Shown piece by piece: positions 1 to 64,000 of a stretch of 64,000 bases of DNA; the first letter of the stretch is position 1, and every line of letters starts with the position of its first letter. The position numbers and the translations under genes were made by a program. The notes under the pieces are model-generated. The model ran no database searches. It was given only the letters and a program-made list of their open reading frames with translations, and was not told the DNA's origin. The stretch comes from Actinomadura nitritigenes. Lineage in GTDB: Bacteria > Actinomycetota > Actinomycetes > Streptosporangiales > Streptosporangiaceae. The DNA lies in assembly GCF_017573545.1 (NCBI RefSeq), contig NZ_JAGEOK010000005.1, positions 248,001 through 312,000 on the forward strand, in the 5' to 3' direction.

Positions 1-132
1 GCCTTCGGTCGGCCCCCACCAGCGGCTGACGCCGGCGGCGGAGGTGAACAGCGCCGCCACGGCGGCGGGCGTGGCGGGCAGGTTCAGGACCGCGGTGAAG
101 TCCGCGTCCCGCGTGCTGGTGGTGCCGGTCAT
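1..132 (-). CDS. AHSA1/SRPBCC-family protein, N-terminal part only
   Basis: The gene runs off the left edge of the window, and only its first 44 codons are visible. It starts at an ATG whose complement lies at 130-132, giving MTGTTSTRDADF and then a PATPAAVAALFTS helix and a RWWGP motif. This is the usual opening of the Activator-of-Hsp90-ATPase-like (AHSA1) branch of the SRPBCC fold, where a first strand and helix are followed by a Trp-Trp pair. Family members bind small hydrophobic ligands, and their genes often sit next to ArsR-type repressors. No such repressor is visible here, but the missing left flank could carry one. A double palindrome lies directly upstream of the start. The family call is fairly safe; the ligand is unknown. 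Confidence 0.72.
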   Translation of the reverse strand, partial: MTGTTSTRDADFTAVLNLPATPAAVAALFTSAAGVSRWWGPTEG

Positions 133-148
133 CTCGATCCCCTTCCGT

Positions 149-185
149 CTTGTACAAGCAACCTCTTGTACAAGTAGTTGCTTGT
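149..185. promoter_or_regulatory. Double CTTGTACAAG palindrome, probable operator
   Basis: Two identical perfect 10-bp palindromes, CTTGTACAAG, lie at 149-158 and 165-174, with centres 16 bp apart. A further pair of half sites follows: ACAAG at 170-174 and CTTGT at 181-185, separated by 6 nt. The cluster sits 17 bp upstream of the AHSA1-like start, where a promoter would be. A repressor dimer pair is the natural reading. The cognate regulator is not in the window. Confidence 0.6.
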
Positions 186-373
186 GAATCTAGGCGGAGG
201 CCCGGCTGCTTGTCAACGGGTGGGCGCACCCCCGGCCCGTCGCCGGCGCGGGCGTTTGGGCAGCGCCGCGATAGGTACTTATCAACGCGCCCGATCAACA
301 GGTACGGGCACAGGCGAGGAACCAGGGGCGGCATGCCGCGGCGCTGCGGCCCGGGGACGAACAGGGGGCTCTC

Positions 374-3300
374 ATGGCAGGCAGACGTTCCGCGACCATG
401 GAGGTGCCCGCGAAGGCGGTCCCCTCGATGCCCGGACCGCCGCGCGGCAGCCAGGTCATCGACGTCGGGAAGCTGGCGAAGGCGCTGGCCAAGGCGGTCG
501 AGGGCGAGGTCCGCTTCGACGACGGCGCCCGAGCGCTCTACGCCAACGACGCGTCGAACTACCGGCAGGTGCCGATCGGCGTCGTCGTCCCGAAGACGCT
601 GGACGACGTCGTGGCCGTGCATCGGATCTGCAAGGAGTACGGCGCGCCCGTGCTGAACCGGGGCGGCGGGACGAGCCTGTCGGGCGAGACCGTCAACTAC
701 GCGGTCGTCATCGACCACTCCAAGTACCTGACCCGCATCGGCGAACTGGACGCCGAGAACCGCCGCGTCACCTGCGAGCCCGGTGTCATCAACGAGGAGC
801 TGAACCGGCACACCGGCGGGAAGGCCGGGCTGGTGTTCGGGCCGGACCCGTCGTCGCACTCGCGGTGCGTGATCGGCGGCAACATCGGCAACAACTCCTG
901 CGGCATCCACTCGGTCCAGTCGCAGCTGTACGGGCCGGGGCCGCGCACGTCCGACAACGTCCACGCGCTGGAGATCGTCACCTACGGCGGCGACCGGTTC
1001 TGGGTCGGCGTGAATGAGGAGGACCGGCTGGACGAGATCATCGCGGCGGGCGGCCGGAAGGGCGAGATCTACGCGGCGCTCCGCGACCTGCGCGACCGGT
1101 ACGCCGACGCGATCCGCGCGGGCTTCCCGTCGGTGGAGGACATGCCGCGCCGCGTGTCGGGGTACAACCTGGACGAGCTGCTGCCGGAGCGGGGCTTCAA
1201 TGTCGCGCGCGCCCTGGTCGGCACCGAGAGCACCTGCGCGACCGCTCTGCAGGCGGTGCTGCTCCTCACCCCGGCGCTGCTGCAGCGCACCCTCGTGGTC
1301 GTCGAGTACGCGGACCTGGCGGACGCCGCCGAGCACACCGGCGAGATGATCGAGCGGTTCCGCCCGATCGGGCTGGAGGCCCTCGACCACAAGCTGATCC
1401 ACGACCAGCGGATGGAGGGCAAGAACCTCTCCGACATCCAGGAGCTGCCGCGCGCGGGCGGCGGAGCGTGGCTGCTCGTCCAGTTCGGCGCCAACACCGA
1501 GGAGGAGTCGGTCGGCCGGGCGGAGCGGTTCGTCGAATGGCTCGTCGGCGAGAAGGGCTATGACCGCGACCGCGTCCTCCTGGAGAAGAGCAAGCAGGAG
1601 GGCGGCGCCAGCCAGGAGCTCTGGACGATACGGGAGGCCGGCCTCGGCTCCACCGCGTTCCCGCCCGGCAAGGACCACTGGCCCGGCTGGGAGGACTCGG
1701 CCGTCCCGCCGCCCAAGACCGGCGAGTACGTGCGGGCGCTCCGCCAGGTCATGGACAGGCACGGCATCGACGGCGCCATGTACGGGCACTTCGCGCAGGG
1801 CTGCATCCACTCCCGGATGAGCTTCGACCTGCGCTCCGCCGAGGGTCTCGCCCGCTACCGCGCGTTCATGGAGGAGGCGGCGGACCTCGTCACCTCGTTC
1901 GGCGGGTCGGTGTCCGGCGAGCACGGCGACGGGCAGCAGCGCGGCGAGCTGCTGGAGAAGCAGTACGGTCCGGAGCTCATCCAGGCGATGCGCGAGTTCA
2001 AGCTCATCTGGGACCCGGACGGGAAGATGAACCCCGGCAAGGTCATCGACCCCTACCGGCTGGACGAGAACCTCCGGCTCGGCACCGGCTACAACCCGCC
2101 GCGTCCCGAGGTGAAGTTCGCCTACACCGAGGACGGCGGCGACTTCGCGCACGCGACGCTGCGCTGCGTCGGGATCGGCGAGTGCCGCGTCCCGCAGGCG
2201 ACGAACACGATGTGCCCGAGCTACCAGGTGACCCGCGAGGAGAAGCACAGCACCCGCGGCCGGGCCCGGCTGCTGTTCGAGATGCTGCAGGGCGAGGCGA
2301 TCACCGACGGCTGGCAGTCCAAGGAGGTCGCGGAGGTCCTCGACCTGTGCCTGGCCTGCAAGGGCTGCACCAACGACTGCCCGGTCAGCGTGGACGTCCC
2401 GACCTACAAGTCGGAGTTCCTGTACCACCACTACAAGTCGGCGCGGCGGTGGCGTCCCCGGTACGCCTACGCGTTCGGCTTCATCGACCAGGCCGCGCGG
2501 ATCGCGTCCCGGATGCCGGAGATCGCGAACCTCGCGACGCACACGCCGGGCCTGGCGCGGCTGGCGAAGCTCGTCGCGGGCATCGACCGGCGCCGCCCGC
2601 TGCCCCGGTTCGCGCCGATGACGCTGCAACGGTGGTTCGCCGAGCGCGGCGGCACCGCGAACCCGCACGGGCGGCCCGTCGTGCTGTTCCCCGACACCTT
2701 CAACAACCACTTCCACACCGACGTCGGCGTGGCGTGCGTCGAGGCGATCGAGGCCGCCGGCTGGCAGGTGACCATGCCGGAGGGCCACGTGTGCTGCGGC
2801 CGCCCGCTCTACGACTACGGCTTCCTGGACATGGCCGAGCGCTACCTGCACAACGTGCTGGACGTGCTGCGCCCGCACGTCCGCGCCGGCACTCCGGTGG
2901 TCGGGATGGAGCCGAGCTGCCTGGCCGTCTTCAAGGACGAGCTGACCAAGCTGCTCCCCCACGACGACGACGCCGAGCGGCTCGCCCGCAACGTCCACCA
3001 CTTCGCCGAGTTCTTCCACCGGTACGACATCGCCCCGCCGAAGCTGACCGGCGGCGGCAAGGCGCTGCTGTGGGGGCACTGCCACCACCGCGCGACCGGC
3101 GGCGTCGACACCGAGAAGAAGGTCCTCGAACGGATGGGCCTGGACACCGAGAGCCTCAAGGGCGGCTGCTGCGGCCTCGCCGGATCCTGGGGATTCGAGA
3201 ACGGCAAGTACGGCATCTCGATGGACTGCGGCGAGCAGGCGCTGCTGCCCGCCGTCCGCGACGCCGACGACACCACCGCGATCGTCGCGAACGGCTTCTC

Positions 3301-3622
3301 CTGCAAGACCCAGATCCAGGACGCCGGGACGGGCCGCCGCGCCCTGCACATCGCCCAGCTCATGCGCCTGGCCCGCGAACAGGACGGACGTCCCGTCACC
3401 GGCAGGCCGGAAAAGGCCGGACAGGGCCGGAGACCGGCACCGCCGCTCGGCATGCGCGCCGCCCGCATCACCGCCGCGCTCGGCGCCGGGGCGCTGGGCG
3501 CGGCCGGTACATACGCGGCGTACCGGGCACTGCGCCCGAGCCCGATGACGCCGACGAGGCGGGCCCGCAGCACGATCGCCCAGTTGCTCCCCTCCTCCAC
3601 CAGGTGGCCCGGCATGAGCTGA
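374..3622 (+). CDS. FAD-binding oxidase fused to Fe-S/CCG domains (GlcD-GlcF / D-lactate dehydrogenase type)
   Basis: A 1082-residue single-chain oxidoreductase of the FAD-linked 2-hydroxyacid (D-lactate/glycolate) dehydrogenase type. Residues about 60-280 form the PCMH-type FAD domain, with GGGTSLSG near residue 97 and a GPDPSS...IGGNIGNNSCG segment after it. An FAD-oxidase C domain follows, containing a HxRMSFDL-like stretch. The C-terminal half carries a CLACKGCTNDCP cluster motif near 658-669 and cysteine-rich CCG elements (CCGRPL near 805, a GHCHH motif, GGCCGLAGSWG near 930), as in GlcF/LldE. The protein would oxidise a 2-hydroxyacid and pass electrons to an Fe-S chain at the membrane. 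After residue about 1030 there is an extra Ala/Gly-rich hydrophobic stretch that looks like a membrane anchor. The ATG is preceded by AGGGGG. The substrate cannot be read from the sequence. Confidence 0.88.
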   Translation: MAGRRSATMEVPAKAVPSMPGPPRGSQVIDVGKLAKALAKAVEGEVRFDDGARALYANDASNYRQVPIGVVVPKTLDDVVAVHRICKEYGAPVLNRGGGTSLSGETVNYAVVIDHSKYLTRIGELDAENRRVTCEPGVINEELNRHTGGKAGLVFGPDPSSHSRCVIGGNIGNNSCGIHSVQSQLYGPGPRTSDNVHALEIVTYGGDRFWVGVNEEDRLDEIIAAGGRKGEIYAALRDLRDRYADAIRAGFPSVEDMPRRVSGYNLDELLPERGFNVARALVGTESTCATALQAVLLLTPALLQRTLVVVEYADLADAAEHTGEMIERFRPIGLEALDHKLIHDQRMEGKNLSDIQELPRAGGGAWLLVQFGANTEEESVGRAERFVEWLVGEKGYDRDRVLLEKSKQEGGASQELWTIREAGLGSTAFPPGKDHWPGWEDSAVPPPKTGEYVRALRQVMDRHGIDGAMYGHFAQGCIHSRMSFDLRSAEGLARYRAFMEEAADLVTSFGGSVSGEHGDGQQRGELLEKQYGPELIQAMREFKLIWDPDGKMNPGKVIDPYRLDENLRLGTGYNPPRPEVKFAYTEDGGDFAHATLRCVGIGECRVPQATNTMCPSYQVTREEKHSTRGRARLLFEMLQGEAITDGWQSKEVAEVLDLCLACKGCTNDCPVSVDVPTYKSEFLYHHYKSARRWRPRYAYAFGFIDQAARIASRMPEIANLATHTPGLARLAKLVAGIDRRRPLPRFAPMTLQRWFAERGGTANPHGRPVVLFPDTFNNHFHTDVGVACVEAIEAAGWQVTMPEGHVCCGRPLYDYGFLDMAERYLHNVLDVLRPHVRAGTPVVGMEPSCLAVFKDELTKLLPHDDDAERLARNVHHFAEFFHRYDIAPPKLTGGGKALLWGHCHHRATGGVDTEKKVLERMGLDTESLKGGCCGLAGSWGFENGKYGISMDCGEQALLPAVRDADDTTAIVANGFSCKTQIQDAGTGRRALHIAQLMRLAREQDGRPVTGRPEKAGQGRRPAPPLGMRAARITAALGAGALGAAGTYAAYRALRPSPMTPTRRARSTIAQLLPSSTRWPGMS

Positions 3623-3725
3623 ACCACCACCCGGCGGTGCCGGCAGGTCGATCAGAGCACCCCAGACGTGTCTGGCGACACGAGGGACGACGCGGTGACG
3701 GGCTTAGACCGGGGAACGGTCTCGC

Positions 3726-4085
3726 TCAGGCCGGGAGCGCCTCGCAGATCCGCAGGACGCGGTCCAGGCCGGTGCGCCTCAGCACTGTGGCGACCCTTCT
3801 GTGAGGCCGAAGCAACGCCAACTCGCCACCCGCCCCGCGCAGCCGTTTCCACAGCCGGATGAACGCGTTGATCGCTGATGAGTCGCAGAAGCTCACCCGC
3901 GACAGGTCCAGCGCCAGACGCGGCGCTCCCGCCATCGCGATCGCCGTCTCCGCCTGCTCCACCACCGCAGGCACCGTGGCGATGTCCAGCTCTCCATGCA
4001 GCTCGATCACCAGCCACGAATCCGCGGCCGCGACGTCCACCAGCAACCTCGGACCGAGCGGCCGCACGCTCGGTGTCGCGGTCAT
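3726..4085 (-). CDS. STAS-domain anti-sigma factor antagonist
   Basis: A 119-residue protein that is essentially one STAS domain. The N-terminal strand pair (SWLVIELHGELDIATVPAV) and the signature DLSRVSFCDSSAINAF near residues 78-95 match SpoIIAA/RsbV proteins; the serine in the DSS segment is the one normally phosphorylated by an anti-sigma kinase. In the unphosphorylated form such proteins bind the kinase and free the sigma factor. The ATG has a good ribosome site (GGGAGGTGG). No RsbW-like kinase or sigma-B/F-type sigma gene lies next to it, so its partner is probably elsewhere. The gene converges on the large FAD/Fe-S gene, with 103 bp between their stops. Confidence 0.88.
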   Translation of the reverse strand: MTATPSVRPLGPRLLVDVAAADSWLVIELHGELDIATVPAVVEQAETAIAMAGAPRLALDLSRVSFCDSSAINAFIRLWKRLRGAGGELALLRPHRRVATVLRRTGLDRVLRICEALPA

Positions 4086-4529
4086 GCCGCCACCTCCCGC
4101 CTCGCTTCACCACTTCCGGGAAGGCTAGACGTACCAACAAACGGCGCATCCATTCATGCACGGGCAAAGAATCCGCGAGCGGCGGCACATCGAGACCATT
4201 GCCCTGCGCGCCACTCATCCGCGCCGTCCGGCGTGCTCCGCCGCATCGACGCACCGCCCGTCTCACGACCAGCGGGCGACTCCGCCGTGATGGGAGCACG
4301 CACCCCGCCGATGCGCCGAATAGGACGGCGTGCCGTCCCGGCACACAGCCGAGGCTCCGGCCGGATTCGCCGGTCGAGCGGGGGCGGCGGGGGCGGCCTT
4401 CCTCGCGGTTCTCCTGGTCGGCGTTCGCGAACTGCCTTGGCGACATGGCCAGGCCGCGGCCGCCCGATCTCCCCGAGGAAGGGAGTCTCGGGCGGCCGAC
4501 GACTTCGTGCTCGGGCAGATCTCGGCCCG
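4086..4529. other. Intergenic region between the STAS and M23 genes
   Basis: This 444-bp stretch holds the upstream region of the STAS gene at its left end and a strong hairpin (4458-4497) near the M23 stop at its right end. Open frames here have no ribosome sites and no recognisable protein character, so I see no gene. Confidence 0.5.
4458..4497 (-). terminator. Long hairpin terminator after the M23 gene
   Basis: A perfect 10-bp stem pairs 4458-4467 with 4488-4497 (GGCCGCCCGA/TCGGGCGGCC), continued by CTCCC (4469-4473) pairing with GGGAG (4481-4485). It lies 32 bp beyond the stop of the M23 gene. There is no T-run, which is common for actinobacterial terminators. Confidence 0.7.
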
Positions 4530-5141
4530 CTATCGGACGTTGTAGCCCTGGGAGTTCCAGAACCGGCCCGGGTTCGGGTTGTCCAGGTGCGGGTCGCCGA
4601 CGCTCTTGGCCGCGTGCGTCCGGCTGCCGAGACGCATCTCGACGTGGGTGTGCGCGGTCGAGCGGCTCGACACCCCGTTCCACGACTCGTCGGCGATGAC
4701 CTGCCCGCGGTTGACCGTCTGGCCCACGCGCAGGGAGGGCCGCGGCGCGGAGTGCAGGTAGATCACCGTCTTCCTCAGCGAGGCGTTGTAGATGGAGATC
4801 GTGGACAGCCCCGACCTGCCGGTGTGACCGCGCGCGACGTAGATGACCCTTCCGCCGACCAGGGCGTGCACGTCCGACCCGACGCCGCGGGCGATGTCGA
4901 TGCCCTCGTGCCGGCCGCGGGTGGTGGTGTAGCCGTCGAACCCGCAGGTGATCCGGCCTCCTCGGGCCTGGTACAGCGCGTACGACATGTTCGCGCGCAC
5001 CAGCGAGGACGGCGCCCCGGGGGCGGCGGGCGCGGTGCGCGCCAGGGCGGCCGGCGCCGGGCCGCCCAGGGCCATGGCCAACGGGACCGCCGCCAGGGAG
5101 ACGATTCCCGCGCCTGCGCGCTTCCTAGTATTTCTGCCCAT
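4530..5141 (-). CDS. Secreted M23-family metallopeptidase
   Basis: A 203-residue exported peptidoglycan endopeptidase of the LytM/M23 type. An N-terminal signal (RKRAGAGIVSLAAVPLAMALGG, ending in Ala-rich residues) precedes a catalytic domain. The first zinc motif is HEGID (H-x3-D), VIYLH follows, and the closing motif is HTHVE (HxH). The chosen ATG has GAAGGGG just upstream and gives a normal signal peptide; a start further upstream would add a charged run that does not fit. The domain normally cuts stem-peptide cross-links in the wall. The visible G-x-D-G-Y repeat before the zinc motif is typical of small Streptomyces M23 enzymes. The gene stands alone, with a terminator after it. Confidence 0.86.
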   Translation of the reverse strand: MGRNTRKRAGAGIVSLAAVPLAMALGGPAPAALARTAPAAPGAPSSLVRANMSYALYQARGGRITCGFDGYTTTRGRHEGIDIARGVGSDVHALVGGRVIYVARGHTGRSGLSTISIYNASLRKTVIYLHSAPRPSLRVGQTVNRGQVIADESWNGVSSRSTAHTHVEMRLGSRTHAAKSVGDPHLDNPNPGRFWNSQGYNVR

Positions 5142-5441
5142 GATTTCCCCTTCTGTCCGAACCAGGTCCCTCATCGGGACCCGAATTCGACGGTGCATGC
5201 CTGCAACTCACACAGGTATCAGGGAAATCACCGGACGTGCAGCGATAACTGCAATACCAGGGAGACATTCCAGGCAATACATGCACCCGGAGCAGTGCGC
5301 TACAGAACCGCTGCGACCAGCGGATCAACCAAGGAGGTGATCAGTTCTGCTATTTCGCGATGATGCCACTGAAATGGTGATTGCGCGCCAGGCGAAGGCC
5401 CTCGCCGTCACTGCGCGGGCCGTTCAGGGGATCGACGCCCG
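5142..5441. other. Intergenic region with a perfect anti-SD-complementary 12-mer
   Basis: These 300 bp separate the M23 start from the stop of the DUF308-like gene. They are less GC-rich than their surroundings and must hold the M23 promoter. On the plus strand 5331-5342 reads AAGGAGGTGATC, the full complement of the 16S rRNA 3' end, followed 17 nt later by ATG ATG and a stop after six codons (MMPLKW). GCAATAC occurs twice, at 5251-5257 and 5273-5279. I tested the region against the c-di-AMP (ydaO) riboswitch that often precedes wall-hydrolase genes and could not recognise its conserved blocks. Confidence 0.45.
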
Positions 5442-5996
5442 TCAACTCTTCGCGGTGCGGCCGAGACGGACGGCCGAGAGCAGGAAGAAGAGGCCGCCGG
5501 GGACGGCGTAGCCGGCCGCGTTGGCCAGCGTCGGGTCTTCGGCGGAGGCACCGACGATGAACGAAGCGCCGGCGACCACGGAGATGGCACCGCTGATGAT
5601 CATCGGCCACTGGCCGCCCATCGCGCGGCGAGTGACGCCCACGATCAGCTGGACGAGCCCGGCCGCGACGGCCCAGGCGCCCCAGACCCGCAGGACCGCC
5701 GGAATGCCGGAAGCGCAGGCGATGGCAACGCCGCCGGCGGCGAGCAGGCTGATCGCGATGTTCACGTACAGCAGCACGGGCGAACCGGTACTGCGCGACG
5801 CGCGGGCGTCGATGACGGCGGCGGCCACGTCGAACAGCGGGTAGAGCACCAGCAGAGTGACCGCGAGAGGGCCCAGGTCGGAGGCGGTCGTGAACATCAC
5901 GAGGGCCCAGACGACGGCGAATCCGAAGCGGGCGAAGTACAGCCGCCGCAGGGTGTCGGCGGTCCCGGCGATGCTCTTCGAGGCGATGGCGGTCAC
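5442..5996 (-). CDS. DUF308/HdeD-like membrane protein
   Basis: A 184-residue integral membrane protein with five or six hydrophobic helices and short loops, resembling the DUF308 (HdeD-like) proteins of actinobacteria. Its molecular role is unknown. The GTG start at 5996 follows GGAAAGGA by five bases; longer readings run through the promoter and operator. It is divergent from a TetR gene, and two copies of a GAACGTTC site bracket its promoter (TTGACA-N17-GATGGT on the minus strand, 6060-6088), so it is very likely the repressor's target. The family call rests on helix pattern and length rather than a sharp motif. Confidence 0.7.
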   Translation of the reverse strand: MTAIASKSIAGTADTLRRLYFARFGFAVVWALVMFTTASDLGPLAVTLLVLYPLFDVAAAVIDARASRSTGSPVLLYVNIAISLLAAGGVAIACASGIPAVLRVWGAWAVAAGLVQLIVGVTRRAMGGQWPMIISGAISVVAGASFIVGASAEDPTLANAAGYAVPGGLFFLLSAVRLGRTAKS

Positions 5997-6035
5997 AGTG
6001 GTCCTTTCCAGGACGGCGAACCGTCCAGGGGAGGT

Positions 6036-6100
6036 AGAACGAACGTTCTGTCTTCGCTCACCATCGCAACCTGGACGCACCCTGTCAAGACCGAACGTTC
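6036..6100. promoter_or_regulatory. Paired GAACGTTC operators and divergent promoters
   Basis: The 8-bp palindrome GAACGTTC occurs at 6041-6048 and 6093-6100, both followed by T; the two sites share AMCGAACGTTCT. Their centres are 52 bp apart, about five helical turns. The minus promoter (-35 TTGACA complement at 6083-6088, -10 at 6060-6065) lies between them. The right copy also falls in the spacer of the plus promoter, whose -10 is TACGAT at 6108-6113. This fits autoregulated repression by the adjacent TetR. Confidence 0.72.
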
Positions 6101-6119
6101 TACTCGCTACGATGGCCCC

Positions 6120-6728
6120 ATGGGGCGAGAATCCGGAGGCCGGCCCTCCGAGGCGCGCGACCGCCTGCTCGGCACGGCGACGAGGATCTTCTACGCGGAG
6201 GGGATCCACTCGGTCGGGATCGACCGGATCGTCGCGGAGGCGCGGGTGACGCGGGCCACTCTCTACCGGCACTTCCCCGGCAAGGAAGACCTCATCCTCG
6301 CCTATCTGGACGAGGTGGACCGGGCCATGCGCGCCCAGGTGGACGATGCCGTCGCCCACGGGCTACCGGCGGCCGACACCATCCGGGCCATCGGCGAGTC
6401 CATCGCGCAGGGCATCCGGTCCCCCGATTTCCGGGGATGCGCCTTCCTGAACGCCGCCGCCGAATACCCCGACCCCGATCACCCCGTGCACAAAGCCGTG
6501 ATCGCCCACCGGCAATGGTTCCTGGACACCGTGACCGAGTTGCTGGCGCGCATCCGGAAGACACCTGCCGAACTCGCTGCACGGCATTTCGTGATGCTGC
6601 GTGACGGCGCCATGGCTTCCGGTTGCCTCTTCGACCCGGAACTGGTCTGCGAAACCTTCCTGCGCGGGGTCGACGGCCTGTTGGAGGCCCATGCCGAAGC
6701 AGGCAGGCGGGGTCCGGCGCCGGCCTGA
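6120..6728 (+). CDS. TetR-family transcriptional repressor
   Basis: A 202-residue TetR regulator. The N-terminal helix-turn-helix is plain: RDRLLGTATRIFYAEG, then VGIDRIVAEARVTRATLYRHF, with the LYRHF motif near residue 50, followed by a divergent ligand-binding domain (GCAFLNAAAEY region) of the type found in small-molecule-responsive repressors. The ATG has no ribosome site; TACGAT ends six bases before it, so the mRNA is probably leaderless. It is divergent from the DUF308-like gene and shares the paired GAACGTTC operators with it. The inducer is unknown. Confidence 0.9.
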   Translation: MGRESGGRPSEARDRLLGTATRIFYAEGIHSVGIDRIVAEARVTRATLYRHFPGKEDLILAYLDEVDRAMRAQVDDAVAHGLPAADTIRAIGESIAQGIRSPDFRGCAFLNAAAEYPDPDHPVHKAVIAHRQWFLDTVTELLARIRKTPAELAARHFVMLRDGAMASGCLFDPELVCETFLRGVDGLLEAHAEAGRRGPAPA

Positions 6729-6854
6729 ACATCCGAGGCGCCGAGGACGTTTCTCGGTCTGCGCAACGGTCGGGATGACCTGCCGGGACATCGGCACCGA
6801 ATGGAAATTCCCCGCCATTGCGGCTCTCTTCAAGCGGCCGGATCGAAACGGTGA

Positions 6855-6883
6855 GCGCCCGCCGCGGGAGCCGCGACGGGCGC
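6855..6883 (+). terminator. Hairpin downstream of the TetR gene
   Basis: GCGCCCG (6855-6861) pairs with CGGGCGC (6877-6883). Inside, CGCGG pairs with CCGCG around a GAG loop, leaving one mismatch. It is 127 bp after the TetR stop and may end that transcript. Confidence 0.5.
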
Positions 6884-6890
6884 ATCCGTC

Positions 6891-6913
6891 CCGCCGGCCT
6901 CGTCAGCCGGCGG
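6891..6913 (-). terminator. Hairpin downstream of the sugar-binding lipoprotein gene
   Basis: A perfect 8-bp stem (CCGCCGGC at 6891-6898 with GCCGGCGG at 6906-6913) around a 7-nt loop, 16 bp beyond the stop of the binding-protein gene. It lies between two converging genes and could work in both directions. Confidence 0.6.
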
Positions 6914-6929
6914 CCCTACGCCGTTCCGG

Positions 6930-8057
6930 TCACTGGATTCCGGCGTCCTTGCACTTCGCCGCGTAGGCGCCCTTGCACAGATCCGCGGCCTTGACGAACC
7001 CGTCGGCCACGACCTGCTTGACGTTGTCCTTGAAGATCCCGATCGGGGTGAGCAGCACCGAGGGCACGTCCCGCTTTCCCTGCGGGTCGTTCACGGTGGC
7101 GCTGGTCTCGCCCTTCTGGCCCTTCAGCAGGGAGATGGCGAGCTTGGAGGCGGCGTCGGCCTCCTGCTTGACGGGCTTGTAGACGGTCATGCACTGGGTG
7201 CCGTCCAGGATGTTCTGCAGTCCCTGGAGGGTGGCGTCCTGCCCGGTGACCGCGACCTTGCCGCCCTCCTGGTTCTTCTTGGCCACCGCGATCGCGGCGT
7301 TGCCGAGGTTGTCGTTGGCGGCCAGCACCCCGTCGATCTTGCCGTGCTGCTCGGTCCAGATCTGCTCGAAGATGGTCGCCGCCTTCTCCGGCTTCCAATC
7401 GGGGACCGCCTGTTCGGCCACCTTCTTGTAGCTGGAGACCTTGTCCAGGATGTTGTGCGCGCCCTGGGCGAAGAGGGTGGCGTTGTTGTCGGTCGGCGAG
7501 CCATTGAGGTAGGCGATGTTGGCCGGCTTGTCGCCCAAGCACTTCTGCAGGCCCTTGCCCAGTTCCTCGCCGACACGGACGTTGTCGAAGGAGACGTAGT
7601 AGTCCGACACCCCGCCCAGCGTCAGCCGGTCGTAGTCGATCGTCTTGACGCCCTGCGACCGGGCCTTGCGCTGCACGGCCGCCGCGGAGTTCGAGTCGAG
7701 TCCCGTCACCAGCAGCACGCTTACCCCGCTCGTGAGCATCTGGTCGGCGATCGTCTGGAACCGCTGGGTCGAGCCCTCGGCGTTCTGGATGTCGTACTGG
7801 ACGCCCGCCGTCTTGAACGCCTGCTCGAGGTACGGCCGGTCGAAGCTCTCCCACCGGGTGGACGAGGTCGTGTCGGGCAGGATCACGCCGACCTTGCCCT
7901 TCACCGCCCCCGACCCGGAACCGCCCTTGGAATCGTCGTCCGAATTCCCGCACGCGGAAAGGGTCAGCGCCGACGCCGCCGCCAATGCGGTCAGGCCGGC
8001 CATCCCTCTGCGGAGGAGTGTCCGCCTCACGAGCAGCGTCGATGTGTTCTCGCGCAC
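6930..8057 (-). CDS. Sugar ABC transporter substrate-binding lipoprotein (XylF/ChvE-like)
   Basis: A 375-residue periplasmic-binding-protein type 1 lipoprotein. The signal ends in a lipobox (TLSACGN, Cys near residue 36) and is followed by a Ser/Gly/Asp linker. The mature part opens with KVGVILPDTTSSTRW, and contains LLVTGLDSNSAAA, NIAYLNGSPTDNNA and DGVLAANDNLG, all typical of D-xylose and other pentose-binding proteins. It would capture a monosaccharide at the membrane for an ABC importer, but no ATPase or permease gene lies on either side. The start is GTG, with GGAG six bases upstream. The promoter is TTGACG-N18-TACAGT on the minus strand. It is divergent from a ROK regulator, the usual control partner. 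The sugar is inferred, not proven. Confidence 0.87.
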   Translation of the reverse strand: MRENTSTLLVRRTLLRRGMAGLTALAAASALTLSACGNSDDDSKGGSGSGAVKGKVGVILPDTTSSTRWESFDRPYLEQAFKTAGVQYDIQNAEGSTQRFQTIADQMLTSGVSVLLVTGLDSNSAAAVQRKARSQGVKTIDYDRLTLGGVSDYYVSFDNVRVGEELGKGLQKCLGDKPANIAYLNGSPTDNNATLFAQGAHNILDKVSSYKKVAEQAVPDWKPEKAATIFEQIWTEQHGKIDGVLAANDNLGNAAIAVAKKNQEGGKVAVTGQDATLQGLQNILDGTQCMTVYKPVKQEADAASKLAISLLKGQKGETSATVNDPQGKRDVPSVLLTPIGIFKDNVKQVVADGFVKAADLCKGAYAAKCKDAGIQ

Positions 8058-8109
8058 GTCAACTCCAGGGGGTGGAGCCAGGCCTCCGTCAGGCCGTCGG
8101 CTTTGCTGA

Positions 8110-8139
8110 ACTGTAGGAACGCAGGTTAATCAGCGTCAA
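8110..8139 (-). promoter_or_regulatory. Promoter of the sugar-binding lipoprotein gene
   Basis: On the minus strand, -35 TTGACG (complement at 8134-8139) and -10 TACAGT (8110-8115) are separated by 18 bp. This leaves about a 50-nt leader before the GTG start at 8057. Confidence 0.6.
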
Positions 8140-8168
8140 GAACGAATAAGGCCGGAAACGGCCATAGT

Positions 8169-8198
8169 TTGTACAGAGTCCGGATAAACCTCTAGGGT
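8169..8198 (+). promoter_or_regulatory. Promoter of the ROK regulator gene
   Basis: TTGTAC (8169-8174), 18 bp, then TAGGGT (8193-8198), seven bases before the GTG start at 8206, suggesting a leaderless message. A small GGCCG-GAAA-CGGCC hairpin (8150-8163) lies between this and the divergent promoter. Confidence 0.5.
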
Positions 8199-8205
8199 CG
8201 GCACC

Positions 8206-9435
8206 GTGGACGACGCTCCCGGCTCCCTCACCTCGCTGCGCTCGCGCAACCGGCTGCTGGTCATCGATGCCGTCCGGCGGCACGGCCGGATCAGCAGGGT
8301 CGACATCGCCCGGGCGACCGGCCTGTCCCGGACCACCGTCTCCGGCCTCGTCACCGCGCTCCTCGCCGAGGGCGTCCTGACCGAGTCGGCCGACGGAGCG
8401 GTCCCCTCGACGGCCCGGGGAGGTCGTCCCGCGACCCCGCTCACGCTCAATCCCGAGGGCGGCGGGCTGCTCGGCGTGCACCTGCGCCACACCGACGTCC
8501 GCGTGCTGCTGGCCGACCTGTCCGGCGGCGTCCTGGGCGAGCACCACCGCGAGATCGACGTCGACCACCGTCCGGACGAGGCCCTCGAGTTCATCGCGGA
8601 CACCGCCCTCGACCTGGTCGCGACCGTGGGACGGGACGCCGGGCGCATCTTCGGCATGGGCGTCGCGGTGTCGGCGCCCGTCCAGTCGCGCTCCCACACA
8701 CTGAGCCTGCCGTCCATGCTGTCCGGCTGGACCGACGCCGACATCGCGGCGCATCTGAACAGGCGCATCGGCCTGCCGGTGCACGTGGGGAACGACGCCA
8801 ACCTGGGCGCCCTCGCCGAATGGACCTTCGGCGCCGGACGCGGCGTGGACGACCTGATCTACATCATGCTGTCGGACGGCGTGGGCGCCGGGCTGATCCT
8901 GGACGGCCGCTCGTACCAGGGCGCCACCGGGACGGCGGGCGAGCTCGGCCACATCGCCGTGGTCGACGGCGGCTACGTCTGCCGCTGCGGGAACCGGGGC
9001 TGCCTGGAGACCGCCGTGGGGGCGCAGGCGCTCACCGCCGCCTTCTCCCGCACGCGAGGTCCGGACACCACGATCACCGACGTGGTGGCCCTGCTCGCCG
9101 CCGACGATCCGGGAGCCCGGCGGGTGGTCACCGACGCCGGCCGCATGGTCGGCCGGGCGCTCGCGGGCATCTGCGCGATGCTCGAACCACGGATGGTCGT
9201 CGTCGGCGGGCAGGTCGCCGCGCTCGGCCGTCCCCTGCTCGACGGGATCCGCGAAGTCCTGGGCGACCGCCTCCCCCCGGCGATCAACCAGGGCATCACC
9301 GTCACCGGGAGCGTTCTCGGCGACCGCGCCGAGGTGTTCGGGGCGATCGTCCTCGCGACCCGTCAGACGTCCGCCCGCCTGCTGGCGCCGCACTTCGACC
9401 GCACACCCCCGGATGCCGGGAGCGGGCGCGGGTGA
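8206..9435 (+). CDS. ROK-family transcriptional regulator (NagC/XylR type)
   Basis: A 409-residue ROK repressor. Residues about 15-65 form the MarR-like winged helix (SRVDIARATGLSRTTVSGLV). The rest is the ROK sugar-kinase fold, with HVGNDANLGALAEW, a GTAGELGHIAV segment and the zinc motif CRCGNRGCLE near residue 265. Such proteins bind a sugar and release DNA, usually next to the sugar transporter they control. Here that would be the divergent XylF-like lipoprotein gene 148 bp away. The GTG start is weakly supported by an AGGG, and the -10 lies seven bases upstream, so the message may lack a leader. The effector sugar is unknown; a pentose would fit the neighbour. Confidence 0.9.
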   Translation: MDDAPGSLTSLRSRNRLLVIDAVRRHGRISRVDIARATGLSRTTVSGLVTALLAEGVLTESADGAVPSTARGGRPATPLTLNPEGGGLLGVHLRHTDVRVLLADLSGGVLGEHHREIDVDHRPDEALEFIADTALDLVATVGRDAGRIFGMGVAVSAPVQSRSHTLSLPSMLSGWTDADIAAHLNRRIGLPVHVGNDANLGALAEWTFGAGRGVDDLIYIMLSDGVGAGLILDGRSYQGATGTAGELGHIAVVDGGYVCRCGNRGCLETAVGAQALTAAFSRTRGPDTTITDVVALLAADDPGARRVVTDAGRMVGRALAGICAMLEPRMVVVGGQVAALGRPLLDGIREVLGDRLPPAINQGITVTGSVLGDRAEVFGAIVLATRQTSARLLAPHFDRTPPDAGSGRG

Positions 9436-9466
9436 GGACGTAGGCCGCCTTCCGCGGTCGGGCATG

Positions 9467-9519
9467 GCAGCGGCCAGGCCGGCGAGGATCGAGGGGGGAC
9501 TCGCGGGCCTGGCCGCTGC
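9467..9519 (+). terminator. Very long hairpin after the ROK gene
   Basis: A perfect 14-bp stem pairs 9467-9480 with 9506-9519. Inside it GCGAG (9482-9486) pairs with CTCGC (9500-9504), with one G/G mismatch between the two parts. It starts 32 bp after the ROK stop and lies between converging genes. Confidence 0.7.
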
Positions 9520-9603
9520 GCTGACGCTGAGCGAGACTCTCTTCCTCCTGCCGTTTCCTCCCTTCCGTCGCCGTGCGTTGCTGCGGGTCCGCCGTCGAGT
9601 GCG

Positions 9604-9954
9604 TCATGGCCGGGCCGTCGCGGGAGCCGGCCTCCAGGTTGCGGCGGAACCACCGATGCGAAGCGGGCTTGTGCGCGGCGGAGGTGAGCGCTGCCGCCGG
9701 ATCCCTCTGCCGGCGGCGGTCGGGCCCCTGTCCGAGAGACGCTCAGGGACCATCGGCACGAGATATCGCCACGGCCGCCCGGTCGGCGGAGTGTCCGGAG
9801 GAGCGGGCGGCCCGGGCCGGGCGGGCGGCGTGCCGTAGTTCGCCGCGACCAAGGCGTCGAACTCGTCCCGCAGCCACTGCTCGTCGGCGTAGACCAGCTC
9901 CGCGAACTCGCGGACGTCCCGCCGCGGCGCCCACGTCCGGGCCATGCCCCGCAT
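9604..9954 (-). CDS. Small hypothetical protein
   Basis: A 116-residue protein of unknown function. The first 40 residues are protein-like: an aspartate/glutamate-rich segment (RREVREFAEL-type helix, then DEQWLRDEFDALVAANYG) of a kind I have seen in short actinobacterial hypothetical proteins. The rest is Pro- and Arg-rich with little predicted structure. The start is well supported by GGGAGG eight bases before the ATG at 9954. A possible promoter (TTGACA-N18-TATGGA, minus strand 10013-10042) lies about 60 bp upstream. The gene could be real only in its first half, since the tail looks like low-complexity GC-rich sequence. Confidence 0.5.
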   Translation of the reverse strand: MRGMARTWAPRRDVREFAELVYADEQWLRDEFDALVAANYGTPPARPGPPAPPDTPPTGRPWRYLVPMVPERLSDRGPTAAGRGIRRQRSPPPRTSPLRIGGSAATWRPAPATARP

Positions 9955-10334
9955 CTCGATCGCCTCCCGGAGCCTCTACCAGCGTCACCAGGCCAACGAC
10001 CGATTCAACATCTCCATACCTAGAGTTACAGGAACATGTCAAGCAGCGTCCGGACACGCCCCCGGAGACCTTTCGAGCGGCGGTGACCGGCCGCGCCGGT
10101 CCGGCCGGCGAAGCGCTTTGCAGCTCGGCGCTCGCACCAGCAACTCATCTGGTTGACCTGGCCGAACAGGCGCTCTGCGGCTAGAACCTGACCTGGAGGA
10201 CGGGTGGGCGCTCACACCGGTGTTTGACGACCGCGGCGGCGCGGTACTTACAATTTCAGTTGCAGGGTTCTTCCTGTGAGGCAGTGGTAGTCCCGGGGTG
10301 TGGAGGTCCCGGGGATCTTCGGAGGTGAGCAAGG
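9955..10334. other. Divergent promoter region, hypothetical gene / small heat-shock gene
   Basis: These 380 bp contain the GGGAGG ribosome site and candidate promoter (10013-10042, -35 TTGACA) of the minus-strand hypothetical gene, and the unusual promoter of the HSP20 gene at 10224-10254. The part from 10043 to 10223 shows no gene that I can support. Confidence 0.5.
10224..10254 (+). promoter_or_regulatory. MerR-type promoter of the HSP20 gene
   Basis: TTGACG (10224-10229) and TACAAT (10249-10254) are 19 bp apart, longer than the optimal 17. The spacer contains a perfect dyad, ACCGCG (10230-10235) and CGCGGT (10240-10245) around GCGG. An over-long spacer with a centred inverted repeat is the hallmark of promoters activated by MerR-family proteins. 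Confidence 0.6.
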
Positions 10335-10835
10335 ATGCTGCTGACGTCGATCGATCCGTTCGTGCAGGAGTTCGAGCGTCAGTTCGACCGTGCGGTCCGG
10401 CAGGCGGGGCTGGGCGGTCGCGGGGACGGTGCGGGCATGCCGATGGACGGGATCCGCCGCGCCGACGATGTGGTGCTGCGGTTCGACCTGCCCGGTATCG
10501 ACCCGGGCTCGATCGAGGTCACCGTGGACCGCGGCGTGCTGACCGTCACCGCGCGCCGCGAGGAGGAGTTCGGCGACAACGAGCGGGTGTTCGTCCGCGA
10601 GCGCACGATGGGCGCCTTCACCCGCCGCGTCTACCTGTCGGAGCACCTGGACGCCGACGCCATCGAAGCCGCCTACAACAACGGCGTCCTGGCCGTCCGC
10701 ATCCCCGTCCTGGAACAGGCCAGGCCCCGCAAGGTCGCCGTCCAGCACACCGGCGACCAGAACGGACTTTCGGCCGGACATCCCGAAGCTTCGTCGTGCG
10801 AACAAAACACGTGGTCCAGGAAACCGCACGGTTGA
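10335..10835 (+). CDS. Small heat-shock protein, HSP20/alpha-crystallin family
   Basis: A 166-residue HSP20 chaperone. The alpha-crystallin domain spans about residues 38-130, with VVLRFDLPGIDPGSIEVTV, GVLTVTARREEE, GAFTRRVYL and the A-x-x-x-NGVL motif (AAYNNGVLAVRIP). Such proteins form large oligomers that hold unfolding proteins in a refoldable state. The ATG has GGAGGTG eight bases upstream. The C-terminal 30 residues after the domain are polar and not conserved in the family. Its promoter has a 19-bp spacer with an internal dyad, unlike the HspR/HAIR or RheA-type control usual for actinobacterial HSP20 genes, so its regulation deserves testing. Confidence 0.93.
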   Translation: MLLTSIDPFVQEFERQFDRAVRQAGLGGRGDGAGMPMDGIRRADDVVLRFDLPGIDPGSIEVTVDRGVLTVTARREEEFGDNERVFVRERTMGAFTRRVYLSEHLDADAIEAAYNNGVLAVRIPVLEQARPRKVAVQHTGDQNGLSAGHPEASSCEQNTWSRKPHG

Positions 10836-10944
10836 AGTTCCTTCTGACGGGCATATCCACAACCCCTTTAGCCGCCCCGAACCCCCGAACGCCCCTTGGC
10901 CATCACCTCCTCCGATGGCCCGCGCATGTACAGGAGATGACAGG

Positions 10945-11298
10945 TTGTCCCCCCTCGCCGAACAGGTCGGAGACGTTCCCGCTTTCGGATACGGACGCTG
11001 GCGGGAGCCATTGCGCACCCGGCGCGACCGCGACGCCGAGACCATTCGGACGATCCTCCGCAAGGCCGGACGCCCCGAGTTCTGCCACCCCGGCGACGGG
11101 TTCTTCGTCGACGGCGGCCGCGACGGCGAGCCCTTCCTGGTCGCCTGCGCCTCCCGCGCCCGCCGCCGCACCCTCAGCCCCTTCGCCGAGCTCGCCGCCT
11201 ACACCACCGCGCTCATCGCCGCGGGAATGCACGTCGAGCCCCAGACCGGCCCCGACGCCAGCCCGCTGGTCCTGCAGGTCCAATTTCCCGAAACCTGA
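10945..11298 (+). CDS. Hypothetical protein
   Basis: A 117-residue soluble protein I do not recognise. It has no signal peptide, membrane segment or repeat. It contains an Arg-rich N-terminal helix (RWREPLRTRRDRDAETI), a short PGDGFFVDGGRDGEPF turn region and a helix with LAAYTTALIAAGMHVE. The TTG start is chosen because AGGAG sits at a proper distance; an ATG 30 bases further up (10915) has no ribosome site. It follows the HSP20 gene by 109 bp on the same strand, and co-transcription is possible but not shown. Confidence 0.6.
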   Translation: MSPLAEQVGDVPAFGYGRWREPLRTRRDRDAETIRTILRKAGRPEFCHPGDGFFVDGGRDGEPFLVACASRARRRTLSPFAELAAYTTALIAAGMHVEPQTGPDASPLVLQVQFPET

Positions 11299-11402
11299 TC
11301 AGGAGATCGCAGCCGGCCGTTCCCGGGCGAGACGATCCTGAAAACGCACCTGGTGCACATCCCCGCCATTAGGGGCGCGGATTTCCGCACCGGGTGCCGT
11401 GT

Positions 11403-12521
11403 TCAGCGGAAGACGCCGGTGTGGCCGAGGGAGTAGCGGCCCGGCTGGGGATACACGCACAGGCCGTGGGGTCCGTCGCCGACGCGGACGCGGCGGATCA
11501 GCCGGCCGGTGGAAGTGGAGATCGCGTAGACCTCGGAGTTGTAGCGGCCCGAGAGCCACAGCACCTTCCCGTCCGCCGAGATCCCGCCCATGTCCGGTGA
11601 GCCGCCGCCGGGCAGCCGCCAGCGGCGTACGACCCGGCCGGTCTTGAACGAGATGAGCGAGATGGTGCCCTCGCCGCGGTTGGTGACGTAGAGGGTCGTC
11701 GAGTCGCGGCTCACGTACAGGCCGTGGGCGCCCTTGCCGGTCGGGATGAAGCCGGTCTTGCGGAAGGTCGCGGCGTCGATCGTCCAGACGCCGTTCGAGG
11801 CCATGTCGGCGATGTAGAAGGTCTTCCCGTCCGGGGACGTCTTCACGTCCTGCGGCATCGCGTGGTCCGCCAGTTTGACGACGCCCGTGACCCGCTGCCG
11901 CCGGGTGTCGAGGCGCAGGACGTCGCCGGAGAACTCGCAGGCGGTGAGGAAGAAGTCCCCCGACGCCGAGAAGTCGGCGTGGTTGGGGCCGGTGCACGGC
12001 ACGTTCACGCGCTTGCGCACCTGCATCGTGTGGGCGTCCCGGAAGTCGATGCGCTGGAGCCGCTCCGCCATGACGATCGCGAAGCGGCCGTCCGGGGTGA
12101 AGTACATGTTGTAGGGGTCGTCGACCTGGACGGGCTTGCCCGGCGTCCCGGTGCGCGGGTCGATCGGGACGAGGTCGTTGGAGTCGTTGTCGTTGACCCA
12201 GAGCGTCTTCAGGTCCCAGGACGGGACGACGTGCTGCGGCTTGCGGCCGACCTTGAACCGTCCGATCTGCTTGAACGTCTTCTGGTCCAGCACGATCACG
12301 TCGTCGCCCTCGGAGTCGGGGACGTACACCCGCGCCGGCAGGCCGCGCACCGCCGGGCTCAGCAGGCCGGGCCGGTCGTGCTCGTACAGGTCCACGGGCG
12401 ACTTCATCTCGGCGACGGCCTTCTCGGGCGCCTGTTCGCGCGCGCCGCCGGCGGGGCCCTCGGAGGAGCATGCCGCGGCCAGCATCCCTGCGGCGGCCAC
12501 GATCACCCATCGGCGCTTCAT
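11403..12521 (-). CDS. Seven-bladed YVTN/YncE-type beta-propeller lipoprotein
   Basis: A 372-residue exported lipoprotein. The signal ends in a lipobox (LAAACSS, Cys near residue 18) followed by a Gly/Ala linker. Seven repeats of about 42 residues follow, with marks such as VYVPDSEGDDVIV, LWVNDNDSND, YFTPDGRFAIV, TSPDGKTFYIAD, LYVTNRGEGTI and SADGKVLWLSG, typical of YVTN-family seven-bladed propellers. Such surface propellers bind ligands or act as cofactor-independent scaffolds; no catalytic residue is evident. The ATG overlaps the stop of the upstream NodB gene by 4 bp (ATGA), so the two are translationally coupled and probably act together at the cell surface. Confidence 0.83.
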   Translation of the reverse strand: MKRRWVIVAAAGMLAAACSSEGPAGGAREQAPEKAVAEMKSPVDLYEHDRPGLLSPAVRGLPARVYVPDSEGDDVIVLDQKTFKQIGRFKVGRKPQHVVPSWDLKTLWVNDNDSNDLVPIDPRTGTPGKPVQVDDPYNMYFTPDGRFAIVMAERLQRIDFRDAHTMQVRKRVNVPCTGPNHADFSASGDFFLTACEFSGDVLRLDTRRQRVTGVVKLADHAMPQDVKTSPDGKTFYIADMASNGVWTIDAATFRKTGFIPTGKGAHGLYVSRDSTTLYVTNRGEGTISLISFKTGRVVRRWRLPGGGSPDMGGISADGKVLWLSGRYNSEVYAISTSTGRLIRRVRVGDGPHGLCVYPQPGRYSLGHTGVFR

Positions 12522-13294
12522 GTCCCCACCAGCTCCGAAACGGTGACGGGACGCAGGCCACGCCCGCGCAGGCCGTCCAGGATGGACGGCAGCGCCTCGA
12601 CGGTCCCGGCGTGCCCGAGGTGCATGCTCACCACCGAGCCGCCGCGCGCCTCGCCGAGAACTCTGCGGGTGATGGCCGAGGCGCCGGGATCGGTGAAGTC
12701 CAGCGAGTCCACGTCCCAGGACAGGCAGCCCCGATATCCCAGCGCCGCCGCCTGGGCACGCACCCGCGGCGACGCGTGCCGCGCCTGCGACGGCCGGAAC
12801 CAGGCGCCCGGCGTACCGGTCAGTTTCCGCAGCCGCTCGGCGCACTGGGCGATCTCGGCGTACGAGGCCGCCGCGGGCATCGCGTCGATGTCGCGGTGGT
12901 TCTGCGTGTGGTTGCCCAGTTCATGGCCGCCGTCAAGGAACGACCGCGCCATGCGCGGCTCCTCGTCCAGCCACCGCCCGACCGCCATGACGGTGATGTG
13001 CGCACCCGCCGCGTTCACCTCCCGCAGGAGTCGCTGGGCCAGCGCCGGGTCGCCGGACCCGTGGAACGTCAAGGCCACAGCGCGGGCGGTCCGTGCCCCA
13101 TGGACGACCTCGTCCGGCCGGGACCGGACGGGCCGCGCCGCGGCGGAGGCACTCGCGGAACCGCCGGTACTGCGTCTCGTGTCCGCGCCGCGCGGGGAGG
13201 AACCTGCGCCGCATGCGGCGCAGAGCCCCGCGCCGGCCAGCCCGGCCGCCCCCGCCAACACGGTACGTCTCTGAATTGTCACGATGTGTAGCAT
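12518..13294 (-). CDS. Exported polysaccharide deacetylase (NodB family), variant active site
   Basis: A 258-residue protein with a twin-arginine-like signal (QRRTVLAGAAG) and a lipobox-like LCAAC, so probably a Tat-exported lipoprotein. The NodB fold is recognisable: VALTFHGSGDPAL in place of motif 1, GHELGNHTQNH (motif 2, H-T-x-x-H), WFRPSQ (motif 3), a Trp-Asp-Val-Asp segment (motif 4) and a SMHLGH motif 5. Motif 1 is normally TFDDG, and its catalytic/metal Asp pair is replaced here by HG. The enzyme may therefore use a different geometry or act on another ester or amide. The ATG could be 12 bases too early: a TATGCT -10 seven bases before GTG 13282 suggests a leaderless start there. It is coupled to the propeller gene. 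Confidence 0.83.
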   Translation of the reverse strand: MLHIVTIQRRTVLAGAAGLAGAGLCAACGAGSSPRGADTRRSTGGSASASAAARPVRSRPDEVVHGARTARAVALTFHGSGDPALAQRLLREVNAAGAHITVMAVGRWLDEEPRMARSFLDGGHELGNHTQNHRDIDAMPAAASYAEIAQCAERLRKLTGTPGAWFRPSQARHASPRVRAQAAALGYRGCLSWDVDSLDFTDPGASAITRRVLGEARGGSVVSMHLGHAGTVEALPSILDGLRGRGLRPVTVSELVGT

Positions 13295-13446
13295 AGGTTC
13301 GGCTGCACCGCACCAAGGTCAACCGTTTCGGCGAGATCCGGCAAGAGTTGGCGAAATCCCCCACCCCTCGCCGCCTCGACGGCCAACGCCTTCCCAGGTG
13401 CGGAGGCCGGTGCGGCGGGGGCAGGGGCCGGCCGGTGGCGCGGTGG

Positions 13447-14553
13447 TCACCAGTCGATCCCGGCCGCCACCGGCCGGTGGTCGCTGCCGGTCGCGGGCAG
13501 GACCCGCGAGTTCTCCGGTTTCATGCCCCTGACCAGGATCTGATCGATCCGCACCATCGGGAACTCCGCCGGCCAGCTGAAGCCGAAGCCGTCCCCGGCC
13601 ACGTCCTGGACCGAGCGCATCCGCGAGGTGAGGGCGTCGAAGGCGCGGTCGTCGGTGGTGCCGTTCAGGTCGCCGAGCAGCACCACCCGCCGGTTCGGCT
13701 CGGCGGCGATGGCCTTGCCCAGCGCCTGCGCGTTCCTGTCCCGCGAGACCGTCCAGAAGCCCGCCCTGGGATTCACGCGTGCGGACCCCAGGTGGGCGAC
13801 GTAGACCGCCAGCGGCCCGTGGTCCGTCGTCACCGTTGCGCGCAGCGCCCGGTTGTAGGCCAGCTTGACCCGGGCCGGCTTGGTGGCCGCCAGGGGGCCG
13901 TAGTCCGTCTCGATCTCGACCGGCCGGATGTCCGACAGCGGCAGCTTGCTCCACAACCCGACCGTGCCCTGCACCGTGTGGTACGGATACGCCTGCGCCA
14001 GTTCCTTCTCGTAGATCCCCTTGGCCTGCGCGGTCAGCTCTTCAAGCGCCAGCACCTTCGCGCCGGTGGCGGCCAGGTCGCGGGCGGTGCCGGCGGGATC
14101 GGGGTTGTCGGCGCCGACGTTCTGGCTGGCCACGGTGAGGTCGCCGCCCGGATGGGACTTGTCGCCGAGCATGCCGCCGAAGAGGGTGAGCCACGCCGCG
14201 ACCGGCACCAGCAGCGCGATCGTCGCGGAGGCCGAGCGGCGCCACAGCGCCAGGGCCAGCAGCACCGGGACGAACAGGCCGAGCCACGGCAGGACCGTCT
14301 CCACCAGGCTGCCGAGGTTCCCGATCCGGTTGGGGATCTCCGCGTGCAGCAGCATGACCAGGCCGAGCAGCAGCGCCAGTGCCGCGAGGACCGGGCCGCG
14401 CCTCCACGGCTCCGGCCGGGAGGCGGCGCGGATCGCCCGGCGGACGCCGTCGCGCCGGGCACCGGAGCCGGTGTCAGGGGCGCCGGCGCCGCCCTGGTCG
14501 GTCTCCGCCGCGTCGACCTGCGCCATCGTCCGTCCTCGTTCGCTGTCGGTCAC
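13447..14553 (-). CDS. Membrane-anchored endonuclease/exonuclease/phosphatase (EEP) family protein
   Basis: A 368-residue EEP-superfamily hydrolase with three N-terminal hydrophobic helices (about residues 40-120). The catalytic domain follows, with the motifs in order: ASQNVGADN, LALEELTAQ, YVAHLGS, LLGDLNGT, RIDQILV and GSDHRPV. These supply the metal-binding Asn, Glu, Asp-Asn and His residues, so the enzyme should cleave a phosphodiester or phosphomonoester on the outer face of the membrane. Substrates in this branch range from lipids to nucleic acids and cannot be chosen here. The GTG start overlaps the stop of the VanY gene by 4 bp (GTGA), which makes the two coupled. Confidence 0.82.
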   Translation of the reverse strand: MTDSERGRTMAQVDAAETDQGGAGAPDTGSGARRDGVRRAIRAASRPEPWRRGPVLAALALLLGLVMLLHAEIPNRIGNLGSLVETVLPWLGLFVPVLLALALWRRSASATIALLVPVAAWLTLFGGMLGDKSHPGGDLTVASQNVGADNPDPAGTARDLAATGAKVLALEELTAQAKGIYEKELAQAYPYHTVQGTVGLWSKLPLSDIRPVEIETDYGPLAATKPARVKLAYNRALRATVTTDHGPLAVYVAHLGSARVNPRAGFWTVSRDRNAQALGKAIAAEPNRRVVLLGDLNGTTDDRAFDALTSRMRSVQDVAGDGFGFSWPAEFPMVRIDQILVRGMKPENSRVLPATGSDHRPVAAGIDW

Positions 14554-15224
14554 TGCTTCATCCTCGGGTCTTGGGTGGGGTCGGCGTACATGTGGGGGCA
14601 GCCACGATCGATCGCGCTGGTGCGCAGTTCGTAGTGCCAGGGTTCGTTGCGGTAGATCTGGCACAGCCCGTATCCGGCACCGTGCCGGGAAAGCCACGCC
14701 GTCGCGTCGGAACGGCCGAGGTCGACCGCGTCTCCCGACACGTGGAGGGACGTCGCGGCGGTGGCCACCCAGCGGGAGGCCGCGTCCTCCGACCCGTACC
14801 GGGCGATCGCCTGGCGAAGAAGCTGATCTTGGTACCCCGGGGAGCGCCAGCCGCTGTTGACGTAGAACGTGACGCCGTCGTGCGCGGCGTCCGTCGCGGC
14901 CCTGCGGAGGGCTTCGAGCAGGGCCGGACGGAGGTTGGCCACGGCCGGAATCCCGTCGTCGAAGACCGTCACGCCGTCGGGGACGAGGCCGTCGGCCTTA
15001 CCGAGGGCACCATGGTGCGCACTGCGAGGAGCCTTCGAGGCCCGCGCGGAGGACGAGGGCGGTGCCGGTGAGGACGGCCTCGACGAGGGCGAGGAGGACG
15101 AGGAGTCCCGCGCCCGGTGGCCGAGGGTCGCGGCGATCGCCGCGATGACGACGATCAGGCCGATGACAAGGAGCCGGCGAATCCGGCGGGTCGCTCCTCG
15201 TGCGGATGGCGGGTTCGCGGTCAT
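14550..15224 (-). CDS. VanY-type D-alanyl-D-alanine carboxypeptidase
   Basis: A 224-residue membrane-anchored zinc carboxypeptidase of the VanY/M15 family. One N-terminal transmembrane helix (LLVIGLIVVIAAIAATL) is followed by a Ser/Pro-rich linker and the catalytic domain. The motifs are NSGWRSPGYQ, SLHVSGDAVDLG (the SxHxxGxAxD zinc site) and EPWHYEL (the EPWHxE site). It would trim the terminal D-Ala of peptidoglycan stem peptides outside the cell. It is the first gene of a coupled pair with the EEP gene, and is divergent from an OmpR-type response regulator and sensor kinase across an 87-bp gap. That arrangement recalls VanRS-VanY logic, but no VanHAX genes are present. The ATG follows the Arg-rich reading well. 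Confidence 0.87.
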   Translation of the reverse strand: MTANPPSARGATRRIRRLLVIGLIVVIAAIAATLGHRARDSSSSSPSSRPSSPAPPSSSARASKAPRSAHHGALGKADGLVPDGVTVFDDGIPAVANLRPALLEALRRAATDAAHDGVTFYVNSGWRSPGYQDQLLRQAIARYGSEDAASRWVATAATSLHVSGDAVDLGRSDATAWLSRHGAGYGLCQIYRNEPWHYELRTSAIDRGCPHMYADPTQDPRMKQ

Positions 15225-15311
15225 GCCGCAAGTCAACGCAGGCCGGTGTTGCCGGCGTGTATGCGGTTTTCGATATGCCGACGATACGCGGCGGTTCGTA
15301 GCATCGTGAGC

Positions 15312-16007
15312 ATGCGTGTGCTGATCCTCGAGGACGAGCCCTACATGGCAGAAGCCATCCGCGATGGCCTGCGCCTGGAGGCGATCGCGGCGGACATCGC
15401 GGGGGACGGCGACACCGCTCTGGGGCTGCTGGGGATCAACGCCTACGACATCGCCGTCCTCGACCGCGACGTCCCCGGACCGTCCGGTGACGAGATCGCC
15501 GAACGCATCGTCGCCTCCGGCAGCGGCATGCCGATCATCATGCTCACCGCCGCCGACCGCCTCGACGACAAGGCCTCGGGGTTCGAGCTCGGCGCCGACG
15601 ACTACCTCACCAAGCCGTTCGAGCTGCAGGAGCTCGTGCTCCGCCTGAGGGCGCTCGACCGCAGACGGGCCTACAGCAGGCCACCGGTGCGGGAGATCGC
15701 GGGTCTGCGGCTCGACCCGTTCCGCCGCGAGGTCTACCGGGACGGCCGCTACGTCGCGCTGACCAGGAAGCAGTTCGCCGTGCTCGACGTCCTCGTCGCC
15801 GCCGAAGGGGGCGTCGTCAGCGCCGAGGAGCTCCTGGAGCGGGCGTGGGACGAGAACGCCGACCCGTTCACCAACGCGGTGCGGATCACCGTCTCGGCAC
15901 TGCGCAAACGGCTCGGCGAGCCATGGATCATCGCGACCGTGCCGGGCGTCGGCTACCGCATCGACACGCAAGCGGAGGCCGGAAACGAGGGAGGGGACCA
16001 TGGATAG
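15312..16007 (+). CDS. OmpR/PhoB-family response regulator
   Basis: A 231-residue regulator. The receiver domain covers residues 1-115, with acidic pocket EDE at 7-9, phospho-acceptor Asp in VLDRD near residue 51, and Lys in YLTKPFE near 99. The winged-helix DNA-binding domain follows, with LTRKQFAVLDVL and the VRITVSALRKRLG recognition-helix region. It probably receives phosphate from the kinase encoded immediately downstream (8-bp overlap) and may act on the divergent VanY/EEP operon. The ATG at 15312 has no ribosome site; TAGCAT ends seven bases earlier, which suggests a leaderless start. A GTG six bases up is the alternative. Confidence 0.93.
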   Translation: MRVLILEDEPYMAEAIRDGLRLEAIAADIAGDGDTALGLLGINAYDIAVLDRDVPGPSGDEIAERIVASGSGMPIIMLTAADRLDDKASGFELGADDYLTKPFELQELVLRLRALDRRRAYSRPPVREIAGLRLDPFRREVYRDGRYVALTRKQFAVLDVLVAAEGGVVSAEELLERAWDENADPFTNAVRITVSALRKRLGEPWIIATVPGVGYRIDTQAEAGNEGGDHG

Positions 16008-17211
16008 AGCACCCGGGCTGAGCGTCCGTCTCAAACTCACCCTCAGCTACGCGGCGTTCCTCATGCTCGCGGGAGCCCTGCTGCTCGCCGCCGTGTGGGT
16101 GTTCCTCCTGCGCTACGTCCCCGACCGTGCGCTCCTCGTGGCCTCCGGCACCTCCGACAACGGTGTCTTTCCCATCCGGTCCAACCTCCTGCGCGTCTTC
16201 GCTCCGAGGGCGGCGGCGGTCATGGCGTTCCTGCTGGTGTTCGGGCTCGCGGGAGGGTGGCTCCTGGCCGGCCGGATGCTCGCCCCGCTGACCCGCGTCG
16301 CGGACGCCGCCCGGCTGGCCTCGACCGGATCGCTCTCGCACCGGATCCGGCTGCCGGGCCGCCAGGACGAGTTCCGCGAGCTCGCCGACGCCTTCGACAC
16401 GATGCTGGCACGGCTCGAGGCGCACGTGGCCGAACAGCGGAGGTTCGCGGCCAACGCCTCGCACGAACTGCGGACCCCGCTGGCGATCTCGAAGGCACTG
16501 CTCGACGTGGCCCGCACCGATCCGGACCGGGACGCCCGCGAGGTCATCGACCGCCTCCACGCCGTGAACGCACGGGCGATCGACCTCACCGAGGCGCTGC
16601 TCCTCCTCAGCCGCGCGAACCAGCGGTCCTTCACCCGGGAGGACGTCGACCTGTCCCTCATAGCGGAAGAGGCCACCGAGACGCTCCTCCCCCTCGCCGA
16701 GAAGCGCGGCATCGGCATCGAGACCTGCGGCGACGTCGCCCCCACCGTCGGATCGCAGGCGCTCCTGCTCCAGCTGACCATGAACCTCGTGCAGAACGCG
16801 ATCGTCCACAACCTGCCTGACCAGGGCACCGTGTGGATCACCACCAGCGCCCGCGCCCGGACGGTGGTGCTCACGGTCGAGAACACCGGCGAGAAGCTCG
16901 CCCCGCAGCTGGTCTCGACCCTCACCGAGCCCTTCCAGCGCGGCACCGAACGCATGCACACCGACCACGCGGGCGTCGGGCTCGGCCTGGCCATCGTCAA
17001 GACGATCACCGAGGCGCACGGCGGGACCCTCACCCTCACGCCGCGCCCCGCCGGCGGGATCCGCGTCACCGTGGAACTGCCCGCGATCACCGCGCACACC
17101 ATCAGTGGTCTCGATGAGGAGGCACGCCATGGCCGGACCGCTCGACTCCGCGCATGTCGTCACCAAGATCCCCTGCCGGGATCTGGACCGTGCCCGGCGC
17201 TTCTACCGTGA
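16000..17211 (+). CDS. Sensor histidine kinase
   Basis: A 403-residue HAMP-type sensor kinase. Two transmembrane helices (about 18-42 and 70-95) flank a short extracytoplasmic loop of some 30 residues. A HAMP domain is next, then the dimerisation/phospho-acceptor helix with FAANASHELRTPL (His near residue 157), the N box (NLVQNAIVHN) near 265, and the G boxes (GVGLGLAIVKTI near 328). The start overlaps the response-regulator stop by 8 bp. The catalytic domain ends near residue 370; the reading frame then continues for about 30 unconserved residues into the following VOC gene in another frame, an 83-bp overlap. The short sensor loop suggests detection at the membrane, for instance of wall precursors, but this is not shown. 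Confidence 0.92.
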   Translation: MDRAPGLSVRLKLTLSYAAFLMLAGALLLAAVWVFLLRYVPDRALLVASGTSDNGVFPIRSNLLRVFAPRAAAVMAFLLVFGLAGGWLLAGRMLAPLTRVADAARLASTGSLSHRIRLPGRQDEFRELADAFDTMLARLEAHVAEQRRFAANASHELRTPLAISKALLDVARTDPDRDAREVIDRLHAVNARAIDLTEALLLLSRANQRSFTREDVDLSLIAEEATETLLPLAEKRGIGIETCGDVAPTVGSQALLLQLTMNLVQNAIVHNLPDQGTVWITTSARARTVVLTVENTGEKLAPQLVSTLTEPFQRGTERMHTDHAGVGLGLAIVKTITEAHGGTLTLTPRPAGGIRVTVELPAITAHTISGLDEEARHGRTARLRACRHQDPLPGSGPCPALLP

Positions 17212-17539
17212 CCGCCTCGGCCTCGAGGCCGTCGAGGAGCGTGAGGGCGGGCTCCGCTACCTGTGCGGGCGGACGGAGTTCCATCTGTTCCTGTCGTCCG
17301 GGAACGCCTCCGGCACCGCGACGCAGATGGGCTTCGAGGTGGACGACCTCGACCGGGTCGTCGCCGAGCTGCGGGCCCGTGGCGTGGAGTTCGAGGAGGT
17401 CGATGTTCCCGGCTTCAAGGTCGAGGGCGAGATCGTGACCGTCCCCGGCAACTATCCCAGCAAGGGACGCGGCGAGCGCGGCGCGTTCTTCCGCGACAGC
17501 GAGGGCAACCTCCTGGCGCTCGGGCAGGCGACGTCCTGA
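17129..17539 (+). CDS. VOC-family (glyoxalase/bleomycin-resistance fold) protein
   Basis: A 136-residue protein with two beta-alpha-beta-beta-beta modules: CRDLDRARRFYRDRLGL at the front, FEVDDLDRVVAELRARGVEFEEVD in the middle, and FFRDSEGNLLAL at the end. This is the standard vicinal-oxygen-chelate layout, with metal ligands usually a His or Gln and Glu. Such proteins sequester drugs or act as dioxygenases, isomerases or glyoxalases. The ATG at 17129 has a strong GAGGAGG; a start further upstream is unnecessary. It overlaps the 3' end of the kinase frame by 83 bp, so the two are probably read from one transcript. Substrate unknown. Confidence 0.85.
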   Translation: MAGPLDSAHVVTKIPCRDLDRARRFYRDRLGLEAVEEREGGLRYLCGRTEFHLFLSSGNASGTATQMGFEVDDLDRVVAELRARGVEFEEVDVPGFKVEGEIVTVPGNYPSKGRGERGAFFRDSEGNLLALGQATS

Positions 17540-17660
17540 CCGATCAGCCCGCGAGCGCCGGTCCCCGGCGGGCGGTCGGGCGGGCGGGCGGAACCGATCA
17601 TGCGGGCGGGCCGTCGCAGTGGTTCACGGTTCGTTCGGATGATGAGGGACGAAGTACGGA

Positions 17661-20552
17661 ATGACCCGATTCCCGCAGATGCCCGCACCGGCGGACCTCG
17701 CCGCCGCCGGACCCAAGGGCGCCAAGAGGATGCTGACCAAGGCCGCGAGCCCGCTGCCCGCCGCCGAGCTGGCGCCGTTCTTCGAGCAGGCCTGCCGGGA
17801 GCTCGCTCGGGCCGGTGAGAGCGAGCTCGCGTTCTGGGCGTTCGGGCAGGCCCGCAAGATCGAGAAGGACCATCCCGCGCTTCTCGACCTCGCCCGGGTG
17901 CAGGACGTCTTCCTCGAACTGGTGCCCGCGGGCGGCGTCGGACCCGCCGCGCTGCGCGACCACGCCAGGACGCTCGCCGAGCACTTGCCGGCGGAGGAGG
18001 CGCACGCCCGCTTCCGTGAGGTGATCTGCGCGGGATTCGACGCCGGGCTCATCCCGTACGCCCGGATCTTTCCCGACCTGCGCGGACTGGCCCGCGCCGC
18101 GAAGATCAAGAAGCGCGACGAGGAGGCGTTCCTGGCCGAGCGGCTGCTGCGCGCCGGGCTCATGCCCATCGCGTCCCACCAGGTCTGGGCGGCCGCCCGC
18201 GAGCCGCTCGCCGAGGTGGCCCGACGCGACGACGACCTGATGAAGCTGCTGATCGCCGCCGAGCCCGACCGCGCCCGGCACGAGGAGGACGGCGGCGAGG
18301 AGGTCGCCGAGGAGATCCGGCAGATGTGGCTGGAGTCCTTGGCCGCGAGCGGGGCGGGGGCGCACCTGCCGGCGCAGTGGTTCGCCACCGCGGGACGCGG
18401 TTGCGCGGCCCCCGTCCTGCTGGAGCTCGTCGACCAGGCGGGCGACCGGCTCTTCCCGAACGCCGAGGTGGTGTACGGCGAGGAGACGGACCCGGCGCTT
18501 CCGCCTCCCGACCACCGGCACATCGTCCCGACGGGAGAGATGAACAGCGACTCGCCCCGCTGGTGGGAACGGGGATTCGACGCGGCGCACCAGGCCACGG
18601 AGGTGGCGTCCGGGCCGGAAGGACGCGCGCGTTTCGCCGGTCTGCTGGACGCGTTCGTCCGCGATCTGGGGTATTTCGGCAACGTCGACTACGCGGCCAC
18701 GGTGAGGGCGCTCTGGGACCTGCCGGAGACCCGCGAGGTGCTGAGCGAAGCCGTCGACGGCTGGAAGGCCGACGCGGGCAGCCCGGACCTGCCCTTCCTG
18801 CACGGCGCCCTGCACCGGCTGGTGCGGCTCACCGGCCGCGGCGGTCTCCTCGCCCTGGAGCCGGGCGTCGCCGAAGGGCTCGAACCCGCCGACCCCGCGG
18901 ACGCCCTGCTGGCGGCCCTGCGCGGCGGCATTCCCGCCGAATTGGCCGTGCCCGGCGACGGGACGCCGCACAAGTCTCCGAAGGCGGCGCGGACGATCGT
19001 CCAGCACCTCGGATACCTCACCATCGCGGAACGGTCCTGGCACGGCCACGCGTCCGTCACCGGTGACGACGCCCTGTCGCTGGCGCTTCCCCAGCTGCCC
19101 GATGGGCTGCTGCCCTGGTACGACGGCAGGAGCGGCCTGCTGTCGCGGATCGAGGGCGGTCTCTGGCAGACGTTCCGGGTCGAGGGGCGGACGGGCCCGA
19201 CCGTCGCGCTCACCCTGGACCCCTCCGCCGCCACCGCGCGCCCCCAGGCACCGGGAGCCGCCGAGGTGAGGTTCCCAGGCGCCACCGGGCCGAGCGAGGT
19301 CCGGTTGAGCCGGGGTGCGATCACCGTCACCGCTCCCGACGGCACCCGGACGGCCCGGCTGCTCTTCTCGCCCGTCATGGGCACGAAGGGCGGGCTCGTG
19401 CCGCCGCCCGGCTGGTGGCCGCGGCGCGACCCGGTGGACCCGGACGGGTCGGCGGCGCTGCGCCGTCTCGATCGCGAGGGTGCGGCGCGCCTGCTGGAGG
19501 CGACGCTGGCCGGGCCGCCCGCTGCCGCCGACGCGCTGGAGGCCGTGCTGCCCGAGGTGACCGCGCCGGCCCTGCGCGAGGGCGTCCTCGATGCCGCGCG
19601 TACCGCCGCCGAGTGCCTCGTCCTGGCCATCGAGCTCCGCGACCGGGTCGGGCGTCCCCAGCCTCCGTCACTGCCCGCCCTCGTCTCACCGGACCCCGGA
19701 CTCCCCTTCGCGCGCACCACGGTGCGGACGAGGTGGCTCGTGCGCCAACGGCTTGCGGCCCGCGCTCTGGAGTCGGCGGCCGCCGAGCCCGCGGCCGACA
19801 AGCCCTACCTCGTCCAGACGGTCTCCCTGCCGGCCGGCGGTCATGTGGTCGAGCCGGACGCCCTGGCGGGTCGCGCGCTCCCGGCCGTCCTGCCGTGGAC
19901 CTCCGGTTCGCAACGCGAAGGCGTCCTCGACGTCCTCCGCCTCTGGGCCAACGCCCCGATCGGCGACGGCACCGGAGCCTGCCGGGTCCTTCGCCTCACT
20001 CCTTCGGACGGCGAGGAGGGGTCCAACGCCGAGCGCCAGATGGTCGACAGGAAACTGGAGAGGACGGCCCCCGGGCAGCTCTGGCGTACCCCGAACGGCG
20101 CCCTGCTGATCACGGGCTACCAGCGGCACGACCGGACCGCGACGGCCGTGGAGTACGCGCCCGCCGGCACGTTCGCCCCCATCGAGCCGCCCGGCTGGCA
20201 GGCGTCTCGGGCCCCCGTCCCCTGCTGGGGCAACGCCGATCGCGTCGTCCGGCTCCTCCGGCTGCTGACCGAACGCGGCCCCGCGCCGATCGATGCCACC
20301 GACACCGTTCGCGACCTGGCCGAACGCGCGGGATTCGGCCTGGCCGACGCCGTCGCGGTCTGCGCGTTCCCCGCCGAGGTCCTGGGCGACGACATCCCCA
20401 CGACCGGCGCGGCACTCCCCTTCCCCCTGCGGGACGCGCTGCGGGAACGCCTGCTGCCCGACGACCCGGCCGACCTCTGGACCACCGGTCTCACCACGGA
20501 GGCGGCGGCCACCTGGTGGCGAACCCACGGCAGGCCCCCGAACGTCGTGTAG
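17661..20552 (+). CDS. Large protein of unknown function (963 residues)
   Basis: A single 963-residue soluble protein without signal peptide or membrane segment. I do not recognise its family. The first 250 residues are rich in alpha-helical, TPR-like text (AELAPFFEQACRELARAG, AFWAFGQARKIEKDHPALLDLARV, ARFREVICAGFDAGLIPYARI). The middle has HGALHRLVRL and a beta-rich part around 500-600 (GLWQTFRVEGRTGP, VRFPGATGP). The C-terminal third includes LLITGYQRHDRTATAVEYAP and a closing helical segment. My impression is that similar proteins sit beside MoxR-type AAA ATPases and VWA proteins in other actinomycetes, but no such partner is present here and I could not check it. The gene stands alone, converging on a PPOX gene. 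Confidence 0.75.
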   Translation: MTRFPQMPAPADLAAAGPKGAKRMLTKAASPLPAAELAPFFEQACRELARAGESELAFWAFGQARKIEKDHPALLDLARVQDVFLELVPAGGVGPAALRDHARTLAEHLPAEEAHARFREVICAGFDAGLIPYARIFPDLRGLARAAKIKKRDEEAFLAERLLRAGLMPIASHQVWAAAREPLAEVARRDDDLMKLLIAAEPDRARHEEDGGEEVAEEIRQMWLESLAASGAGAHLPAQWFATAGRGCAAPVLLELVDQAGDRLFPNAEVVYGEETDPALPPPDHRHIVPTGEMNSDSPRWWERGFDAAHQATEVASGPEGRARFAGLLDAFVRDLGYFGNVDYAATVRALWDLPETREVLSEAVDGWKADAGSPDLPFLHGALHRLVRLTGRGGLLALEPGVAEGLEPADPADALLAALRGGIPAELAVPGDGTPHKSPKAARTIVQHLGYLTIAERSWHGHASVTGDDALSLALPQLPDGLLPWYDGRSGLLSRIEGGLWQTFRVEGRTGPTVALTLDPSAATARPQAPGAAEVRFPGATGPSEVRLSRGAITVTAPDGTRTARLLFSPVMGTKGGLVPPPGWWPRRDPVDPDGSAALRRLDREGAARLLEATLAGPPAAADALEAVLPEVTAPALREGVLDAARTAAECLVLAIELRDRVGRPQPPSLPALVSPDPGLPFARTTVRTRWLVRQRLAARALESAAAEPAADKPYLVQTVSLPAGGHVVEPDALAGRALPAVLPWTSGSQREGVLDVLRLWANAPIGDGTGACRVLRLTPSDGEEGSNAERQMVDRKLERTAPGQLWRTPNGALLITGYQRHDRTATAVEYAPAGTFAPIEPPGWQASRAPVPCWGNADRVVRLLRLLTERGPAPIDATDTVRDLAERAGFGLADAVAVCAFPAEVLGDDIPTTGAALPFPLRDALRERLLPDDPADLWTTGLTTEAAATWWRTHGRPPNVV

Positions 20553-20631
20553 CCGATCATCGCGCGGCGGCGCGCCGCGACGGCCCGGCGACCGGCTCGG
20601 CCGCGTGCTCGTCGGTCCGGCCGCGTCGATC

Positions 20632-21129
20632 TCAGGCGTGCTCGCGTTCGGCCCGCTGCCGCACCAGCTCCTCGACCGCCGACGGCAGGGTGTTCTCGAA
20701 GTCGATGAGCTTCACCCAGGTCGGCGTGACGACGACCCGGACCATGCCGTCGTAGAGCGAGCGGACCTCGGCCTCCCACTCGACGCGCTGCTCCGGCGTC
20801 ATCTCGTAGCTGCCGTTCATCTGGAGATACTCCTCCGGGATGCCGTCGACGACGTCCAGCTCGGCGCGCCCCCGGATGAGCAGGATCTTCGGCGGGTGGA
20901 CCTCGGTGTCGATCGTCAGCGCGACCTCGGGCCGATGGCGCAGGGACCGCAGCTTCGGGGCGTTCTTGGTGGTGCACATGACGATCTCCGAGCCGTTCCA
21001 GGTGAACGCGATCGGTACGTTGCGGGGCGTGCCGTCCTTGGCGACATAGGCCAGCCGGGTCAGGTCGCGTGCCAGCAGCTCCTGGCTGAGCGGACGGCTG
21101 AGGATCTCGTCGATCTCGTGCTGCTCCAT
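20632..21129 (-). CDS. PPOX-class flavin/F420-dependent oxidoreductase-like protein
   Basis: A 165-residue split-barrel protein of the pyridoxamine 5'-phosphate oxidase superfamily. It has the opening LTRLAYVAKDGTPRNVPIAFTWNG, the strand IVMCTTKNAPKLRSLRHRPEVALTID with its basic flavin-phosphate-binding segment, and the LLIRGRAELDVVDG turn. These proteins use FMN or F420 to reduce small molecules; actinobacteria have many paralogues. The ATG has AGGAG ten bases upstream. The C-terminus (MVRVVVTPTWVKLIDFENTLP) is typical of the family. The substrate is unknown. It converges on the 963-residue gene, with 79 bp between stops. Confidence 0.87.
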   Translation of the reverse strand: MEQHEIDEILSRPLSQELLARDLTRLAYVAKDGTPRNVPIAFTWNGSEIVMCTTKNAPKLRSLRHRPEVALTIDTEVHPPKILLIRGRAELDVVDGIPEEYLQMNGSYEMTPEQRVEWEAEVRSLYDGMVRVVVTPTWVKLIDFENTLPSAVEELVRQRAEREHA

Positions 21130-21288
21130 GGTGGTCGCTCCTGTCGTCGGGCCGTCGTCGGGCCGTTCTCGGTCGCTCGTACCCCTGGGACGGAACCGGT
21201 CCTCCCTCCTCGACATCCGCGGCGACGAATCCTCGGGACTTTTTCCGGAAGCGGCGGGGACGGGTTGGCACCACGCGCATCCTGCATT

Positions 21289-21666
21289 TCAGGAGCGTTC
21301 ACGGTCGTCGTCGACGTGCGGCGCGATCCAGGCGCGCAGGGCGAGGTGGAATTCCAGGCGCTGGGCCGGGTCGTGCAGGTCGTCGCCGAACAGGGCCTCG
21401 AGCTGGCGCAGGCGGTAGCGCACGGTCTGGGCGTGCACGTGCATCCGGGCGGCGACCTCGGTCGCGCTGTAGTCGCTCTCGATACAGGCCAGGAACGTCT
21501 CGGCCAGCTTCTCGCGCGCCTGGACGCGCGGTGAGCGCAGGAGCGGGCGGAGTTTCCGGTCGACGAGCAGGGACGCCAGTTCCGGCGACCGGTCGAGCAT
21601 CGCCACGGGGATGTGGTCGGCAGCCGTGATCGGTGACGGCGCCTCGATGACGCCGCCGCGTGCCAT
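21289..21666 (-). pseudogene. Truncated PucR/CdaR-family regulator, C-terminal remnant
   Basis: Only the C-terminal part of a PucR-type regulator remains: the SPELASLLVDRKLRPLL helix, EKLAETFLACIESDYSATEVAARMHVHAQTV, and YRLRQLEALFGDDL, the HTH_30 DNA-binding domain. Intact members carry about 300 residues before it. Here the frame upstream reads low-complexity Pro/Arg text with no sensor domain. An ATG at 21666 opens about 125 codons. The remnant might still be expressed as a bare DNA-binding domain, but decay after a deletion is simpler. It points away from a second PucR gene with its own damage. Confidence 0.65.
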
Positions 21667-21878
21667 GATCAGGTCGTCCCGGCCTCCGAGGGTCGTGCCG
21701 GAGGCCGGGACGAGGGGTGCCTCGGCCGCGGGGAGCGGTGCCGGTGATGACAAGCGGTCTCCTCTCCCGGGAACGGGTCGGCGGTCGGCGCGGTCACGGG
21801 CGCCTTGCGGCCGCGGACCGGCGAGACGGCCTTGGGGGTGGCAAATGCACAAACTGCCAGGTCCCAGGACCCCTGTCT

Positions 21879-23062
21879 GTGCGCATCAGCGGCAATTCTG
21901 AGGTGGAAGAATTGGGCGATGTCCCGAATCGAGGACCCCAGACGGCGCGGTTGGCCGAGCTCACCCGCGCGGCCGTCGACCGCTGCGCCGCCGAGATCCC
22001 GTTCTACCGGGCGCTCCCCGGGACCTGCTCGACGGCGAGGTGCACCGCGCGTTCACCGCGACCACCCGGCTGATCGTCAGGACCCTCCGCGAGGAGCGCA
22101 CCCCGGACACCGCGGAGCTCACCGAGATCATCGACTGGTCGGCACGGCGCGCCGCGGACGGGCTGCCGCTGGACGCGGCCATCGCCGCCTACCTGGTCGC
22201 CTCGATGACCGAGTTCGAGCTGCTGTCCGGCGAGGCCGACGCGCCCGAGATGCGGCGCTATGCCGTCCACACCCTCCGCTACCTCGCGAGCGTCCTGCCC
22301 GCCGTCGCCCTGGCCCACCTCCACGAGCACCAGCAGATCGAGGGGCAACGCCGCGACCTGCGCCGCGATCTGATCTCCGCGCTGCTGTCCGGCGAACCCG
22401 CCGCCGAGCTGGCCGAGCAGTCGGGCGTGGCGCTCGCGTCCGGCTACCTCGTCGTCCTGCTGCGGCTCGCGCCCGGCGAGGCCGGCGCCCGCAGCACGAT
22501 CCGCCGCGTCCAGTCGGTGCTGGACGCCCACCAGCAGGCCGACGTGCTGGCCGCCCTCACCGCCGACGGGGGGACGGCGCTGCTCCCCGCCGCGCCGGAC
22601 GCGTTCGAGCGGCTGCCCGCGCTCCTCGCCCGGATCGGCGAGGCGACCGCCCGTGCCGTCACCGCGGCGGCCGCCGAGGCGGGCACGCTGGACGCCGTGC
22701 CCGAGGCGCTCGGCGAGGCGGAGGAGGTCGCCGACCTGGCCCGCCGCCTCCACCTGCCGCCCGGCCTCTACCGGCTGGACGACGTCCTGCTCGAGTACCA
22801 GCTCACCAGGCCAGGCCGGGCGCTGAGCCGCCTCGCCGCCAAGCTGGACCCCCTCGCCGCGAACCCCGTCCTGATGGAGACGGCCCGCTCGTTCGTCCGG
22901 CACGGCCACAACCGCAGCCGGACCTCGGCCGAACTGCGGATCCACCGCAACACCCTCGACTACCGCCTGGGCAGGATCGCGAAGCTCACCGGTCTCGATC
23001 TGTCCGCCCCGCAGGGCGTCCGCCTGCTCGATGCCGCGATGACCGCCCGCGCCCTGGTCTAG
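21879..23062 (+). CDS. PucR/CdaR-family regulator with a frameshift near its 5' end
   Basis: The main frame (intact from GTG 22040 to the stop at 23062, 340 codons) has the central helical region (TRLIVRTLREERT, WSARRAADGLPLDAAIAAYLVASM) and a C-terminal HTH_30 domain ending in GHNRSRTSAELRIHRNTLDYRLGRI. Just upstream, in another frame, lies its natural N-terminal continuation: ARLAELTRAAVDRCAAEIPFYRALP. The two join if one C is added to the C4 run at 22016-22019, giving ALPRDLLDGEVHRAF. So the gene has lost one base in a homopolymer, through mutation or sequencing error. The start is uncertain; GTG 21879 is the longest plausible, GTG 21903 the alternative. These regulators sense metabolites and activate catabolic genes. 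Confidence 0.75.
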
Positions 23063-23064
23063 CG

Positions 23065-23117
23065 CCGCGTCCGCTCCGGGACGCGGGAAGGCCCGGACCG
23101 ATCGCTCGGTCCGGGCC
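23065..23117. terminator. Two tandem hairpins between converging genes
   Basis: The first stem is CCGCGTCC (23065-23072) with GGACGCGG (23079-23086), three bases after the PucR stop. The second is a perfect 12-bp stem (23090-23101 with 23106-23117) around a TCGC loop, 18 bp beyond the stop of the SapA-like gene on the other strand. Together they form a strong bidirectional terminator. Confidence 0.8.
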
Positions 23118-23135
23118 CGCGGGACTCCCCGAAGG

Positions 23136-23537
23136 TCAGGTGCAGTGCGTCCAGCCGCTGTACCAGAACTGGTTGTTGGTGCCGCCGCCCCACTGGACGC
23201 ACTTGCCGACGGCGGGCGCGGAGACGGGACCGGCGTAGTAGGCGTAGCTGTCGGTGTCGTCGATCGGGCTGCTTCCCTGGACGTACAGGTAGGCGCCCGT
23301 GCGCGTCTTGGTGCCCACGGACGTGGTCTTCACCGTCACCACGCAGTTGCGGCCGGATGAGCCGTTCCACAGCAGGTAGACGGTCGAGCCGGTCAGAGCC
23401 TTGTGGTCGATGACCGAGTAGCCGGAACCGCAGACGGCGGCCGGCGAGGTCGCGGCCGAGGCGGGGCCGGCCAGGGCGACGCCGGCGGCGCCGACCGCGG
23501 CGGCGGAGGTGATGAGGGCGAGGGCGGCCTTGCGCAT
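23136..23537 (-). CDS. Spore-associated protein A-like secreted protein
   Basis: A 133-residue exported protein. A signal peptide (MRKAALALITSAAAVGAAGVALAGPASA) is followed by a compact Cys-containing domain: AAVCGSGYSVIDHKAL, TVYLLWNGSSGRNCVVTVK, SSPIDDTDSYAYYAGPV and the final KCVQWGGG...WSGWTHC-like end. This matches the spore-associated protein A (SapA) family of Streptomyces, which coats aerial spores; four Cys residues suggest two disulphides. The ATG has AAGGAGACC at a suitable distance. It stands alone between terminators. Whether this organism sporulates is not otherwise shown in the window. Confidence 0.83.
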   Translation of the reverse strand: MRKAALALITSAAAVGAAGVALAGPASAATSPAAVCGSGYSVIDHKALTGSTVYLLWNGSSGRNCVVTVKTTSVGTKTRTGAYLYVQGSSPIDDTDSYAYYAGPVSAPAVGKCVQWGGGTNNQFWYSGWTHCT

Positions 23538-23692
23538 CACGCTGGTCTCCTTCCGCTCCGGCGGCGTGCCGGAGCAGTCAAGATCGTCCTTCGTGGACGA
23601 CGACGCCCGGGCGAACTCCAGATGATCACTGGATGATCTCCCGGGGGTGCGCCGGGGCGCCGGTGGTCGACCGGCTCGTCCTGCCCCGCCGC

Positions 23693-25264
23693 TCATCGCG
23701 CGAGGCGGTACACGCGGATGACATGGTCGCGGGTGCCATAGACCTGCTGCCAGCGGGGGCCCGTCCAGGTCGGATCGCTCAGCATGGGCTGGGCGGCCTT
23801 CTGGCAGACCTGGCACAGCCGTCCGCCGTCGGTGTCGTACAGCACGAGGAGGTCCCCCCGCCGCGGCCCTTCGGACCCCGGGCGGACGGCGCGGATCCGG
23901 GTCGACCAGGCCCGCCCGCCCCAGGCGCCGTCCTGGTAGACCCGGAGCACCTTGCCGGTGCGGGGGTCCGCCCACACCCGGGCGCCGGGGCTGTCGTGAT
24001 CACGCATCCAGGACCGCAGCGACTCCATCTGGGTGCCGCCGCCCGCCCGGGTCGAGGGCGCCTGCCACCAGGAGCGGGCGGCGGCGCCGCAGGTGACCAG
24101 GGCGACGGTCAGCACCAGCGCGGCCGGCAGGAAGCGCCGCGGCCGGGCGCCTTCCGGGAACCGGCCGGCCAGGGACACCGCCCCGAGCCAGAGCAGCCCG
24201 AGCCCGCCCAGCACGAACTCGGGAAAGATGGGGAACCAGTACCGGATCAGCTGCAACCGCAGCTTGGGGGCGCTGGGGTCGAGCACGCCGCCGAGCAGGG
24301 TGAGCGGCACCCACAGCAGCGCGCAGCCGGCGATGGGGACCGCCATCCGGCGCGGACGCAGCAGCCCTCCCAGCAGTGTCAGGCCGAGCAGCGCGACGAG
24401 AAGCCCGCCGTCCGGATACGTCCGCAAGGTCTTGGGCAGCCGCAGGACGTACAGCATCCGCGGCTTGTCACGGTAGGTCGACGCGATGTCGGGCGCCGAA
24501 GCCCTCTTCCCGTGCCCGGTGATCGCCAGCACCCGCGCCAGCGGGTCGCCGTAGAGCCGCCAGCACAGCAGGAGTTCGGCGGCCCCGATCGCCACGATGG
24601 GGACCAGCACCCAGACCATTCCGGCCACGCGCGCCCTGCGGTACAGCACCACCAGGACCACCGGCCACATGAAGACCACGAACTCGCGGGCCAGGTAGGA
24701 CCAGCCGAGCAGCGCCCCCACCGTGAGCAGCAGCGCCCTGCCGGGCGGGTCCGGCCGCTGGGCGGCGGACACCGCCAGAGCCGCCGCACAGGTGAAGAGC
24801 CCGGCCGCGAGGACGTCGGGAAGCAGGTCCGTGGAGTCGGCGAAGACCGGGGTCGCCGCGACCACGACCAGGGCGCCGGCGGCCCCCACCGGCCGGGCGA
24901 ACAGCACCGTGCCCAGCGCGAACGTGCCGAGGAGCAGCGTCAGCGTGGCGAGCACCGGCACGGTCGCGTAGGCGGCCTGCGAGTACCCGAACACGGCGAT
25001 GGCCAGGCGAGCGGGAATGATCAGGCCGAACCGCGTCACCTGGTGCATCTCCGTGGTGACCTCGACCGGCTCCGGGAACCGCGCCGCGGCTTCCATGTAA
25101 TTGAGCTGGTCGGACGGCACGGGAGTGCGCAGATGGGTCAGCAGGACCACGAGCCAGGCGAGCACGAGGCCGCCCGGCAGCAGCCATGCCGGACCCGCGC
25201 GGCGGCGACCCGCCGAGGCTGATGGCGCCGCGCGCTCGGCGGCGGCGCTGAGACCCGCAGACAT
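23693..25264 (-). CDS. Multi-pass membrane glycosyltransferase (GT39/ArnT/PMT_2-like)
   Basis: A 523-residue protein with about eleven transmembrane helices. Before the second helix lies a first extracytoplasmic loop with PVPSDQLNYMEAA, which places an acidic residue where polyprenyl-phosphate-sugar-dependent glycosyltransferases have their catalytic Asp. The C-terminal 110 residues form a soluble extracytoplasmic domain with WADPRTGKVLR. The overall plan is that of GT-C enzymes that transfer sugars from lipid carriers to wall polymers or proteins. The exact donor and acceptor are unknown. I chose the ATG at 25264; a GTG 33 bases earlier (25297) is possible, and neither has a good ribosome site. 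The gene is monocistronic as far as visible. Confidence 0.75.
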   Translation of the reverse strand: MSAGLSAAAERAAPSASAGRRRAGPAWLLPGGLVLAWLVVLLTHLRTPVPSDQLNYMEAAARFPEPVEVTTEMHQVTRFGLIIPARLAIAVFGYSQAAYATVPVLATLTLLLGTFALGTVLFARPVGAAGALVVVAATPVFADSTDLLPDVLAAGLFTCAAALAVSAAQRPDPPGRALLLTVGALLGWSYLAREFVVFMWPVVLVVLYRRARVAGMVWVLVPIVAIGAAELLLCWRLYGDPLARVLAITGHGKRASAPDIASTYRDKPRMLYVLRLPKTLRTYPDGGLLVALLGLTLLGGLLRPRRMAVPIAGCALLWVPLTLLGGVLDPSAPKLRLQLIRYWFPIFPEFVLGGLGLLWLGAVSLAGRFPEGARPRRFLPAALVLTVALVTCGAAARSWWQAPSTRAGGGTQMESLRSWMRDHDSPGARVWADPRTGKVLRVYQDGAWGGRAWSTRIRAVRPGSEGPRRGDLLVLYDTDGGRLCQVCQKAAQPMLSDPTWTGPRWQQVYGTRDHVIRVYRLAR

Positions 25265-25468
25265 GGCGAGAATGTGCCAGCTCCTACCGAGATCCACGCG
25301 TCGTCCCGATGGCCGGCGGATGAACTCCCGGAACTCGCCGCCCCCTCACACGGCTTCGGTGCGGCGCGCCGGTGCGGCGCGTGACCCACGCCACATGCGG
25401 TTCCTGTCAGGAATCGGGCCGCCGCCCCGCTCAGGTCCCGAGAGCAAGCGAACCGACGGGATCCTCAC

Positions 25469-26698
25469 ATGAAGCACCGCATCGTCGTCCTCGGCGCCGG
25501 CTATGCCGGGGCCTACGCGGCCGGGACCCTCGCCCGCCGGCTGTCCCCGGCCGACACCGAGATCACCGTGGTCAACGCCGTGCCGGACTTCGTCCAGCGG
25601 CTGCGGCTGCATCGGCTGGCGGCGGGACGCCAGATCGAGGCACCGAAGCTCGCCGACGTGTTCGCGGGCACGGGGATACGGCTGCGCGTCGCCCGTGTGA
25701 CCGCCGTCGACCCCGAGCGCCGGGTCGTCACCGTCGCCGACGCCGGCGGCGGGGGCGAGGTGGGCTACGACACGCTCTTGTACGCGCTCGGCAGCCGCGG
25801 CGCCGATCACACCGTCCCGGGCGCGGCCGAGCACGCCTTCGACGTCGCCGCCAGGCCCTCGGCGCTGCGGCTGCGCGAGCGCCTGGACGGCCTCGGCAGG
25901 CGGGACGGAGGCGGGCGCGTGCTGGTCGTCGGCGACGGGCCGACCGGCATCGAGACCGCCACCGAGATCGCCGAATCCCGCCCCGCTCTGCCGGTGGCGC
26001 TGATCGCCCGTGGCGAGCTGGGCGCCCGGCTCTCCGCCGGAGCCCGCGACCACCTGCGCCGGGCCTGCGACCGGCTGCGCATCACCGTCCTGGAGCACAC
26101 CGCCGTCGACGCCGTCGAAGCGACGCGGGTCCTGTGCGCCGACGGCACCGCCCTGGCGTCGGACGCGACCGTGTGGACGGCCGGGTTCGCGGTCGGCCCC
26201 ATCGCCGCCGCCGGCGGGCTGGAGGTCGCCGAGAACGGCCAGATCGTCGTCGATCGCACCATGCGGTCGGTCTCGCATCCGAGCGTCTACGCCGTCGGTG
26301 ACAGCGCCCACGCCATCGGCGACAACGGCCGGCCGCTTCCGATGTCCTGCGCCTCGGCCGGCCACACCGGCCGGCAGGCCGTCGAGGCGATCGTGGGCCG
26401 CCTGACCGGGCGCGAGATCGCGAAGACCAGGCTGGTCCACACCTACAACCACATCAGCCTCGGACGGCGGGACGGGATCCTCCAGCCGGTCGACGACGAA
26501 GGGCGGGCGAAACCGAGGTACATCGGCGGCCGGAAGGCCGCGGGGATCAAGGCGGGCATCCTCACGATGTCGCTGTGGGCCACCTCGCACCCGACCTTCG
26601 GCGTGCCCAGGCGCAGGCACCGCTCGGCCGCCGCGCCGGGCACGACCGCCGGCGAGGCGGCCGCCCGCGGAGAAGGAGGTCGCGTTGTCGCCTCATAG
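25469..26698 (+). CDS. NAD(P)/FAD-dependent oxidoreductase (type II NADH dehydrogenase-like)
   Basis: A 409-residue two-dinucleotide-binding flavoprotein. The FAD motif is VLGAGYAGAYAA near residue 7, the NAD motif is VVGDGPTGIETATE near 153, and the closing FAD contact is SVYAVGDSAHA near 270. This is the plan of NDH-2-type enzymes that oxidise NADH and reduce quinones, though small soluble members reduce other acceptors. No clear C-terminal membrane amphipathic helix is seen. The stop overlaps the start of an ECF41 sigma factor gene by 14 bp, an association known for ECF41 (oxidoreductases of the so-called COE group), so this enzyme is probably part of that sigma factor's regulon. Confidence 0.87.
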   Translation: MKHRIVVLGAGYAGAYAAGTLARRLSPADTEITVVNAVPDFVQRLRLHRLAAGRQIEAPKLADVFAGTGIRLRVARVTAVDPERRVVTVADAGGGGEVGYDTLLYALGSRGADHTVPGAAEHAFDVAARPSALRLRERLDGLGRRDGGGRVLVVGDGPTGIETATEIAESRPALPVALIARGELGARLSAGARDHLRRACDRLRITVLEHTAVDAVEATRVLCADGTALASDATVWTAGFAVGPIAAAGGLEVAENGQIVVDRTMRSVSHPSVYAVGDSAHAIGDNGRPLPMSCASAGHTGRQAVEAIVGRLTGREIAKTRLVHTYNHISLGRRDGILQPVDDEGRAKPRYIGGRKAAGIKAGILTMSLWATSHPTFGVPRRRHRSAAAPGTTAGEAAARGEGGRVVAS

Positions 26699-27656
26699 GG
26701 TGGCCGGCGTGGACGGCACGAGCGCGGATCGCTTCGACACCGGCCGGTTCGAGGCCAGCCGGAACCGGCTGGCCGCGCTGGCCTACCGCCTGCTGGGCTC
26801 CGCCGCCGACGCCGAGGACGCCGTGCAGGACGCGTTCCTGCACTGGCAGGCGGCGGACCGGCAGCGGATCAGGGTGCCGGAGGCATGGCTGACCAAGGTC
26901 GTCACCCACCTCTGCCTCGACCGGCTCCGCTCGGCGCGAGCCCGCCGCGAAGGCAGCGCCGGCGACCGGCTGCCCGAACCGCTCCTCGACGGCGACCCGA
27001 TGCTCGGCCCGGCCGACACGTTCGAGCAGCGCGAATCGGTCTCCCTGGCCGTGCTGACGCTGATGGAGCGCCTGTCGCCCCCCGAGCGGGCCGTCTACGT
27101 CCTGCGCGAGGCGTTCTCCCACGGCCACGCCGAGATCGCGGAGATCCTCGACATCACCGAGTCCGCGAGCCAGCAGCACCTCCACCGGGCCCGGCGGCGC
27201 CTCACCGCCGCGCGCCGCGGCTGCGAGGTCGACCCGGCGGACGCCCGCAGGGTCGTCGAGGAGTTCTTCGCCGCCGCCTCCTCGGGCCGCACCGAACGGC
27301 TGGTGGCGCTGCTCACCGACGACGCGACCGCGATCTCCGACGGCGCGGGCCTGACCGGGAGGCTTCTGCGGCACGACACCCCGCGACGCATCGCCGCCGT
27401 CGCACGGGCCGGCTTCACTCCCACCGACGCGAAGCGGCGGTTCGCCGGCGGCTCGCCCGCCGTCCACTACGCACTGGTCAACGGCGGCCCCGCGCTCCTC
27501 TTCGTGGTCGGCGACCAGGTCATCGGCTCCGTGACGTTCGACCTCGCGGGCGGCAGGATCGCGACCGTGCGCGGCATCGCCGCCCCCGACCGCCTCGTCC
27601 GCCTCACCGAAGCCTGGCGGCGCGGGCCGGACAGGCCGCTCATCGGCCGGTGGTGA
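26685..27656 (+). CDS. ECF41-type RNA polymerase sigma factor (SigJ-like)
   Basis: A 323-residue extracytoplasmic-function sigma factor with a C-terminal extension. Region 2 (RLAALAYRLLGSAADAEDAVQDAFLHW) and region 4 (LSPPERAVYVLREAFSHGHAEIAEIL, then ESASQQHLHRARRRL) are clear. From about residue 190 a SnoaL-like domain follows (VEEFFAAASSGRTERLVALLTDDA). Its ECF41 hallmarks are present in altered form: LPEP after region 2, SDGAG for DGGGK, and APDRL for NPDKL. In this group the extension replaces a separate anti-sigma factor and tunes activity. The TTG start is set by AAGGAGGT four bases upstream and overlaps the oxidoreductase by 14 bp, so the two are coupled. Confidence 0.88.
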   Translation: MSPHRVAGVDGTSADRFDTGRFEASRNRLAALAYRLLGSAADAEDAVQDAFLHWQAADRQRIRVPEAWLTKVVTHLCLDRLRSARARREGSAGDRLPEPLLDGDPMLGPADTFEQRESVSLAVLTLMERLSPPERAVYVLREAFSHGHAEIAEILDITESASQQHLHRARRRLTAARRGCEVDPADARRVVEEFFAAASSGRTERLVALLTDDATAISDGAGLTGRLLRHDTPRRIAAVARAGFTPTDAKRRFAGGSPAVHYALVNGGPALLFVVGDQVIGSVTFDLAGGRIATVRGIAAPDRLVRLTEAWRRGPDRPLIGRW

Positions 27657-27695
27657 CCCGGCGATTCTCGGATGTGCTGGGTTACAGTGCCGATC

Positions 27696-28727
27696 ATGCC
27701 TGCTGACTTGCACGAGAGCGCGGTGGTGGCCGACGCGCACAACGACCTGCTGATGGCGGTCGTGGCCCGTCCGCCCGCGCGGTGGGCGTCGTTCTTCAGG
27801 GAGCGGTGGCTGCCCCAGCTGCGCGCCGGTGGAGTCGACCTGCAGGTGCTCCCCGTGTTCATCGACAGCCGGTTCAGGCCCGAGGGGGCGCTGCGCGAGA
27901 CGCTCCGGATGATCGAGTGCGCCCACGTCATCGCCGAGGGGAACCCGGAGGACGTCCGGCTCTGCCTCGACGGGCCGCAGATCGACGCGGCGCTGGCCGA
28001 GGGGAGGATCGCGCTGGTCTTGGCGCTGGAGAGCATGCCCGGCCTGGACGCCGACATCGAACTCCTCGCAACCGTGCATCGGCTCGGTGTGCGGGTCGCG
28101 TCGATGGCGCACTGGGGGCGCACCCCGCTCGCCGACGGCAGCGGCGAGGACGCCACCGCGAGCCGCCTGACCGCAACCGGCGTCCAGGCCGTCGCCGAGA
28201 TGGAACGGCTCGGCATCCTGCTGGACATCTCCCACCTGGGCGCCACCGGGGTCGAGCACGTGCTGGAACTGGCGTCCCGGCCGCTGATCGCCACCCATTC
28301 CAGCGCCCGCGCCCTGCGCGACCACCACCGCAACCTGACCGACGACCAGATCCGGGGCGTCACGGCGTCCGGCGGCGTGGTCTGCGTGAACTTCCTGCCC
28401 GGCTTCCTGGCCGCCGATCCGTCCGGGTACACCATCGCCCGCCTGGCCGACCACATCGAGCACGTCGCGTCGGTCGCGGGCATCGACCACGTCGGCCTCG
28501 GCCCCGACTTCGTCCACGAGGTCTACGCCGACCTCACGCCGCCCTGCTGCGAGGACCCCGCGACGAACGCCGGCTTCGACGTCATGGCCACGCTCCCCGG
28601 CCTGGCCGGCCCCTCGGGCCTGCCCCTGCTCACCGACGAACTCCTCGCCCGGGGCCTCCCCGAGCCCGACATCCGCAAGATCCTCGGCGGCAACCTCCAC
28701 CGGCTGCTCACCACCCACCTCGCCTGA
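27696..28727 (+). CDS. Membrane dipeptidase family (peptidase M19) protein
   Basis: A 343-residue M19 (renal dipeptidase-like) amidohydrolase. The zinc motif DAHNDLL (HxD) is at residues 13-19, a LVLALESMPGLD strand supplies the bridging Glu near 113, and later His ligands lie in SHLG and ATHSSARAL. The GLGPDF segment closes the barrel. Such enzymes cleave dipeptides, including D-amino-acid-containing ones, and sometimes modified amino-acid amides. There is no signal peptide, so it is cytoplasmic. The ATG is preceded by TACAGT seven bases earlier and no ribosome site, so a leaderless start is likely. It lies 39 bp after the sigma gene but probably has its own promoter. Confidence 0.88.
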   Translation: MPADLHESAVVADAHNDLLMAVVARPPARWASFFRERWLPQLRAGGVDLQVLPVFIDSRFRPEGALRETLRMIECAHVIAEGNPEDVRLCLDGPQIDAALAEGRIALVLALESMPGLDADIELLATVHRLGVRVASMAHWGRTPLADGSGEDATASRLTATGVQAVAEMERLGILLDISHLGATGVEHVLELASRPLIATHSSARALRDHHRNLTDDQIRGVTASGGVVCVNFLPGFLAADPSGYTIARLADHIEHVASVAGIDHVGLGPDFVHEVYADLTPPCCEDPATNAGFDVMATLPGLAGPSGLPLLTDELLARGLPEPDIRKILGGNLHRLLTTHLA

Positions 28728-28804
28728 CCCGCTCACCGGACGTTCCGTCGGTCGGCGTGAGCCGGACACGTGCCGCAGGCCGGTGCCGAGTCCACCTGCT
28801 CGAA

Positions 28805-28832
28805 GGCGACGGCGGCGCAGTCGGCCGTCGCC
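28805..28832. terminator. Hairpin terminator between converging dipeptidase and AraC genes
   Basis: A perfect 9-bp stem, GGCGACGGC (28805-28813) with GCCGTCGCC (28824-28832), loop 10 nt. It abuts the stop of the AraC gene and is 77 bp after the dipeptidase stop. Confidence 0.7.
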
Positions 28833-28833
28833 G

Positions 28834-29688
28834 CTACTGCGCGGCTTTGTTGCGTCTCCTGTATTCGGTGGGGGTCAGTCCGACGAGGGTCCTGAAGCGC
28901 CGGGCGAAGTACGTCGGGTCGTCCCAGCCGACGGCGGCACCGACCCGGGCGGCGGGCAGGACCGAGTTCACCAGCAGCGCCGCCGCCCGCTCGGCTCTCA
29001 GCCGGGCCAGGAATCCCATCGGGGTCGAGCCGGTGCACTGCGCGAACAGCCGGCCGAGATAGGCGGGGTCCAGGTTGACGGCCCGCGCGAGGTCGGCCAG
29101 CCGCCACGGCTCCGCGGGCGCCGCTTCGAGCCGCGCGATCGTCGCGGCCACCGCGGGATGGACGGCCGGTTCCAGCGTCGCGTGGTCGGGCTCGGCGCCG
29201 TCGGCCAGGATCCCCAGCACGGTCATCAGGCGGCCGACCGCCCGGCCGGGCCGGCGGCGGCCCGCCGCCAGGTCCCCTTCGAGCAGGCTGATCTGCGCGA
29301 TGGCCTCGTCGGCGTCCGAGGGGGCGAGGGACCGGACCGCCACACCGCGAGCGCCGTGGGACACCGGGTCGGTCCACAGCAGACGGCGCAGCATCGGCAG
29401 CTGGTACAGCTCGGCCCGCAGCGCGCCGGCGGACAGGCAGCAGTTCGCGACGGTGAGGTCGGCGCAGTCGCCGAAGGCGTGCCACGCGCCCGGCCGCAGC
29501 ACGATCGCGTCGCCGTGCCGCAGCGGACGCTCACCGTGGCTGGTGACGTGCCGGCCGCCGCCGGGGCCGATGACCGCGATCTCGAGGAAGTCGTGCGTGT
29601 GCGGTTCGACGCCGGCGCTCAGGTGGTGGACGCCGCCCCAGACCGGACCGTCGACGAACAGCGCCTGCTCGTGCAGGGTGGCGAGCAT
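28834..29688 (-). CDS. AraC-family transcriptional regulator
   Basis: A 284-residue AraC regulator. The N-terminal cupin-like sensor (EPHTHDFLEIAVIGPGGGRH, GDAIVLRPGAWHAF) binds a small ligand. The C-terminal double helix-turn-helix has AVNLDPAYLGRLFAQCTG and VGAAVGWDDPTYFARRFRTLVGLTPTEYR, the AraC signature. It is divergent from a phytanoyl-CoA dioxygenase-like gene, 91 bp apart, a common pairing in actinomycetes, so that gene is its likely target. On the minus strand TACGAT ends six bases before the ATG, indicating a leaderless start. GTCGT-N6-ACGAC at 29689-29704 abuts the start codon and could be an autoregulatory site. Confidence 0.9.
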   Translation of the reverse strand: MLATLHEQALFVDGPVWGGVHHLSAGVEPHTHDFLEIAVIGPGGGRHVTSHGERPLRHGDAIVLRPGAWHAFGDCADLTVANCCLSAGALRAELYQLPMLRRLLWTDPVSHGARGVAVRSLAPSDADEAIAQISLLEGDLAAGRRRPGRAVGRLMTVLGILADGAEPDHATLEPAVHPAVAATIARLEAAPAEPWRLADLARAVNLDPAYLGRLFAQCTGSTPMGFLARLRAERAAALLVNSVLPAARVGAAVGWDDPTYFARRFRTLVGLTPTEYRRRNKAAQ

Positions 29689-29779
29689 GTCGTGATCGTA
29701 CGACCTATCGCCGGGATCGGCCTAGCCCTCGACCGCGTGCCCCGGCGAGGCTTGGCACATCCCGACGAACGGAGTCCTC

Positions 29780-30562
29780 ATGGTGAACGAGCAGGCGAGC
29801 ACCGATGTCGGAGCCGACGGCCGAGTCTCGCAAGATCTGGTGGAGGCGTATCGCGAGTACGGTTTCGTCCGAGTCCGAGGCGTCCTCGACCCGCCCCAGA
29901 TCGAGCGGTTCAGGGCCGGCGCCGAGAACTACCTGGAGGCGCATCGCGCGGAGAGCCTGGAGACACGCGGCACCTTCAGCCAACTGGTCGACGTGTGGAG
30001 GCGCGACCGGACGCTGCGGGATCTCACCCTGGACCGGCGTCTCGGCAGGATCGCCGAGCAGCTCGCCGGATTCCCGCTGCGGCTGTGGCACGACCAGATG
30101 CTGGTGAAGGAGCCGCACAGCGACACCGCCACGGAATTCCATCAGGACCGCCCGTACTGGCCGCACCGGGGCGACCGCCTGCCGCTCTCCGCCTGGATCG
30201 CGCTGGTCGACGTCCCGCCGGAGCGGGGCTGCATGACGTTCCTGCCCGGCACCCAGCATCACGCCGGTCTCCGCCCGCAGGACCTGCACGATGCGGAGGA
30301 CCTGTTCGCGGCGGAGCCGGCGCTGCGGTGGGCGCCCCGCGTCACCCTCCCCCTGCGGGCCGGCGACTGCACCTTCCACAGCGGTTACACGGGGCACATG
30401 GCGCTGCCGAACCGCACGGGGACGGCCCGGCTCGCGCACGTCACCATCTACATGGACGCGGAGACCGCCTTCAGCGGCGGCGCGCACCCCGTGACCGACG
30501 GCCTCGGCCTCACGGCGGGGGATCGGCTGAACGGCGAGAGGTTCCCCCGTCCGTGGGCATGA
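29780..30562 (+). CDS. Phytanoyl-CoA dioxygenase (PhyH)-family oxygenase
   Basis: A 260-residue Fe(II)/2-oxoglutarate-dependent oxygenase of the PhyH family. The iron triad is visible as EFHQDRPYW (H-x-D, near residue 118) and the distal His in TFHSGYTGHMA (near 200), with an Arg in the TGTARLAHVTIYMD segment that would hold 2-oxoglutarate. Substrates in this family range from fatty acyl chains to secondary metabolites and sugars. The ATG has GGAG upstream. It is divergent from an AraC gene that probably controls it. Its 3' end overlaps the converging GH106 gene by 53 bp. Confidence 0.87.
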   Translation: MVNEQASTDVGADGRVSQDLVEAYREYGFVRVRGVLDPPQIERFRAGAENYLEAHRAESLETRGTFSQLVDVWRRDRTLRDLTLDRRLGRIAEQLAGFPLRLWHDQMLVKEPHSDTATEFHQDRPYWPHRGDRLPLSAWIALVDVPPERGCMTFLPGTQHHAGLRPQDLHDAEDLFAAEPALRWAPRVTLPLRAGDCTFHSGYTGHMALPNRTGTARLAHVTIYMDAETAFSGGAHPVTDGLGLTAGDRLNGERFPRPWA

Positions 30563-33500
30563 GCAGGCGCACCGGACCGAACAGGCCGGAGACCCGCTGA
30601 CCGGGGAAGACGAAGTGGGTCGGGCTCACCTCGTCGAGGTAGGGCGCGAGCGTGCCGCAGACCAGGATCTCGATCTCGTTCGGGCCCTCCCGGAGGGCGG
30701 CGCCGAGGTCGAAGCGGTACGGGGCGCAGATCCGCACGCCCGCGTGCACGCCGTTGACCGTGACCTCGGCGGTGCCGCGCACCCGTCCGAGGTCGAGCGC
30801 CGCCGTCGCCGGGGCCGGGGCGGAGGGCAGGTCGACGCGGCGGCGGTAGCGGACCGCCCCGCTGTAGCCGGCCAGCCCCGCGTCCTCCCAGTCGCCCAGC
30901 TCGATCGTTCCGGAGCCCAGGGCGAACCGCACGGGCCCGGCGAGCGCGGCGCCGGCCTGGTGCCCGGGGACGGTCCGGATCCGCAGCTCCGCCGTCCTCC
31001 GGCCGGGCGCCCGGAGCGGAGCCCCGCCGGGGCCGGGCCGGGGAGGCAGCCGCATCTCCGGGCCCGGTTCCAGCCGCTCGCCGTCCAGGAGCACCTCCAG
31101 CAGTTCACCGCGCACGTCGGCGCCCATCCGGGTGGCGCCCGGCGGCACGGTGACGCGGAGCCGCTCGACGCGCGGACCGACGCCCGGAACGGCGAACCGC
31201 GCGGGCAGCACGTCGCCGCTCTCCACCGTGTCATCGAGCCAGGCCGCACCGGGCAGCGGATGGGGGCGCCGCCGCAGGTGCAGCGAGGCCGGGTCGCCGT
31301 ACTGGCGGCGGTTCGGCAGGACGGGCACCGGCTCCCCGTCGCGCGCGGCCGTCCACCCGGCGCCGGAGACCACCGCGCCGTCCACCATCACGGCCGGAGG
31401 CGCCCCGCTCTCCGTGAGGACCAGCGTCACCTCGCCGCCGGTCACCTCGTAGCGGCCGACGCGGGGCACCGCGTGCTCGGCGTACGGGTCGAACCCGCCC
31501 TGGCGGCCGACCTCCTCGCCGTCGACGAGGATCCGGCAGGGGGCGGCCGAGGCCACCTGGAGGACCGACGGGCCGGAGGTGGCCGCCGCGTCCCTGCGGG
31601 GGGCGGTGAGCGTGATCCGCGCACCCGGCCTCCCTGGCCCGGCCACCGTGATCCACTCCGGTCGCCGATAGCGGCCGGGATCGGTGATCACGGCGAGGTG
31701 GGCGCGCAGCCGCACCTCCTCGTCCGGGACGAACCGGACCTCGACCTCGCGCTCGCCACCCGCGACGGGGGCCGTGGCGATCGCCAGGTGCCCTCGGTCG
31801 TCGAGCGGGACCTCGGCCCCGTCGACCAGCAGCGTCTTGGCCGCCGGCGCGCCGACCGCCACGAAGCCGCCGTCCGCCGGCACGGTCACCCGCGCACAGA
31901 AGAGCACCGCCTCCCCGGCCGGGACCTCACCGAAGTCGAGGAACTCCTCCGGCACGTGCCCCTTCGGCCCGAGGAAGTCGCGGTGCACGGCGTCCTTGCG
32001 GATGCCGCGCGAGTCGGAGTACACGGCCGGGCGCCACGAGCCCTCGGACTCCAGTGCCCAGACGCCGTGCGGGCCGAACGTGGCGTGCGCCTCGGCCCAG
32101 TCCGTCTCACCCTCCACCTGGTGCAGGAAGCTCCAGCTCTCGATCGGGACGTCCCGGCCGGCGGGGCGGGCGAAGTCGCCCCAGGAGTTGTCGAGGGTGG
32201 GCACCGCCTCCATCGTCCAGGAGGTACCGAGGTCCAGGACCGCAGCCGCCTGCCGCTCTTCGGCGGGGGCGGCCCCCTTCCGGTCCGCGCCGTCCGCGGC
32301 GTCCTCGCCGCCGGGGAAGACGAGCAGTGCGGCGGGAGCGTCGTCGAACGGCACGACCACCTCCGACCAGGTCGCGTCGACCGCCCGGACCTCCAGCGGG
32401 CGCGGCGGCCCCCCGAACGGGCCGGCCAGGAACGCCGGGCCGCGGACACCGCGCACCCGCACCCGCATGTCGCGCAGGTAGCGGTCCGGGTCGAAGTCGT
32501 AGGTCACGTCGAGCCAGCCGAGGTCGGCGCCGCGCTCGCCGGGACGCTCGACCGACACGCGGCTGGCCATGGACGGAGCGGCGGTCACGAAGACCACGGT
32601 GGCGCCGTCGACCTCGCGGACGAGGGCGGGGACCGGTGCGTCCACGCGGCGGTCGGCCGCAAGGGCCGCCCCGATGCCGTCGGCGTCCGGCACGACCTCC
32701 GCCAAGGCGCGGAGCCTCGCCACCGCCGCGTCGGCGTCCGGGTCGCCGACGCCGTGCCGCGGCGGCGGACCCACCGCGACGACGCGCCCGCCGGCCTCGG
32801 CGAACGCGGCGAGCCTGCGCGCGGTCTCCCCTTCGAGCACGGTGCACGCGGGCAGGACGACGGTGCCGTACGACTCGTCCGCGACGTCCAGCCGTCCTCC
32901 CGTGACGTCGGCCCGCTGCACCGAGTCGTCGTCCACGACGTCGGCGTCGATTCCCAGCCGGTCGAGCACGCCGGGGACCATCCGGAACCACGCCATGTCG
33001 CCGACCAGGGCGCGGTAGGCGTCCTGGGCGCGGACGGCGTCCGGGTCGACGCCGTCGAGGCGCGTCCCGGCCTGCGCGGTGGCGGTCGGGAACAGCACCG
33101 CGACGTCGCAGACGTGCCTTCCCAGCGACAGCGCGGCGCACAGCCGGGTGACCGCGTCGGCGAACACCCGGTGGTGCCTCCAGTAGGGCTGGCGCCAGTC
33201 GGTGGACGGCGGCGCCCATTCCCACCAGCCCGCCTTGGTCGTGTAGTAGACGGCGTGCGGGTTGTAGAGGGTGGCGCCCGACCGCAGCCAGGGAAGCAGC
33301 CAGTCGAAGGTCTCCTCCAGCGTCCCGCCCCAGCCGCTGGAGTGGAACGCCTCGATCCAGGTCCGGCCGCGGCCGTACAGGTGCGCCAGCGACGCGTGGA
33401 TGCGGGCGTCGCCGTGGTGGTCCGAACCGGGGGCGCCGAACCAGCGGTGCGTGCGCGCGTAGTCGGCGTAGATCCTGACGCCGTCCACCGGGAGCCCGGC

Positions 33501-34286
33501 CCGTGCCGGATCCTGCTGGTCGCACCCGTGCAGCAGGCCGTGCGCCTGGTGCCACTCGGCGAGCGGCCGGAAGAACGCGTCCTCGGCCAGTTCCGCGCGG
33601 GTGAGGTGGTAGTCGCGGCAGATCCGGAACGCGTCCCGCCCGCTCGCCCCGCTCCCCGCGCTCGCCCACAGCGCCCCGAGGTGCGGGGTCAGGTCGTAGC
33701 CCCGGCGCCGCGCGAACTCGTCGGCGAACGTCCGCGACCAGGTCGGCAGCGAGGGCAGCTCGTCCTGGAACGACCCGACGATCACGTTGCCGAGCCGGTG
33801 GCCGAGCCGCCGCGCGAACTCGCCGTGCACGCGGTCGAGCAGCACCTCGCACGCTTCGGCCGACAGGTAGTCGAAGCCCCGCACGCCCGCCGTCCCGGAC
33901 GGTTCCAGCCATCGGCCCGCGTAGGCGGGGACGTCGCGCACCAGCCGGGCCTGCAGGTCGGCGCCGGAGAAGCCGAGCTGGTCGTAGAACCAGAGCGACA
34001 CCCCCAGCCCGGCGGCGTCCTCGCACACCGCGTCCAGCAGGTCCCACCAGGCGTCGGAGAAGAACGGCGGGTCGTCGGCGTCCGAGCCGAACATCGGCCC
34101 CGAGGGCGCCAGGTTCAGCACCACCAGGTTGTGGACGCCGCCCTCGGCGAACCGTTCGAGCTGGTCGCGGAGGCGCCGCCGGTCCAGCCGCTCGCCGCTC
34201 CACCACCAGATGGGCGCCGGCGAGTACGCGGACGGCGGCGCGTCCAGGGCCGCCCGCAGCCGGGGCGGGATCGCGGCCGCGCTCAC
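30510..34286 (-). CDS. GH106-like alpha-L-rhamnosidase
   Basis: A 1258-residue glycoside hydrolase without a signal peptide. The N-terminal part (PIWWWSGERLDRRRLRDQLERFAEGGVHNLVV, then PFFSDAWWDLLDAVCEDAAGLGVSLWFYDQ) matches GH106 rhamnosidases, in which a Trp-rich segment opens a TIM barrel, followed here by FSGADLQARL. Several beta-sandwich accessory modules fill the C-terminal half (for example LDLGRVRGTAEVTVNGVHAG near the end). The enzyme should release terminal L-rhamnose from glycans inside the cell. The GTG start overlaps the permease stop by 4 bp, so the gene is coupled to the importer. It is somewhat longer than usual for GH106. Its stop lies 53 bp inside the converging PhyH gene. 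Confidence 0.82.
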   Translation of the reverse strand: MSAAAIPPRLRAALDAPPSAYSPAPIWWWSGERLDRRRLRDQLERFAEGGVHNLVVLNLAPSGPMFGSDADDPPFFSDAWWDLLDAVCEDAAGLGVSLWFYDQLGFSGADLQARLVRDVPAYAGRWLEPSGTAGVRGFDYLSAEACEVLLDRVHGEFARRLGHRLGNVIVGSFQDELPSLPTWSRTFADEFARRRGYDLTPHLGALWASAGSGASGRDAFRICRDYHLTRAELAEDAFFRPLAEWHQAHGLLHGCDQQDPARAGLPVDGVRIYADYARTHRWFGAPGSDHHGDARIHASLAHLYGRGRTWIEAFHSSGWGGTLEETFDWLLPWLRSGATLYNPHAVYYTTKAGWWEWAPPSTDWRQPYWRHHRVFADAVTRLCAALSLGRHVCDVAVLFPTATAQAGTRLDGVDPDAVRAQDAYRALVGDMAWFRMVPGVLDRLGIDADVVDDDSVQRADVTGGRLDVADESYGTVVLPACTVLEGETARRLAAFAEAGGRVVAVGPPPRHGVGDPDADAAVARLRALAEVVPDADGIGAALAADRRVDAPVPALVREVDGATVVFVTAAPSMASRVSVERPGERGADLGWLDVTYDFDPDRYLRDMRVRVRGVRGPAFLAGPFGGPPRPLEVRAVDATWSEVVVPFDDAPAALLVFPGGEDAADGADRKGAAPAEERQAAAVLDLGTSWTMEAVPTLDNSWGDFARPAGRDVPIESWSFLHQVEGETDWAEAHATFGPHGVWALESEGSWRPAVYSDSRGIRKDAVHRDFLGPKGHVPEEFLDFGEVPAGEAVLFCARVTVPADGGFVAVGAPAAKTLLVDGAEVPLDDRGHLAIATAPVAGGEREVEVRFVPDEEVRLRAHLAVITDPGRYRRPEWITVAGPGRPGARITLTAPRRDAAATSGPSVLQVASAAPCRILVDGEEVGRQGGFDPYAEHAVPRVGRYEVTGGEVTLVLTESGAPPAVMVDGAVVSGAGWTAARDGEPVPVLPNRRQYGDPASLHLRRRPHPLPGAAWLDDTVESGDVLPARFAVPGVGPRVERLRVTVPPGATRMGADVRGELLEVLLDGERLEPGPEMRLPPRPGPGGAPLRAPGRRTAELRIRTVPGHQAGAALAGPVRFALGSGTIELGDWEDAGLAGYSGAVRYRRRVDLPSAPAPATAALDLGRVRGTAEVTVNGVHAGVRICAPYRFDLGAALREGPNEIEILVCGTLAPYLDEVSPTHFVFPGQRVSGLFGPVRLLMPTDGGTSRRSADPPP

Positions 34287-35110
34287 CCCTTCAGCCCGCT
34301 GGCGAAGCCCTTGATCACGTACCGCTGCAGCAGCAGGAAGACCACGATGATCGGCAGCGCGGCGAGCACCAGGCCGGCGAAGACCAGGCCGTAGTCCGAC
34401 ACGTACTGCCCCACGAACGCGAAGATCCGCACCGGGACGGTCTCCCGCGCCGACCCGCCGAGGTAGAGCAGCGGCGTGAAGAAGTCGTTCCAGACGAACA
34501 CGGCGTTGAGGATCAGCACGGTGCCGGTGATCGGCCGCAGTAGCGGGAACACCACCCGGGTGAACGCCTGGAGATGGCCGGCGCCGTCGATCAGCGCGGC
34601 GTTGGCGTAGTCGCCCGGCAGCGCCCGGATGAACCCGGTGTAGAGGAAGATCGTGAACGGCAGCTGGATGCCGGTGTAGAAGATGATCATCCCCTGGTAG
34701 GTGCCGAGCAGGCCCGCCGAGTCGGCCAGCTTGAACAGCGGGATCATGCCGAGCTGGAACGGCAGCACGATGCCGAGCAGGAACAGCACGTACAGCACGA
34801 ACCCCATCCGGGTGGCGCAGCGGGCCAGGAAGTAGGCGGCGAACGACCCGATGGCGATGAGCGCCACCAGGCTGACCACCGTGATCACCGTGCTGTTCAG
34901 CAGCGCCGACCCGAGCGAGGCCCGCGACCAGGCGCCGGAGAAGTTCTCGAACGTCGGCGACGTCGGCGGGGACAGCGGCGCCGAGGCGATCTGCTGCTTG
35001 TCCTTCAGCGACAGCGTGATGAGCGCGTACACCGGGAACAGGAACGCCAGCGCGACGGCGATCATCAGCACTTCCAGCAGGAAGGTGCGGAATCCGTACC
35101 GCAGGCTCAT
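34283..35110 (-). CDS. Carbohydrate ABC transporter permease, MalG-like
   Basis: A 275-residue permease with six transmembrane helices. The cytoplasmic EAA loop (ANAALIDGAGHLQAFTRVVFPLLRP) near residues 182-206 is the contact with the ATPase. The sequence fits the MalG/CUT1 group (FPVYALITLSLKD in the first loop). It forms the membrane channel with the partner permease encoded just upstream. Its ATG overlaps the partner's stop by 4 bp, and its own stop overlaps the GH106 start by 4 bp. No ATP-binding subunit is encoded in the operon; a shared MsiK-type ATPase elsewhere is usual for actinobacterial CUT1 importers. Confidence 0.92.
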   Translation of the reverse strand: MSLRYGFRTFLLEVLMIAVALAFLFPVYALITLSLKDKQQIASAPLSPPTSPTFENFSGAWSRASLGSALLNSTVITVVSLVALIAIGSFAAYFLARCATRMGFVLYVLFLLGIVLPFQLGMIPLFKLADSAGLLGTYQGMIIFYTGIQLPFTIFLYTGFIRALPGDYANAALIDGAGHLQAFTRVVFPLLRPITGTVLILNAVFVWNDFFTPLLYLGGSARETVPVRIFAFVGQYVSDYGLVFAGLVLAALPIIVVFLLLQRYVIKGFASGLKG

Positions 35111-36090
35111 GCCGCCACCTCCCGGCTGCGCAGGTAGTAGATCTGGATCAGCGAGACCGCGGCGACGAACAGCGCCAGGACCAGCGCGATCGCCGTACTG
35201 TAGCCGTAGTTGCCGAACACGAACGCCTGCTTGTACAGGACGGTCGAGAGCGTCTCGCTGGAGTGGCCGGGGCCGCCGCTCGTGGCCGCGTAGACCTGGT
35301 CGAACAGCTTCAGCCCGCCGATGGTCGACAGCATCACGTTGATCGTGACCGCGGGGGCCAGCAGCGGCCAGGTCACGCTGCGGAACCGCTGGAACCGCCC
35401 GGCGCCGTCGATCATCGCGGCCTCGTGCAGTTCCGCGGGCACGCCCTCCAGCCCGGCCAGGAAGATGACCATCGAGTAGCCGGCGAACTGCCAGATGACC
35501 ATCCCCGCCACCGACCACAGCGCCAGCGACGGGTCGCCCAGCCAGTCCTGGCGCAGCGACCCGAGACCGAGCCCGCCGAGGATCGCGTTGAGCCCCGCGT
35601 CCGGCGCCGGGTTGTAGACGTACTTCCACAGGAACGCCACCATCACGGGGCTGACGACGGCGGGCGCGAAGAACACGACCCGCAGCACCGCGCGCGATCT
35701 GATGCGGGTGTGCACCCCGAGCGCGAGCAGCAGCCCGATGCCGTTCTGGACGACGACGATCGCGACGGTCAGCAGCAGCGTGTTGACCAGCGATCCGCGG
35801 GCGGCGTCGTCCTGCAGCAGCCGCCGGAAGTTGTCGATGCCGTTGAAGGACCGGTCACCGATGCCGTTCCAGTCGGTGAAGGCGTAGACGATCCCGCTGG
35901 CGCTCGGATACAGCACGACCAGCACGTACACGAGCAGGGCGGGCGCCGCGAACCACCAGGGCGGCGCCAGGAAGCCGCCTCGCCGCCGGCGGCCGCGGGG
36001 CGGCCGCCGGGCACCGCGCGCCTTCGGTGCTCCGGCGGCCGGCGCACCGGCCGCCGGAGCGGCCGGTGCGCGCTGAGGGGACGAGGTCAC
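35107..36090 (-). CDS. Carbohydrate ABC transporter permease, MalF-like
   Basis: A 327-residue permease. A basic, Pro/Ala-rich cytoplasmic tail (residues 1-40) leads into six transmembrane helices. The EAA loop (EAAMIDGAGRFQRFRSVTWPLLAP) is near residue 235, and the segment GGPGHSSETLSTVLYKQAF is typical of MalF/UgpA-type CUT1 permeases. It pairs with the MalG-like subunit. The GTG start overlaps the stop of the binding-protein gene by 4 bp, so expression is coupled through the operon. The substrate is inferred from the two flanking rhamnosidase genes. Confidence 0.92.
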   Translation of the reverse strand: MTSSPQRAPAAPAAGAPAAGAPKARGARRPPRGRRRRGGFLAPPWWFAAPALLVYVLVVLYPSASGIVYAFTDWNGIGDRSFNGIDNFRRLLQDDAARGSLVNTLLLTVAIVVVQNGIGLLLALGVHTRIRSRAVLRVVFFAPAVVSPVMVAFLWKYVYNPAPDAGLNAILGGLGLGSLRQDWLGDPSLALWSVAGMVIWQFAGYSMVIFLAGLEGVPAELHEAAMIDGAGRFQRFRSVTWPLLAPAVTINVMLSTIGGLKLFDQVYAATSGGPGHSSETLSTVLYKQAFVFGNYGYSTAIALVLALFVAAVSLIQIYYLRSREVAA

Positions 36091-37376
36091 GGCTGCTTCT
36101 TCCGGTAGGTCTCGTCCAGCTTGGCCAGTCCCTTGGCGACCGTCGTCTTGCCGGCGAGCAGCTCCTGCACCATCGCGAAGTGGGCGGGCTGCACCTCGGC
36201 GTTGGGCCAGGCCTGGTCCATGAAGGGGACGGCCTTGTTGCCGTCCATGTACGGCAGGAACGGCGTCAGCACCGGGTCGATCTTGGAGCCGGCGTCCCGG
36301 ACGAGCGGGACGCAGGCGACGGACTCGGCCCAGCGGTTGATGTTCTCCTGGCGGCCGAGGAAGTCGATGAACGCCTTGGCGGCGTCGCGGTTCTTGCTGC
36401 GGGCGCTGACGCCGAGCCCCACGACGACCCCGGCGGGGATCCACACCTGGGAGGCGTCGTCGGCGCCCGGCACCGGGAACATCGACAGGTCGTCGGGGCT
36501 CGGCGCGGCCTTGCGGAAGTCGGGCAGGACCGCGGAGACCTGGATCGCCATGGCGGCCTTGCCGGTGGCGACCATGGACGTCTGCTGCTCGAACGTGGTG
36601 CCGTTGGGGTTGTCGTTGAAGAAGCCCCGCTTCTGCAGCTCCAGGTACATGTCGAGCGCCTGCACCCAGCCGGAGTTCGCGAACGTCGCCGTCCCCGCCT
36701 TCATCTGGCTGTCGAACTGCGGGTTCTTGGCGTACACGGTGGACGGCACGAGCGCGTAGGTGATCAGCTGCGTGACCCACTGGGTCTGCGCGCCGAGCGC
36801 GATCGGGACCTTGCCCTTCTTCTTGATCTTGTCGCAGACCTGGAGGAACTCGCTCCAGGTCTTCGGCGGGGTGACCCCCGCCTCCTGGAAGACCTTCTTG
36901 TTGTAGATCGCGCCGATCACGCTGGATCCGGCCGAGTACAGGAACGTCTTGCCGTCCATCTGGAAGGCGGGCTTCAGCCCCGCCGGGACCCGCTTCGTCC
37001 AGGCCTGGTCGCTCAGGTCGGCGAGCAACCCGGCCTTGGCGATCTGCACCATGCTCATCGCGCTGCCGTTGCCCGGGTAGACCACGTGCACGTCGGGGGC
37101 GTTGCCCGCGCCCAGCTGGGTGCGCAGCGAGGTCTCCACCTGGTCGGTGGGGGCGAACGAGGTGCTGAACTTCGCCTTGGTGTAGGCCTTGGTGAGCAGG
37201 TCGAGCGGCTTCTGCTGGTCGGCCACGCCGACCAGGCGCAGGGTGCCGCCGGACCCGCCGGACGACCCCCCGCAGGCCGTGAGGGCCGCCGGCAGAGCGG
37301 CCACCGCGGCCGCTCCGCCCGACAGCCGCAGGAAACCGCGGCGGCTGAGGGCCGCCCTGTCGAACGACGATGTCAT
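36087..37376 (-). CDS. Extracellular solute-binding lipoprotein of a sugar ABC importer
   Basis: A 429-residue type 1 extracellular solute-binding protein. The signal has a twin-arginine motif (SRRGFLRLSGGAAA) and a lipobox (LTACGGS, Cys near residue 35). The mature domain contains APDVHVVYPGNGSAM, a hinge (IGAIYNKKVFQEAGV, then PPKTWSEFLQVCDKI) and ITYALVPSTVYAKNP, the usual CUT1 pattern. It should capture a rhamnose-containing oligosaccharide or glycoside and deliver it to the two permeases. AGGAGG precedes the ATG. It follows GH78 by 77 bp with a hairpin in between, so it may be expressed at its own level. Confidence 0.92.
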   Translation of the reverse strand: MTSSFDRAALSRRGFLRLSGGAAAVAALPAALTACGGSSGGSGGTLRLVGVADQQKPLDLLTKAYTKAKFSTSFAPTDQVETSLRTQLGAGNAPDVHVVYPGNGSAMSMVQIAKAGLLADLSDQAWTKRVPAGLKPAFQMDGKTFLYSAGSSVIGAIYNKKVFQEAGVTPPKTWSEFLQVCDKIKKKGKVPIALGAQTQWVTQLITYALVPSTVYAKNPQFDSQMKAGTATFANSGWVQALDMYLELQKRGFFNDNPNGTTFEQQTSMVATGKAAMAIQVSAVLPDFRKAAPSPDDLSMFPVPGADDASQVWIPAGVVVGLGVSARSKNRDAAKAFIDFLGRQENINRWAESVACVPLVRDAGSKIDPVLTPFLPYMDGNKAVPFMDQAWPNAEVQPAHFAMVQELLAGKTTVAKGLAKLDETYRKKQP

Positions 37377-37431
37377 CTGTCCTCCTCGCGTTCATGGCGC
37401 GGGTCGCCGAGGTGACGGCGGCCGGCCATGC

Positions 37432-37450
37432 CCGTCCCACGTGGGGACGG
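37432..37450 (-). terminator. Intercistronic hairpin between GH78 and the binding-protein gene
   Basis: A 7-bp stem, CCGTCCC (37432-37438) with GGGACGG (37444-37450), loop 5 nt, three bases after the GH78 stop. It could be a partial terminator or an mRNA-stabilising hairpin that separates GH78 from the coupled importer genes. Confidence 0.5.
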
Positions 37451-37453
37451 TGG

Positions 37454-40168
37454 TCAATGAAGTTCCGCGGTGAAGCGGTACTCCCCCGAAGCGGTCCGGC
37501 AGCGGAGCTCCCCCGGCTCCGTGCCGACGATCCGGACCCCGGCGGCCTCGGCCACCGGTACCCCGCTCTCCGTGACCCCCCCGGGGTCGTCCGCGGGGAT
37601 GTGGACGGTGGCGGTCGCGCCGGGCGGCACCGTCACCTGAAGGTGGAACATGCCGTCCCGGCGGGTCCAGCGGGTGGCGACGGTCCCGCGCACCGACTCG
37701 TGGCTCGCTTCGGCGGAGGCGAGGTCGCCGGGCCTCGGCCGGACCAGCACTTCCCGGTAGCCGACCGATCCGGGCGCCTGGTCGAGGCCGGCGACGCCGC
37801 GGTAGAGCCATTCGCCGATCGAGCCGAGCGCGTAGTGGTTGAAGGAGTTCATCGCCGCGGCCTGGAAACCCCGCTCGCCGGTATAGCCGTCCCACCGCTC
37901 CCAGATGGTGGTCGCGCCGTGCCGCAGCGGGTGCAGCCATGACGGCGGCTCGGTACGGCGCAGCAGCGCGTGCGCGAGGTCGCTGTGGCCGTGCGCGTCG
38001 AGGACGGGGGCGATCAGGCTCACCCCGAGGAACCCGGTGGTGAGGCCCGGGCCCGCCTCCCGGACGAGCTCGACCAGGCGTCGCACCGCACCGGGCACGA
38101 GGTCCGGCGGGAGCAGGTCGAACGCCAGGGCCAGCAGGTAGGCGGTCTGGGTGTCGCCCTCGATCCCGCCGTCCGGGGTCACGAACCGCTCGGTGAAGGT
38201 CTTGCGGATGTGCCCGGCCAGCGCGCCGTACCGCGCGGCGACCTCCGGCTCGCCGACGACCTCGCCGGCCCGCGACGTCAGCTCGGCGCTGTGCGCGAAG
38301 TAGGCGGTGGCGAGCACGTCCCGGGGCGTGGGCGCGGGCGCGAGCCAGTCGGCGAAGTGGGGGCCGACCCGGCGGCTCCACACCAGGTCGGGGTTGTTCC
38401 GGTGAACGTGGTCGACCCAGGCGCACATGGCGTCGAGGTTGCGTTCGAGGAAGCGCTCATCCGCGTACACCCGGTAGAGGTGCCAGGGCACGAGGACCCC
38501 CGCGTCGCCCCAGCCGGGCGCGCCGTCGTCGGCGACCCCGGCGAGCCTCGGCGCCACGTTGCTGAACGCGCCGTCCGGCGACTGCGCGCCCCGCACCTCC
38601 CGCAGCCAGCCGTCGAAGAACGCGGCGACGTCGGCGTTGAGGCACGCGGTGGGCAGGAAGACCTGGGCGTCGGCCAGCCAGCCGAGCCGCTCGTCCCGTT
38701 GCGGGCAGTCGGTCGGGACGCTGACGAAGTTGGAGCGCTGCCCCCAGCCGATGGCCTCGTACAGGCGGTTGACGTCCGGGTCGGAGCACGTGAACCCGCC
38801 CGCCCAGGGGGTGTCGCTGTGCAGCACCACGCCGGTGATGCCGCCGGCGTCGAGCGTGCTCGGCCCGGTCACCTCGGCGTACCGGAACCCGTGGTAGGTG
38901 AAGCGGGGCTCGAAGACGGTCTCGGCGGGCCCGGCCGCGATCAGCACGTCCGTGGCCGCGGCGGTGCGCAGGTTCGCCGTGTAGAGCGCACCGTCGTCGT
39001 CCAGCGTCTCGCCGTGCCGGATGACGACCCGGTCGCCCCGGGCCAGGCCACGTACCGTCAACCGGACCCGGCCGGCGAAGTTCTGCCCGAAGTCGACCAG
39101 GAAACGCTCCGCGCCGACGCGGGTCACCGACCGGGCCGCGAGCTCCCGGACGGCGCGGACCGGCTGAGCGACCGACGCGGTGAGGCGGCTCCGGTCCGAA
39201 CCGGTCACCCGCACCGGCCGCCACCGGCCGCTCGCCGGAACGTCCGCGTCTTCCTCCTCACCGGGGCCGCCGGGGAGATCCCACCCCGGCGTCTCGCGGC
39301 GGAGGTCATGGCACTCCCCCATCAGCAGGTCGGCGTACCGGATGGGAGAGCGGGCGCTCCGCCAGTCGCCGCCGGTCGCGACGATGTCACTGGTCCCGTC
39401 GGCGTGGACGAGGTGCAGCTCGGCCAGCAGTTGCGGGAACGTTCCGTAGTGGGCGCCCGAGCGGCGCGGATCGAAACCGACGAACCCGCTCCACCAGCCG
39501 TCCGCGATCGTGACGGCGAGGACGTTCCCGCCCGCCCGCACCAGGTCGGTCACGTCGTAGACCTGGTAATCGATGCGGTCGCGGTAGTCCGTCCAGCCGG
39601 GGGCGAGCTCGGCGTCTCCGGCGCGCACGCCGTTGACGCGCGCCTCGTACAGCCCGCGGGCGGTGACGTACAGCCGGGCGCGGACCGGGGCGGCGGTGAC
39701 CTCGAACGCCCGGCGCAGCCGGACGGCCGGCTGGAGCCCGTGGTCGGTGAGGGCGAGCGCGCCCTCCTCGGGAGCGTCGACCACGTCGAGGTCGGACGGG
39801 TCGTGGGCGATCCAGGAGGCCGTCCACTCCGCCGGGCTCATCATCCCCGTCTCGAACCAGGACTCCCGTTCGGCGGACGCGCCGTCCGCGCCGGTGACCG
39901 TGACCGTCCAGCGGTAGCGGGTGCGGGGCCGCAACCGTCGTCCCTGGTAGCGTGCACCGACGGCACCGGGGTCGGCCACCTCTCCGGTGTCCCAGACACG
40001 CTCGCCGTCCTCCGCCCGCACGCGCACCCGGTACGCCGCGGGCGCGTCGCCGCGCCTGCCGGACGCCAGCCGCCACGACAGCAGCGGCGCGGGCTCGTCG
40101 ATGCCCAGCGGCCGGACCCGGTGATCGCAGCGGAGGCCGTACGGCGCCACACTCTGGGACTCGGCCAC
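37454..40168 (-). CDS. GH78 alpha-L-rhamnosidase
   Basis: A 904-residue cytoplasmic glycosidase of the GH78 family. The order is: an N-terminal Bac_rhamnosid_N-type beta module (YGLRCDHRVRPLGIDEPAPLLSW), a further beta domain with PEARVNGVR-like text, an (alpha/alpha)6 barrel and a C-terminal beta-sandwich ending in VHIPADDPGGV. The barrel carries CPQRDERLGWLADAQVFLPTA near residues 484-504, the family hallmark with the acidic general-acid region. It cleaves terminal alpha-L-rhamnose. The GTG at 40168 has GGAG eight bases upstream and avoids a Cys-rich N-terminal extension. No signal peptide is present. It lies first after the DeoR gene, with a promoter at 40234-40263. Confidence 0.92.
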   Translation of the reverse strand: MAESQSVAPYGLRCDHRVRPLGIDEPAPLLSWRLASGRRGDAPAAYRVRVRAEDGERVWDTGEVADPGAVGARYQGRRLRPRTRYRWTVTVTGADGASAERESWFETGMMSPAEWTASWIAHDPSDLDVVDAPEEGALALTDHGLQPAVRLRRAFEVTAAPVRARLYVTARGLYEARVNGVRAGDAELAPGWTDYRDRIDYQVYDVTDLVRAGGNVLAVTIADGWWSGFVGFDPRRSGAHYGTFPQLLAELHLVHADGTSDIVATGGDWRSARSPIRYADLLMGECHDLRRETPGWDLPGGPGEEEDADVPASGRWRPVRVTGSDRSRLTASVAQPVRAVRELAARSVTRVGAERFLVDFGQNFAGRVRLTVRGLARGDRVVIRHGETLDDDGALYTANLRTAAATDVLIAAGPAETVFEPRFTYHGFRYAEVTGPSTLDAGGITGVVLHSDTPWAGGFTCSDPDVNRLYEAIGWGQRSNFVSVPTDCPQRDERLGWLADAQVFLPTACLNADVAAFFDGWLREVRGAQSPDGAFSNVAPRLAGVADDGAPGWGDAGVLVPWHLYRVYADERFLERNLDAMCAWVDHVHRNNPDLVWSRRVGPHFADWLAPAPTPRDVLATAYFAHSAELTSRAGEVVGEPEVAARYGALAGHIRKTFTERFVTPDGGIEGDTQTAYLLALAFDLLPPDLVPGAVRRLVELVREAGPGLTTGFLGVSLIAPVLDAHGHSDLAHALLRRTEPPSWLHPLRHGATTIWERWDGYTGERGFQAAAMNSFNHYALGSIGEWLYRGVAGLDQAPGSVGYREVLVRPRPGDLASAEASHESVRGTVATRWTRRDGMFHLQVTVPPGATATVHIPADDPGGVTESGVPVAEAAGVRIVGTEPGELRCRTASGEYRFTAELH

Positions 40169-40534
40169 TGGCCCACTCCGATCGCAATCCCAACAACAAA
40201 ACTGTGAAGATAACGCCAAAAAATGTGAGATTGAGCGTAAGAGGCCGCCGATCGGGGTGTCAAGATGTCTGCTGGATCACTTCTGAGGGGATCTGGCGAG
40301 CACCGCCGCGGAGCCGCCGCGGGCGGCCCCCGCACCCCCGAGTCGACCCTCTATCACCGGACTGACCACACCACTCGTGGTCAAGACACATGAGAAGGCG
40401 CTCGGCGTCGGACCCGGTGCCTCCCTGCCCCAGCCGGGCTCACCGAACGTGAGATAAGAACACTTCGAAACGTTAACAAGCGCCGGGCCGCGGTGCGGGC
40501 GGGAGCTCGGCCGGGGCGGCGAGCGGCGCGCAGC
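40169..40534. other. Regulatory region between the DeoR and GH78 genes
   Basis: These 366 bp contain the GH78 promoter (40234-40263), a perfect 7-bp inverted repeat with a 7-nt spacer (TGACCAC at 40363-40369, GTGGTCA at 40377-40383), and near 40448-40480 a TTAACAAG/GAGATAAG pair that also occurs upstream of the DeoR gene. No gene is visible. It is clearly less GC-rich than its surroundings at both ends. Confidence 0.6.
40234..40263 (-). promoter_or_regulatory. Promoter of the GH78 gene and operon
   Basis: On the minus strand, -35 TTGACA (complement at 40258-40263) and -10 TACGCT (complement at 40234-40239) are 18 bp apart. It leaves about a 60-nt leader, which holds GTTATCTTC (complement at 40206-40214), a word also present in the DeoR upstream region. 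Confidence 0.6.
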
Positions 40535-41323
40535 TCAGGTCGCCGCCAGCTCGTAGGCCACCTTCTGCTCCTCGAGATCCCGCAACGCCTCGGCGCCGGC
40601 GCCGTCGTCGACGATGACGCGGTCGAACGCCGACAGCGGCGCCACCCGATGCAGCGCCACCCGGTTGAGCTTGGAATGGTCGATGAGGAGCACGCTGCGC
40701 GCCGCGGCCCGGAGCATGGCCCGCTTCACCGGCACGATGCGCTGCTCCTGGTGGTAGGCGAACCCTCCGCCGACCGCGGAGGTGGACACGAAGCACAGGT
40801 CCACGTTCAGCGCCTCGATCGCGTCGACGCAGGACACGCCGAGGAACGAGTCGTGCAGCGGATCGTAGTCGCCGCCGAGCGCCATCAGCCGGATCTCCTG
40901 CTCACGGGCGAGCAGGTTGACCGCCTGCAGGAAGTTCGTGACGACCGTCAGCGGAACGATGCCCGGCAGGCGGCGGGCCAGCGCCAGCGCCGTGGTGGAG
41001 TCGTCCAGCATCACCGCCATCCCGGGCTCGACGAGCTCGGCGGCCCGCCTGGCGATGGCGTCCTTCTCGGCCCGCATCGACTTCAGGCGGTAGGCCACGC
41101 TGCTCTCGAACACCCCTGACGGCTGGGCGGTGACCCCGCCGCGGTGCTTGCGGACGATGCCCCGGCGGGCGAGTTCGTCCAGGTCGCGGTGGATCGTCAT
41201 GAGGCTGACGGCGAAACGATCGGCGAGTTCCGCCGCGGTGACCGAGCCGACCGACAGCACGACGCCGGCGATGTCCTGCCGGCGCCGCTCCGGACCGCGC
41301 GGCGCGCCGCCGTCCTCGCTCAT
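40535..41323 (-). CDS. DeoR/GlpR-family transcriptional regulator
   Basis: A 262-residue DeoR-type repressor. The N-terminal helix-turn-helix is SVTAAELADRFAVSLMTIHRDLDELARRG (residues 27-55), followed by the sugar-phosphate sensor domain (VTNFLQAVNLL, LMALGGDYDPLHDSFLG, VDLCFVSTSAVGGGFAY, DHSKLNRVALHRVAP), which is built like ribose-5-phosphate isomerase. The effector is usually a phosphorylated sugar; here a rhamnose catabolite such as rhamnulose phosphate would fit. GGGAGGATCGACC precedes the ATG. It is transcribed in the same direction as GH78 and the importer, 366 bp upstream, and is the obvious candidate to control them. Confidence 0.92.
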   Translation of the reverse strand: MSEDGGAPRGPERRRQDIAGVVLSVGSVTAAELADRFAVSLMTIHRDLDELARRGIVRKHRGGVTAQPSGVFESSVAYRLKSMRAEKDAIARRAAELVEPGMAVMLDDSTTALALARRLPGIVPLTVVTNFLQAVNLLAREQEIRLMALGGDYDPLHDSFLGVSCVDAIEALNVDLCFVSTSAVGGGFAYHQEQRIVPVKRAMLRAAARSVLLIDHSKLNRVALHRVAPLSAFDRVIVDDGAGAEALRDLEEQKVAYELAAT

Positions 41324-41382
41324 GGTCGATCCTCCCGTGGTCCGCATCGCACGACGGGCTGCCGGAAGCGACAGGACGGGAC

Positions 41383-41416
41383 CGAAGATAACACTCTCAG
41401 ATGCTCTCTTAACAAG
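41383..41416 (-). promoter_or_regulatory. Candidate promoter/operator of the DeoR gene
   Basis: GAAGATAAC (41384-41392) and TTAACAAG (41409-41416) frame this stretch. Read on the minus strand this is TTGTTA, about 18-19 bp, then TTATCT. The same two words occur in the DeoR-GH78 interval (40473-40480 and 40206-40214), so they may be recognition elements shared by the locus. Confidence 0.45.
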
Positions 41417-41473
41417 AAATCCCGAGGCGCCTGCACGCGCTCGCCGTCCGGTCGGCGCTCCAGCAGCGGTCTC

Positions 41474-42988
41474 CTAGACATGTCCAGTGGCATACGGCGA
41501 GCCCGCTGCGGTCCGCGCACCTCGTGCCTCCAGGCGCGCGCGCAGGCGCAGGCGCCCCGGGTTCACGCCGGCCGCGTGCATGATGCCGCAGAGGAACAGC
41601 GCCAGCCAGCACAGCGCGGCGGGCGCCGATGTCACTCCCTGCCCGTCGGTGGTCGTCAGGATGAGCGCGACGACCGCGACGGTCAGGACCCCGTACGCCG
41701 CGGCCGCGATCAGCCAGGCGCGGTGCCGGTGCCGGACGCCGATGTAGAGGAACGCGCCCCAGGTCAGGAAGCCCAGCGCCAGGGCCGGCGCCATCCATAG
41801 GCTGTGCAGGATCTTCCAGCCAAGCCCGTGCCGGGTCATCGCCGCGTCTTCGGCCGGCGCGTAACCCGGCACGCTCTGGCCCGGCACGCTCTGGCCCGGC
41901 ACGCTCTGGCCCGGCACGCTCTGGCCCGGCACGCTGTAGCCCGGTGGGGACGTCATGGACGTGGGGCCCTGAGGTGGCATCCGGGACGAGGTGCCAAGAG
42001 GCATGAAGCCCGTGGGCAGAGGGGGCGGGCCGGACGTTGGTACGGGACCCGCCTGGGCCGGCCCCTGGTCGGCACCGGCGAGCCGGGTCAGGACACGGGC
42101 GTGCAGGTGCATCCCCGTCGGTCCGGCCGCCGCCGGGGCGATCTCACCGAGCGGATGCGCGCGTTGCACGAACCCCAGGAGCCGCTCGTAGGTTTCGCGG
42201 GCGTCCGCCGGGCGTTGCCGCGGATCCTTGGCGAGCAGCCGGCGGACGAGTTCCTCCAGGTCGGGCGGGACGTCGGCGCGACACAGCGGCGCCGGTTCCT
42301 CCTCGAGGTGCTTGTAGCCGAGCGCGTGCGGCGACGTCGCCGTGAACACCGGACTCCCGGCGAGCATCTCGTAGACGACGCAGCCCAGCGCGTAGAGGTC
42401 GGTGCGCGGGGTGGCGCGCTCGTTGCGCAGTTGTTCGGGCGCCATGTACGCGGGCGTGCCGACGATCTCACCGGTGCGGGTGATGCGGACGACCCCGGCG
42501 GCGTCCAGGACGGTCGCCACTCCGAAGTCAAGGACCTTGACCGTCGCGTCCCGGGTCACCATCAGGTTCTGCGGCTTGATGTCGCGGTGCACGAGCGAGC
42601 GGCCGTGCGCGACGGCCAACACCGAGCAGACCTGTGCGGCGATCGCGGCCGCCCACGGGACGGGCAGCGGTCCCTGCTCGGCGACCAGGTCCGCGACCGT
42701 GCAGCCGTCCACCAGCTCCATGACCAGGAAGAGGCCGTCGTCAGAGGAGCCCGCGTCGTGCACCGCCGGGACTCCGGGATGCTGCAGGCCCGCGGTGAGC
42801 GCCGCCTCCTGCACGAAGCGGCGCACCAGCCTTCCGGGGTCCGGCCAGCGGGCGAGGGCCTCGTTGGTGAGCAGCTTCACCGCGATCCGCCGCTCCAACT
42901 GCCGGTCGACCGCTTCCCATACCTGGCCCATGCCGCCCCGGCCGAGCGGCGCGACCAGCTCGTAGCGTCCCCCGAGCAGCTGCGTCAC
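41474..42988 (-). CDS. Ser/Thr protein kinase with C-terminal membrane domain
   Basis: A 504-residue PknB-type Hanks kinase. The kinase domain (residues 1-270) has GRGGMGQVWE (P loop), AVKLL (ATP-anchoring Lys), HRDIKPQN near 134, DFG near 153 and GTPAYMAPEQ. A Pro-rich juxtamembrane linker with five SVPGQ/Y repeats (about residues 350-375) connects to a C-terminal domain with three or four hydrophobic helices and no PASTA or other sensor repeat. The kinase presumably signals from the membrane. The GTG start has GGAGGGG eight bases upstream; an ATG 39 bases further up (43027) is not needed. A DNA methylase gene lies 101 bp upstream on the same strand; a functional link is not established. Confidence 0.92.
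   Translation of the reverse strand: MTQLLGGRYELVAPLGRGGMGQVWEAVDRQLERRIAVKLLTNEALARWPDPGRLVRRFVQEAALTAGLQHPGVPAVHDAGSSDDGLFLVMELVDGCTVADLVAEQGPLPVPWAAAIAAQVCSVLAVAHGRSLVHRDIKPQNLMVTRDATVKVLDFGVATVLDAAGVVRITRTGEIVGTPAYMAPEQLRNERATPRTDLYALGCVVYEMLAGSPVFTATSPHALGYKHLEEEPAPLCRADVPPDLEELVRRLLAKDPRQRPADARETYERLLGFVQRAHPLGEIAPAAAGPTGMHLHARVLTRLAGADQGPAQAGPVPTSGPPPLPTGFMPLGTSSRMPPQGPTSMTSPPGYSVPGQSVPGQSVPGQSVPGQSVPGYAPAEDAAMTRHGLGWKILHSLWMAPALALGFLTWGAFLYIGVRHRHRAWLIAAAAYGVLTVAVVALILTTTDGQGVTSAPAALCWLALFLCGIMHAAGVNPGRLRLRARLEARGARTAAGSPYATGHV
41865..41939. repeat. 15-bp minisatellite inside the kinase gene (5 copies)
   Basis: The unit CCCGGCACGCTCTGG begins at 41865, 41880, 41895, 41910 and 41925. 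The first four are identical, and the last is slightly diverged. On the coding strand each unit encodes Ser-Val-Pro-Gly-Gln or its Tyr variant. The unit is a multiple of three, so copy-number change would lengthen or shorten the linker without breaking the frame. Confidence 0.9.
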
Positions 42989-43089
42989 GCGGGCCCCCTC
43001 CGTACGGAAAGGATCATTCTGGCGCATGCCGCGGCCCGCGCGGAGCGTTCTGGACGAGCGCGTCCACGACCGCCGCGGACCGCCCGGCC

Positions 43090-44988
43090 TCAGTCGTCGG
43101 CGACGTCCAGCTCGCCCGCCGCGACACCGTCCGCGAGGAGCCGGCCCATCTGCTCGGTGAGGGCGATGCCGTCACGCGCGGCGGAAGCGACGCGGTCCAT
43201 CCGCCGGAACGCCTCTCCGTACCGGCGCTGCTGCTCCAGAGGAAGCCGCGGCACACGCGCACGGTGGACGTCCACCCGGCTGCCCGTCGACGACAGGGCC
43301 GACGACCGCACGTTGGCGGTACTGCGCAGGACGCCCGCCAGGAAGTACGGGTCGAGCTCCTCCGGGTCGACCCTGACGAGCGACAGCTGCGGGCCGAGCA
43401 GCAGACCCTCGCGCTCCACCACCCGCGCCGCGAACCGGCGGGAGGCCACCGCCACAACGATGTCGCCGGTGCGCGTGAGGAGCCAGTCCTCCTCCGCGCG
43501 GTCGAGGACCCGTCCGGTCGGCTCGCGGTCGTGGATCACGTCCTCGGCGGTGAGCATCGGCCGCCCCGCGCCCGTCTCGGCCGCGTCCCTGCGCGCCGGT
43601 GCCCGGTGCACGGTCAACGCGCCGACCCGGGCCAGTTCCGCGACGGAGGTGACCGCCGGTTCCCGATCCCGCGTCGCGGGTCCGAGGTCCGGCACCAGCC
43701 CGGACATCTGCCCGAGCAGCGCGGTCAGCCGGTCGCGCGTCTGGACGAACCGCTCGGCGGTCCGCTCCCCCGTGCCGGCGGCCAGGTGCCGCGCCGGGGT
43801 CAGGTCGACGTCCTCGTCCAGCAGGTCGATGATCGGCACGATCCGGCTCGTCCCGGGCCGGTCCACGTCGCGGCCGGCGTGGAAGTCCCGCCAGGTCCGG
43901 ACGATCTCCGCGCCGTCCGCGCCGTCCACGCCGTCCACCACCAACAGCCCGGACGGCCGGTCGCCCGACGGCCTGCGCAGCAGCCACAGATGGGGGCCGT
44001 CGGGAAGCGCGACCACGGCGCGCAGCGCGCCGCGTCGCAGCAGCTGCGTGCGCATGCGCCGCCCCGAACGCCGCCCCGCCACCGCGGGCGGCATCAGCAG
44101 GACCGCGAGCCCGCCGGGGACGAGATGCGCGAGGGCGTGCTGCGCCCAGGCCAGTTCCGGCTCCATGCGGGGCGGCAGCCCGTACTCCCACCGCGGGTCG
44201 GCGGTGAGCTCCTCGTGGCCCCAGTACCGCTCGTTGAACGGCGGGTCGCACACCACCGCGTCCACGGTGAGGCCGGCGAACGCGTCCTGCCGCAGCGAGT
44301 CCCCGGTGCGGATGTCGGCCGGGGTGCCGCGCAGGGCGAGCCGCGTCCCGGCCAGCGAGGCGAGCACCTCGTCCCGCTCCTGCCCGACGAGCCGCCGCTC
44401 CGCACCGCCGGACGGCGCCGGCAGCGCCGACAGCAGTTCGCCGGTCCCGCACGCCGGGTCCAGCACCGACCGCGCGTCCGGGTCGACCAGCCCGGCGATG
44501 AGCGCGGCGAGCTGCGGCGACGTCAGCGCCATCCGGGGCAGTCGGACTTCCAGGTAGCGCTCGACCAGGAACTCGAACGCGCGGGCAGGGCCCCACGCGC
44601 CGGACAGTTCGTCCACGGCCCTCAGCAGCGGCACCGACCGCTGGTCGACGCCCAGCCGTTTCGCGGCCGACCGGTCGCTCAGCCCGCCGAGCGGGATGCC
44701 GGCGCGCTGGCAGGCCCCCACCTGCCGCAGGACGGCGCCGAGCTCGCGTTCGTCGCCGGCCGCGCGCAGCAGCTGCCACGCCCGCTCCTCCGGAGGGGTC
44801 TCGACGAGCTTGCCCTGGTCGCGCAACCACGCCTCGACCTCGGCCAGCGAGAACACGGGGCTGGTCGGGGTGCCGCCGATGGGCTGCGGAAAGTCGGGAT
44901 GGCGGCGCCGCCAGTTGCTGACCGCCGCCCGGCTCACCCGGACGAGCCGGGCGATGTCCGACGTGGTCACGGTGGCGTCCTCGCGCAC
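43090..44988 (-). CDS. N-6 DNA methyltransferase with HTH and specificity-like domains
   Basis: A 632-residue fusion. Residues about 5-65 hold a MerR/AlpA-like helix-turn-helix (SDIARLVRVSRAAVSNWRRRHPDFP, then a SLAEVEAWLRDQG-type recognition turn). The N6-adenine methylase domain has motif I LDPACGTGELL near 175 and motif IV CDPPFNERYW near 246. The C-terminal 190 residues resemble an HsdS target-recognition module (RTGDIVVAVASRR, DPYFLAGVLRST, VPRLPLEQQRRYGEAFRRMD). No restriction gene is nearby. The GTG at 44988 has AGGAGG six bases upstream; an ATG at 45003 is possible. It may be an orphan methylase that sets an epigenetic mark, or part of a defence system. Confidence 0.85.
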   Translation of the reverse strand: MREDATVTTSDIARLVRVSRAAVSNWRRRHPDFPQPIGGTPTSPVFSLAEVEAWLRDQGKLVETPPEERAWQLLRAAGDERELGAVLRQVGACQRAGIPLGGLSDRSAAKRLGVDQRSVPLLRAVDELSGAWGPARAFEFLVERYLEVRLPRMALTSPQLAALIAGLVDPDARSVLDPACGTGELLSALPAPSGGAERRLVGQERDEVLASLAGTRLALRGTPADIRTGDSLRQDAFAGLTVDAVVCDPPFNERYWGHEELTADPRWEYGLPPRMEPELAWAQHALAHLVPGGLAVLLMPPAVAGRRSGRRMRTQLLRRGALRAVVALPDGPHLWLLRRPSGDRPSGLLVVDGVDGADGAEIVRTWRDFHAGRDVDRPGTSRIVPIIDLLDEDVDLTPARHLAAGTGERTAERFVQTRDRLTALLGQMSGLVPDLGPATRDREPAVTSVAELARVGALTVHRAPARRDAAETGAGRPMLTAEDVIHDREPTGRVLDRAEEDWLLTRTGDIVVAVASRRFAARVVEREGLLLGPQLSLVRVDPEELDPYFLAGVLRSTANVRSSALSSTGSRVDVHRARVPRLPLEQQRRYGEAFRRMDRVASAARDGIALTEQMGRLLADGVAAGELDVADD

Positions 44989-45153
44989 GTCCACCCTCCT
45001 CATCTGCGACTCCGACACCCTATCGCCCGCCCGGATGCGTGTCGCCACAATCGAACCACTTGTTAGTCGAGTTAACACGTGCTGTACTTGGCGACGCGCC
45101 GAACACGTGATCGTGTCGGCGTTCCACGACGACGCCCCTCCGGAGGTTCCGCC

Positions 45154-45636
45154 ATGCCGTCCCTGCGCCCCGCCGTCCCGCTCGCTGCGATCGCCACCCT
45201 GGCCGGCGCCGTCCTACTGACCGGGTGCGGCGGCGGCAAGGACGACAACGGCCCCAAGAGCAGCGGCGCCACCTCGACGGCCGCGGGCGCCGAGCCCGCC
45301 GGCTCCCCCAAGAGCACCGCCGCCGCGGCGGCCTACCACGACCCGATGGACATCGCCAAGAAGATCCGCGGTGCGCACCTCGGCTGCACCAAGGCCACTC
45401 GGACCGAGTCGCTGGGCAGCGGAAAGGTGATCTGCGGCGGCACCGCCAACATCAGCATCGAGTTCTACGAGACGCCGAGCGCCTTCCTCGAGGTCAAGAA
45501 GACCATCTGCCAGATGGGCGTGGCCGCGACCATCGTCGCCGACCCGGGACGGCGCTGGATGGTCACCTCGCTCAACACCGGCGTGAACAAGCGCATCCAG
45601 CGGGCGGTCGGCGGCAAGGTGGTCAAGACCTGCTGA
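45154..45636 (+). CDS. Small lipoprotein of unknown function
   Basis: A 160-residue exported lipoprotein. The signal ends in LLTGCGGG (Cys near residue 25), followed by an Asp/Ser/Gly/Ala linker of about 35 residues and a compact domain with CTKATRTESLGSGKVICGGTANISIEFYET and a final KVVKTC. Cysteines in the mature part suggest disulphides. I do not recognise the family; short lipoproteins of this layout are abundant in actinomycetes and mostly uncharacterised. CGGAGG precedes the ATG. It is divergent from the methylase gene and converges on the following hypothetical gene. Confidence 0.72.
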   Translation: MPSLRPAVPLAAIATLAGAVLLTGCGGGKDDNGPKSSGATSTAAGAEPAGSPKSTAAAAAYHDPMDIAKKIRGAHLGCTKATRTESLGSGKVICGGTANISIEFYETPSAFLEVKKTICQMGVAATIVADPGRRWMVTSLNTGVNKRIQRAVGGKVVKTC

Positions 45637-45665
45637 CGGCCGGGAGGTCCGCCGGCGGGGGCATG

Positions 45666-46181
45666 TCAGCCGCCCAGCTTCACGACCAGCGAGCGCAGGT
45701 GAGGTGCCGCGGCGTTCGGCCGCCCGCGCTTCACCCACGCTGCGATGTGCTCGCTGACCAGCTCGGCGAGGCTCGCGCGCTCCTCGTCGCTGAGTTCGAC
45801 CGTGGTCGTGGAGTCGGTCCGGCAGTTGTAGGCCCTGAAGAGGATGTCCCCGACGGCCTGCTCGGCCACGGGAGGCTTGCGGTTGCGCTGAGCATGCCAA
45901 TCGGCACTGTTGTTGACGACGCCCCAACCGTGCAGGGCTTCGTGGTTGGTGAGTTCGAGCCTCATGGGGCCGGTACCTCTCGCCTCAAGGGTATGACCAC
46001 ACCCTACGCAGGCGTGGCCCTTGAGGCCCGGGGCGCTCCGGTCGGCGGCCTTCTTCCAGGCGGCTTCCGAGAGCACGTTCGCGCCAGCCGGCGGGATGTG
46101 GCTGATCGCGACCTGCCGGGCGCCACGGACGAGGATGTCGGCGCCGGCGGCGAAGCGGGGGACGAGCGGGCGACGGAACAC
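45666..46181 (-). CDS. Hypothetical protein with a C-x2-C pair
   Basis: A 171-residue protein I do not recognise. It contains a short Cys pair (ACVGCGHTLEA), an N-terminal helix-rich part (SEAAWKKAADRS), and an RLELTNHEALHGWGVVNNSADWH segment before a helical C-terminus with LAELVSEHIAAWVKRGRP. The GTG start is weak: the same frame stays open upstream to 46281 and reads protein-like text (HATENDDIEVTAILVAHGP) but offers no start codon there. The 5' end may therefore be lost or misread. Little can be said of function. It is divergent from the LysR gene. Confidence 0.5.
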   Translation of the reverse strand: MFRRPLVPRFAAGADILVRGARQVAISHIPPAGANVLSEAAWKKAADRSAPGLKGHACVGCGHTLEARGTGPMRLELTNHEALHGWGVVNNSADWHAQRNRKPPVAEQAVGDILFRAYNCRTDSTTTVELSDEERASLAELVSEHIAAWVKRGRPNAAAPHLRSLVVKLGG

Positions 46182-46308
46182 CGGACCGTGCGCGACGAGG
46201 ATCGCGGTGACCTCGATGTCGTCGTTCTCCGTGGCGTGGCGCGGCCGCGGCCGCCGTACCGGTCTCTTCCGGGTGTCCGGCTACTCTGCCGCCGTGATTA
46301 TGATCAAG

Positions 46309-46326
46309 GAAATCGATTCTTCGTAT
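46309..46326 (-). promoter_or_regulatory. LysR-type site upstream of the LysR gene
   Basis: Read on the minus strand this is ATACGAAGAATCGATTTC. It matches 17 of 18 bases of a plus-strand copy at 47253-47270 just upstream of the MFS gene, and has the AATCGATT palindrome in its core. It lies 17 bp before the LysR start, where an autoregulatory site is expected. Confidence 0.6.
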
Positions 46327-46342
46327 ATGTGAAATCCATAAG

Positions 46343-47281
46343 ATGGATGTCATGAATCTGGCCCGGCTGGACATGAACCTCGTGGTGGCGTTGCGGGCGC
46401 TGCTGGAGGAGCGCAACGTGACGCGGGCGGGCCGGCGCGTCGGCCTCAGCCAGCCGGCCATGAGCGCCTCACTGGCCCGACTGCGGCGGCACTTCGACGA
46501 CGACCTGCTGGCCCGTGTCGGCGGCGGCTACGAGTTGACGCCGCTGGGCGCCGCGCTGCTGGAGCGCACGGCCGCGGCCTGCGATCTGCTGGAGCGGGTG
46601 TTCGCCAGCCAGACGCAGTTCGACCCCGCCGCCGAGACGCGGGAGTTCACGCTGCTCGGGTCCGATTACGGCAACAGCGTGTTCGGCGCGGAACTCGCCC
46701 GCGTCCTCCACGATGAGGCGCCCGGTGTCCGGCTCAGCCTGCAGCAGAGCAGTCCCGCCGTCGTGGAGAACCCGGCGACGTCGCTGGGCCGTGTGGACGG
46801 GCTGCTGCTCCCGCACGGGATCATCGACGGGATTCCCTCGCTGGACCTGTTCGAGGACCGGTGGGTGTGCGTGGTGGACGCCGGCGGGCCCGACCTGCTC
46901 ACCCTCGACGATCTGGCCCGCCTGCCGTGGGCGGTCTACCAGCGGCCCTACGACGCCCCGGTGACCCGCCAGCTCAGCATGATCGGGGTGAGCCCGCGGG
47001 TCGAGGTCTCGGTGCAGTCCTTCCAGATGCTGCCGAACTTCGTCGCGGGCACCGACCGGGTGGCGCTCATGCAGGAGAGGCTGGCCCGCCAGGCGACCGC
47101 TCCCGTCAAGGTCCTGCCCTGCCCGTTCGCGGCCGTGCCGCTGCGCGAGGCGCTGTGGTGGCATCCTCTCCACGCCCGCGACGCCGGGCACATCTGGTTG
47201 CGCGAGACCGCGGCCCGGGTGGGCGCCCGCATCCAGGCCATGGATGCCGAGCATACGAAGGATCGATTTCACAACGCGTGA
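46343..47281 (+). CDS. LysR-family transcriptional regulator
   Basis: A 312-residue LysR-type regulator. The N-terminal winged helix (residues 8-70) has NVTRAGRRVGLSQPAMSASLARLRRHFDDDLL. The effector domain follows (REFTLLGSDYGNSVFG, VRLSLQQSSPAVV, DRWVCVVDAGGPDLL, LPWAVYQRPYDAPV), similar to the NodD-like branch that senses aromatic or small organic ligands. The ATG at 46343 is one of two close candidates (the other at 46352). It is followed after 10 bp by an MFS transporter gene, and an 18-nt sequence element is found before both genes, so it probably regulates itself and the exporter. Confidence 0.9.
   Translation: MDVMNLARLDMNLVVALRALLEERNVTRAGRRVGLSQPAMSASLARLRRHFDDDLLARVGGGYELTPLGAALLERTAAACDLLERVFASQTQFDPAAETREFTLLGSDYGNSVFGAELARVLHDEAPGVRLSLQQSSPAVVENPATSLGRVDGLLLPHGIIDGIPSLDLFEDRWVCVVDAGGPDLLTLDDLARLPWAVYQRPYDAPVTRQLSMIGVSPRVEVSVQSFQMLPNFVAGTDRVALMQERLARQATAPVKVLPCPFAAVPLREALWWHPLHARDAGHIWLRETAARVGARIQAMDAEHTKDRFHNA
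47253..47270 (+). promoter_or_regulatory. LysR-type site upstream of the MFS gene
   Basis: ATACGAAGGATCGATTTC, 17 of 18 identical to the inverted copy before the LysR gene. It sits inside the 3' end of the LysR coding region, 22 bp before the MFS ATG, and is thus embedded in coding sequence. Confidence 0.6.
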
Positions 47282-47291
47282 CGGCGGCCAC

Positions 47292-48827
47292 ATGATGGCG
47301 GCCATGTCGAACCCATCCCGGTCGGCCGGCGGCACGCTCGCCGCCGCCTGCTTCGCGATCATGCTGGCGCAGATCGCCAACGTGACTCCCGCCCCCATCA
47401 ACGGCGAGATCCAGACGTCCCTGCACGCGACGGGAGTCGGCCTGGCCTGGGTGACGTCGGCGTTCCTGCTGCCGACGGCGATCCTGGAGCTCAGCTTCGG
47501 CGTCCTCGGCGACCTGCTCGGACGCCGCCGGGTCCTGCTGGCCGGCACGGCGCTGCTGGCCGCCGGCTCCCTGGTGGCCGGCTCGGCGCACAGCGTGCAC
47601 CTGCTGTGGGCCGGGCAGGCGATCGCCGGGATCGGCGCGGGCGCGCTCATCCCGACGTCGCTGGCCATCGCCGTCGCCAGTGCCCGCGACGACGAAGAGC
47701 GCTCCCGCGGCGTCGCCCTGTGGACCCTGTCGATGTCCATCGGCACCGTGCTCGGCGTGATCGTCAGCGGCGCGCTCAGCGAGAACGCGTCCTGGCACGC
47801 GTCGTTCTACGCGATCGCTCCGCTGGCCGTGCTCAGCATGCTCGCGACCGCGCTGCTGGCCGCCGAGTCCCGCCAGCCCGAAGGCCGGTCGCTGGACTGG
47901 GCGGGGCAGGGCAGCATCGCGGTCGGGATGTTCTGCCTGCTCTACGGGATCGTGCAGGGCGCGGGGAGCACCTGGTCCACCCCGGTGATCGTCATGCTCG
48001 CCGTCGGAGCCGCCGGCCTGGTGGCCTTCGTCGTGATCGAGAGCCGGGTGCCGGCGCCGATGCTGCACCTGGCCGTGTTCCGCGTCCCCGCCTTCAGCGC
48101 CGCCGCGCTCGCCGCCGTCATCGGCATGTTCTCCTTCCTCGGCAGCGTCTACGTGCTGAGCATCCGGACCGGCGCCCTGCAGCACAAGACCGGCATCGCC
48201 GCCGCCGCGTTCTTCATCGTCCTGCAGGGCGTGCCCTGCGTCCTCGGCCCCGGGCTGCCCAAGGCCATGCGCCGCTTCGGGGCCCGCCGGCTGGTCACCG
48301 GCGGCCTCGTCCTGCTGGCCGCGGGCGAGTTCTGGCTGGCCGACATCCCGGTCACGAGCTCCTCCCTCGGCGCGCACGTCGGACCGCTCCTGCTGGAAGG
48401 CATCGGCTTCCTGTTCGTGGTCTCGGCCATGACCTCGGCCGCGATCTCGGCGGTCCCGATCTCGGCCACCGGCATGGCCAGCGCCGCGATCAGCACCGCC
48501 CGGGACTTCGGCATGTGCATCGGGCCCACGATCGTCAGCGCCGTGGCGCTCAGCGCCGCCGGCTCCGACCTTCCCCACCGCCTGGCGGGCCTCAACCCCG
48601 CCACGGCGGCCGCCGCCGACCACGCCGCGGCCGCCGGCGGCCCGTTCGCGGTCCTGACCGTCCCCGGAGCCGCCCCCGCCGCCCTCCGCGCGCTCTCGCA
48701 CGGATACTCGCTGGGACTGGTCATCTGCGGCTGCGCTGCGCTGGTGGCCGCTCTCACCACGGCACTGTGGCTGCGCGAATCAACCGACCGCCAGGTGGCT
48801 CCCACTCCCGCACCCATTCCGGCCTGA
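47292..48827 (+). CDS. MFS transporter, DHA2 (14-helix) type
   Basis: A 511-residue major-facilitator protein with fourteen predicted helices. Motif A lies after the second helix (GDLLGRRRVLLAG, near 75), with the antiporter-type segment GAGALIPTSLAIAVASA and the DHA2-style SMSIGTVLGVIVSGAL. It is a likely proton-driven drug or metabolite exporter. The start has three close ATG candidates (47292, 47295, 47304) with weak ribosome sites. It follows the LysR gene by 10 bp, and the shared 18-nt element suggests LysR control of export. Its stop faces the converging SDR gene. Confidence 0.9.
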   Translation: MMAAMSNPSRSAGGTLAAACFAIMLAQIANVTPAPINGEIQTSLHATGVGLAWVTSAFLLPTAILELSFGVLGDLLGRRRVLLAGTALLAAGSLVAGSAHSVHLLWAGQAIAGIGAGALIPTSLAIAVASARDDEERSRGVALWTLSMSIGTVLGVIVSGALSENASWHASFYAIAPLAVLSMLATALLAAESRQPEGRSLDWAGQGSIAVGMFCLLYGIVQGAGSTWSTPVIVMLAVGAAGLVAFVVIESRVPAPMLHLAVFRVPAFSAAALAAVIGMFSFLGSVYVLSIRTGALQHKTGIAAAAFFIVLQGVPCVLGPGLPKAMRRFGARRLVTGGLVLLAAGEFWLADIPVTSSSLGAHVGPLLLEGIGFLFVVSAMTSAAISAVPISATGMASAAISTARDFGMCIGPTIVSAVALSAAGSDLPHRLAGLNPATAAAADHAAAAGGPFAVLTVPGAAPAALRALSHGYSLGLVICGCAALVAALTTALWLRESTDRQVAPTPAPIPA

Positions 48828-48890
48828 GCGCCGCCCGGAGAGTGAGCCGGTACGGCGGGCTGGTCGTCGATCCTGAGTACAGGGCCGCCT

Positions 48891-49760
48891 TCACTGATCC
48901 CCGTTGACCGTCGCGGCGATCTCGTCCGGGGTCCACGGCGGGGAGGTCTCATGATCCCGCCAGGTGAGGTACCGCTCGACCGGCGGTGGGAACTCTCCGA
49001 TGTAACCGCCTGCGCCGGCGAACACGCGACCCGTGACGTCGGGCGACTCGGTGCTCGCGAGGAAGAGGTAGAGCCGGGCGACGTACTCGGCGGGAGGCGG
49101 CGCCAGCGCTCCGGCGTGCATCAGGTCGTTCAGGATGCCTCGCCGGTGCAGCCGTTCGATGTGGGCCTCATAGTCCGCGCCGCTCGACAGGCGCGTCTCG
49201 GCTCCAGGGCAGACCGCGTTCACCCGGATGCCGTGTTCCCGGAGCTCGGCCGCCAGCGCGTAGGTCAGGCTGTTCACGCCTCCCTTGCCCGCCGGGTAGC
49301 CGGTTCCCCCGAAGGCCCCGGTGAACGCGTGCGAGCTGGTGTTCACGATCCAGCCGCGTCCCGCCTCGACCATGAGCGGAGCGAAGGCCCGGCAGGTGAG
49401 GAAGGTCGCGTGGAGGTGGACCTCGATGAGCTCGCGCCAGGCCTCCACGGAGATGTCCAGGATCGAGGACGCCGGGGGCTCGGCGGCGCCCGCGCAGTTG
49501 ACGAGGATGTCAGGAGTGCCGAGCTCCCGCGCCGCACGGAGCAGCGACTCGACCACGCCGGGGTCTGCCGCGGAGCCGGCCACGCCGACGGCTCGTGCCG
49601 ATGAGCCCAGCGCGGCGACGGCACCGTCGACGGCCGCCGGATCGCGTCCGTTGATCACGACGGACGCTCCCGCGTCCGCCAGCGCGCGCGCCACCTCCAG
49701 GCCGATGCCGCGGGACGACCCGGTGACGACGGCGACGCTCCCCTCCGCGAGCGGTCTCAT
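48891..49760 (-). CDS. Short-chain dehydrogenase/reductase (SDR)
   Basis: A 289-residue SDR enzyme. The cofactor motif is VTGSSRGIG (TGxxxGxG) at residues 12-20, NAG appears as VNCAGAAE near 88, and the catalytic YPAGK (YxxxK) near 155 with a Ser in NTSSHAF. NADH or NADPH preference cannot be read safely, though the Asn-Gly-Arg at the end of strand two suggests NADPH. It probably reduces a keto group or oxidises an alcohol. GAGGAGGGGG precedes the ATG. An ACATAG-N6-CTATGT operator overlaps its promoter (49801-49841). It is transcribed in the same direction as the thioesterase gene upstream. Confidence 0.92.
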   Translation of the reverse strand: MRPLAEGSVAVVTGSSRGIGLEVARALADAGASVVINGRDPAAVDGAVAALGSSARAVGVAGSAADPGVVESLLRAARELGTPDILVNCAGAAEPPASSILDISVEAWRELIEVHLHATFLTCRAFAPLMVEAGRGWIVNTSSHAFTGAFGGTGYPAGKGGVNSLTYALAAELREHGIRVNAVCPGAETRLSSGADYEAHIERLHRRGILNDLMHAGALAPPPAEYVARLYLFLASTESPDVTGRVFAGAGGYIGEFPPPVERYLTWRDHETSPPWTPDEIAATVNGDQ

Positions 49761-49800
49761 CGCGCCCCCTCCTCAGGAAGAACGGCTCCGGCGGCCAGAG

Positions 49801-49841
49801 ACATAGTCGCCTCTATGTATTCGTCCGGCTCGACGAGTCAA
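49801..49841 (-). promoter_or_regulatory. Operator and promoter of the SDR gene
   Basis: ACATAG (49801-49806) and CTATGT (49813-49818) form a perfect 6-bp dyad with a 6-bp spacer. On the minus strand the -35 is TTGACT (complement at 49836-49841, overlapping the thioesterase stop) and the -10 TACATA (complement at 49814-49819), 16 bp apart. The operator covers the -10 and start site, as expected for repression. Confidence 0.7.
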
Positions 49842-50512
49842 CGCCCGCCACCCGCCGGCGTCCCCACCGGCTGGATGAACACCCCGTCGGCCTCGACGGT
49901 CGCCCCGCCGGCGTCCGAGATCGACCCGGCCACGAAGATCTTGCGCCCCTCCTCGCGGACGATGCTCGCCTCGAGGTGGAGAGGGCCGAGCGGAGTCCCG
50001 CGCCGGTAGCGCATGGTGAGCGTCCCGGTGAAGGCCGTCCGGCGCATCGCGGACGCCGCCTCCCCCATGATGTGGTCCAGAAGCATCGCGGAGACCCCCC
50101 CGTGCACCAGTCCAGGCGGCCCCTCGTACGCCGCGCCGAGGACCACATCCGCGTGGCATACCGACGAGTCGTGCTGCACGCGGAGCGGCGGGGCGATCGC
50201 GTTCGCCGCGCCCATCACGGCATTGCCCCAGTTCCAGGACCGAAGCTCGGCGTTGTACCGGATGCCGGCGGGGCCGGGCAGCTGGGCGGTGCGCAGCCGC
50301 GCGACGAGCGCGGCGAGGCCGTCGCGGATCCGGTGCACCTCGTCATCGTCGACGGTCGTCCGGATCGTGGCGTCGATCAGCTCGCGGACGGTGCCGGTGA
50401 GCGACGCCATCACCGCTTCCCGGCGGTCCACCTCGGCGGTCGGCGTGTCTTCGCGGACGAAGCCGCCGACGCCCACCGCGGATTCTTCGGGGAAGGAACG
50501 GCGGCCTGTCAT
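49838..50512 (-). CDS. PaaI/hotdog-fold thioesterase-like protein
   Basis: A 224-residue protein whose C-terminal 140 residues are a hotdog thioesterase domain (GPPGLVHGGVSAMLLDHIMGEAA, the PaaI-type HGG motif; then MRYRRGTPLGPLHLEASIVREEGRKIFVAGSI). The N-terminal 80 residues are helical and not recognised. It would hydrolyse a CoA thioester. The ATG at 50512 is supported by TACGGT six bases upstream with TTGTTG 18 bp before it, giving a leaderless message. The TetR operator (50554-50571) lies just above that promoter. Its role next to an SDR gene suggests acyl-CoA or aromatic acid processing, but the pathway is not identifiable. Confidence 0.85.
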   Translation of the reverse strand: MTGRRSFPEESAVGVGGFVREDTPTAEVDRREAVMASLTGTVRELIDATIRTTVDDDEVHRIRDGLAALVARLRTAQLPGPAGIRYNAELRSWNWGNAVMGAANAIAPPLRVQHDSSVCHADVVLGAAYEGPPGLVHGGVSAMLLDHIMGEAASAMRRTAFTGTLTMRYRRGTPLGPLHLEASIVREEGRKIFVAGSISDAGGATVEADGVFIQPVGTPAGGGR

Positions 50513-50553
50513 GCGCCGACCGTATACCGGAGGCACGAGCATCAACAAGAATC

Positions 50554-50571
50554 ACATAGATCCGTCTATGC
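50554..50571. promoter_or_regulatory. Second ACATAG-N6-CTATG operator
   Basis: ACATAG (50554-50559), six bases, then CTATGC (50566-50571), with CATAGA/TCTATG pairing around TCCG. It lies between the divergent thioesterase and TetR genes, adjacent to the thioesterase promoter, and matches the dyad over the SDR promoter. Confidence 0.7.
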
Positions 50572-50623
50572 CTCTTTCGCCGGTGCGACCTCGCCGTCAC
50601 GCCGCCCGGCCTACAATCGCCTC

Positions 50624-51313
50624 GTGACCGAGCCCTCGACCGACCGGGCGGCGGAGGCGGGCGACCCGGCGGGCCCCGGCGTCCCCGGCACGCCCGTCAA
50701 CGCCAGGGGCGCCCGGCTCAACCGGCGCGGTCTGGAGACCCGCGCCCGTGTGGTCGGAACGGCGATCGCCGTGCTCGCCGACGGCGTGCACGGCGGCGAG
50801 GTCAGCGCCAACCTCGTCGCGAAGCGCGCCGGCGTGACCTGGGGCACGGTCCAGCACCAGTTCGGCGACGTCGACGGGCTCTGGGCCGCGGTCCTCGAGG
50901 AGCTGGCGAGCCGCGGCGAGATGCTGCCGTGGAAGGAGATGGACGACGGGTCCGTCGCCGAGCGGATGAGCCGGATCGTCGACGCCCTGTGGTCGGGTCT
51001 CGACTCCACCCCCGGCCGAGCGGTGGCGACCCTGCGCGGCCTGCTGCCCCGCAACACCGCCGAGCTGGCCGACACGTACCCGCGCACGACCGCCCAGCTC
51101 GACCTCTGGGACCGTCATTGGCGGCGCGCCTACGCGCGGGCCTTCCGCGGGCTCGTCGTCGACGCCTACCGGCTGGAGCGCGTACGCCACCTCCTGCCGG
51201 CCGCGGTCCACGGCCTCTACCTGGAGCAGAACCTCAGCACCTGGACCGACATCGACGAGGCGCGCGCCGTCCTGGCCGAATCGATCGCCGGCTACCTCGA
51301 AAGCCGCGGCTGA
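50624..51313 (+). CDS. TetR-family transcriptional regulator
   Basis: A 229-residue TetR-type repressor. After a disordered 30-residue N-terminus the helix-turn-helix reads RARVVGTAIAVLADG, then VSANLVAKRAGVTWGTVQHQFGD (residues about 45-90), where TWGTVQHQF replaces the usual LYYHF. The C-terminal domain is helical and divergent. It sits beside one copy of the ACATAG dyad and within 900 bp of the other, so it is the best candidate for the repressor of the thioesterase and SDR genes. The GTG has TACAAT six bases upstream, indicating a leaderless start. Its end overlaps the GlxA gene by 22 bp on the other strand. Confidence 0.88.
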   Translation: MTEPSTDRAAEAGDPAGPGVPGTPVNARGARLNRRGLETRARVVGTAIAVLADGVHGGEVSANLVAKRAGVTWGTVQHQFGDVDGLWAAVLEELASRGEMLPWKEMDDGSVAERMSRIVDALWSGLDSTPGRAVATLRGLLPRNTAELADTYPRTTAQLDLWDRHWRRAYARAFRGLVVDAYRLERVRHLLPAAVHGLYLEQNLSTWTDIDEARAVLAESIAGYLESRG

Positions 51314-52323
51314 GCGCGGGCGCCGGCGTCGGTGCCCGTGCCTGGGCCGAAGCGGCGCCGGTACTCGAGCGGGGTCAGCCCGATCTTGCGGCGCATCAGC
51401 GCGCGCAGGTTGGCGGCGGTGCCCAGCCCGCTGTGCCGCGCGACCCTCTCGAAGCGCGACTCGCCCCGCTCGATCATGCGGCACGCCAGGCCGAGCCGCT
51501 CCCCCGTCAGCCATCCGAGCGGCGTGGTGCCCAGTTGCGCCCGGAAGCGGCGATGCAGCGTCGCCGGGCTGACCGCGGCACGCGCCGCGAGATCGGACAC
51601 GGTGAGCGGGGCGTCCAGCCGCTCCTGGGCCCAGGCGAGGACGGGCGCGAGGGACTCGTCGGGCACATCGGGCACGGGCCGCTCCACGAACTGCCGCTGC
51701 CCGCCGTCGCGGTGCGCGGCGAACACCAACCGCCGGCTCACCGCGTTGGCGACCTCCGCGCCGTGGTCGCGGCGGACGATGTACAGGCCGAGGTCGAGCG
51801 CGGCAGCGCTCCCCGCGGCGGTGAGGACGTCCCCGTCGTCCACGAACAGCACGTCGGTCTCCAGCCGGACGGACGGGAAGCGGGCACGGAAGTCCTCCGC
51901 CCACTGCCAGTGCGCGGTGGCGCGGCGCCCGTCGAGGACCCCGGCCTCGGCCAGGGTGAACGCGCCGCTGCAGAAACCGACCAGGCGGGCGCCGCGCGCG
52001 TGGGCTCGCCGGATCGCGTCGAGCACCGCGGGGCGGCGCGGCACCCGGACGTCCGGGCGGTTGGGCACGATCAAGGTGTCCGCCGACTCGGCCGCGTCCA
52101 GGCCGGCCACGCCGGTGAGGGTGAAGAACCCGTCCCGCATCGACGTGCGGGGCTCGGGCGAGCACAGCCGGAAGTCGTAGAGGTCGCGGCCGAGCTCGGG
52201 CCTGCGCAGGCCGAAGACCTCGGTCGCGCAGCCCAGCTCGAAGGGGTTGGAGTTCTCGTCCACGATCACGACGACCCGGTGCGGGGTCACCGCATCGCGT
52301 GCTTGCGAGGATCCTTGCGCCAT
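51292..52323 (-). CDS. GlxA-family AraC-type regulator with DJ-1/PfpI domain
   Basis: A 343-residue GlxA/FtrA-type regulator. Residues about 14-200 form a DJ-1/PfpI-like domain (VVVIVDENSNPFELGCATEVF, LVGFCSGAFTLAEAGVLDG with the nucleophile-elbow Cys), fused to a C-terminal AraC double helix-turn-helix (LAARAAVSPATLHRRFRAQLG, VARHSGLGTAANLRALMRRKIGLTPLEYRRRF). Such proteins control catabolic genes. A perfect dyad (GTGCTA-TTCC-TAGCAC) abuts its start codon and lies in the gap to the divergent cupin gene, which it probably regulates. Its 3' end overlaps the TetR gene tail-to-tail. Confidence 0.92.
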   Translation of the reverse strand: MAQGSSQARDAVTPHRVVVIVDENSNPFELGCATEVFGLRRPELGRDLYDFRLCSPEPRTSMRDGFFTLTGVAGLDAAESADTLIVPNRPDVRVPRRPAVLDAIRRAHARGARLVGFCSGAFTLAEAGVLDGRRATAHWQWAEDFRARFPSVRLETDVLFVDDGDVLTAAGSAAALDLGLYIVRRDHGAEVANAVSRRLVFAAHRDGGQRQFVERPVPDVPDESLAPVLAWAQERLDAPLTVSDLAARAAVSPATLHRRFRAQLGTTPLGWLTGERLGLACRMIERGESRFERVARHSGLGTAANLRALMRRKIGLTPLEYRRRFGPGTGTDAGARAQPRLSR

Positions 52324-52339
52324 GTGCTATTCCTAGCAC
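52324..52339. promoter_or_regulatory. GTGCTA-N4-TAGCAC dyad between GlxA and cupin genes
   Basis: A perfect 6-bp inverted repeat with a TTCC spacer, directly adjacent to the GlxA start and 37 bp from the cupin start. Suggested as the GlxA binding site. Confidence 0.6.
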
Positions 52340-52376
52340 TCACGTCGGGTGCGCCCGGACGGCCAGGATGCGATGC

Positions 52377-52832
52377 ATGAGCAACGGACCCATCGACCTC
52401 GCCCAGGCCATCGCCTCCTTCGACGCGCTGTGGAGCCCCCGCATCGTCACGCGCGTCAACGACTACGACGTGCGCGTCGCCAAGGTCGAGGGCGAGCACG
52501 TCTGGCACGTCCATGACGACACCGACGAGTTCTTCCTGGTGCTGGACGGGGAACTGCACATCGCCATGCGCGGCCCGGATGGGGAGCGCACGGTCCGGCT
52601 GCCCCGGGGCGCGGTCTTCACCGTTCCGCGCGGCACCGAGCACAAGCCGTCCGCTCCCGCCGGGGCCGCGATCCTGATGTTCGAGCCGTCCGGGACGTCC
52701 ACGGTTGGCGACCGCCATGACGCCGTCCCCGACCACGTCGACGCGACGACGGGCCACGCGCTCGACTCCTTGCGTGGCGACGGCGACGGCGACGGCGACG
52801 GCTCCGCCGCTCCTTCGCCCCCGTCCCGATGA
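52377..52832 (+). CDS. Cupin-domain protein
   Basis: A 151-residue protein with one cupin barrel: EHVWHVHDDTDEFFLVLDGELHI (motif 1, with His-His-Glu type metal ligands) and RGAVFTVPRGTEHKPSAPAG (motif 2). It could be an isomerase, dioxygenase or ligand-binding sensor. The C-terminus is a low-complexity Gly-Asp run (GDGDGDGDG) encoded by a GGCGAC repeat at about 52779-52802. AGGA precedes the ATG at 52377. It is divergent from the GlxA regulator across 53 bp with a shared dyad, a frequent pairing, so it is the likely GlxA target. Confidence 0.87.
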   Translation: MSNGPIDLAQAIASFDALWSPRIVTRVNDYDVRVAKVEGEHVWHVHDDTDEFFLVLDGELHIAMRGPDGERTVRLPRGAVFTVPRGTEHKPSAPAGAAILMFEPSGTSTVGDRHDAVPDHVDATTGHALDSLRGDGDGDGDGSAAPSPPSR

Positions 52833-52850
52833 GAAGCAGGTCGCCGCCGG

Positions 52851-53144
52851 TCAGGCGGAAGACTTGATCTCCTCCAGGCCGGCCGCCACCAGCAGCGGCG
52901 TGAACTCCACCACCTGGTGTTCCGCCACACCGTTGAGGAGATACGGGTCGGTGGCCAGCAACCGATGGATCTCATCTGAAGGCATCTCCGGGATGAGGTA
53001 GACACCCCCGACCCACTCCGGCCGACGGCCGGCGACAAGGAGCAACTGCTTGGCGAGCAGATCATTCAGCCACTCGCCGTGGGCCGGCCTCCACCGATCC
53101 ACCTCATCGATCGGAGCTGTGTACGTCACGGTCACCACGAACAT
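52851..53144 (-). CDS. YciI-like protein
   Basis: A 97-residue protein of the YciI family (FVVTVTYTAPIDEVDRWRPAHGEWLNDLLA at the N-terminus, with the conserved His in RPAHGEW; GGVYLIPEMPSDEIHRLLATDPY in the middle). These dimeric alpha-beta proteins often occur beside dehydrogenases or sigma factors, and some act as chlorohydrolases or dehydratases, but most are uncharacterised. The ATG lies on the minus strand facing the cupin stop 18 bp away. The gene stands alone. Confidence 0.88.
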   Translation of the reverse strand: MFVVTVTYTAPIDEVDRWRPAHGEWLNDLLAKQLLLVAGRRPEWVGGVYLIPEMPSDEIHRLLATDPYLLNGVAEHQVVEFTPLLVAAGLEEIKSSA

Positions 53145-53274
53145 CCTCGGACCGTACTGGACCTTCCGGCCTCACAGCGATCGAATTTCCTTGATCAGAG
53201 AGCACGAGCCCCGGCAGGCCGTCTGCGCGTTGGTCTTCGATGCCGGCCATGCTGATTTCACCGTCAGCCGGACA

Positions 53275-54312
53275 TCATGACCCGTTGAAGGCCGCTGGGC
53301 CGTCTCCTTGCGTGCCCACTCCCCAGATGCCGCCGGCCACGGCGGCGAGGTCGTGCACGTCGGTCCCGGCAGGGATCGTCACCGCCTCCCACTTGCCGCC
53401 GCTGTAGCGGTACGGGGGCTCCTCGGGTGGCGCGGACGCTTCCGCCACGACCCAAGGGGTCCCGGACGAGTCCACGGTCAAGTCGCCGAGGTCGGGGAAC
53501 CCTGCCGCGGCGGCGATGTAGGTCCACGCGGTGCCGTTCCAGTGCGCCAAACGCTTGGCCGTGATGCCCCAGACGTCGTTCGCGGCGACCGGGACGACCT
53601 TGCGGAACCAATCGTTCTCGGTGACAGCGGGCAGCGGGACGCTCTTCCAGGCGGCGCCGTCGAAGTGCGCGACGGCGGGCACCTGCTGCAGGCCGTCCTT
53701 GTAGCCGACCGCCCATGCGTCGGACGCGGTGAGCGCCTGAAGGTCGGCGACGTAGTCGACTCCGGGCACGTTGACCGCGGTCCAGGTATCACCGGTGCGC
53801 TTGAACAGCCCGTTCCCGGAATCCAAGTCCCAGGCGCTGGCGAAGGTGCCGGCCGCGCCGGTGACGAGCGTGGTGACGTACTTGGCCGGAGCCGCCACCT
53901 GCTGGAACGCCGAGCCGTCGAAGCGCGCCATGTAGGTGCTCGAACTCCCGCTGGCGCTCGGTCCGCCGGCGATCCAGGTCTCGCCCGCACCCGAGGCGAT
54001 CCGCGCGATCTCGCCCTGGCCCGCCCAGCCGTTGATCGGATACTCCTTCCATGCGGAGCCCACCCGACGCCGCACGACCGGGTTCCCGTCGTTGTACACG
54101 GGGCACAGGTCGCCCCAGCGGAGGCAGTACTTGCCCTGTACGCCGCCGACCCAGACACCGCCCGCGCCGTCGGCGGTGACGTCGTAGAGCCGGGCCGTCG
54201 GCCACAGGAAGGGCAGGGAGACCGTGCGCAGTTCGGGGGCGGCCGCGAGGGCGGGTGCGGGAAGAGACGCGAGGGCGGCGACGGTGGAGATGACCGCGAT
54301 GACACGTTTCAT
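53275..54312 (-). CDS. Secreted beta-propeller-like protein
   Basis: A 345-residue exported protein. The signal peptide is MKRVIAVISTVAALASLPAPALAAAPE. The mature part is built of repeated blocks of about 45 residues ending in a glycine: VWVGGVQGK, WIAGGPSASG, SAWDLDSG, DAWAVGYKDG, DVWGITAKRLAHWNGTAWTYI and GIWGVGTQG, in the pattern (A/V)W-x-x-G ... W(K)-x-x-x-x-P of actinobacterial surface beta-propellers. Ligand unknown. The ATG at 54312 follows GATAGT by six bases and lacks a ribosome site, suggesting a leaderless start. The gene is transcribed toward the YciI gene and is not obviously part of an operon. Confidence 0.75.
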   Translation of the reverse strand: MKRVIAVISTVAALASLPAPALAAAPELRTVSLPFLWPTARLYDVTADGAGGVWVGGVQGKYCLRWGDLCPVYNDGNPVVRRRVGSAWKEYPINGWAGQGEIARIASGAGETWIAGGPSASGSSSTYMARFDGSAFQQVAAPAKYVTTLVTGAAGTFASAWDLDSGNGLFKRTGDTWTAVNVPGVDYVADLQALTASDAWAVGYKDGLQQVPAVAHFDGAAWKSVPLPAVTENDWFRKVVPVAANDVWGITAKRLAHWNGTAWTYIAAAAGFPDLGDLTVDSSGTPWVVAEASAPPEEPPYRYSGGKWEAVTIPAGTDVHDLAAVAGGIWGVGTQGDGPAAFNGS

Positions 54313-54412
54313 GTGAGCACTATCCAACGGCCGCCAAAAAAACACCAGTGTCTACTGGGATGATCCCGGCCCCGGCCGCTCCGCGTCCGACTCCGCGGCG
54401 GCGAGGAGCCGC

Positions 54413-55498
54413 TCAGCGCAGTACGGCCGCCAGCAGGTCGGCGCCCAGCGACGTCAGATCGGACAGGTTCAGGGTGTATCGGACGTAGCGGCCGTTCCGT
54501 TGAGCGGTGAGCAGGCCCGCGCGGCGCAGGACGGCGAGGTGACGGGAGACCTCCGGGGGCGTGAGCTCCCAGAAGTGGGCCAGCTCGCCGGTGGTGTGCG
54601 GGCCACGGGCCAGGGTGCGCAGGAGCCGCAGCCGCACCGGATGCGCGAGCGCGTCCAGCCGGAGGGAGACCGTCTCCAGGGAGACCGGCTCCGCCGGACC
54701 CGGCTCGGCGACGGGGTACTGCACCACCGGATGCCACCCGGGCGCGTGGACCGCCACCAGGTGCGGGCGGCCGAACACGCTGGGGATGAAGGTGACCCCG
54801 GCGCCACGGGCGGTGGTCGCCTTGTCCTGCACCTTGTCCACGATGATGCAGTCGCCGTCCGGTGCCAGGGTGACCGCGCCGGAGACCGAGGCGAGTGCCG
54901 CCCCGACGCCGTGCCGCCTGAGCAGTTCGTTCTTCAGGCGCAGATCGGCGGCGAGCTGCGCCGCGACGTCCGCCCAGGCGCCGTCGAAGAACGCCTCGGC
55001 GCATTCTTCGAGGGTGTCGCGCACCCGCGCCCGCACCGCGGCCGGGTCCGCGAGCAGCCGTTCCGCGAAGGCCTCCTGCAGCGCGCCGCGGGCCTGGGCC
55101 ACGTCCAGGGCCCGCTCGCGCGCGGTCGTGTCGGTGAGCGGCGACGCCCCGCGGAAGTGGACCCGGTTGCTGCCGCACGTGGTGACGAGCGCGGCGGTCA
55201 CGTAGGTCTCGTCGTCGATCCGGTCCACGTCGTCCAGCTCCTCGGCGAGCGTCGGCCGGGGCCGTGCCGGGATCATGAAGTCGGCCTGCGAGGAACGCCA
55301 GAGGAACTCCGCCTCCCTGAGCCGCTCGGCCAGCTCCGGCCGCAGCGCGGCCCAGACGTCCGCGGCCCAGCCGGCGAACTGCGGATGGTGGCCGGGTTCG
55401 GCCAGCACGTGCAGCATCGCGGTCAGCTCGCCCAGCGGGGAGGCGGCGAACCGCACGCGCTCGGACGGCAGGCCGCTGATGTCGATCCTCAGCGTCAC
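54413..55498 (-). CDS. DUF5937/ArsR-type winged-helix regulator
   Basis: A 361-residue regulator. The N-terminal 250 residues match the DUF5937 region (SERVRFAASPLGELTAMLHVLAEPGHHP, with a helix-strand pattern to FIPSVFGRPHLVAVH), followed by an ArsR winged helix (LRLDALAHPVRLRLLRTLARGPHTTGELAHFWELTPPEVSRHLAVLRRAGLL). These proteins act as single-gene repressors of adjacent exporters. It is divergent from an MFS gene, with a TTGACG-N5-CGTCAA dyad at 55540-55556 between them. The ligand is unknown; drugs are typical. Confidence 0.88.
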   Translation of the reverse strand: MTLRIDISGLPSERVRFAASPLGELTAMLHVLAEPGHHPQFAGWAADVWAALRPELAERLREAEFLWRSSQADFMIPARPRPTLAEELDDVDRIDDETYVTAALVTTCGSNRVHFRGASPLTDTTARERALDVAQARGALQEAFAERLLADPAAVRARVRDTLEECAEAFFDGAWADVAAQLAADLRLKNELLRRHGVGAALASVSGAVTLAPDGDCIIVDKVQDKATTARGAGVTFIPSVFGRPHLVAVHAPGWHPVVQYPVAEPGPAEPVSLETVSLRLDALAHPVRLRLLRTLARGPHTTGELAHFWELTPPEVSRHLAVLRRAGLLTAQRNGRYVRYTLNLSDLTSLGADLLAAVLR

Positions 55499-55539
55499 CC
55501 CCTCATCATCGCCGCCCGGGCGGCCCGGCGCGGCGTCGA

Positions 55540-55556
55540 TTGACGATGTACGTCAA
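55540..55556. promoter_or_regulatory. TTGACG-N5-CGTCAA dyad between DUF5937-ArsR and MFS genes
   Basis: Perfect 6-bp arms (55540-55545, 55551-55556) around ATGTA. It is 42 bp upstream of the regulator start and 44 bp from the MFS ATG, placing it over both promoters. Probable operator of the local repressor. Confidence 0.62.
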
Positions 55557-55599
55557 CCGACGTGCCCCGCCCCGGCGGCCGGACGCACCGTCTGACGCC

Positions 55600-56856
55600 A
55601 TGGCGACCATCACCAGATTCCAGCCCCGCGCCCTCGTCCGCGCGTCCGGAGGCCCCCGCTATGCCGTCGCGCTGGCCGTGGACGCGCTGGGCACCGGCCT
55701 GCTGCGGCCCTTCCTGCTGCTCTACGGCGTGACGGTACTGCGGCTGTCCGCGCCGGTCACCGGCACCGCCATGACGGTCGGCATCGTCGCGGGCCTCGGG
55801 TGCATGCCCGCGGTGGGCCGATGGCTGGACCGCGGCGCACGCAGCACGGTCGTGGCGGCGTCGATGCTGGTGCGGGTGCTGGGCGTGGCGCTGCTGTCGG
55901 CCGCTCCGGCGGGGCACGTCGGGCTCTTCGCGGCGGCGGCGCTCTTCCTCGGCATCGGCAACCAGGCATGGCCCGCCGCCCACGCCGCGCTCGTGGCCAC
56001 GGTCGCCCACGGCCGGGAACGCGACACCGCCCTCGCGGGGGCCCGCGCCCTGCGCAACGCCGCCCTGGGCGTCGGCGCGCTCGTCGCCACCGCATGCCTG
56101 GCGGGCGGCACCACCGCGCTGCAGGCGCTGGCAGCGGTCACTGCGCTCGCCTACCTCGCCGCAGCAGCCTTGGCGTGGTCGGTCCACGTGCGCGCACACC
56201 CGGCGGGGGCCGCCCCGGACAAGGACCGGGACGAGGAGCCCGCGCCCCGGATGCTCGCCCTCCTCGCCGCCAACGTGGTCTACGTCTTCTGCCTCAACGT
56301 CCCCGAGATAGCGATACCGCTGGTCCTGGTGACGCAGTTCCACGCATCTCCGGTGTGGCCGGCGGCCGTCTTCGTGGCCAACACGGTGCTGGTGGTCACC
56401 CTGCAGGTACCGGTCACCGTCCTGATGTCCCGGCTGTCCCGGCGGACCGTGCTGGCCCTCTCCGGCGTGGTGCTGGCCGCGTCCTACCTGGGGTTCCTCG
56501 CGGCCGCCTCGCTGGGACACGGCTGGGGTACCCCGGCCGTCGCCGCGGTGTCCGTGGTCTGCACGATCGGCGAGATCATCTACGCCGGCAGCGCCACCGC
56601 GCTCGTCGCCGCACTGGCCCCGGCCCGTGTCCTGGGCCGCGCCCTCGCCCGCTTCCAGCTCTCCACGGGCTTCGGCCTCGCCGTCTCTCCGGCGGTCATC
56701 ACCGCTCTCGCCTCCCGCGGCCCGGCCGCCCTCTGGGGCGGCCTCGCCGCCGCGACGCTGCTCTCCGCCTCCGCCGTCGCCACCGAGAAGGATCGAGGAA
56801 CACGGCTGGGCGCTCGCCACGGCCGGGCGAGCACCGCGGGGGCCGAAGATCGATAA
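55600..56856 (+). CDS. MFS transporter (12-helix exporter)
   Basis: A 418-residue major-facilitator protein with twelve predicted helices. Motif-A-like text (GRWLDRGARSTVVAASM) follows the second helix, and NAALGVGALVATACLAGG and SRLSRRTVLALSGVVLAASYL mark the two halves. It is likely a drug or metabolite exporter. The ATG at 55600 is chosen because the reading before it lies in the promoter/operator region; there is no clear ribosome site. It is divergent from the DUF5937-ArsR gene with a shared TTGACG/CGTCAA dyad, so it should be repressed by that protein. Confidence 0.9.
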   Translation: MATITRFQPRALVRASGGPRYAVALAVDALGTGLLRPFLLLYGVTVLRLSAPVTGTAMTVGIVAGLGCMPAVGRWLDRGARSTVVAASMLVRVLGVALLSAAPAGHVGLFAAAALFLGIGNQAWPAAHAALVATVAHGRERDTALAGARALRNAALGVGALVATACLAGGTTALQALAAVTALAYLAAAALAWSVHVRAHPAGAAPDKDRDEEPAPRMLALLAANVVYVFCLNVPEIAIPLVLVTQFHASPVWPAAVFVANTVLVVTLQVPVTVLMSRLSRRTVLALSGVVLAASYLGFLAAASLGHGWGTPAVAAVSVVCTIGEIIYAGSATALVAALAPARVLGRALARFQLSTGFGLAVSPAVITALASRGPAALWGGLAAATLLSASAVATEKDRGTRLGARHGRASTAGAEDR

Positions 56857-56957
56857 CAGTCTTGTTGTGAGACTTCCTCGGATTTGGTGATCGTGGTTCC
56901 ATGGCACCGAGCAAGCGTTTGGGGATCATCGTCGAGCGCCGAGCGAGGGAGCACCGG

Positions 56958-59009
56958 ATGGGCCTGCGGTTTCGCGGAAGGTGGTGGGTGCCCCTGGCGG
57001 CCGTGGCCGTGCTGATCCTCGGCATGGTGCAGGCCGCGCAGGCGCACATCGAGCGGCCGTCGTACTGGCCGTCTCCCGGTCCCGACTGCTCCGTCAGCCC
57101 GTGCGCGGGCGGGAAGGTGCCGACACCGCGGAGCCTGGCGTCGGCCGTCGACACCGTCCCGCGGAGCACGACCCGGGTGGTGTGCCAGCCGGATTCGCTG
57201 AAGCGGCTGGACGCCTCGATCAAGCGGGCGCTGAAGTCGGGCTACAACGTCCGCCCGCACGACCACCGGACGCTCGGCGCCGCCGAGGCCCGGAACCTGC
57301 GGCGGATCAACCGCACGCTGTTCGACCGGTGCCGGTACAGCGAGATCCAGCCCGCGGTGACCGATTCGCGGAACAACGACCGCGTCGTGGTGCTGCCGGG
57401 TGTCTACACCGAGCCCACGGCGCGCAAGAAGCCGACCCACGACCCCGCGTGCGACCAGTACAAGCTGAGCACGGGCGCGTACTCCTACCTCGGCGAGTAC
57501 ACCTGCCAGAACGACGCCAACCTGATCGCCGTGCTCGGCCGGTCCCCCGGCGGCGGCAAGGACCCGGACCCGCCGCTCGTCGACCGGCACGGCATCCCCA
57601 ACCGGGGCTCGTGCGTGCGCTGCAACCTCCAGCTCGAAGGGTCGGGCGTGAGCGCCGACGACGTGGTCGTGGACGCCGGCGACCCGTCGTCCGGCAACGG
57701 CGGCCCGCGCAACTCGGCGAAGGACGTGGGCATCCGCGCCGACCGGGCCGACGGCTTCGTGCTGCGGAACCTGACCGTCCGGCACGCCAACGAGCACGAC
57801 ATCTACGTGCTCGAGAGCAACGGGTACCTGCTGGACAGCTTCAAGACCTTCTACGCGGGCGAGTACGGCGTGCTCACCTTCGTCGAGGACCACGGCGTGA
57901 TCCAGAACTGCGAGGCGGCCGGCAACGGCGACTCCGGGCTCTATCCCGGGTCGGGCGCGAAGACCGGGGCGGGACGCGACGAGCGCGTCTACCCGGCCGC
58001 GCGCTACAGCCAGGAGATCCGCTACTGCGACTCGCACCACAACACCAGCGGCTACTCGGGCACCGACGGCAGCGCCACCTGGGTGCACCACAACAACTTC
58101 TACGGCAACGCCCTCGGCTTCACCACCGACGTGTTCACCGCCGCCGGGCACCCCGGTTTCCCGCAGCAGGGCGACCTCGTCGAGAAGAACGACTTCTTCT
58201 CCAACAACTTCAACCCGTACCTGGCGGGCAGCGACGTCGTGCCGACCGTTCCGGTCCCGGTGGGGAGCGGGATGTGGATCGCCGGCGGTGACGACAACGT
58301 CGTCCGGAACAACACCTTCCGCGACAACCGGCGGCGCGGGGCCATGCTCTTCGCCGTCCCGGACGCGTTCGTCTGCGCCGACCAGCCCATGACGGGCTGC
58401 GACCCGCTGAAGCTGTCCACCTCGCACCGCAACCAGTTCTACGGCAACAGGATGACCGGCAACGGCGTGGACTTCTGGTGGGACGCCTTCCCCGGCAATT
58501 CCGGCAACTGCTGGTACTCCAACGGCGCCGTCACCACCTCCCCCGGCAACCTTCCGGACTGCCTGAACGGCAAGGCTCCCTTCCTCAGCATCGGGCTCGG
58601 CAACCTGGGCAACGAGTTCGAACTGCTCACCTGCATGTCCAACCTGAAGCCCGGCGGCCCCTGCCCCTGGTTCAAGACCCCCGGGACCACCGCGCCGGCC
58701 GCCATCAGGACGGCGTCCGCCGGCGACCCCCACAACCCCGGGACGAGCGAACTCGACGACGCGATGCTCGCCGCGATGACCTGCCATTCCTGGAAGGAGA
58801 TGACGACCGGCCAGCGCGACCACATGCTGGCCAGGATGGCGGTGTTCATGGGCGGCCAGATCGACCATCCAGGGGCGCGCGGCACGACGCTGAGCAACCA
58901 GAAGGCGACGAGCGTGCTCAACAACGCCTGCGGGCTGTCCTTCGCCGGGCCGTTCAAGCTCTACAAGCTCTACGCCCGAGCAGCGGCCTTCCCTCTGCAA
59001 CTCCCGTAA
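56958..59009 (+). CDS. Secreted right-handed parallel beta-helix protein
   Basis: A 683-residue exported protein. The N-terminal signal anchor is RWWVPLAAVAVLILGMVQAAQA. The core, about residues 130-560, consists of repeated pectate-lyase-like coils (RVVVLPGVYTEP, DVGIRADRADGFVLRNLTVRHANEHDIYVLESNGYLLDSF, GVIQNCEAAGNGDSGLYPGSG, IAGGDDNVVRNNTFRDNRRRGAMLF, NQFYGNRMTGNGVDFWWD), with many Asn-ladder positions. Several Cys pairs suggest disulphides. Such helices bind or cleave polysaccharides, but no lyase catalytic triad is evident. The ATG at 56958 has AGGGAG upstream and opens the signal; an in-frame ATG at 56901 is unlikely. Confidence 0.83.
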   Translation: MGLRFRGRWWVPLAAVAVLILGMVQAAQAHIERPSYWPSPGPDCSVSPCAGGKVPTPRSLASAVDTVPRSTTRVVCQPDSLKRLDASIKRALKSGYNVRPHDHRTLGAAEARNLRRINRTLFDRCRYSEIQPAVTDSRNNDRVVVLPGVYTEPTARKKPTHDPACDQYKLSTGAYSYLGEYTCQNDANLIAVLGRSPGGGKDPDPPLVDRHGIPNRGSCVRCNLQLEGSGVSADDVVVDAGDPSSGNGGPRNSAKDVGIRADRADGFVLRNLTVRHANEHDIYVLESNGYLLDSFKTFYAGEYGVLTFVEDHGVIQNCEAAGNGDSGLYPGSGAKTGAGRDERVYPAARYSQEIRYCDSHHNTSGYSGTDGSATWVHHNNFYGNALGFTTDVFTAAGHPGFPQQGDLVEKNDFFSNNFNPYLAGSDVVPTVPVPVGSGMWIAGGDDNVVRNNTFRDNRRRGAMLFAVPDAFVCADQPMTGCDPLKLSTSHRNQFYGNRMTGNGVDFWWDAFPGNSGNCWYSNGAVTTSPGNLPDCLNGKAPFLSIGLGNLGNEFELLTCMSNLKPGGPCPWFKTPGTTAPAAIRTASAGDPHNPGTSELDDAMLAAMTCHSWKEMTTGQRDHMLARMAVFMGGQIDHPGARGTTLSNQKATSVLNNACGLSFAGPFKLYKLYARAAAFPLQLP

Positions 59010-59183
59010 CGCCTCAAAGGGACGGTGATCCGGACCTCCGCCCGGGGAAAGGCAACAATGTGAGCACCCGGTATCGGGCCCCGTATTTACCCGGTACTTC
59101 ACGCTGAATATGGCCTGAGCCGGGCAACTCTCTTGACCGGCCGTGTCAACGGTCAGCATGATCCAGTCCCTACGGAGGGACTC

Positions 59184-59750
59184 ATGCGACACTTCACGCT
59201 GGTTGCCCTGGCCGTAAGCGGCCTGCTCACGTTCAGCGCCTGCAAGGCGGACCCCTCGCCTTCGGCAGCGGTCTCGCCGATATCGAGCCCGGCGGACTCC
59301 GCTTCCCAGGCGGCGTCCACATCGGCGACGCCCGAGGGCTCGACCGGGAAGAAGAAGGTCACCGTGACCCGAAAGATCCCCTTCAGCACCCGGAAGGTGC
59401 GCGATACGTCCCTTGCCAAGGGAACCACCAAAGTGAAACGGCACGGCGTCGCGGGCGTCAGGAAGCTCACCTATGAAGTGACCCTCCGCGACGGCGTGGA
59501 GATCAGCAGGAAACTGATTCATGAAGAGACCACCAAGGCCCCGGTCTCGCAGATCATCGCGGTCGGTGCCAAGCAGGCGTCGAGGTGCGACCCGAACTAC
59601 GGCGGCGCGTGCGTGCCCATCGCGAGCGACGTCGACTGCGCCGGCGGCAGCGGCGACGGCCCCGCCTACGTGCGGGGCCCCGTCCGCGTGATCGGCAGCG
59701 ACATCTACGACCTGGACCGCGACGGCGACGGCATCGGCTGCGACACCTGA
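59184..59750 (+). CDS. G5-domain and excalibur-domain lipoprotein
   Basis: A 188-residue exported lipoprotein. The lipobox is LTFSACKAD (Cys near residue 16), followed by a Ser/Ala-rich linker. A G5 domain (KKKVTVTRKIPFSTRKVRDTSLAKGTTKVKRHGVAGVRKLTYEV) spans about residues 55-130. The C-terminus is an excalibur calcium-binding module (CDPNYGG, then YDLDRDGDGIGCDT), whose Asp loop binds calcium. Such proteins bind peptidoglycan or matrix sugars. GGAGG precedes the ATG. It stands 174 bp after the beta-helix gene, and both may serve the cell surface, but no shared transcript is shown. Confidence 0.9.
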   Translation: MRHFTLVALAVSGLLTFSACKADPSPSAAVSPISSPADSASQAASTSATPEGSTGKKKVTVTRKIPFSTRKVRDTSLAKGTTKVKRHGVAGVRKLTYEVTLRDGVEISRKLIHEETTKAPVSQIIAVGAKQASRCDPNYGGACVPIASDVDCAGGSGDGPAYVRGPVRVIGSDIYDLDRDGDGIGCDT

Positions 59751-59924
59751 CCCGGACCGATCAGCCGCCGCCGGTTCCGCACCGTCCGCTTCACGGAGGG
59801 CTGCGCGATCCCCTGGCCGCCTGGCTCGGCGGGGCCGCCGGAACCACGACGGCGCAGGCGGACGGCGGGGCGCGGGGATCGCGGACGCGAACGAGGTCGG
59901 TGCGGACGGACGGCGGCTGCCGGG

Positions 59925-60890
59925 TCATGCGGACAGGTGCGGGCGCAGGCGGGCCAGGGCCCGTTCGGTGTCGGCCTCGGCGGCGAGCGCGGCCATGAGG
60001 AGCAGCCGTGCCTTGGGGGCGCCGAGCGGGCCCGCGAAGACGGCGCCCGCCTCGGCGAGGTCGGCGCCCCCGCCGGCGCCGTAGACGGGGACCGCCGGTC
60101 CCTCCGCGCAGCGCGACGTGACCAGGACCGGGATGTCCTGATCGAGGCAGGTCCGGATCTCGGCGAGGACGCCGGGGGTGGGGTTGCCCGTGCCGAGCGC
60201 CTGGACGACCAGCCCCCGGGCCCCCGCCGCCCGGCAGGCGGCTATCTGCACGCCGTCGGCGCCCAGGTGGACGGGCACGATGTCCACCCGGGCCTCCAGC
60301 GCGCCCAGTTCGGCGAGCCGGAACCCGTCCGGACGTGCGGGCCGGGTGATCGCCTCGATCCCGTCGTCCCGGACGAGGGCGACCGGCCCGTGACCCGGTG
60401 AGGCGAAGGCCTCCGGCGCGAGCGTGTGCGCCTTGGTCGCGTACCGGGCGGCATGGACCTGTCCGGCCATGGTGATGACGGCGCCCAGACCCCGGGTCTC
60501 GGAGGCGGCGGCGACGCGGACGGAGTCGGCGATGTTGCGCGGGCCGTCGGCGTCCGGTGCGGACGCGTGCCGCTGGGCGCCGGTGAACACCACGGTTCGC
60601 CCGGGAGGCAGGACGAGGTCGAGCAGGTAGGCCGTCTCCTCCATGGTGTCGGTGCCGTGCGTGATGACCACGCCGTCCACGCCGGAGGCGTCCGCCTCGG
60701 CGAGGATCCGCCGGGCCAGGCGGAGGACGTCGGCGACGGTGAGGTTGAAGCTGTGCGCGAGCATCACCTCGCGGACGCGCACCGCCGCGGGGACGGCCAG
60801 GGCGGTCCCCGGGACCGCCACCCGGACGTCCCCCCGCGAGGACGGGCGCGACGCGATGGTGCCTCCGGTGGTCAGGACCGTGACTCCCAT
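59925..60890 (-). CDS. Asparaginase-family amidohydrolase
   Basis: A 321-residue cytoplasmic asparaginase-type protein. The nucleophile motif is VLTTGGTIASR (T near residue 12) and the second threonine lies in VVITHGTDTMEETAYLL near 83, both needed for asparaginase/glutaminase activity. There is no signal peptide, so it resembles type I (AnsA-like) enzymes. Its ATG overlaps the stop of an NCS1 permease gene by one base (TGATG), so the two are coupled, and a PucR regulator is divergent from the permease. That context makes amide or nucleobase-derived nitrogen a plausible substrate rather than asparagine. The gene ends far from the next known gene, with 174 bp of unannotated sequence. Confidence 0.87.
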   Translation of the reverse strand: MGVTVLTTGGTIASRPSSRGDVRVAVPGTALAVPAAVRVREVMLAHSFNLTVADVLRLARRILAEADASGVDGVVITHGTDTMEETAYLLDLVLPPGRTVVFTGAQRHASAPDADGPRNIADSVRVAAASETRGLGAVITMAGQVHAARYATKAHTLAPEAFASPGHGPVALVRDDGIEAITRPARPDGFRLAELGALEARVDIVPVHLGADGVQIAACRAAGARGLVVQALGTGNPTPGVLAEIRTCLDQDIPVLVTSRCAEGPAVPVYGAGGGADLAEAGAVFAGPLGAPKARLLLMAALAAEADTERALARLRPHLSA

Positions 60891-62317
60891 CAGGACACCG
60901 CCTCGGCCGCCACCGCCGCGTCGGCCGTGACCTGCCGCCGCGCCCGGACGGCCAGGGCGTAGTAGAGCCCGCCCGCGACCAGACCGCCCGACAGCCAGGA
61001 GAAGTCGGTGTGGCCCAGCGCCCGCGCGAGCGGTCCCTGCAGCGCCGGCACCATGCCGTACTGCCACGCCCATCCGGCCAGCAGTCCGAGCGCCAGGCTG
61101 ACCAGCGCCGGGCCGCCGCGACCGCCGCGACCGCGGTACAGGGCGGCCACGTCGACGCGGCCGCGCCGCAGGACGAAGAAGTCCACCAGGCAGACGGCCG
61201 CCCACGGACTGATCCAGACGAGGATGGACGACATCCAGTTGTCGAAGGCCTGGGCGAAGCTCTCGGCCTGCAGGAACACCGCCAGGACGAGGGACGCGAC
61301 CGTCCCCGCCGCCAGCGTCACCTTCCATCGGGCGACGCGGATGCCGACCGACAGGGCGGCCAGCGAGCACGAGTACAGGTTGAGGATGTTGGTCGCGACG
61401 GGCCCGTGCATGATCAGCAGCAGCACGGGCACCGCCATCACCCCGAAGGCGCCGGTCACGAGGCTGGAGGGGTCGCTGCCGCCGCCCGCGGAGGCCAGGC
61501 AGGCGCCGAGCGCGGCCAGCCACACCGTCGGGACGTACATGCCGAGCGCGGTGGACCAGAACACCGACCGGTCGGAGGCGCCCGTGCGGACGAAGCGGCT
61601 GTAGTCGGCCGAGTACGGCAGCCAGGTGATCCCCCAGCCGATGCCGATGGCGGTGAGCAACTGGGTGACGGCGGTGACCTTGCCGCCGGTGGTCGTGGCG
61701 GTCGCGGCCGTCCAGTGCGGGTCCGTGTGCGCGAGCGCGAGGACGGTCATGATCGCCATCACCAGCACCGTGGCCGGGACGGTGTACTTCTCGAACGTGC
61801 GGATGGCGTAGAACCCGTACAGCGCCAAGGTCAGCTGGAGGGCCATGATGAGCGCGGCCACCAGGTACCTGAGCCCGGTGCCGCCGTGCACTCCGAGCTG
61901 CCCGAGGATCTCGATGACCAGGTCGAGCACCACCCAGGTGTTGACGCCGACCCAGCCCGTGGTGAGCAGCCCCTGCACCAGGCCGGGGACGAGGGCGCCG
62001 CGCCGGCCGAACGGCCCGCGGCCGAGGACCATCTGGTTGACGCCGGTGCGGTGGCCCATGACGTTGAACAGCCCGAAGACCGCGCAGCCGACCACGTTGC
62101 CGAGGGCGATGACCACCAGGGTCTCCACCAGGCTCAGGCCGAGGGTGACGCCGAGCGCGCCGAGCACCCAGTTGATGGGCGCGATGTTGGCGCCGCACCA
62201 GATCCAGAACTGCTGCCATGGCGTGGAGTCGCGCGAGGAGGCGGGGATGGGGTCGATGCCGTGCTCGTCGAAGCGGACCTGCTCGGGCCGGCTCTGTGCC
62301 GGATCGTTGTTGGACAT
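60890..62317 (-). CDS. NCS1-family nucleobase/cytosine permease
   Basis: A 475-residue permease with twelve predicted helices. The NCS1 hallmarks are present: the N-terminal WQQFWIWCGANIAPINWVLGALGVTLGL, the GHRTGVNQMVLGRGPFGRRGALVPGLVQ region, and GIGWGITWLPYSADYSRF in the middle. Such sodium- or proton-linked carriers import cytosine, purines, hydantoins, allantoin or related compounds. GGAGGAACC precedes the ATG. It is coupled to the asparaginase gene by TGATG, and is divergent from a PucR regulator. The substrate cannot be read directly. Confidence 0.9.
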   Translation of the reverse strand: MSNNDPAQSRPEQVRFDEHGIDPIPASSRDSTPWQQFWIWCGANIAPINWVLGALGVTLGLSLVETLVVIALGNVVGCAVFGLFNVMGHRTGVNQMVLGRGPFGRRGALVPGLVQGLLTTGWVGVNTWVVLDLVIEILGQLGVHGGTGLRYLVAALIMALQLTLALYGFYAIRTFEKYTVPATVLVMAIMTVLALAHTDPHWTAATATTTGGKVTAVTQLLTAIGIGWGITWLPYSADYSRFVRTGASDRSVFWSTALGMYVPTVWLAALGACLASAGGGSDPSSLVTGAFGVMAVPVLLLIMHGPVATNILNLYSCSLAALSVGIRVARWKVTLAAGTVASLVLAVFLQAESFAQAFDNWMSSILVWISPWAAVCLVDFFVLRRGRVDVAALYRGRGGRGGPALVSLALGLLAGWAWQYGMVPALQGPLARALGHTDFSWLSGGLVAGGLYYALAVRARRQVTADAAVAAEAVS

Positions 62318-62419
62318 GGTTCCTCCGTCCGTGATGTGACACACAAAAGCACCAGGCTCCGACGATGCGAAGTAGAGGAACCTCTATTGCTGAGCGCTTC
62401 GACTGTATAGATTCACACC

Positions 62420-63976
62420 ATGTTCACTCTGCGGTCCCTGCTGGCGGACGAGACTCTGGAACTGCGGGTCCTGGTCCCGGGACCTCCGGGCGCCCTGGAC
62501 GAGCCGGCCGCCTGGGTCCACAACACCGAGCTGCCCGACCCCTCGCGCTACGTGCGGCCGCGCGAGCTGGTGCTGACCAACGGCCTGTGGAGCGACCGCG
62601 CCACCGCCGCCGAGTTCGTCGCCGACGTCCGGCGCGCCGACCCGGCGGGCCTGGTGTTCGGCCTGCGGCCGGAGTGCCCCGTGACGCCGGACGACCTGGT
62701 CCGCGCCTGCGAGGAGGCCGGTGTGCCGCTGCTGGAGATCTCCGCGGCGGTGCCGTTCACCGCGATCTCGCAGGCGGTGGCCGCCCACTACACCGAGGAG
62801 CGGCAGGGCGCGCTCGTCGGCCTGGTCCGCCGGGGCGAGGCGCTGGCGACGGCGATCTCCCAGGGCGCGGGCGCCTCCGGTGTGCTGCGGGTGCTGCGCC
62901 GCGACCACGAACTGCCGCTCGCGGTGATCGACCGGATGGGCCGCCTGCTCGCGTCGGCCGGAGCCGAGCTGGAGCCCGCGCAGCTCCAGACGGTCGCCAC
63001 TGGTCTGGCGCGCCGTCCGCCGCCCCTGGAACTGGACCTCGGCGCCGCGGGCAGGGCCGCCCTGTACCTGGTCGGGGCGGTCGGCGAGGCCGACGCGGCA
63101 CTGGTCTGCCTGCGCCCGGTCGGCGACCTCACGCGCGTCGAGCAGGACGCCCTGGAGCAGGCGGCCCGCTTCCTCAGCCTGGAGGTCGCCAAGAAGCAGG
63201 CGATGCAGGCGATCGAGCAGCGGTTCGCCGGGGAGCTGCTGGAGATGGTGCTGTCGGGCGGCAGCCGCGCGGCCGAGGTCCCCGGCCGGCTGCGCGCGTT
63301 CGGGGTGGACGCCGAAGGGCCGCTGGCGGTGTGGGCGCTGGCGTTCGCCGGCGCCGACGCGACCCTGCCCGGACTCGCGGAGGCGGCCGGCGAGTTCTTC
63401 GCCGCCGCGGGCGTGCCGGCCGTGGTGGCGGGCGGGTCGCAGGACGTGGTGGCCGTCCTGGCGTGGCGGCACGGCGAGCGGGAATCGGCCCCCCTGGCCG
63501 AACGGCTCGTCTCGGCCGTGACCGGCCGCTTCCCCGGACACCGGCCGGTCGTCGGCCTCGGCGGGGTCGTCTATGACCCGGACGGGCTGCGCGAATCCCT
63601 CGTCCGGTCCCGGGAGGCGTGCCGGGCCCTGCGGCAGGGCCGTCCGGGACGCGCCGTCCAGACGTTCGCCGAGCTCGGCGCGCACCGGCTGCTGCTCGGC
63701 ATGCAGGACGCCGAGACCCTGCGGACCCTGTCCGACGGCGTGCTCGCCCCGCTGCGCGAGCACGACGCCGGCCGGGGCGCCGAGCTGGAGGGCACGCTGC
63801 GCGCCTTCCTGGACCACGACGGGCACTGGTCGGCCACCGCGGCGGCCCTGCACGTCCACGTCAACACGCTGCGCAACAGGCTCGCCAAGATCACCGAGCT
63901 GACGGGCCGGGACGTGACCCGCACCGCCGACCGCGTCGATCTCTTCCTCGCCCTCCAGGCCGCCGGAATGGAGTGA
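62420..63976 (+). CDS. Full-length PucR-family transcriptional activator
   Basis: A 518-residue PucR/CdaR regulator. The N-terminal domain (LRSLLADETLELRVLVPGPPG, RYVRPRELVLTNGLW) is the PucR sensor. A GGDEF-like/GAF linker follows, with AVIDRMGRLLASAGAELEP, and the C-terminus is HTH_30 (WSATAAALHVHVNTLRNRLAKITELTGRDVT). The family regulates purine degradation in Bacillus and amino acid or amide catabolism elsewhere. It is divergent from the NCS1 permease/asparaginase operon, which it probably activates. TAGATT ends six bases before the ATG, so the start may be leaderless. Compare it with the truncated and frameshifted PucR genes at 21.3-23.1 kb. Confidence 0.92.
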   Translation: MFTLRSLLADETLELRVLVPGPPGALDEPAAWVHNTELPDPSRYVRPRELVLTNGLWSDRATAAEFVADVRRADPAGLVFGLRPECPVTPDDLVRACEEAGVPLLEISAAVPFTAISQAVAAHYTEERQGALVGLVRRGEALATAISQGAGASGVLRVLRRDHELPLAVIDRMGRLLASAGAELEPAQLQTVATGLARRPPPLELDLGAAGRAALYLVGAVGEADAALVCLRPVGDLTRVEQDALEQAARFLSLEVAKKQAMQAIEQRFAGELLEMVLSGGSRAAEVPGRLRAFGVDAEGPLAVWALAFAGADATLPGLAEAAGEFFAAAGVPAVVAGGSQDVVAVLAWRHGERESAPLAERLVSAVTGRFPGHRPVVGLGGVVYDPDGLRESLVRSREACRALRQGRPGRAVQTFAELGAHRLLLGMQDAETLRTLSDGVLAPLREHDAGRGAELEGTLRAFLDHDGHWSATAAALHVHVNTLRNRLAKITELTGRDVTRTADRVDLFLALQAAGME

Positions 63977-64000
63977 CGCCCGCCTCTCTCAATCCGGGTG

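Follow-up and report, generated by a model that had tools for sequence, protein, structure and literature searches.

The stretch of Actinomadura nitritigenes DNA analyzed here (hereafter the window, 64,000 nucleotides) encodes a single protein that combines a helix-turn-helix (HTH), an N6-adenine methylase and a part resembling a target-recognition domain (TRD), directly followed by a Ser/Thr protein kinase, and this methylase and kinase constitute a conserved two-gene module. With a probability of roughly 0.55, we consider the module to be regulatory, comprising a methylase-derived, self-regulating DNA-binding protein, the HTH of which would act on a repeat in its own operon, and a kinase that would serve as the input. 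The putative operator-like motif shared by the upstream regions of the family is a new observation.

The methylase gene is located at positions 43090 to 44988 on the minus strand and encodes 632 aa from a GTG start, as judged from the list of open reading frames, Pfam, a comparison of starts and a structure model. The GTG at 44988 is supported by an AGGAGG just 5' of it and by the same start having been called in an 81% identical homologue (L032); the longest open reading frame begins further upstream, at 45078, and comprises 662 aa, the numbering of which is used below. The HTH (residues 37-88; 44815 to 44970, minus strand) was assigned from Pfam and from family conservation: its score against HTH_17 is 20 bits, under the 27-bit cut-off, yet it is nearly invariant across the family (one comparison behind this near-invariance also omitted L072, L074 and L075). 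The methylase core (residues 167-360; 43999 to 44580, minus strand) matches N6_Mtase (PF02384) with an E value of 3e-27, and its motifs are intact, with motif I (DPACGTG) at 207 and motif IV (DPPF) at 278. A TRD-like, fast-evolving part and a C-terminal helix, assigned from profiles and the model, follow at residues 441-655 (43114 to 43758, minus strand). A first-pass annotation of this DNA had described a fusion of an HTH, an N6-adenine methylase and an HsdS-like end at 43090-44988; the coordinates, the HTH and the methylase were confirmed, and for the HsdS-like end the profile matches are weak (PADLOC mad5, E 2e-4; Specificity_I, E 0.003).

An AlphaFold model built from a four-sequence input (mean pLDDT 70, with the TRD stretch partly below 50) predicts an N-terminal HTH, a helical stretch, a methylase fold and a long C-terminal helix. 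The best PDB matches of this model by Z were type I M subunits, namely 3khk and PacII (Z 27, over about residues 64-406), and in a comparison with the intact type I methyltransferase of V. vulnificus (7eew), residues 68-557 were aligned at an rmsd of 28.9. According to the model, one single TRD at the C-terminal end is likely. The closest named homologue is found in Actinomadura sp. K4S16 (81%). The protein family is already annotated through the PADLOC profile MTase_I, which matches the HTH plus methylase (348 bits over 34-370), without a regulatory role.

The kinase gene (41474 to 42988, minus strand; 504 aa, GTG start) lies 101 nt downstream of the methylase on the same strand, as had been claimed, and Pfam and its motifs identify a Hanks-type Ser/Thr kinase (Pkinase, E 2e-47; AVK, HRDIKPQN, DFG and APE all found). 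Hydrophobic segments at 400-418, 426-444 and 457-475 were flagged in its C-terminal part by a crude scan, which also flagged two stretches inside the kinase domain. The absence of a restriction partner was likewise borne out, with no nuclease among the nearest genes by Pfam and no HsdR among the window neighbors. These nearest genes encode, by Pfam, a DeoR regulator, a rhamnosidase and a LysR protein, together with two small open reading frames without Pfam matches. The DeoR regulator and the rhamnosidase lie on one side of the pair, and a lipoprotein-like gene, a small open reading frame, LysR and a transporter (by sequence look) lie on the other, the genes beyond the nearest neighbors being judged from their translations only. 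The window copy of the pair is solo and stands outside any defence island.

Conservation was analyzed in 115 family members, including that of the window, each scoring more than 300 bits against the family profile and originating from the same genus, the rest of the class or three named records; as the loci were taken by score, they are not a random sample. Genes were called with our own script trained on nine window genes, and the starts are approximate. L132 (same score as L034), L117 (same place as L072) and L035 (a fragment) were left out of the 115, the truncated L072 and L074 were kept, and seven family genes missed by the gene caller (L075, L172, L192, L206, L207, L222 and L224; six-frame scores of 478-826 bits) also fall outside this set.

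A same-strand kinase was found within three genes downstream in 60 of the 115 members and upstream in one. By position, same-strand kinases were present at +1 in 38/114, at +2 in 16/112 and at +3 in 6/108 members, and at -1, -2 and -3 in 0/114, 1/114 and 0/107, respectively; an opposite-strand kinase was found at +1 in 4/114 members, and the background among genes five or more away was 4/570. When the members were clustered at 60% identity, 17 of 36 clusters contained a downstream kinase. By eye, five of the seven missed members (L075, L192, L206, L207 and L222) are accompanied by a same-strand kinase at +1 or +3, and adding all seven gives 65/122. In a mirror-tree comparison, the distances between methylases and between kinases were correlated (r 0.81 for 60 pairs; r 0.78, p 0.0005, for 30 pairs from the own genus together with L032 and L034). 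In a midpoint-rooted kinase tree, one clade (0.992) comprised 57 of the 60 partners, including the window kinase, along with 12 other kinases from the loci; of the further kinases of the source genome, in which kinase matches number 74, the 29 best-matching ones all fell outside this clade. The excess over background (60/115 vs 4/570), the partner clade and the correlation of distances rule out that the kinase is a random neighbor. The window kinase both belongs to this clade and directly follows its methylase, which places the window pair within the module of HTH-methylase-TRD protein and kinase. The remaining 55 members lack a same-strand kinase within three genes, and one of them, L036, belongs to the same cluster as the window member. 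In L116, a kinase closely related to that of the window occurs with no family gene in the 19.5 kb examined. The first-pass annotation had suggested a co-occurrence analysis of the two genes and had counted a lack of conservation of the kinase against its idea; the kinase proved to be retained by roughly half of the members, a frequency that far exceeds the background, and this objection fails.

The partner kinases differ in their C-terminal parts. Bare kinases of about 300 aa account for 10 of the 60, and most of the other aligned partners have a longer, helical-repeat C-terminus that is TPR-like by eye; L071, the sole one examined by Pfam, gave no TPR match. The membrane part of the window kinase was considered as a hallmark of the module and rejected, as L032 alone among the aligned partners has the same part; strong matches to it (E about 1e-22) were found in 2 of 58 other genomes, once without an adjoining family gene. 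A divergent gene called at 45154 to 45636 (plus strand), which encodes a lipoprotein-like protein of 160 aa and is common to the window and L032, found no support as a constant part of the module: a lipobox, by a crude rule, was present in 9/84 divergent neighbors vs 28/761 others.

The upstream regions of 66 non-redundant members were searched for shared motifs with a 21-bp weight matrix, and 1012 promoters from the same loci served as controls. TGTGAAC and AGTCAAC/AATCAAC were strongly enriched in the 66 regions, and 13 pairs were placed at exactly 9-bp spacing. The resulting operator-like motif, TGTGAACnnARTCAAC, exceeded 10 bits in 55 of the 66 members vs 54 of the 1012 controls, in a comparison in which training and test promoters overlap. 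In held-out tests, a matrix from the 13 promoters of family f20 (loci sharing clusters with the Streptomyces klenkii locus L033) found 33 of the 53 others (controls 5.9%), and a matrix from these 53 promoters found 11 of the 13 (controls 5.7%). When the window, L032 and L036 were held out, all three still scored. The scores of L032 and L036 were each equalled by 18 of the 1012 controls and that of the window by 29, so that the window site, taken alone, is just in the top 3% of controls.

In the window, the operator-like site is an inverted repeat, TGTTA-N7-TAACA (45061 to 45077, not assigned to a strand), located between the divergent genes and 73-89 nt upstream of the methylase start. TGTKA-N7-TMACA occurs at three places in the 10.6-Mb source genome, the window site being one of them, and the reversed control occurs at one. 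A candidate methylase promoter, GCGACA-17-TAGGGT (45017 to 45045, minus strand), is predicted from its consensus match, and its offset from the operator-like site is the same in L032 (TCGACA-17-TAGTGT). A single fixed spacing between operator and promoter was sought across the family and was not found. With regard to a possible wider regulon, two more sites were found in the source genome, one of them a weak match. The other is an operator-like palindrome near 6159 of L229 (G000:C28), upstream of the gene (6387-9062) for an 891-aa DUF4132 protein; within the window, a weaker match to the motif (15.9 bits) is located at 54310-54330, near where the minus-strand gene 53275-54312 starts.

The fixed pattern TGTGAAYNNRRTCRAC was sought in 59 genomes. 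Of the 31 genomes that match the family strongly (E below 1e-60), 22 contain it, as against 2 of the 28 without such a match (p 6e-7); within the same genus, the counts are 22 of 29 and 0 of 7, respectively. Its 39 occurrences include 36 in genomes with a member; the source genome lacks the pattern, its own site being the TGTTA variant. A fairer count, which leaves out the 18 of the 39 sites that stand directly before a family gene (the source on which the pattern was trained), gives 14/31 vs 2/28 (p 0.001), and 14/29 vs 0/7 in the same genus (p 0.03). In addition, the 2.33 Mb of loci contain 129 matches of at least 15 bits, of which 97 have a family gene start no more than 300 nt away, 31 occupy other intergenic positions and 1 falls in a gene, with the reservation that the training set overlaps here.

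We tie this site to the HTH-methylase protein because of its placement before DrmA in members embedded in DISARM operons, its covariation with the HTH and its presence before other genes in the loci. Among the 11 promoters under 10 bits, six belong to members inside DISARM operons. In four of the eight DISARM operons scanned (L199, L200, L201 and L204), a site scoring at least 14.4 bits stands before DrmA, a score reached by at most 24 of the 1012 controls; weaker palindromes of 9 bits, a score reached by 62-67 controls, precede DrmA in L059 and L064, and no site was found before DrmA in L069 and L221. The type of HTH tracks the site, with proteins of the VGRAAV type mostly associated with TGTGAACnnARTCAAC and those of the VTRATV type with TGAAAGCnnnGTCAAA-like sites. 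The partial correlation between site and HTH given the methylase core was 0.28 (p 0.001), with kinship only partly removed, and weaker, non-zero correlations were obtained between site and core given the HTH (0.14) and between site and TRD given the core (0.13). Sites were also found before a PD-(D/E)XK nuclease cluster (L043, L044, L067 and L166), a large kinase-containing cluster (L047 and L070), a DrmD gene (L046), PP2C genes (L055 and L058) and, in L233, a gene that is lipoprotein-like by sequence look.

The genomic contexts of the family were compared over genes -4 to +5, with Pfam and PADLOC run on one or two examples per neighbor cluster and the other loci labelled by BLAST clustering. 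The pair occurs alone (as in the window), behind DrmA-DrmB-DrmC, with HsdM/HsdR, with DrmD/DrmMI-like genes and with a PP2C phosphatase. DrmA/DrmB clusters are found beside 8 of the 115 members (in L069, DrmA scores 958 bits, DrmB 240 and DrmC 357), HsdM beside 16, HsdR beside 13, PP2C beside 15 and a DrmD-like helicase cluster beside 8, six of which have a DrmMI/type IIG-like gene. L046 contains both DrmD (1394 bits) and DrmMI (1695 bits), and the helicase of L118, which belongs to the same cluster as that of L046, matches DpdE (1251 bits) better than DrmD (290 bits). In f20, the methylase, a small gene and the kinase often occupy one conserved place. Apart from the kinase, the commonest neighbor cluster spans only 20 loci, and thus no other gene is a constant companion. 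The earlier idea of a defence module gains from the DISARM, type I restriction-modification (R-M) and DrmD/DrmMI-like contexts of the relatives and loses from the solitary position of the window copy.

Several of these arrangements are described here in their own right. DISARM-like operons followed by the HTH-methylase are found in L199, L200, L201, L204, L059, L064, L069 and L221; they contain DrmA and DrmB, with DrmC in seven of the eight, and motif IV of the HTH-methylase is non-canonical in six of the eight. A PP2C gene adjoins the methylase and a bare kinase of ~300 aa in L048, L049, L055, L058, L173, L174, L179, L189, L190 and L214, and PP2C without a downstream kinase occurs in L051, L052, L054, L056 and L060. 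Proteins of ~2090 aa belonging to one cluster are encoded in L118 (1979-8272), L128 (2400-8666) and L130 (10954-17226); that of L118 consists of a Ser/Thr kinase joined to a DEAD helicase that bears an MZB domain, and in all three loci a DpdE/DrmD-like helicase cluster follows, along with a DrmMI/IIG-like gene in L118. These large proteins resemble a YprA/DrmA-like protein with an added kinase. By sequence look, the source genome also has a separate HsdM-like gene (L231, G000:C34, 8772-10256) followed by an HsdS-like gene and, at a greater distance, by SWIM- and MoxR-like genes.

Across the family, catalysis appears to be optional and DNA reading does not. The recognition helix VSNWR[RK] is invariant in all 109 members with letters at these positions. 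Motif IV is canonical ([DNS]PP[FYW]) in 60 of the 114 members with letters there, the 115th having a gap, and deviant in 54 (HPPF 24, APPF 6, GPPS 3, and others); in one 14-member cluster, all with kinases, H occupies the first place of motif IV in 14/14. The presence of the kinase does not track the state of this motif (34/60 canonical vs 25/54 deviant members). Motif I is mostly retained, the HTH is the best conserved part, and the TRD is the fastest evolving part apart from the linker. As judged from known N6 methylases, H, A, T, G or V in motif IV is expected to abolish activity. According to the ARMADA paper, an N-to-A change in NPPW abolished protection (PMC12458937). Catalysis looks lost in many relatives, in which only a DNA-reading role can remain.

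By analogy, the best reading is that of a regulator derived from a type I M-S protein, often catalytically altered and similar to M.SsoII in action. The HTH would recognize the short repeat that lies in the operon's own promoter (45061-45077 in the window) and repress or activate this operon, and in relatives the same site would also front DISARM and other defence genes. In response to a signal, the partner kinase would probably phosphorylate either the regulator or a partner bound to it and thereby alter DNA binding, the HTH being released or retargeted. The kinase would be a natural input, as its catalytic domain appears to co-evolve with the methylase and its C-terminal part differs between members, some having hydrophobic segments, others repeats that look helical by eye or a fused helicase, and others no such part. 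Because its methylase motifs are intact, the window copy may act as a methylase as well, in which case its two functions would compete, as they do in M.SsoII. The first-pass annotation had offered an epigenetic regulator as one of its options; we retain the regulator, now predicted to act through the HTH and the operator-like site rather than, or besides, through a methylation mark.

M.SsoII has been described as repressing its own gene through an N-terminal domain that recognizes a 15-bp palindrome, with binding and methylation excluding each other (PMC6100179). The window protein resembles M.SsoII and M.Ecl18kI in that an N-terminal HTH regulatory domain is fused to a DNA methylase, and it resembles M.SsoII in that a palindromic site, known here from sequence, is located in the intergenic region of its own system and is rare elsewhere (PMC6100179). 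However, M.SsoII, a type II enzyme that methylates cytosine at C5, has a restriction partner (PMC6100179), whereas the protein described here, with its match to N6_Mtase (PF02384, E 3e-27), is an N6-adenine, type I-like M-S fusion and not a C5-cytosine methylase. It also differs in its Ser/Thr kinase partner and in a motif IV that is often degenerate in the family.

Alternatively, the pair might be a compact defence system, a version of PGL or of MADS (methylation-associated defence system) cut down to two genes. The methylase would then label the host's own DNA, and phage DNA lacking the label would trigger the kinase, which would serve as an abortive effector or as a sensor. We regard this as unlikely. 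As in MADS, an HTH, an adenine methylase, a specificity part and a kinase are found in one locus, the PADLOC matches following the order mad1 (HTH), mad2 (methylase) and mad5 (specificity) along the protein, with mad6 for the kinase; the best PADLOC profiles of the kinase are those of PD-T4-6, a kinase defence family, and the defence genes beside relatives and the intact motif IV of the window copy also fit. However, the HTH, methylase and specificity part are here fused in one protein, the scores are far below the curated MADS cut-offs (MAD2, 15.3 of 720 bits; MAD6, 151.9 of 460 bits), and PADLOC gave no other mad matches in the two small neighbor open reading frames or the DeoR gene. PGL and BREX type 2 likewise combine a kinase and an adenine methylase (PMC12839542). 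The first-pass annotation had been reminded of PGL while holding that the kinase is not of the PglW type; the latter holds, since the kinase reaches 66.8 of 990 bits against the PglW model, over its kinase part only, and the likeness to PGL fits poorly, as no PglX, PglY or PglZ was found among the seven genes around the pair by Pfam or among five of them by NCBIfam and PADLOC. A system that depends on self-marking is also at odds with the deviant motif IV in 54/114 members, which the presence of the kinase does not follow, and with the position of the window copy between sugar-use and transporter genes. Finally, swapped TRDs would be expected under an arms race, but swapping was not seen among close pairs: no family pair above 0.74 core identity has a TRD identity below 0.4, and such TRD values occur in 77 of the 386 pairs above 0.65 core identity. 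That the protein is an orphan adenine methylase writing an epigenetic mark, with the HTH helping in targeting and the kinase merely tuning it, is in our opinion improbable; DPACGTG and DPPF are present and the modelled fold is best matched by type I M subunits (Z 27), but conservation is far stronger in the recognition helix than in the catalytic motif, H begins motif IV throughout one all-kinase cluster, and conserved sites stand at operon starts.

The motif might also belong to another regulator, such as a CRP-like one, or be partly a promoter, with the HTH-methylase as just one target. TGTGA-N6-TCAAC resembles a CRP-type site, and one half of the motif (TTGAC) resembles a -35 box and is often placed as one for the divergent gene in many loci. 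Nevertheless, three places in 10.6 Mb and 39 pattern copies in 59 genomes are too few for a global regulator, the palindromic copies measure 17 bp rather than 16, the site covaries with the HTH, and no other gene is a constant companion, the commonest non-kinase cluster occurring in only 20 loci; we therefore hold this explanation to be very improbable.

The regulatory reading leaves the window pair distinct from the systems found beside its relatives. It shares with type I R-M an HsdM-like methylase fold with motifs I and IV (3khk; PacII M1M2S, 7vru/7vs4; 7eew) but differs in the added HTH, the absence of an R subunit at the window and a score of 17.9 of 242.75 bits against TIGR00497 hsdM. 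Some relatives share a locus with the DrmABC genes of DISARM (PMC9142583), whereas no DrmA or DrmB lies beside the window gene. Similarly, some relatives have DrmD and DrmMI of ARMADA, or the kinase-helicase-MZB fusion followed by DpdE/DrmD- and DrmMI/IIG-like genes, and none of these lies beside the window pair; the word kinase is absent from the main text of the ARMADA paper (PMC12458937). By the features tested, the window pair is outside the M.SsoII type, MADS, PGL, DISARM and type I R-M, and its predicted mode of action is that of a regulator-methylase, one that in relatives is coupled to such systems. The pair of HTH-methylase and kinase was not described in the titles or abstract beginnings of the literature searched, which mostly did not extend to subscription papers.

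A wider reading, which we put forward tentatively and consider possible but doubtful, is that actinomycetes harbor a family of transcription factors derived from methylases, about half of which have probably altered or lost their catalysis. Together with a Hanks-type kinase and sometimes PP2C, these factors would form a phospho-signalling control unit that can be exchanged between defence systems and serves DISARM, ARMADA-like, type I R-M and PD-(D/E)XK nuclease genes; in this unit, the TRD and methylase would read DNA, the kinase would carry the alarm, and the HTH would switch the operon via one conserved site. How defence islands are switched on is a largely open question, and to our knowledge, few actinomycete Ser/Thr kinases have known targets. 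If this reading is right, one regulator-kinase pair and one operator would be readable across many actinomycetes and would predict co-regulated defence operons; some of the many Ser/Thr kinases of actinomycetes would gain a testable role, and the family would illustrate how an enzyme that writes DNA marks can turn into a protein whose sole role is to read DNA.
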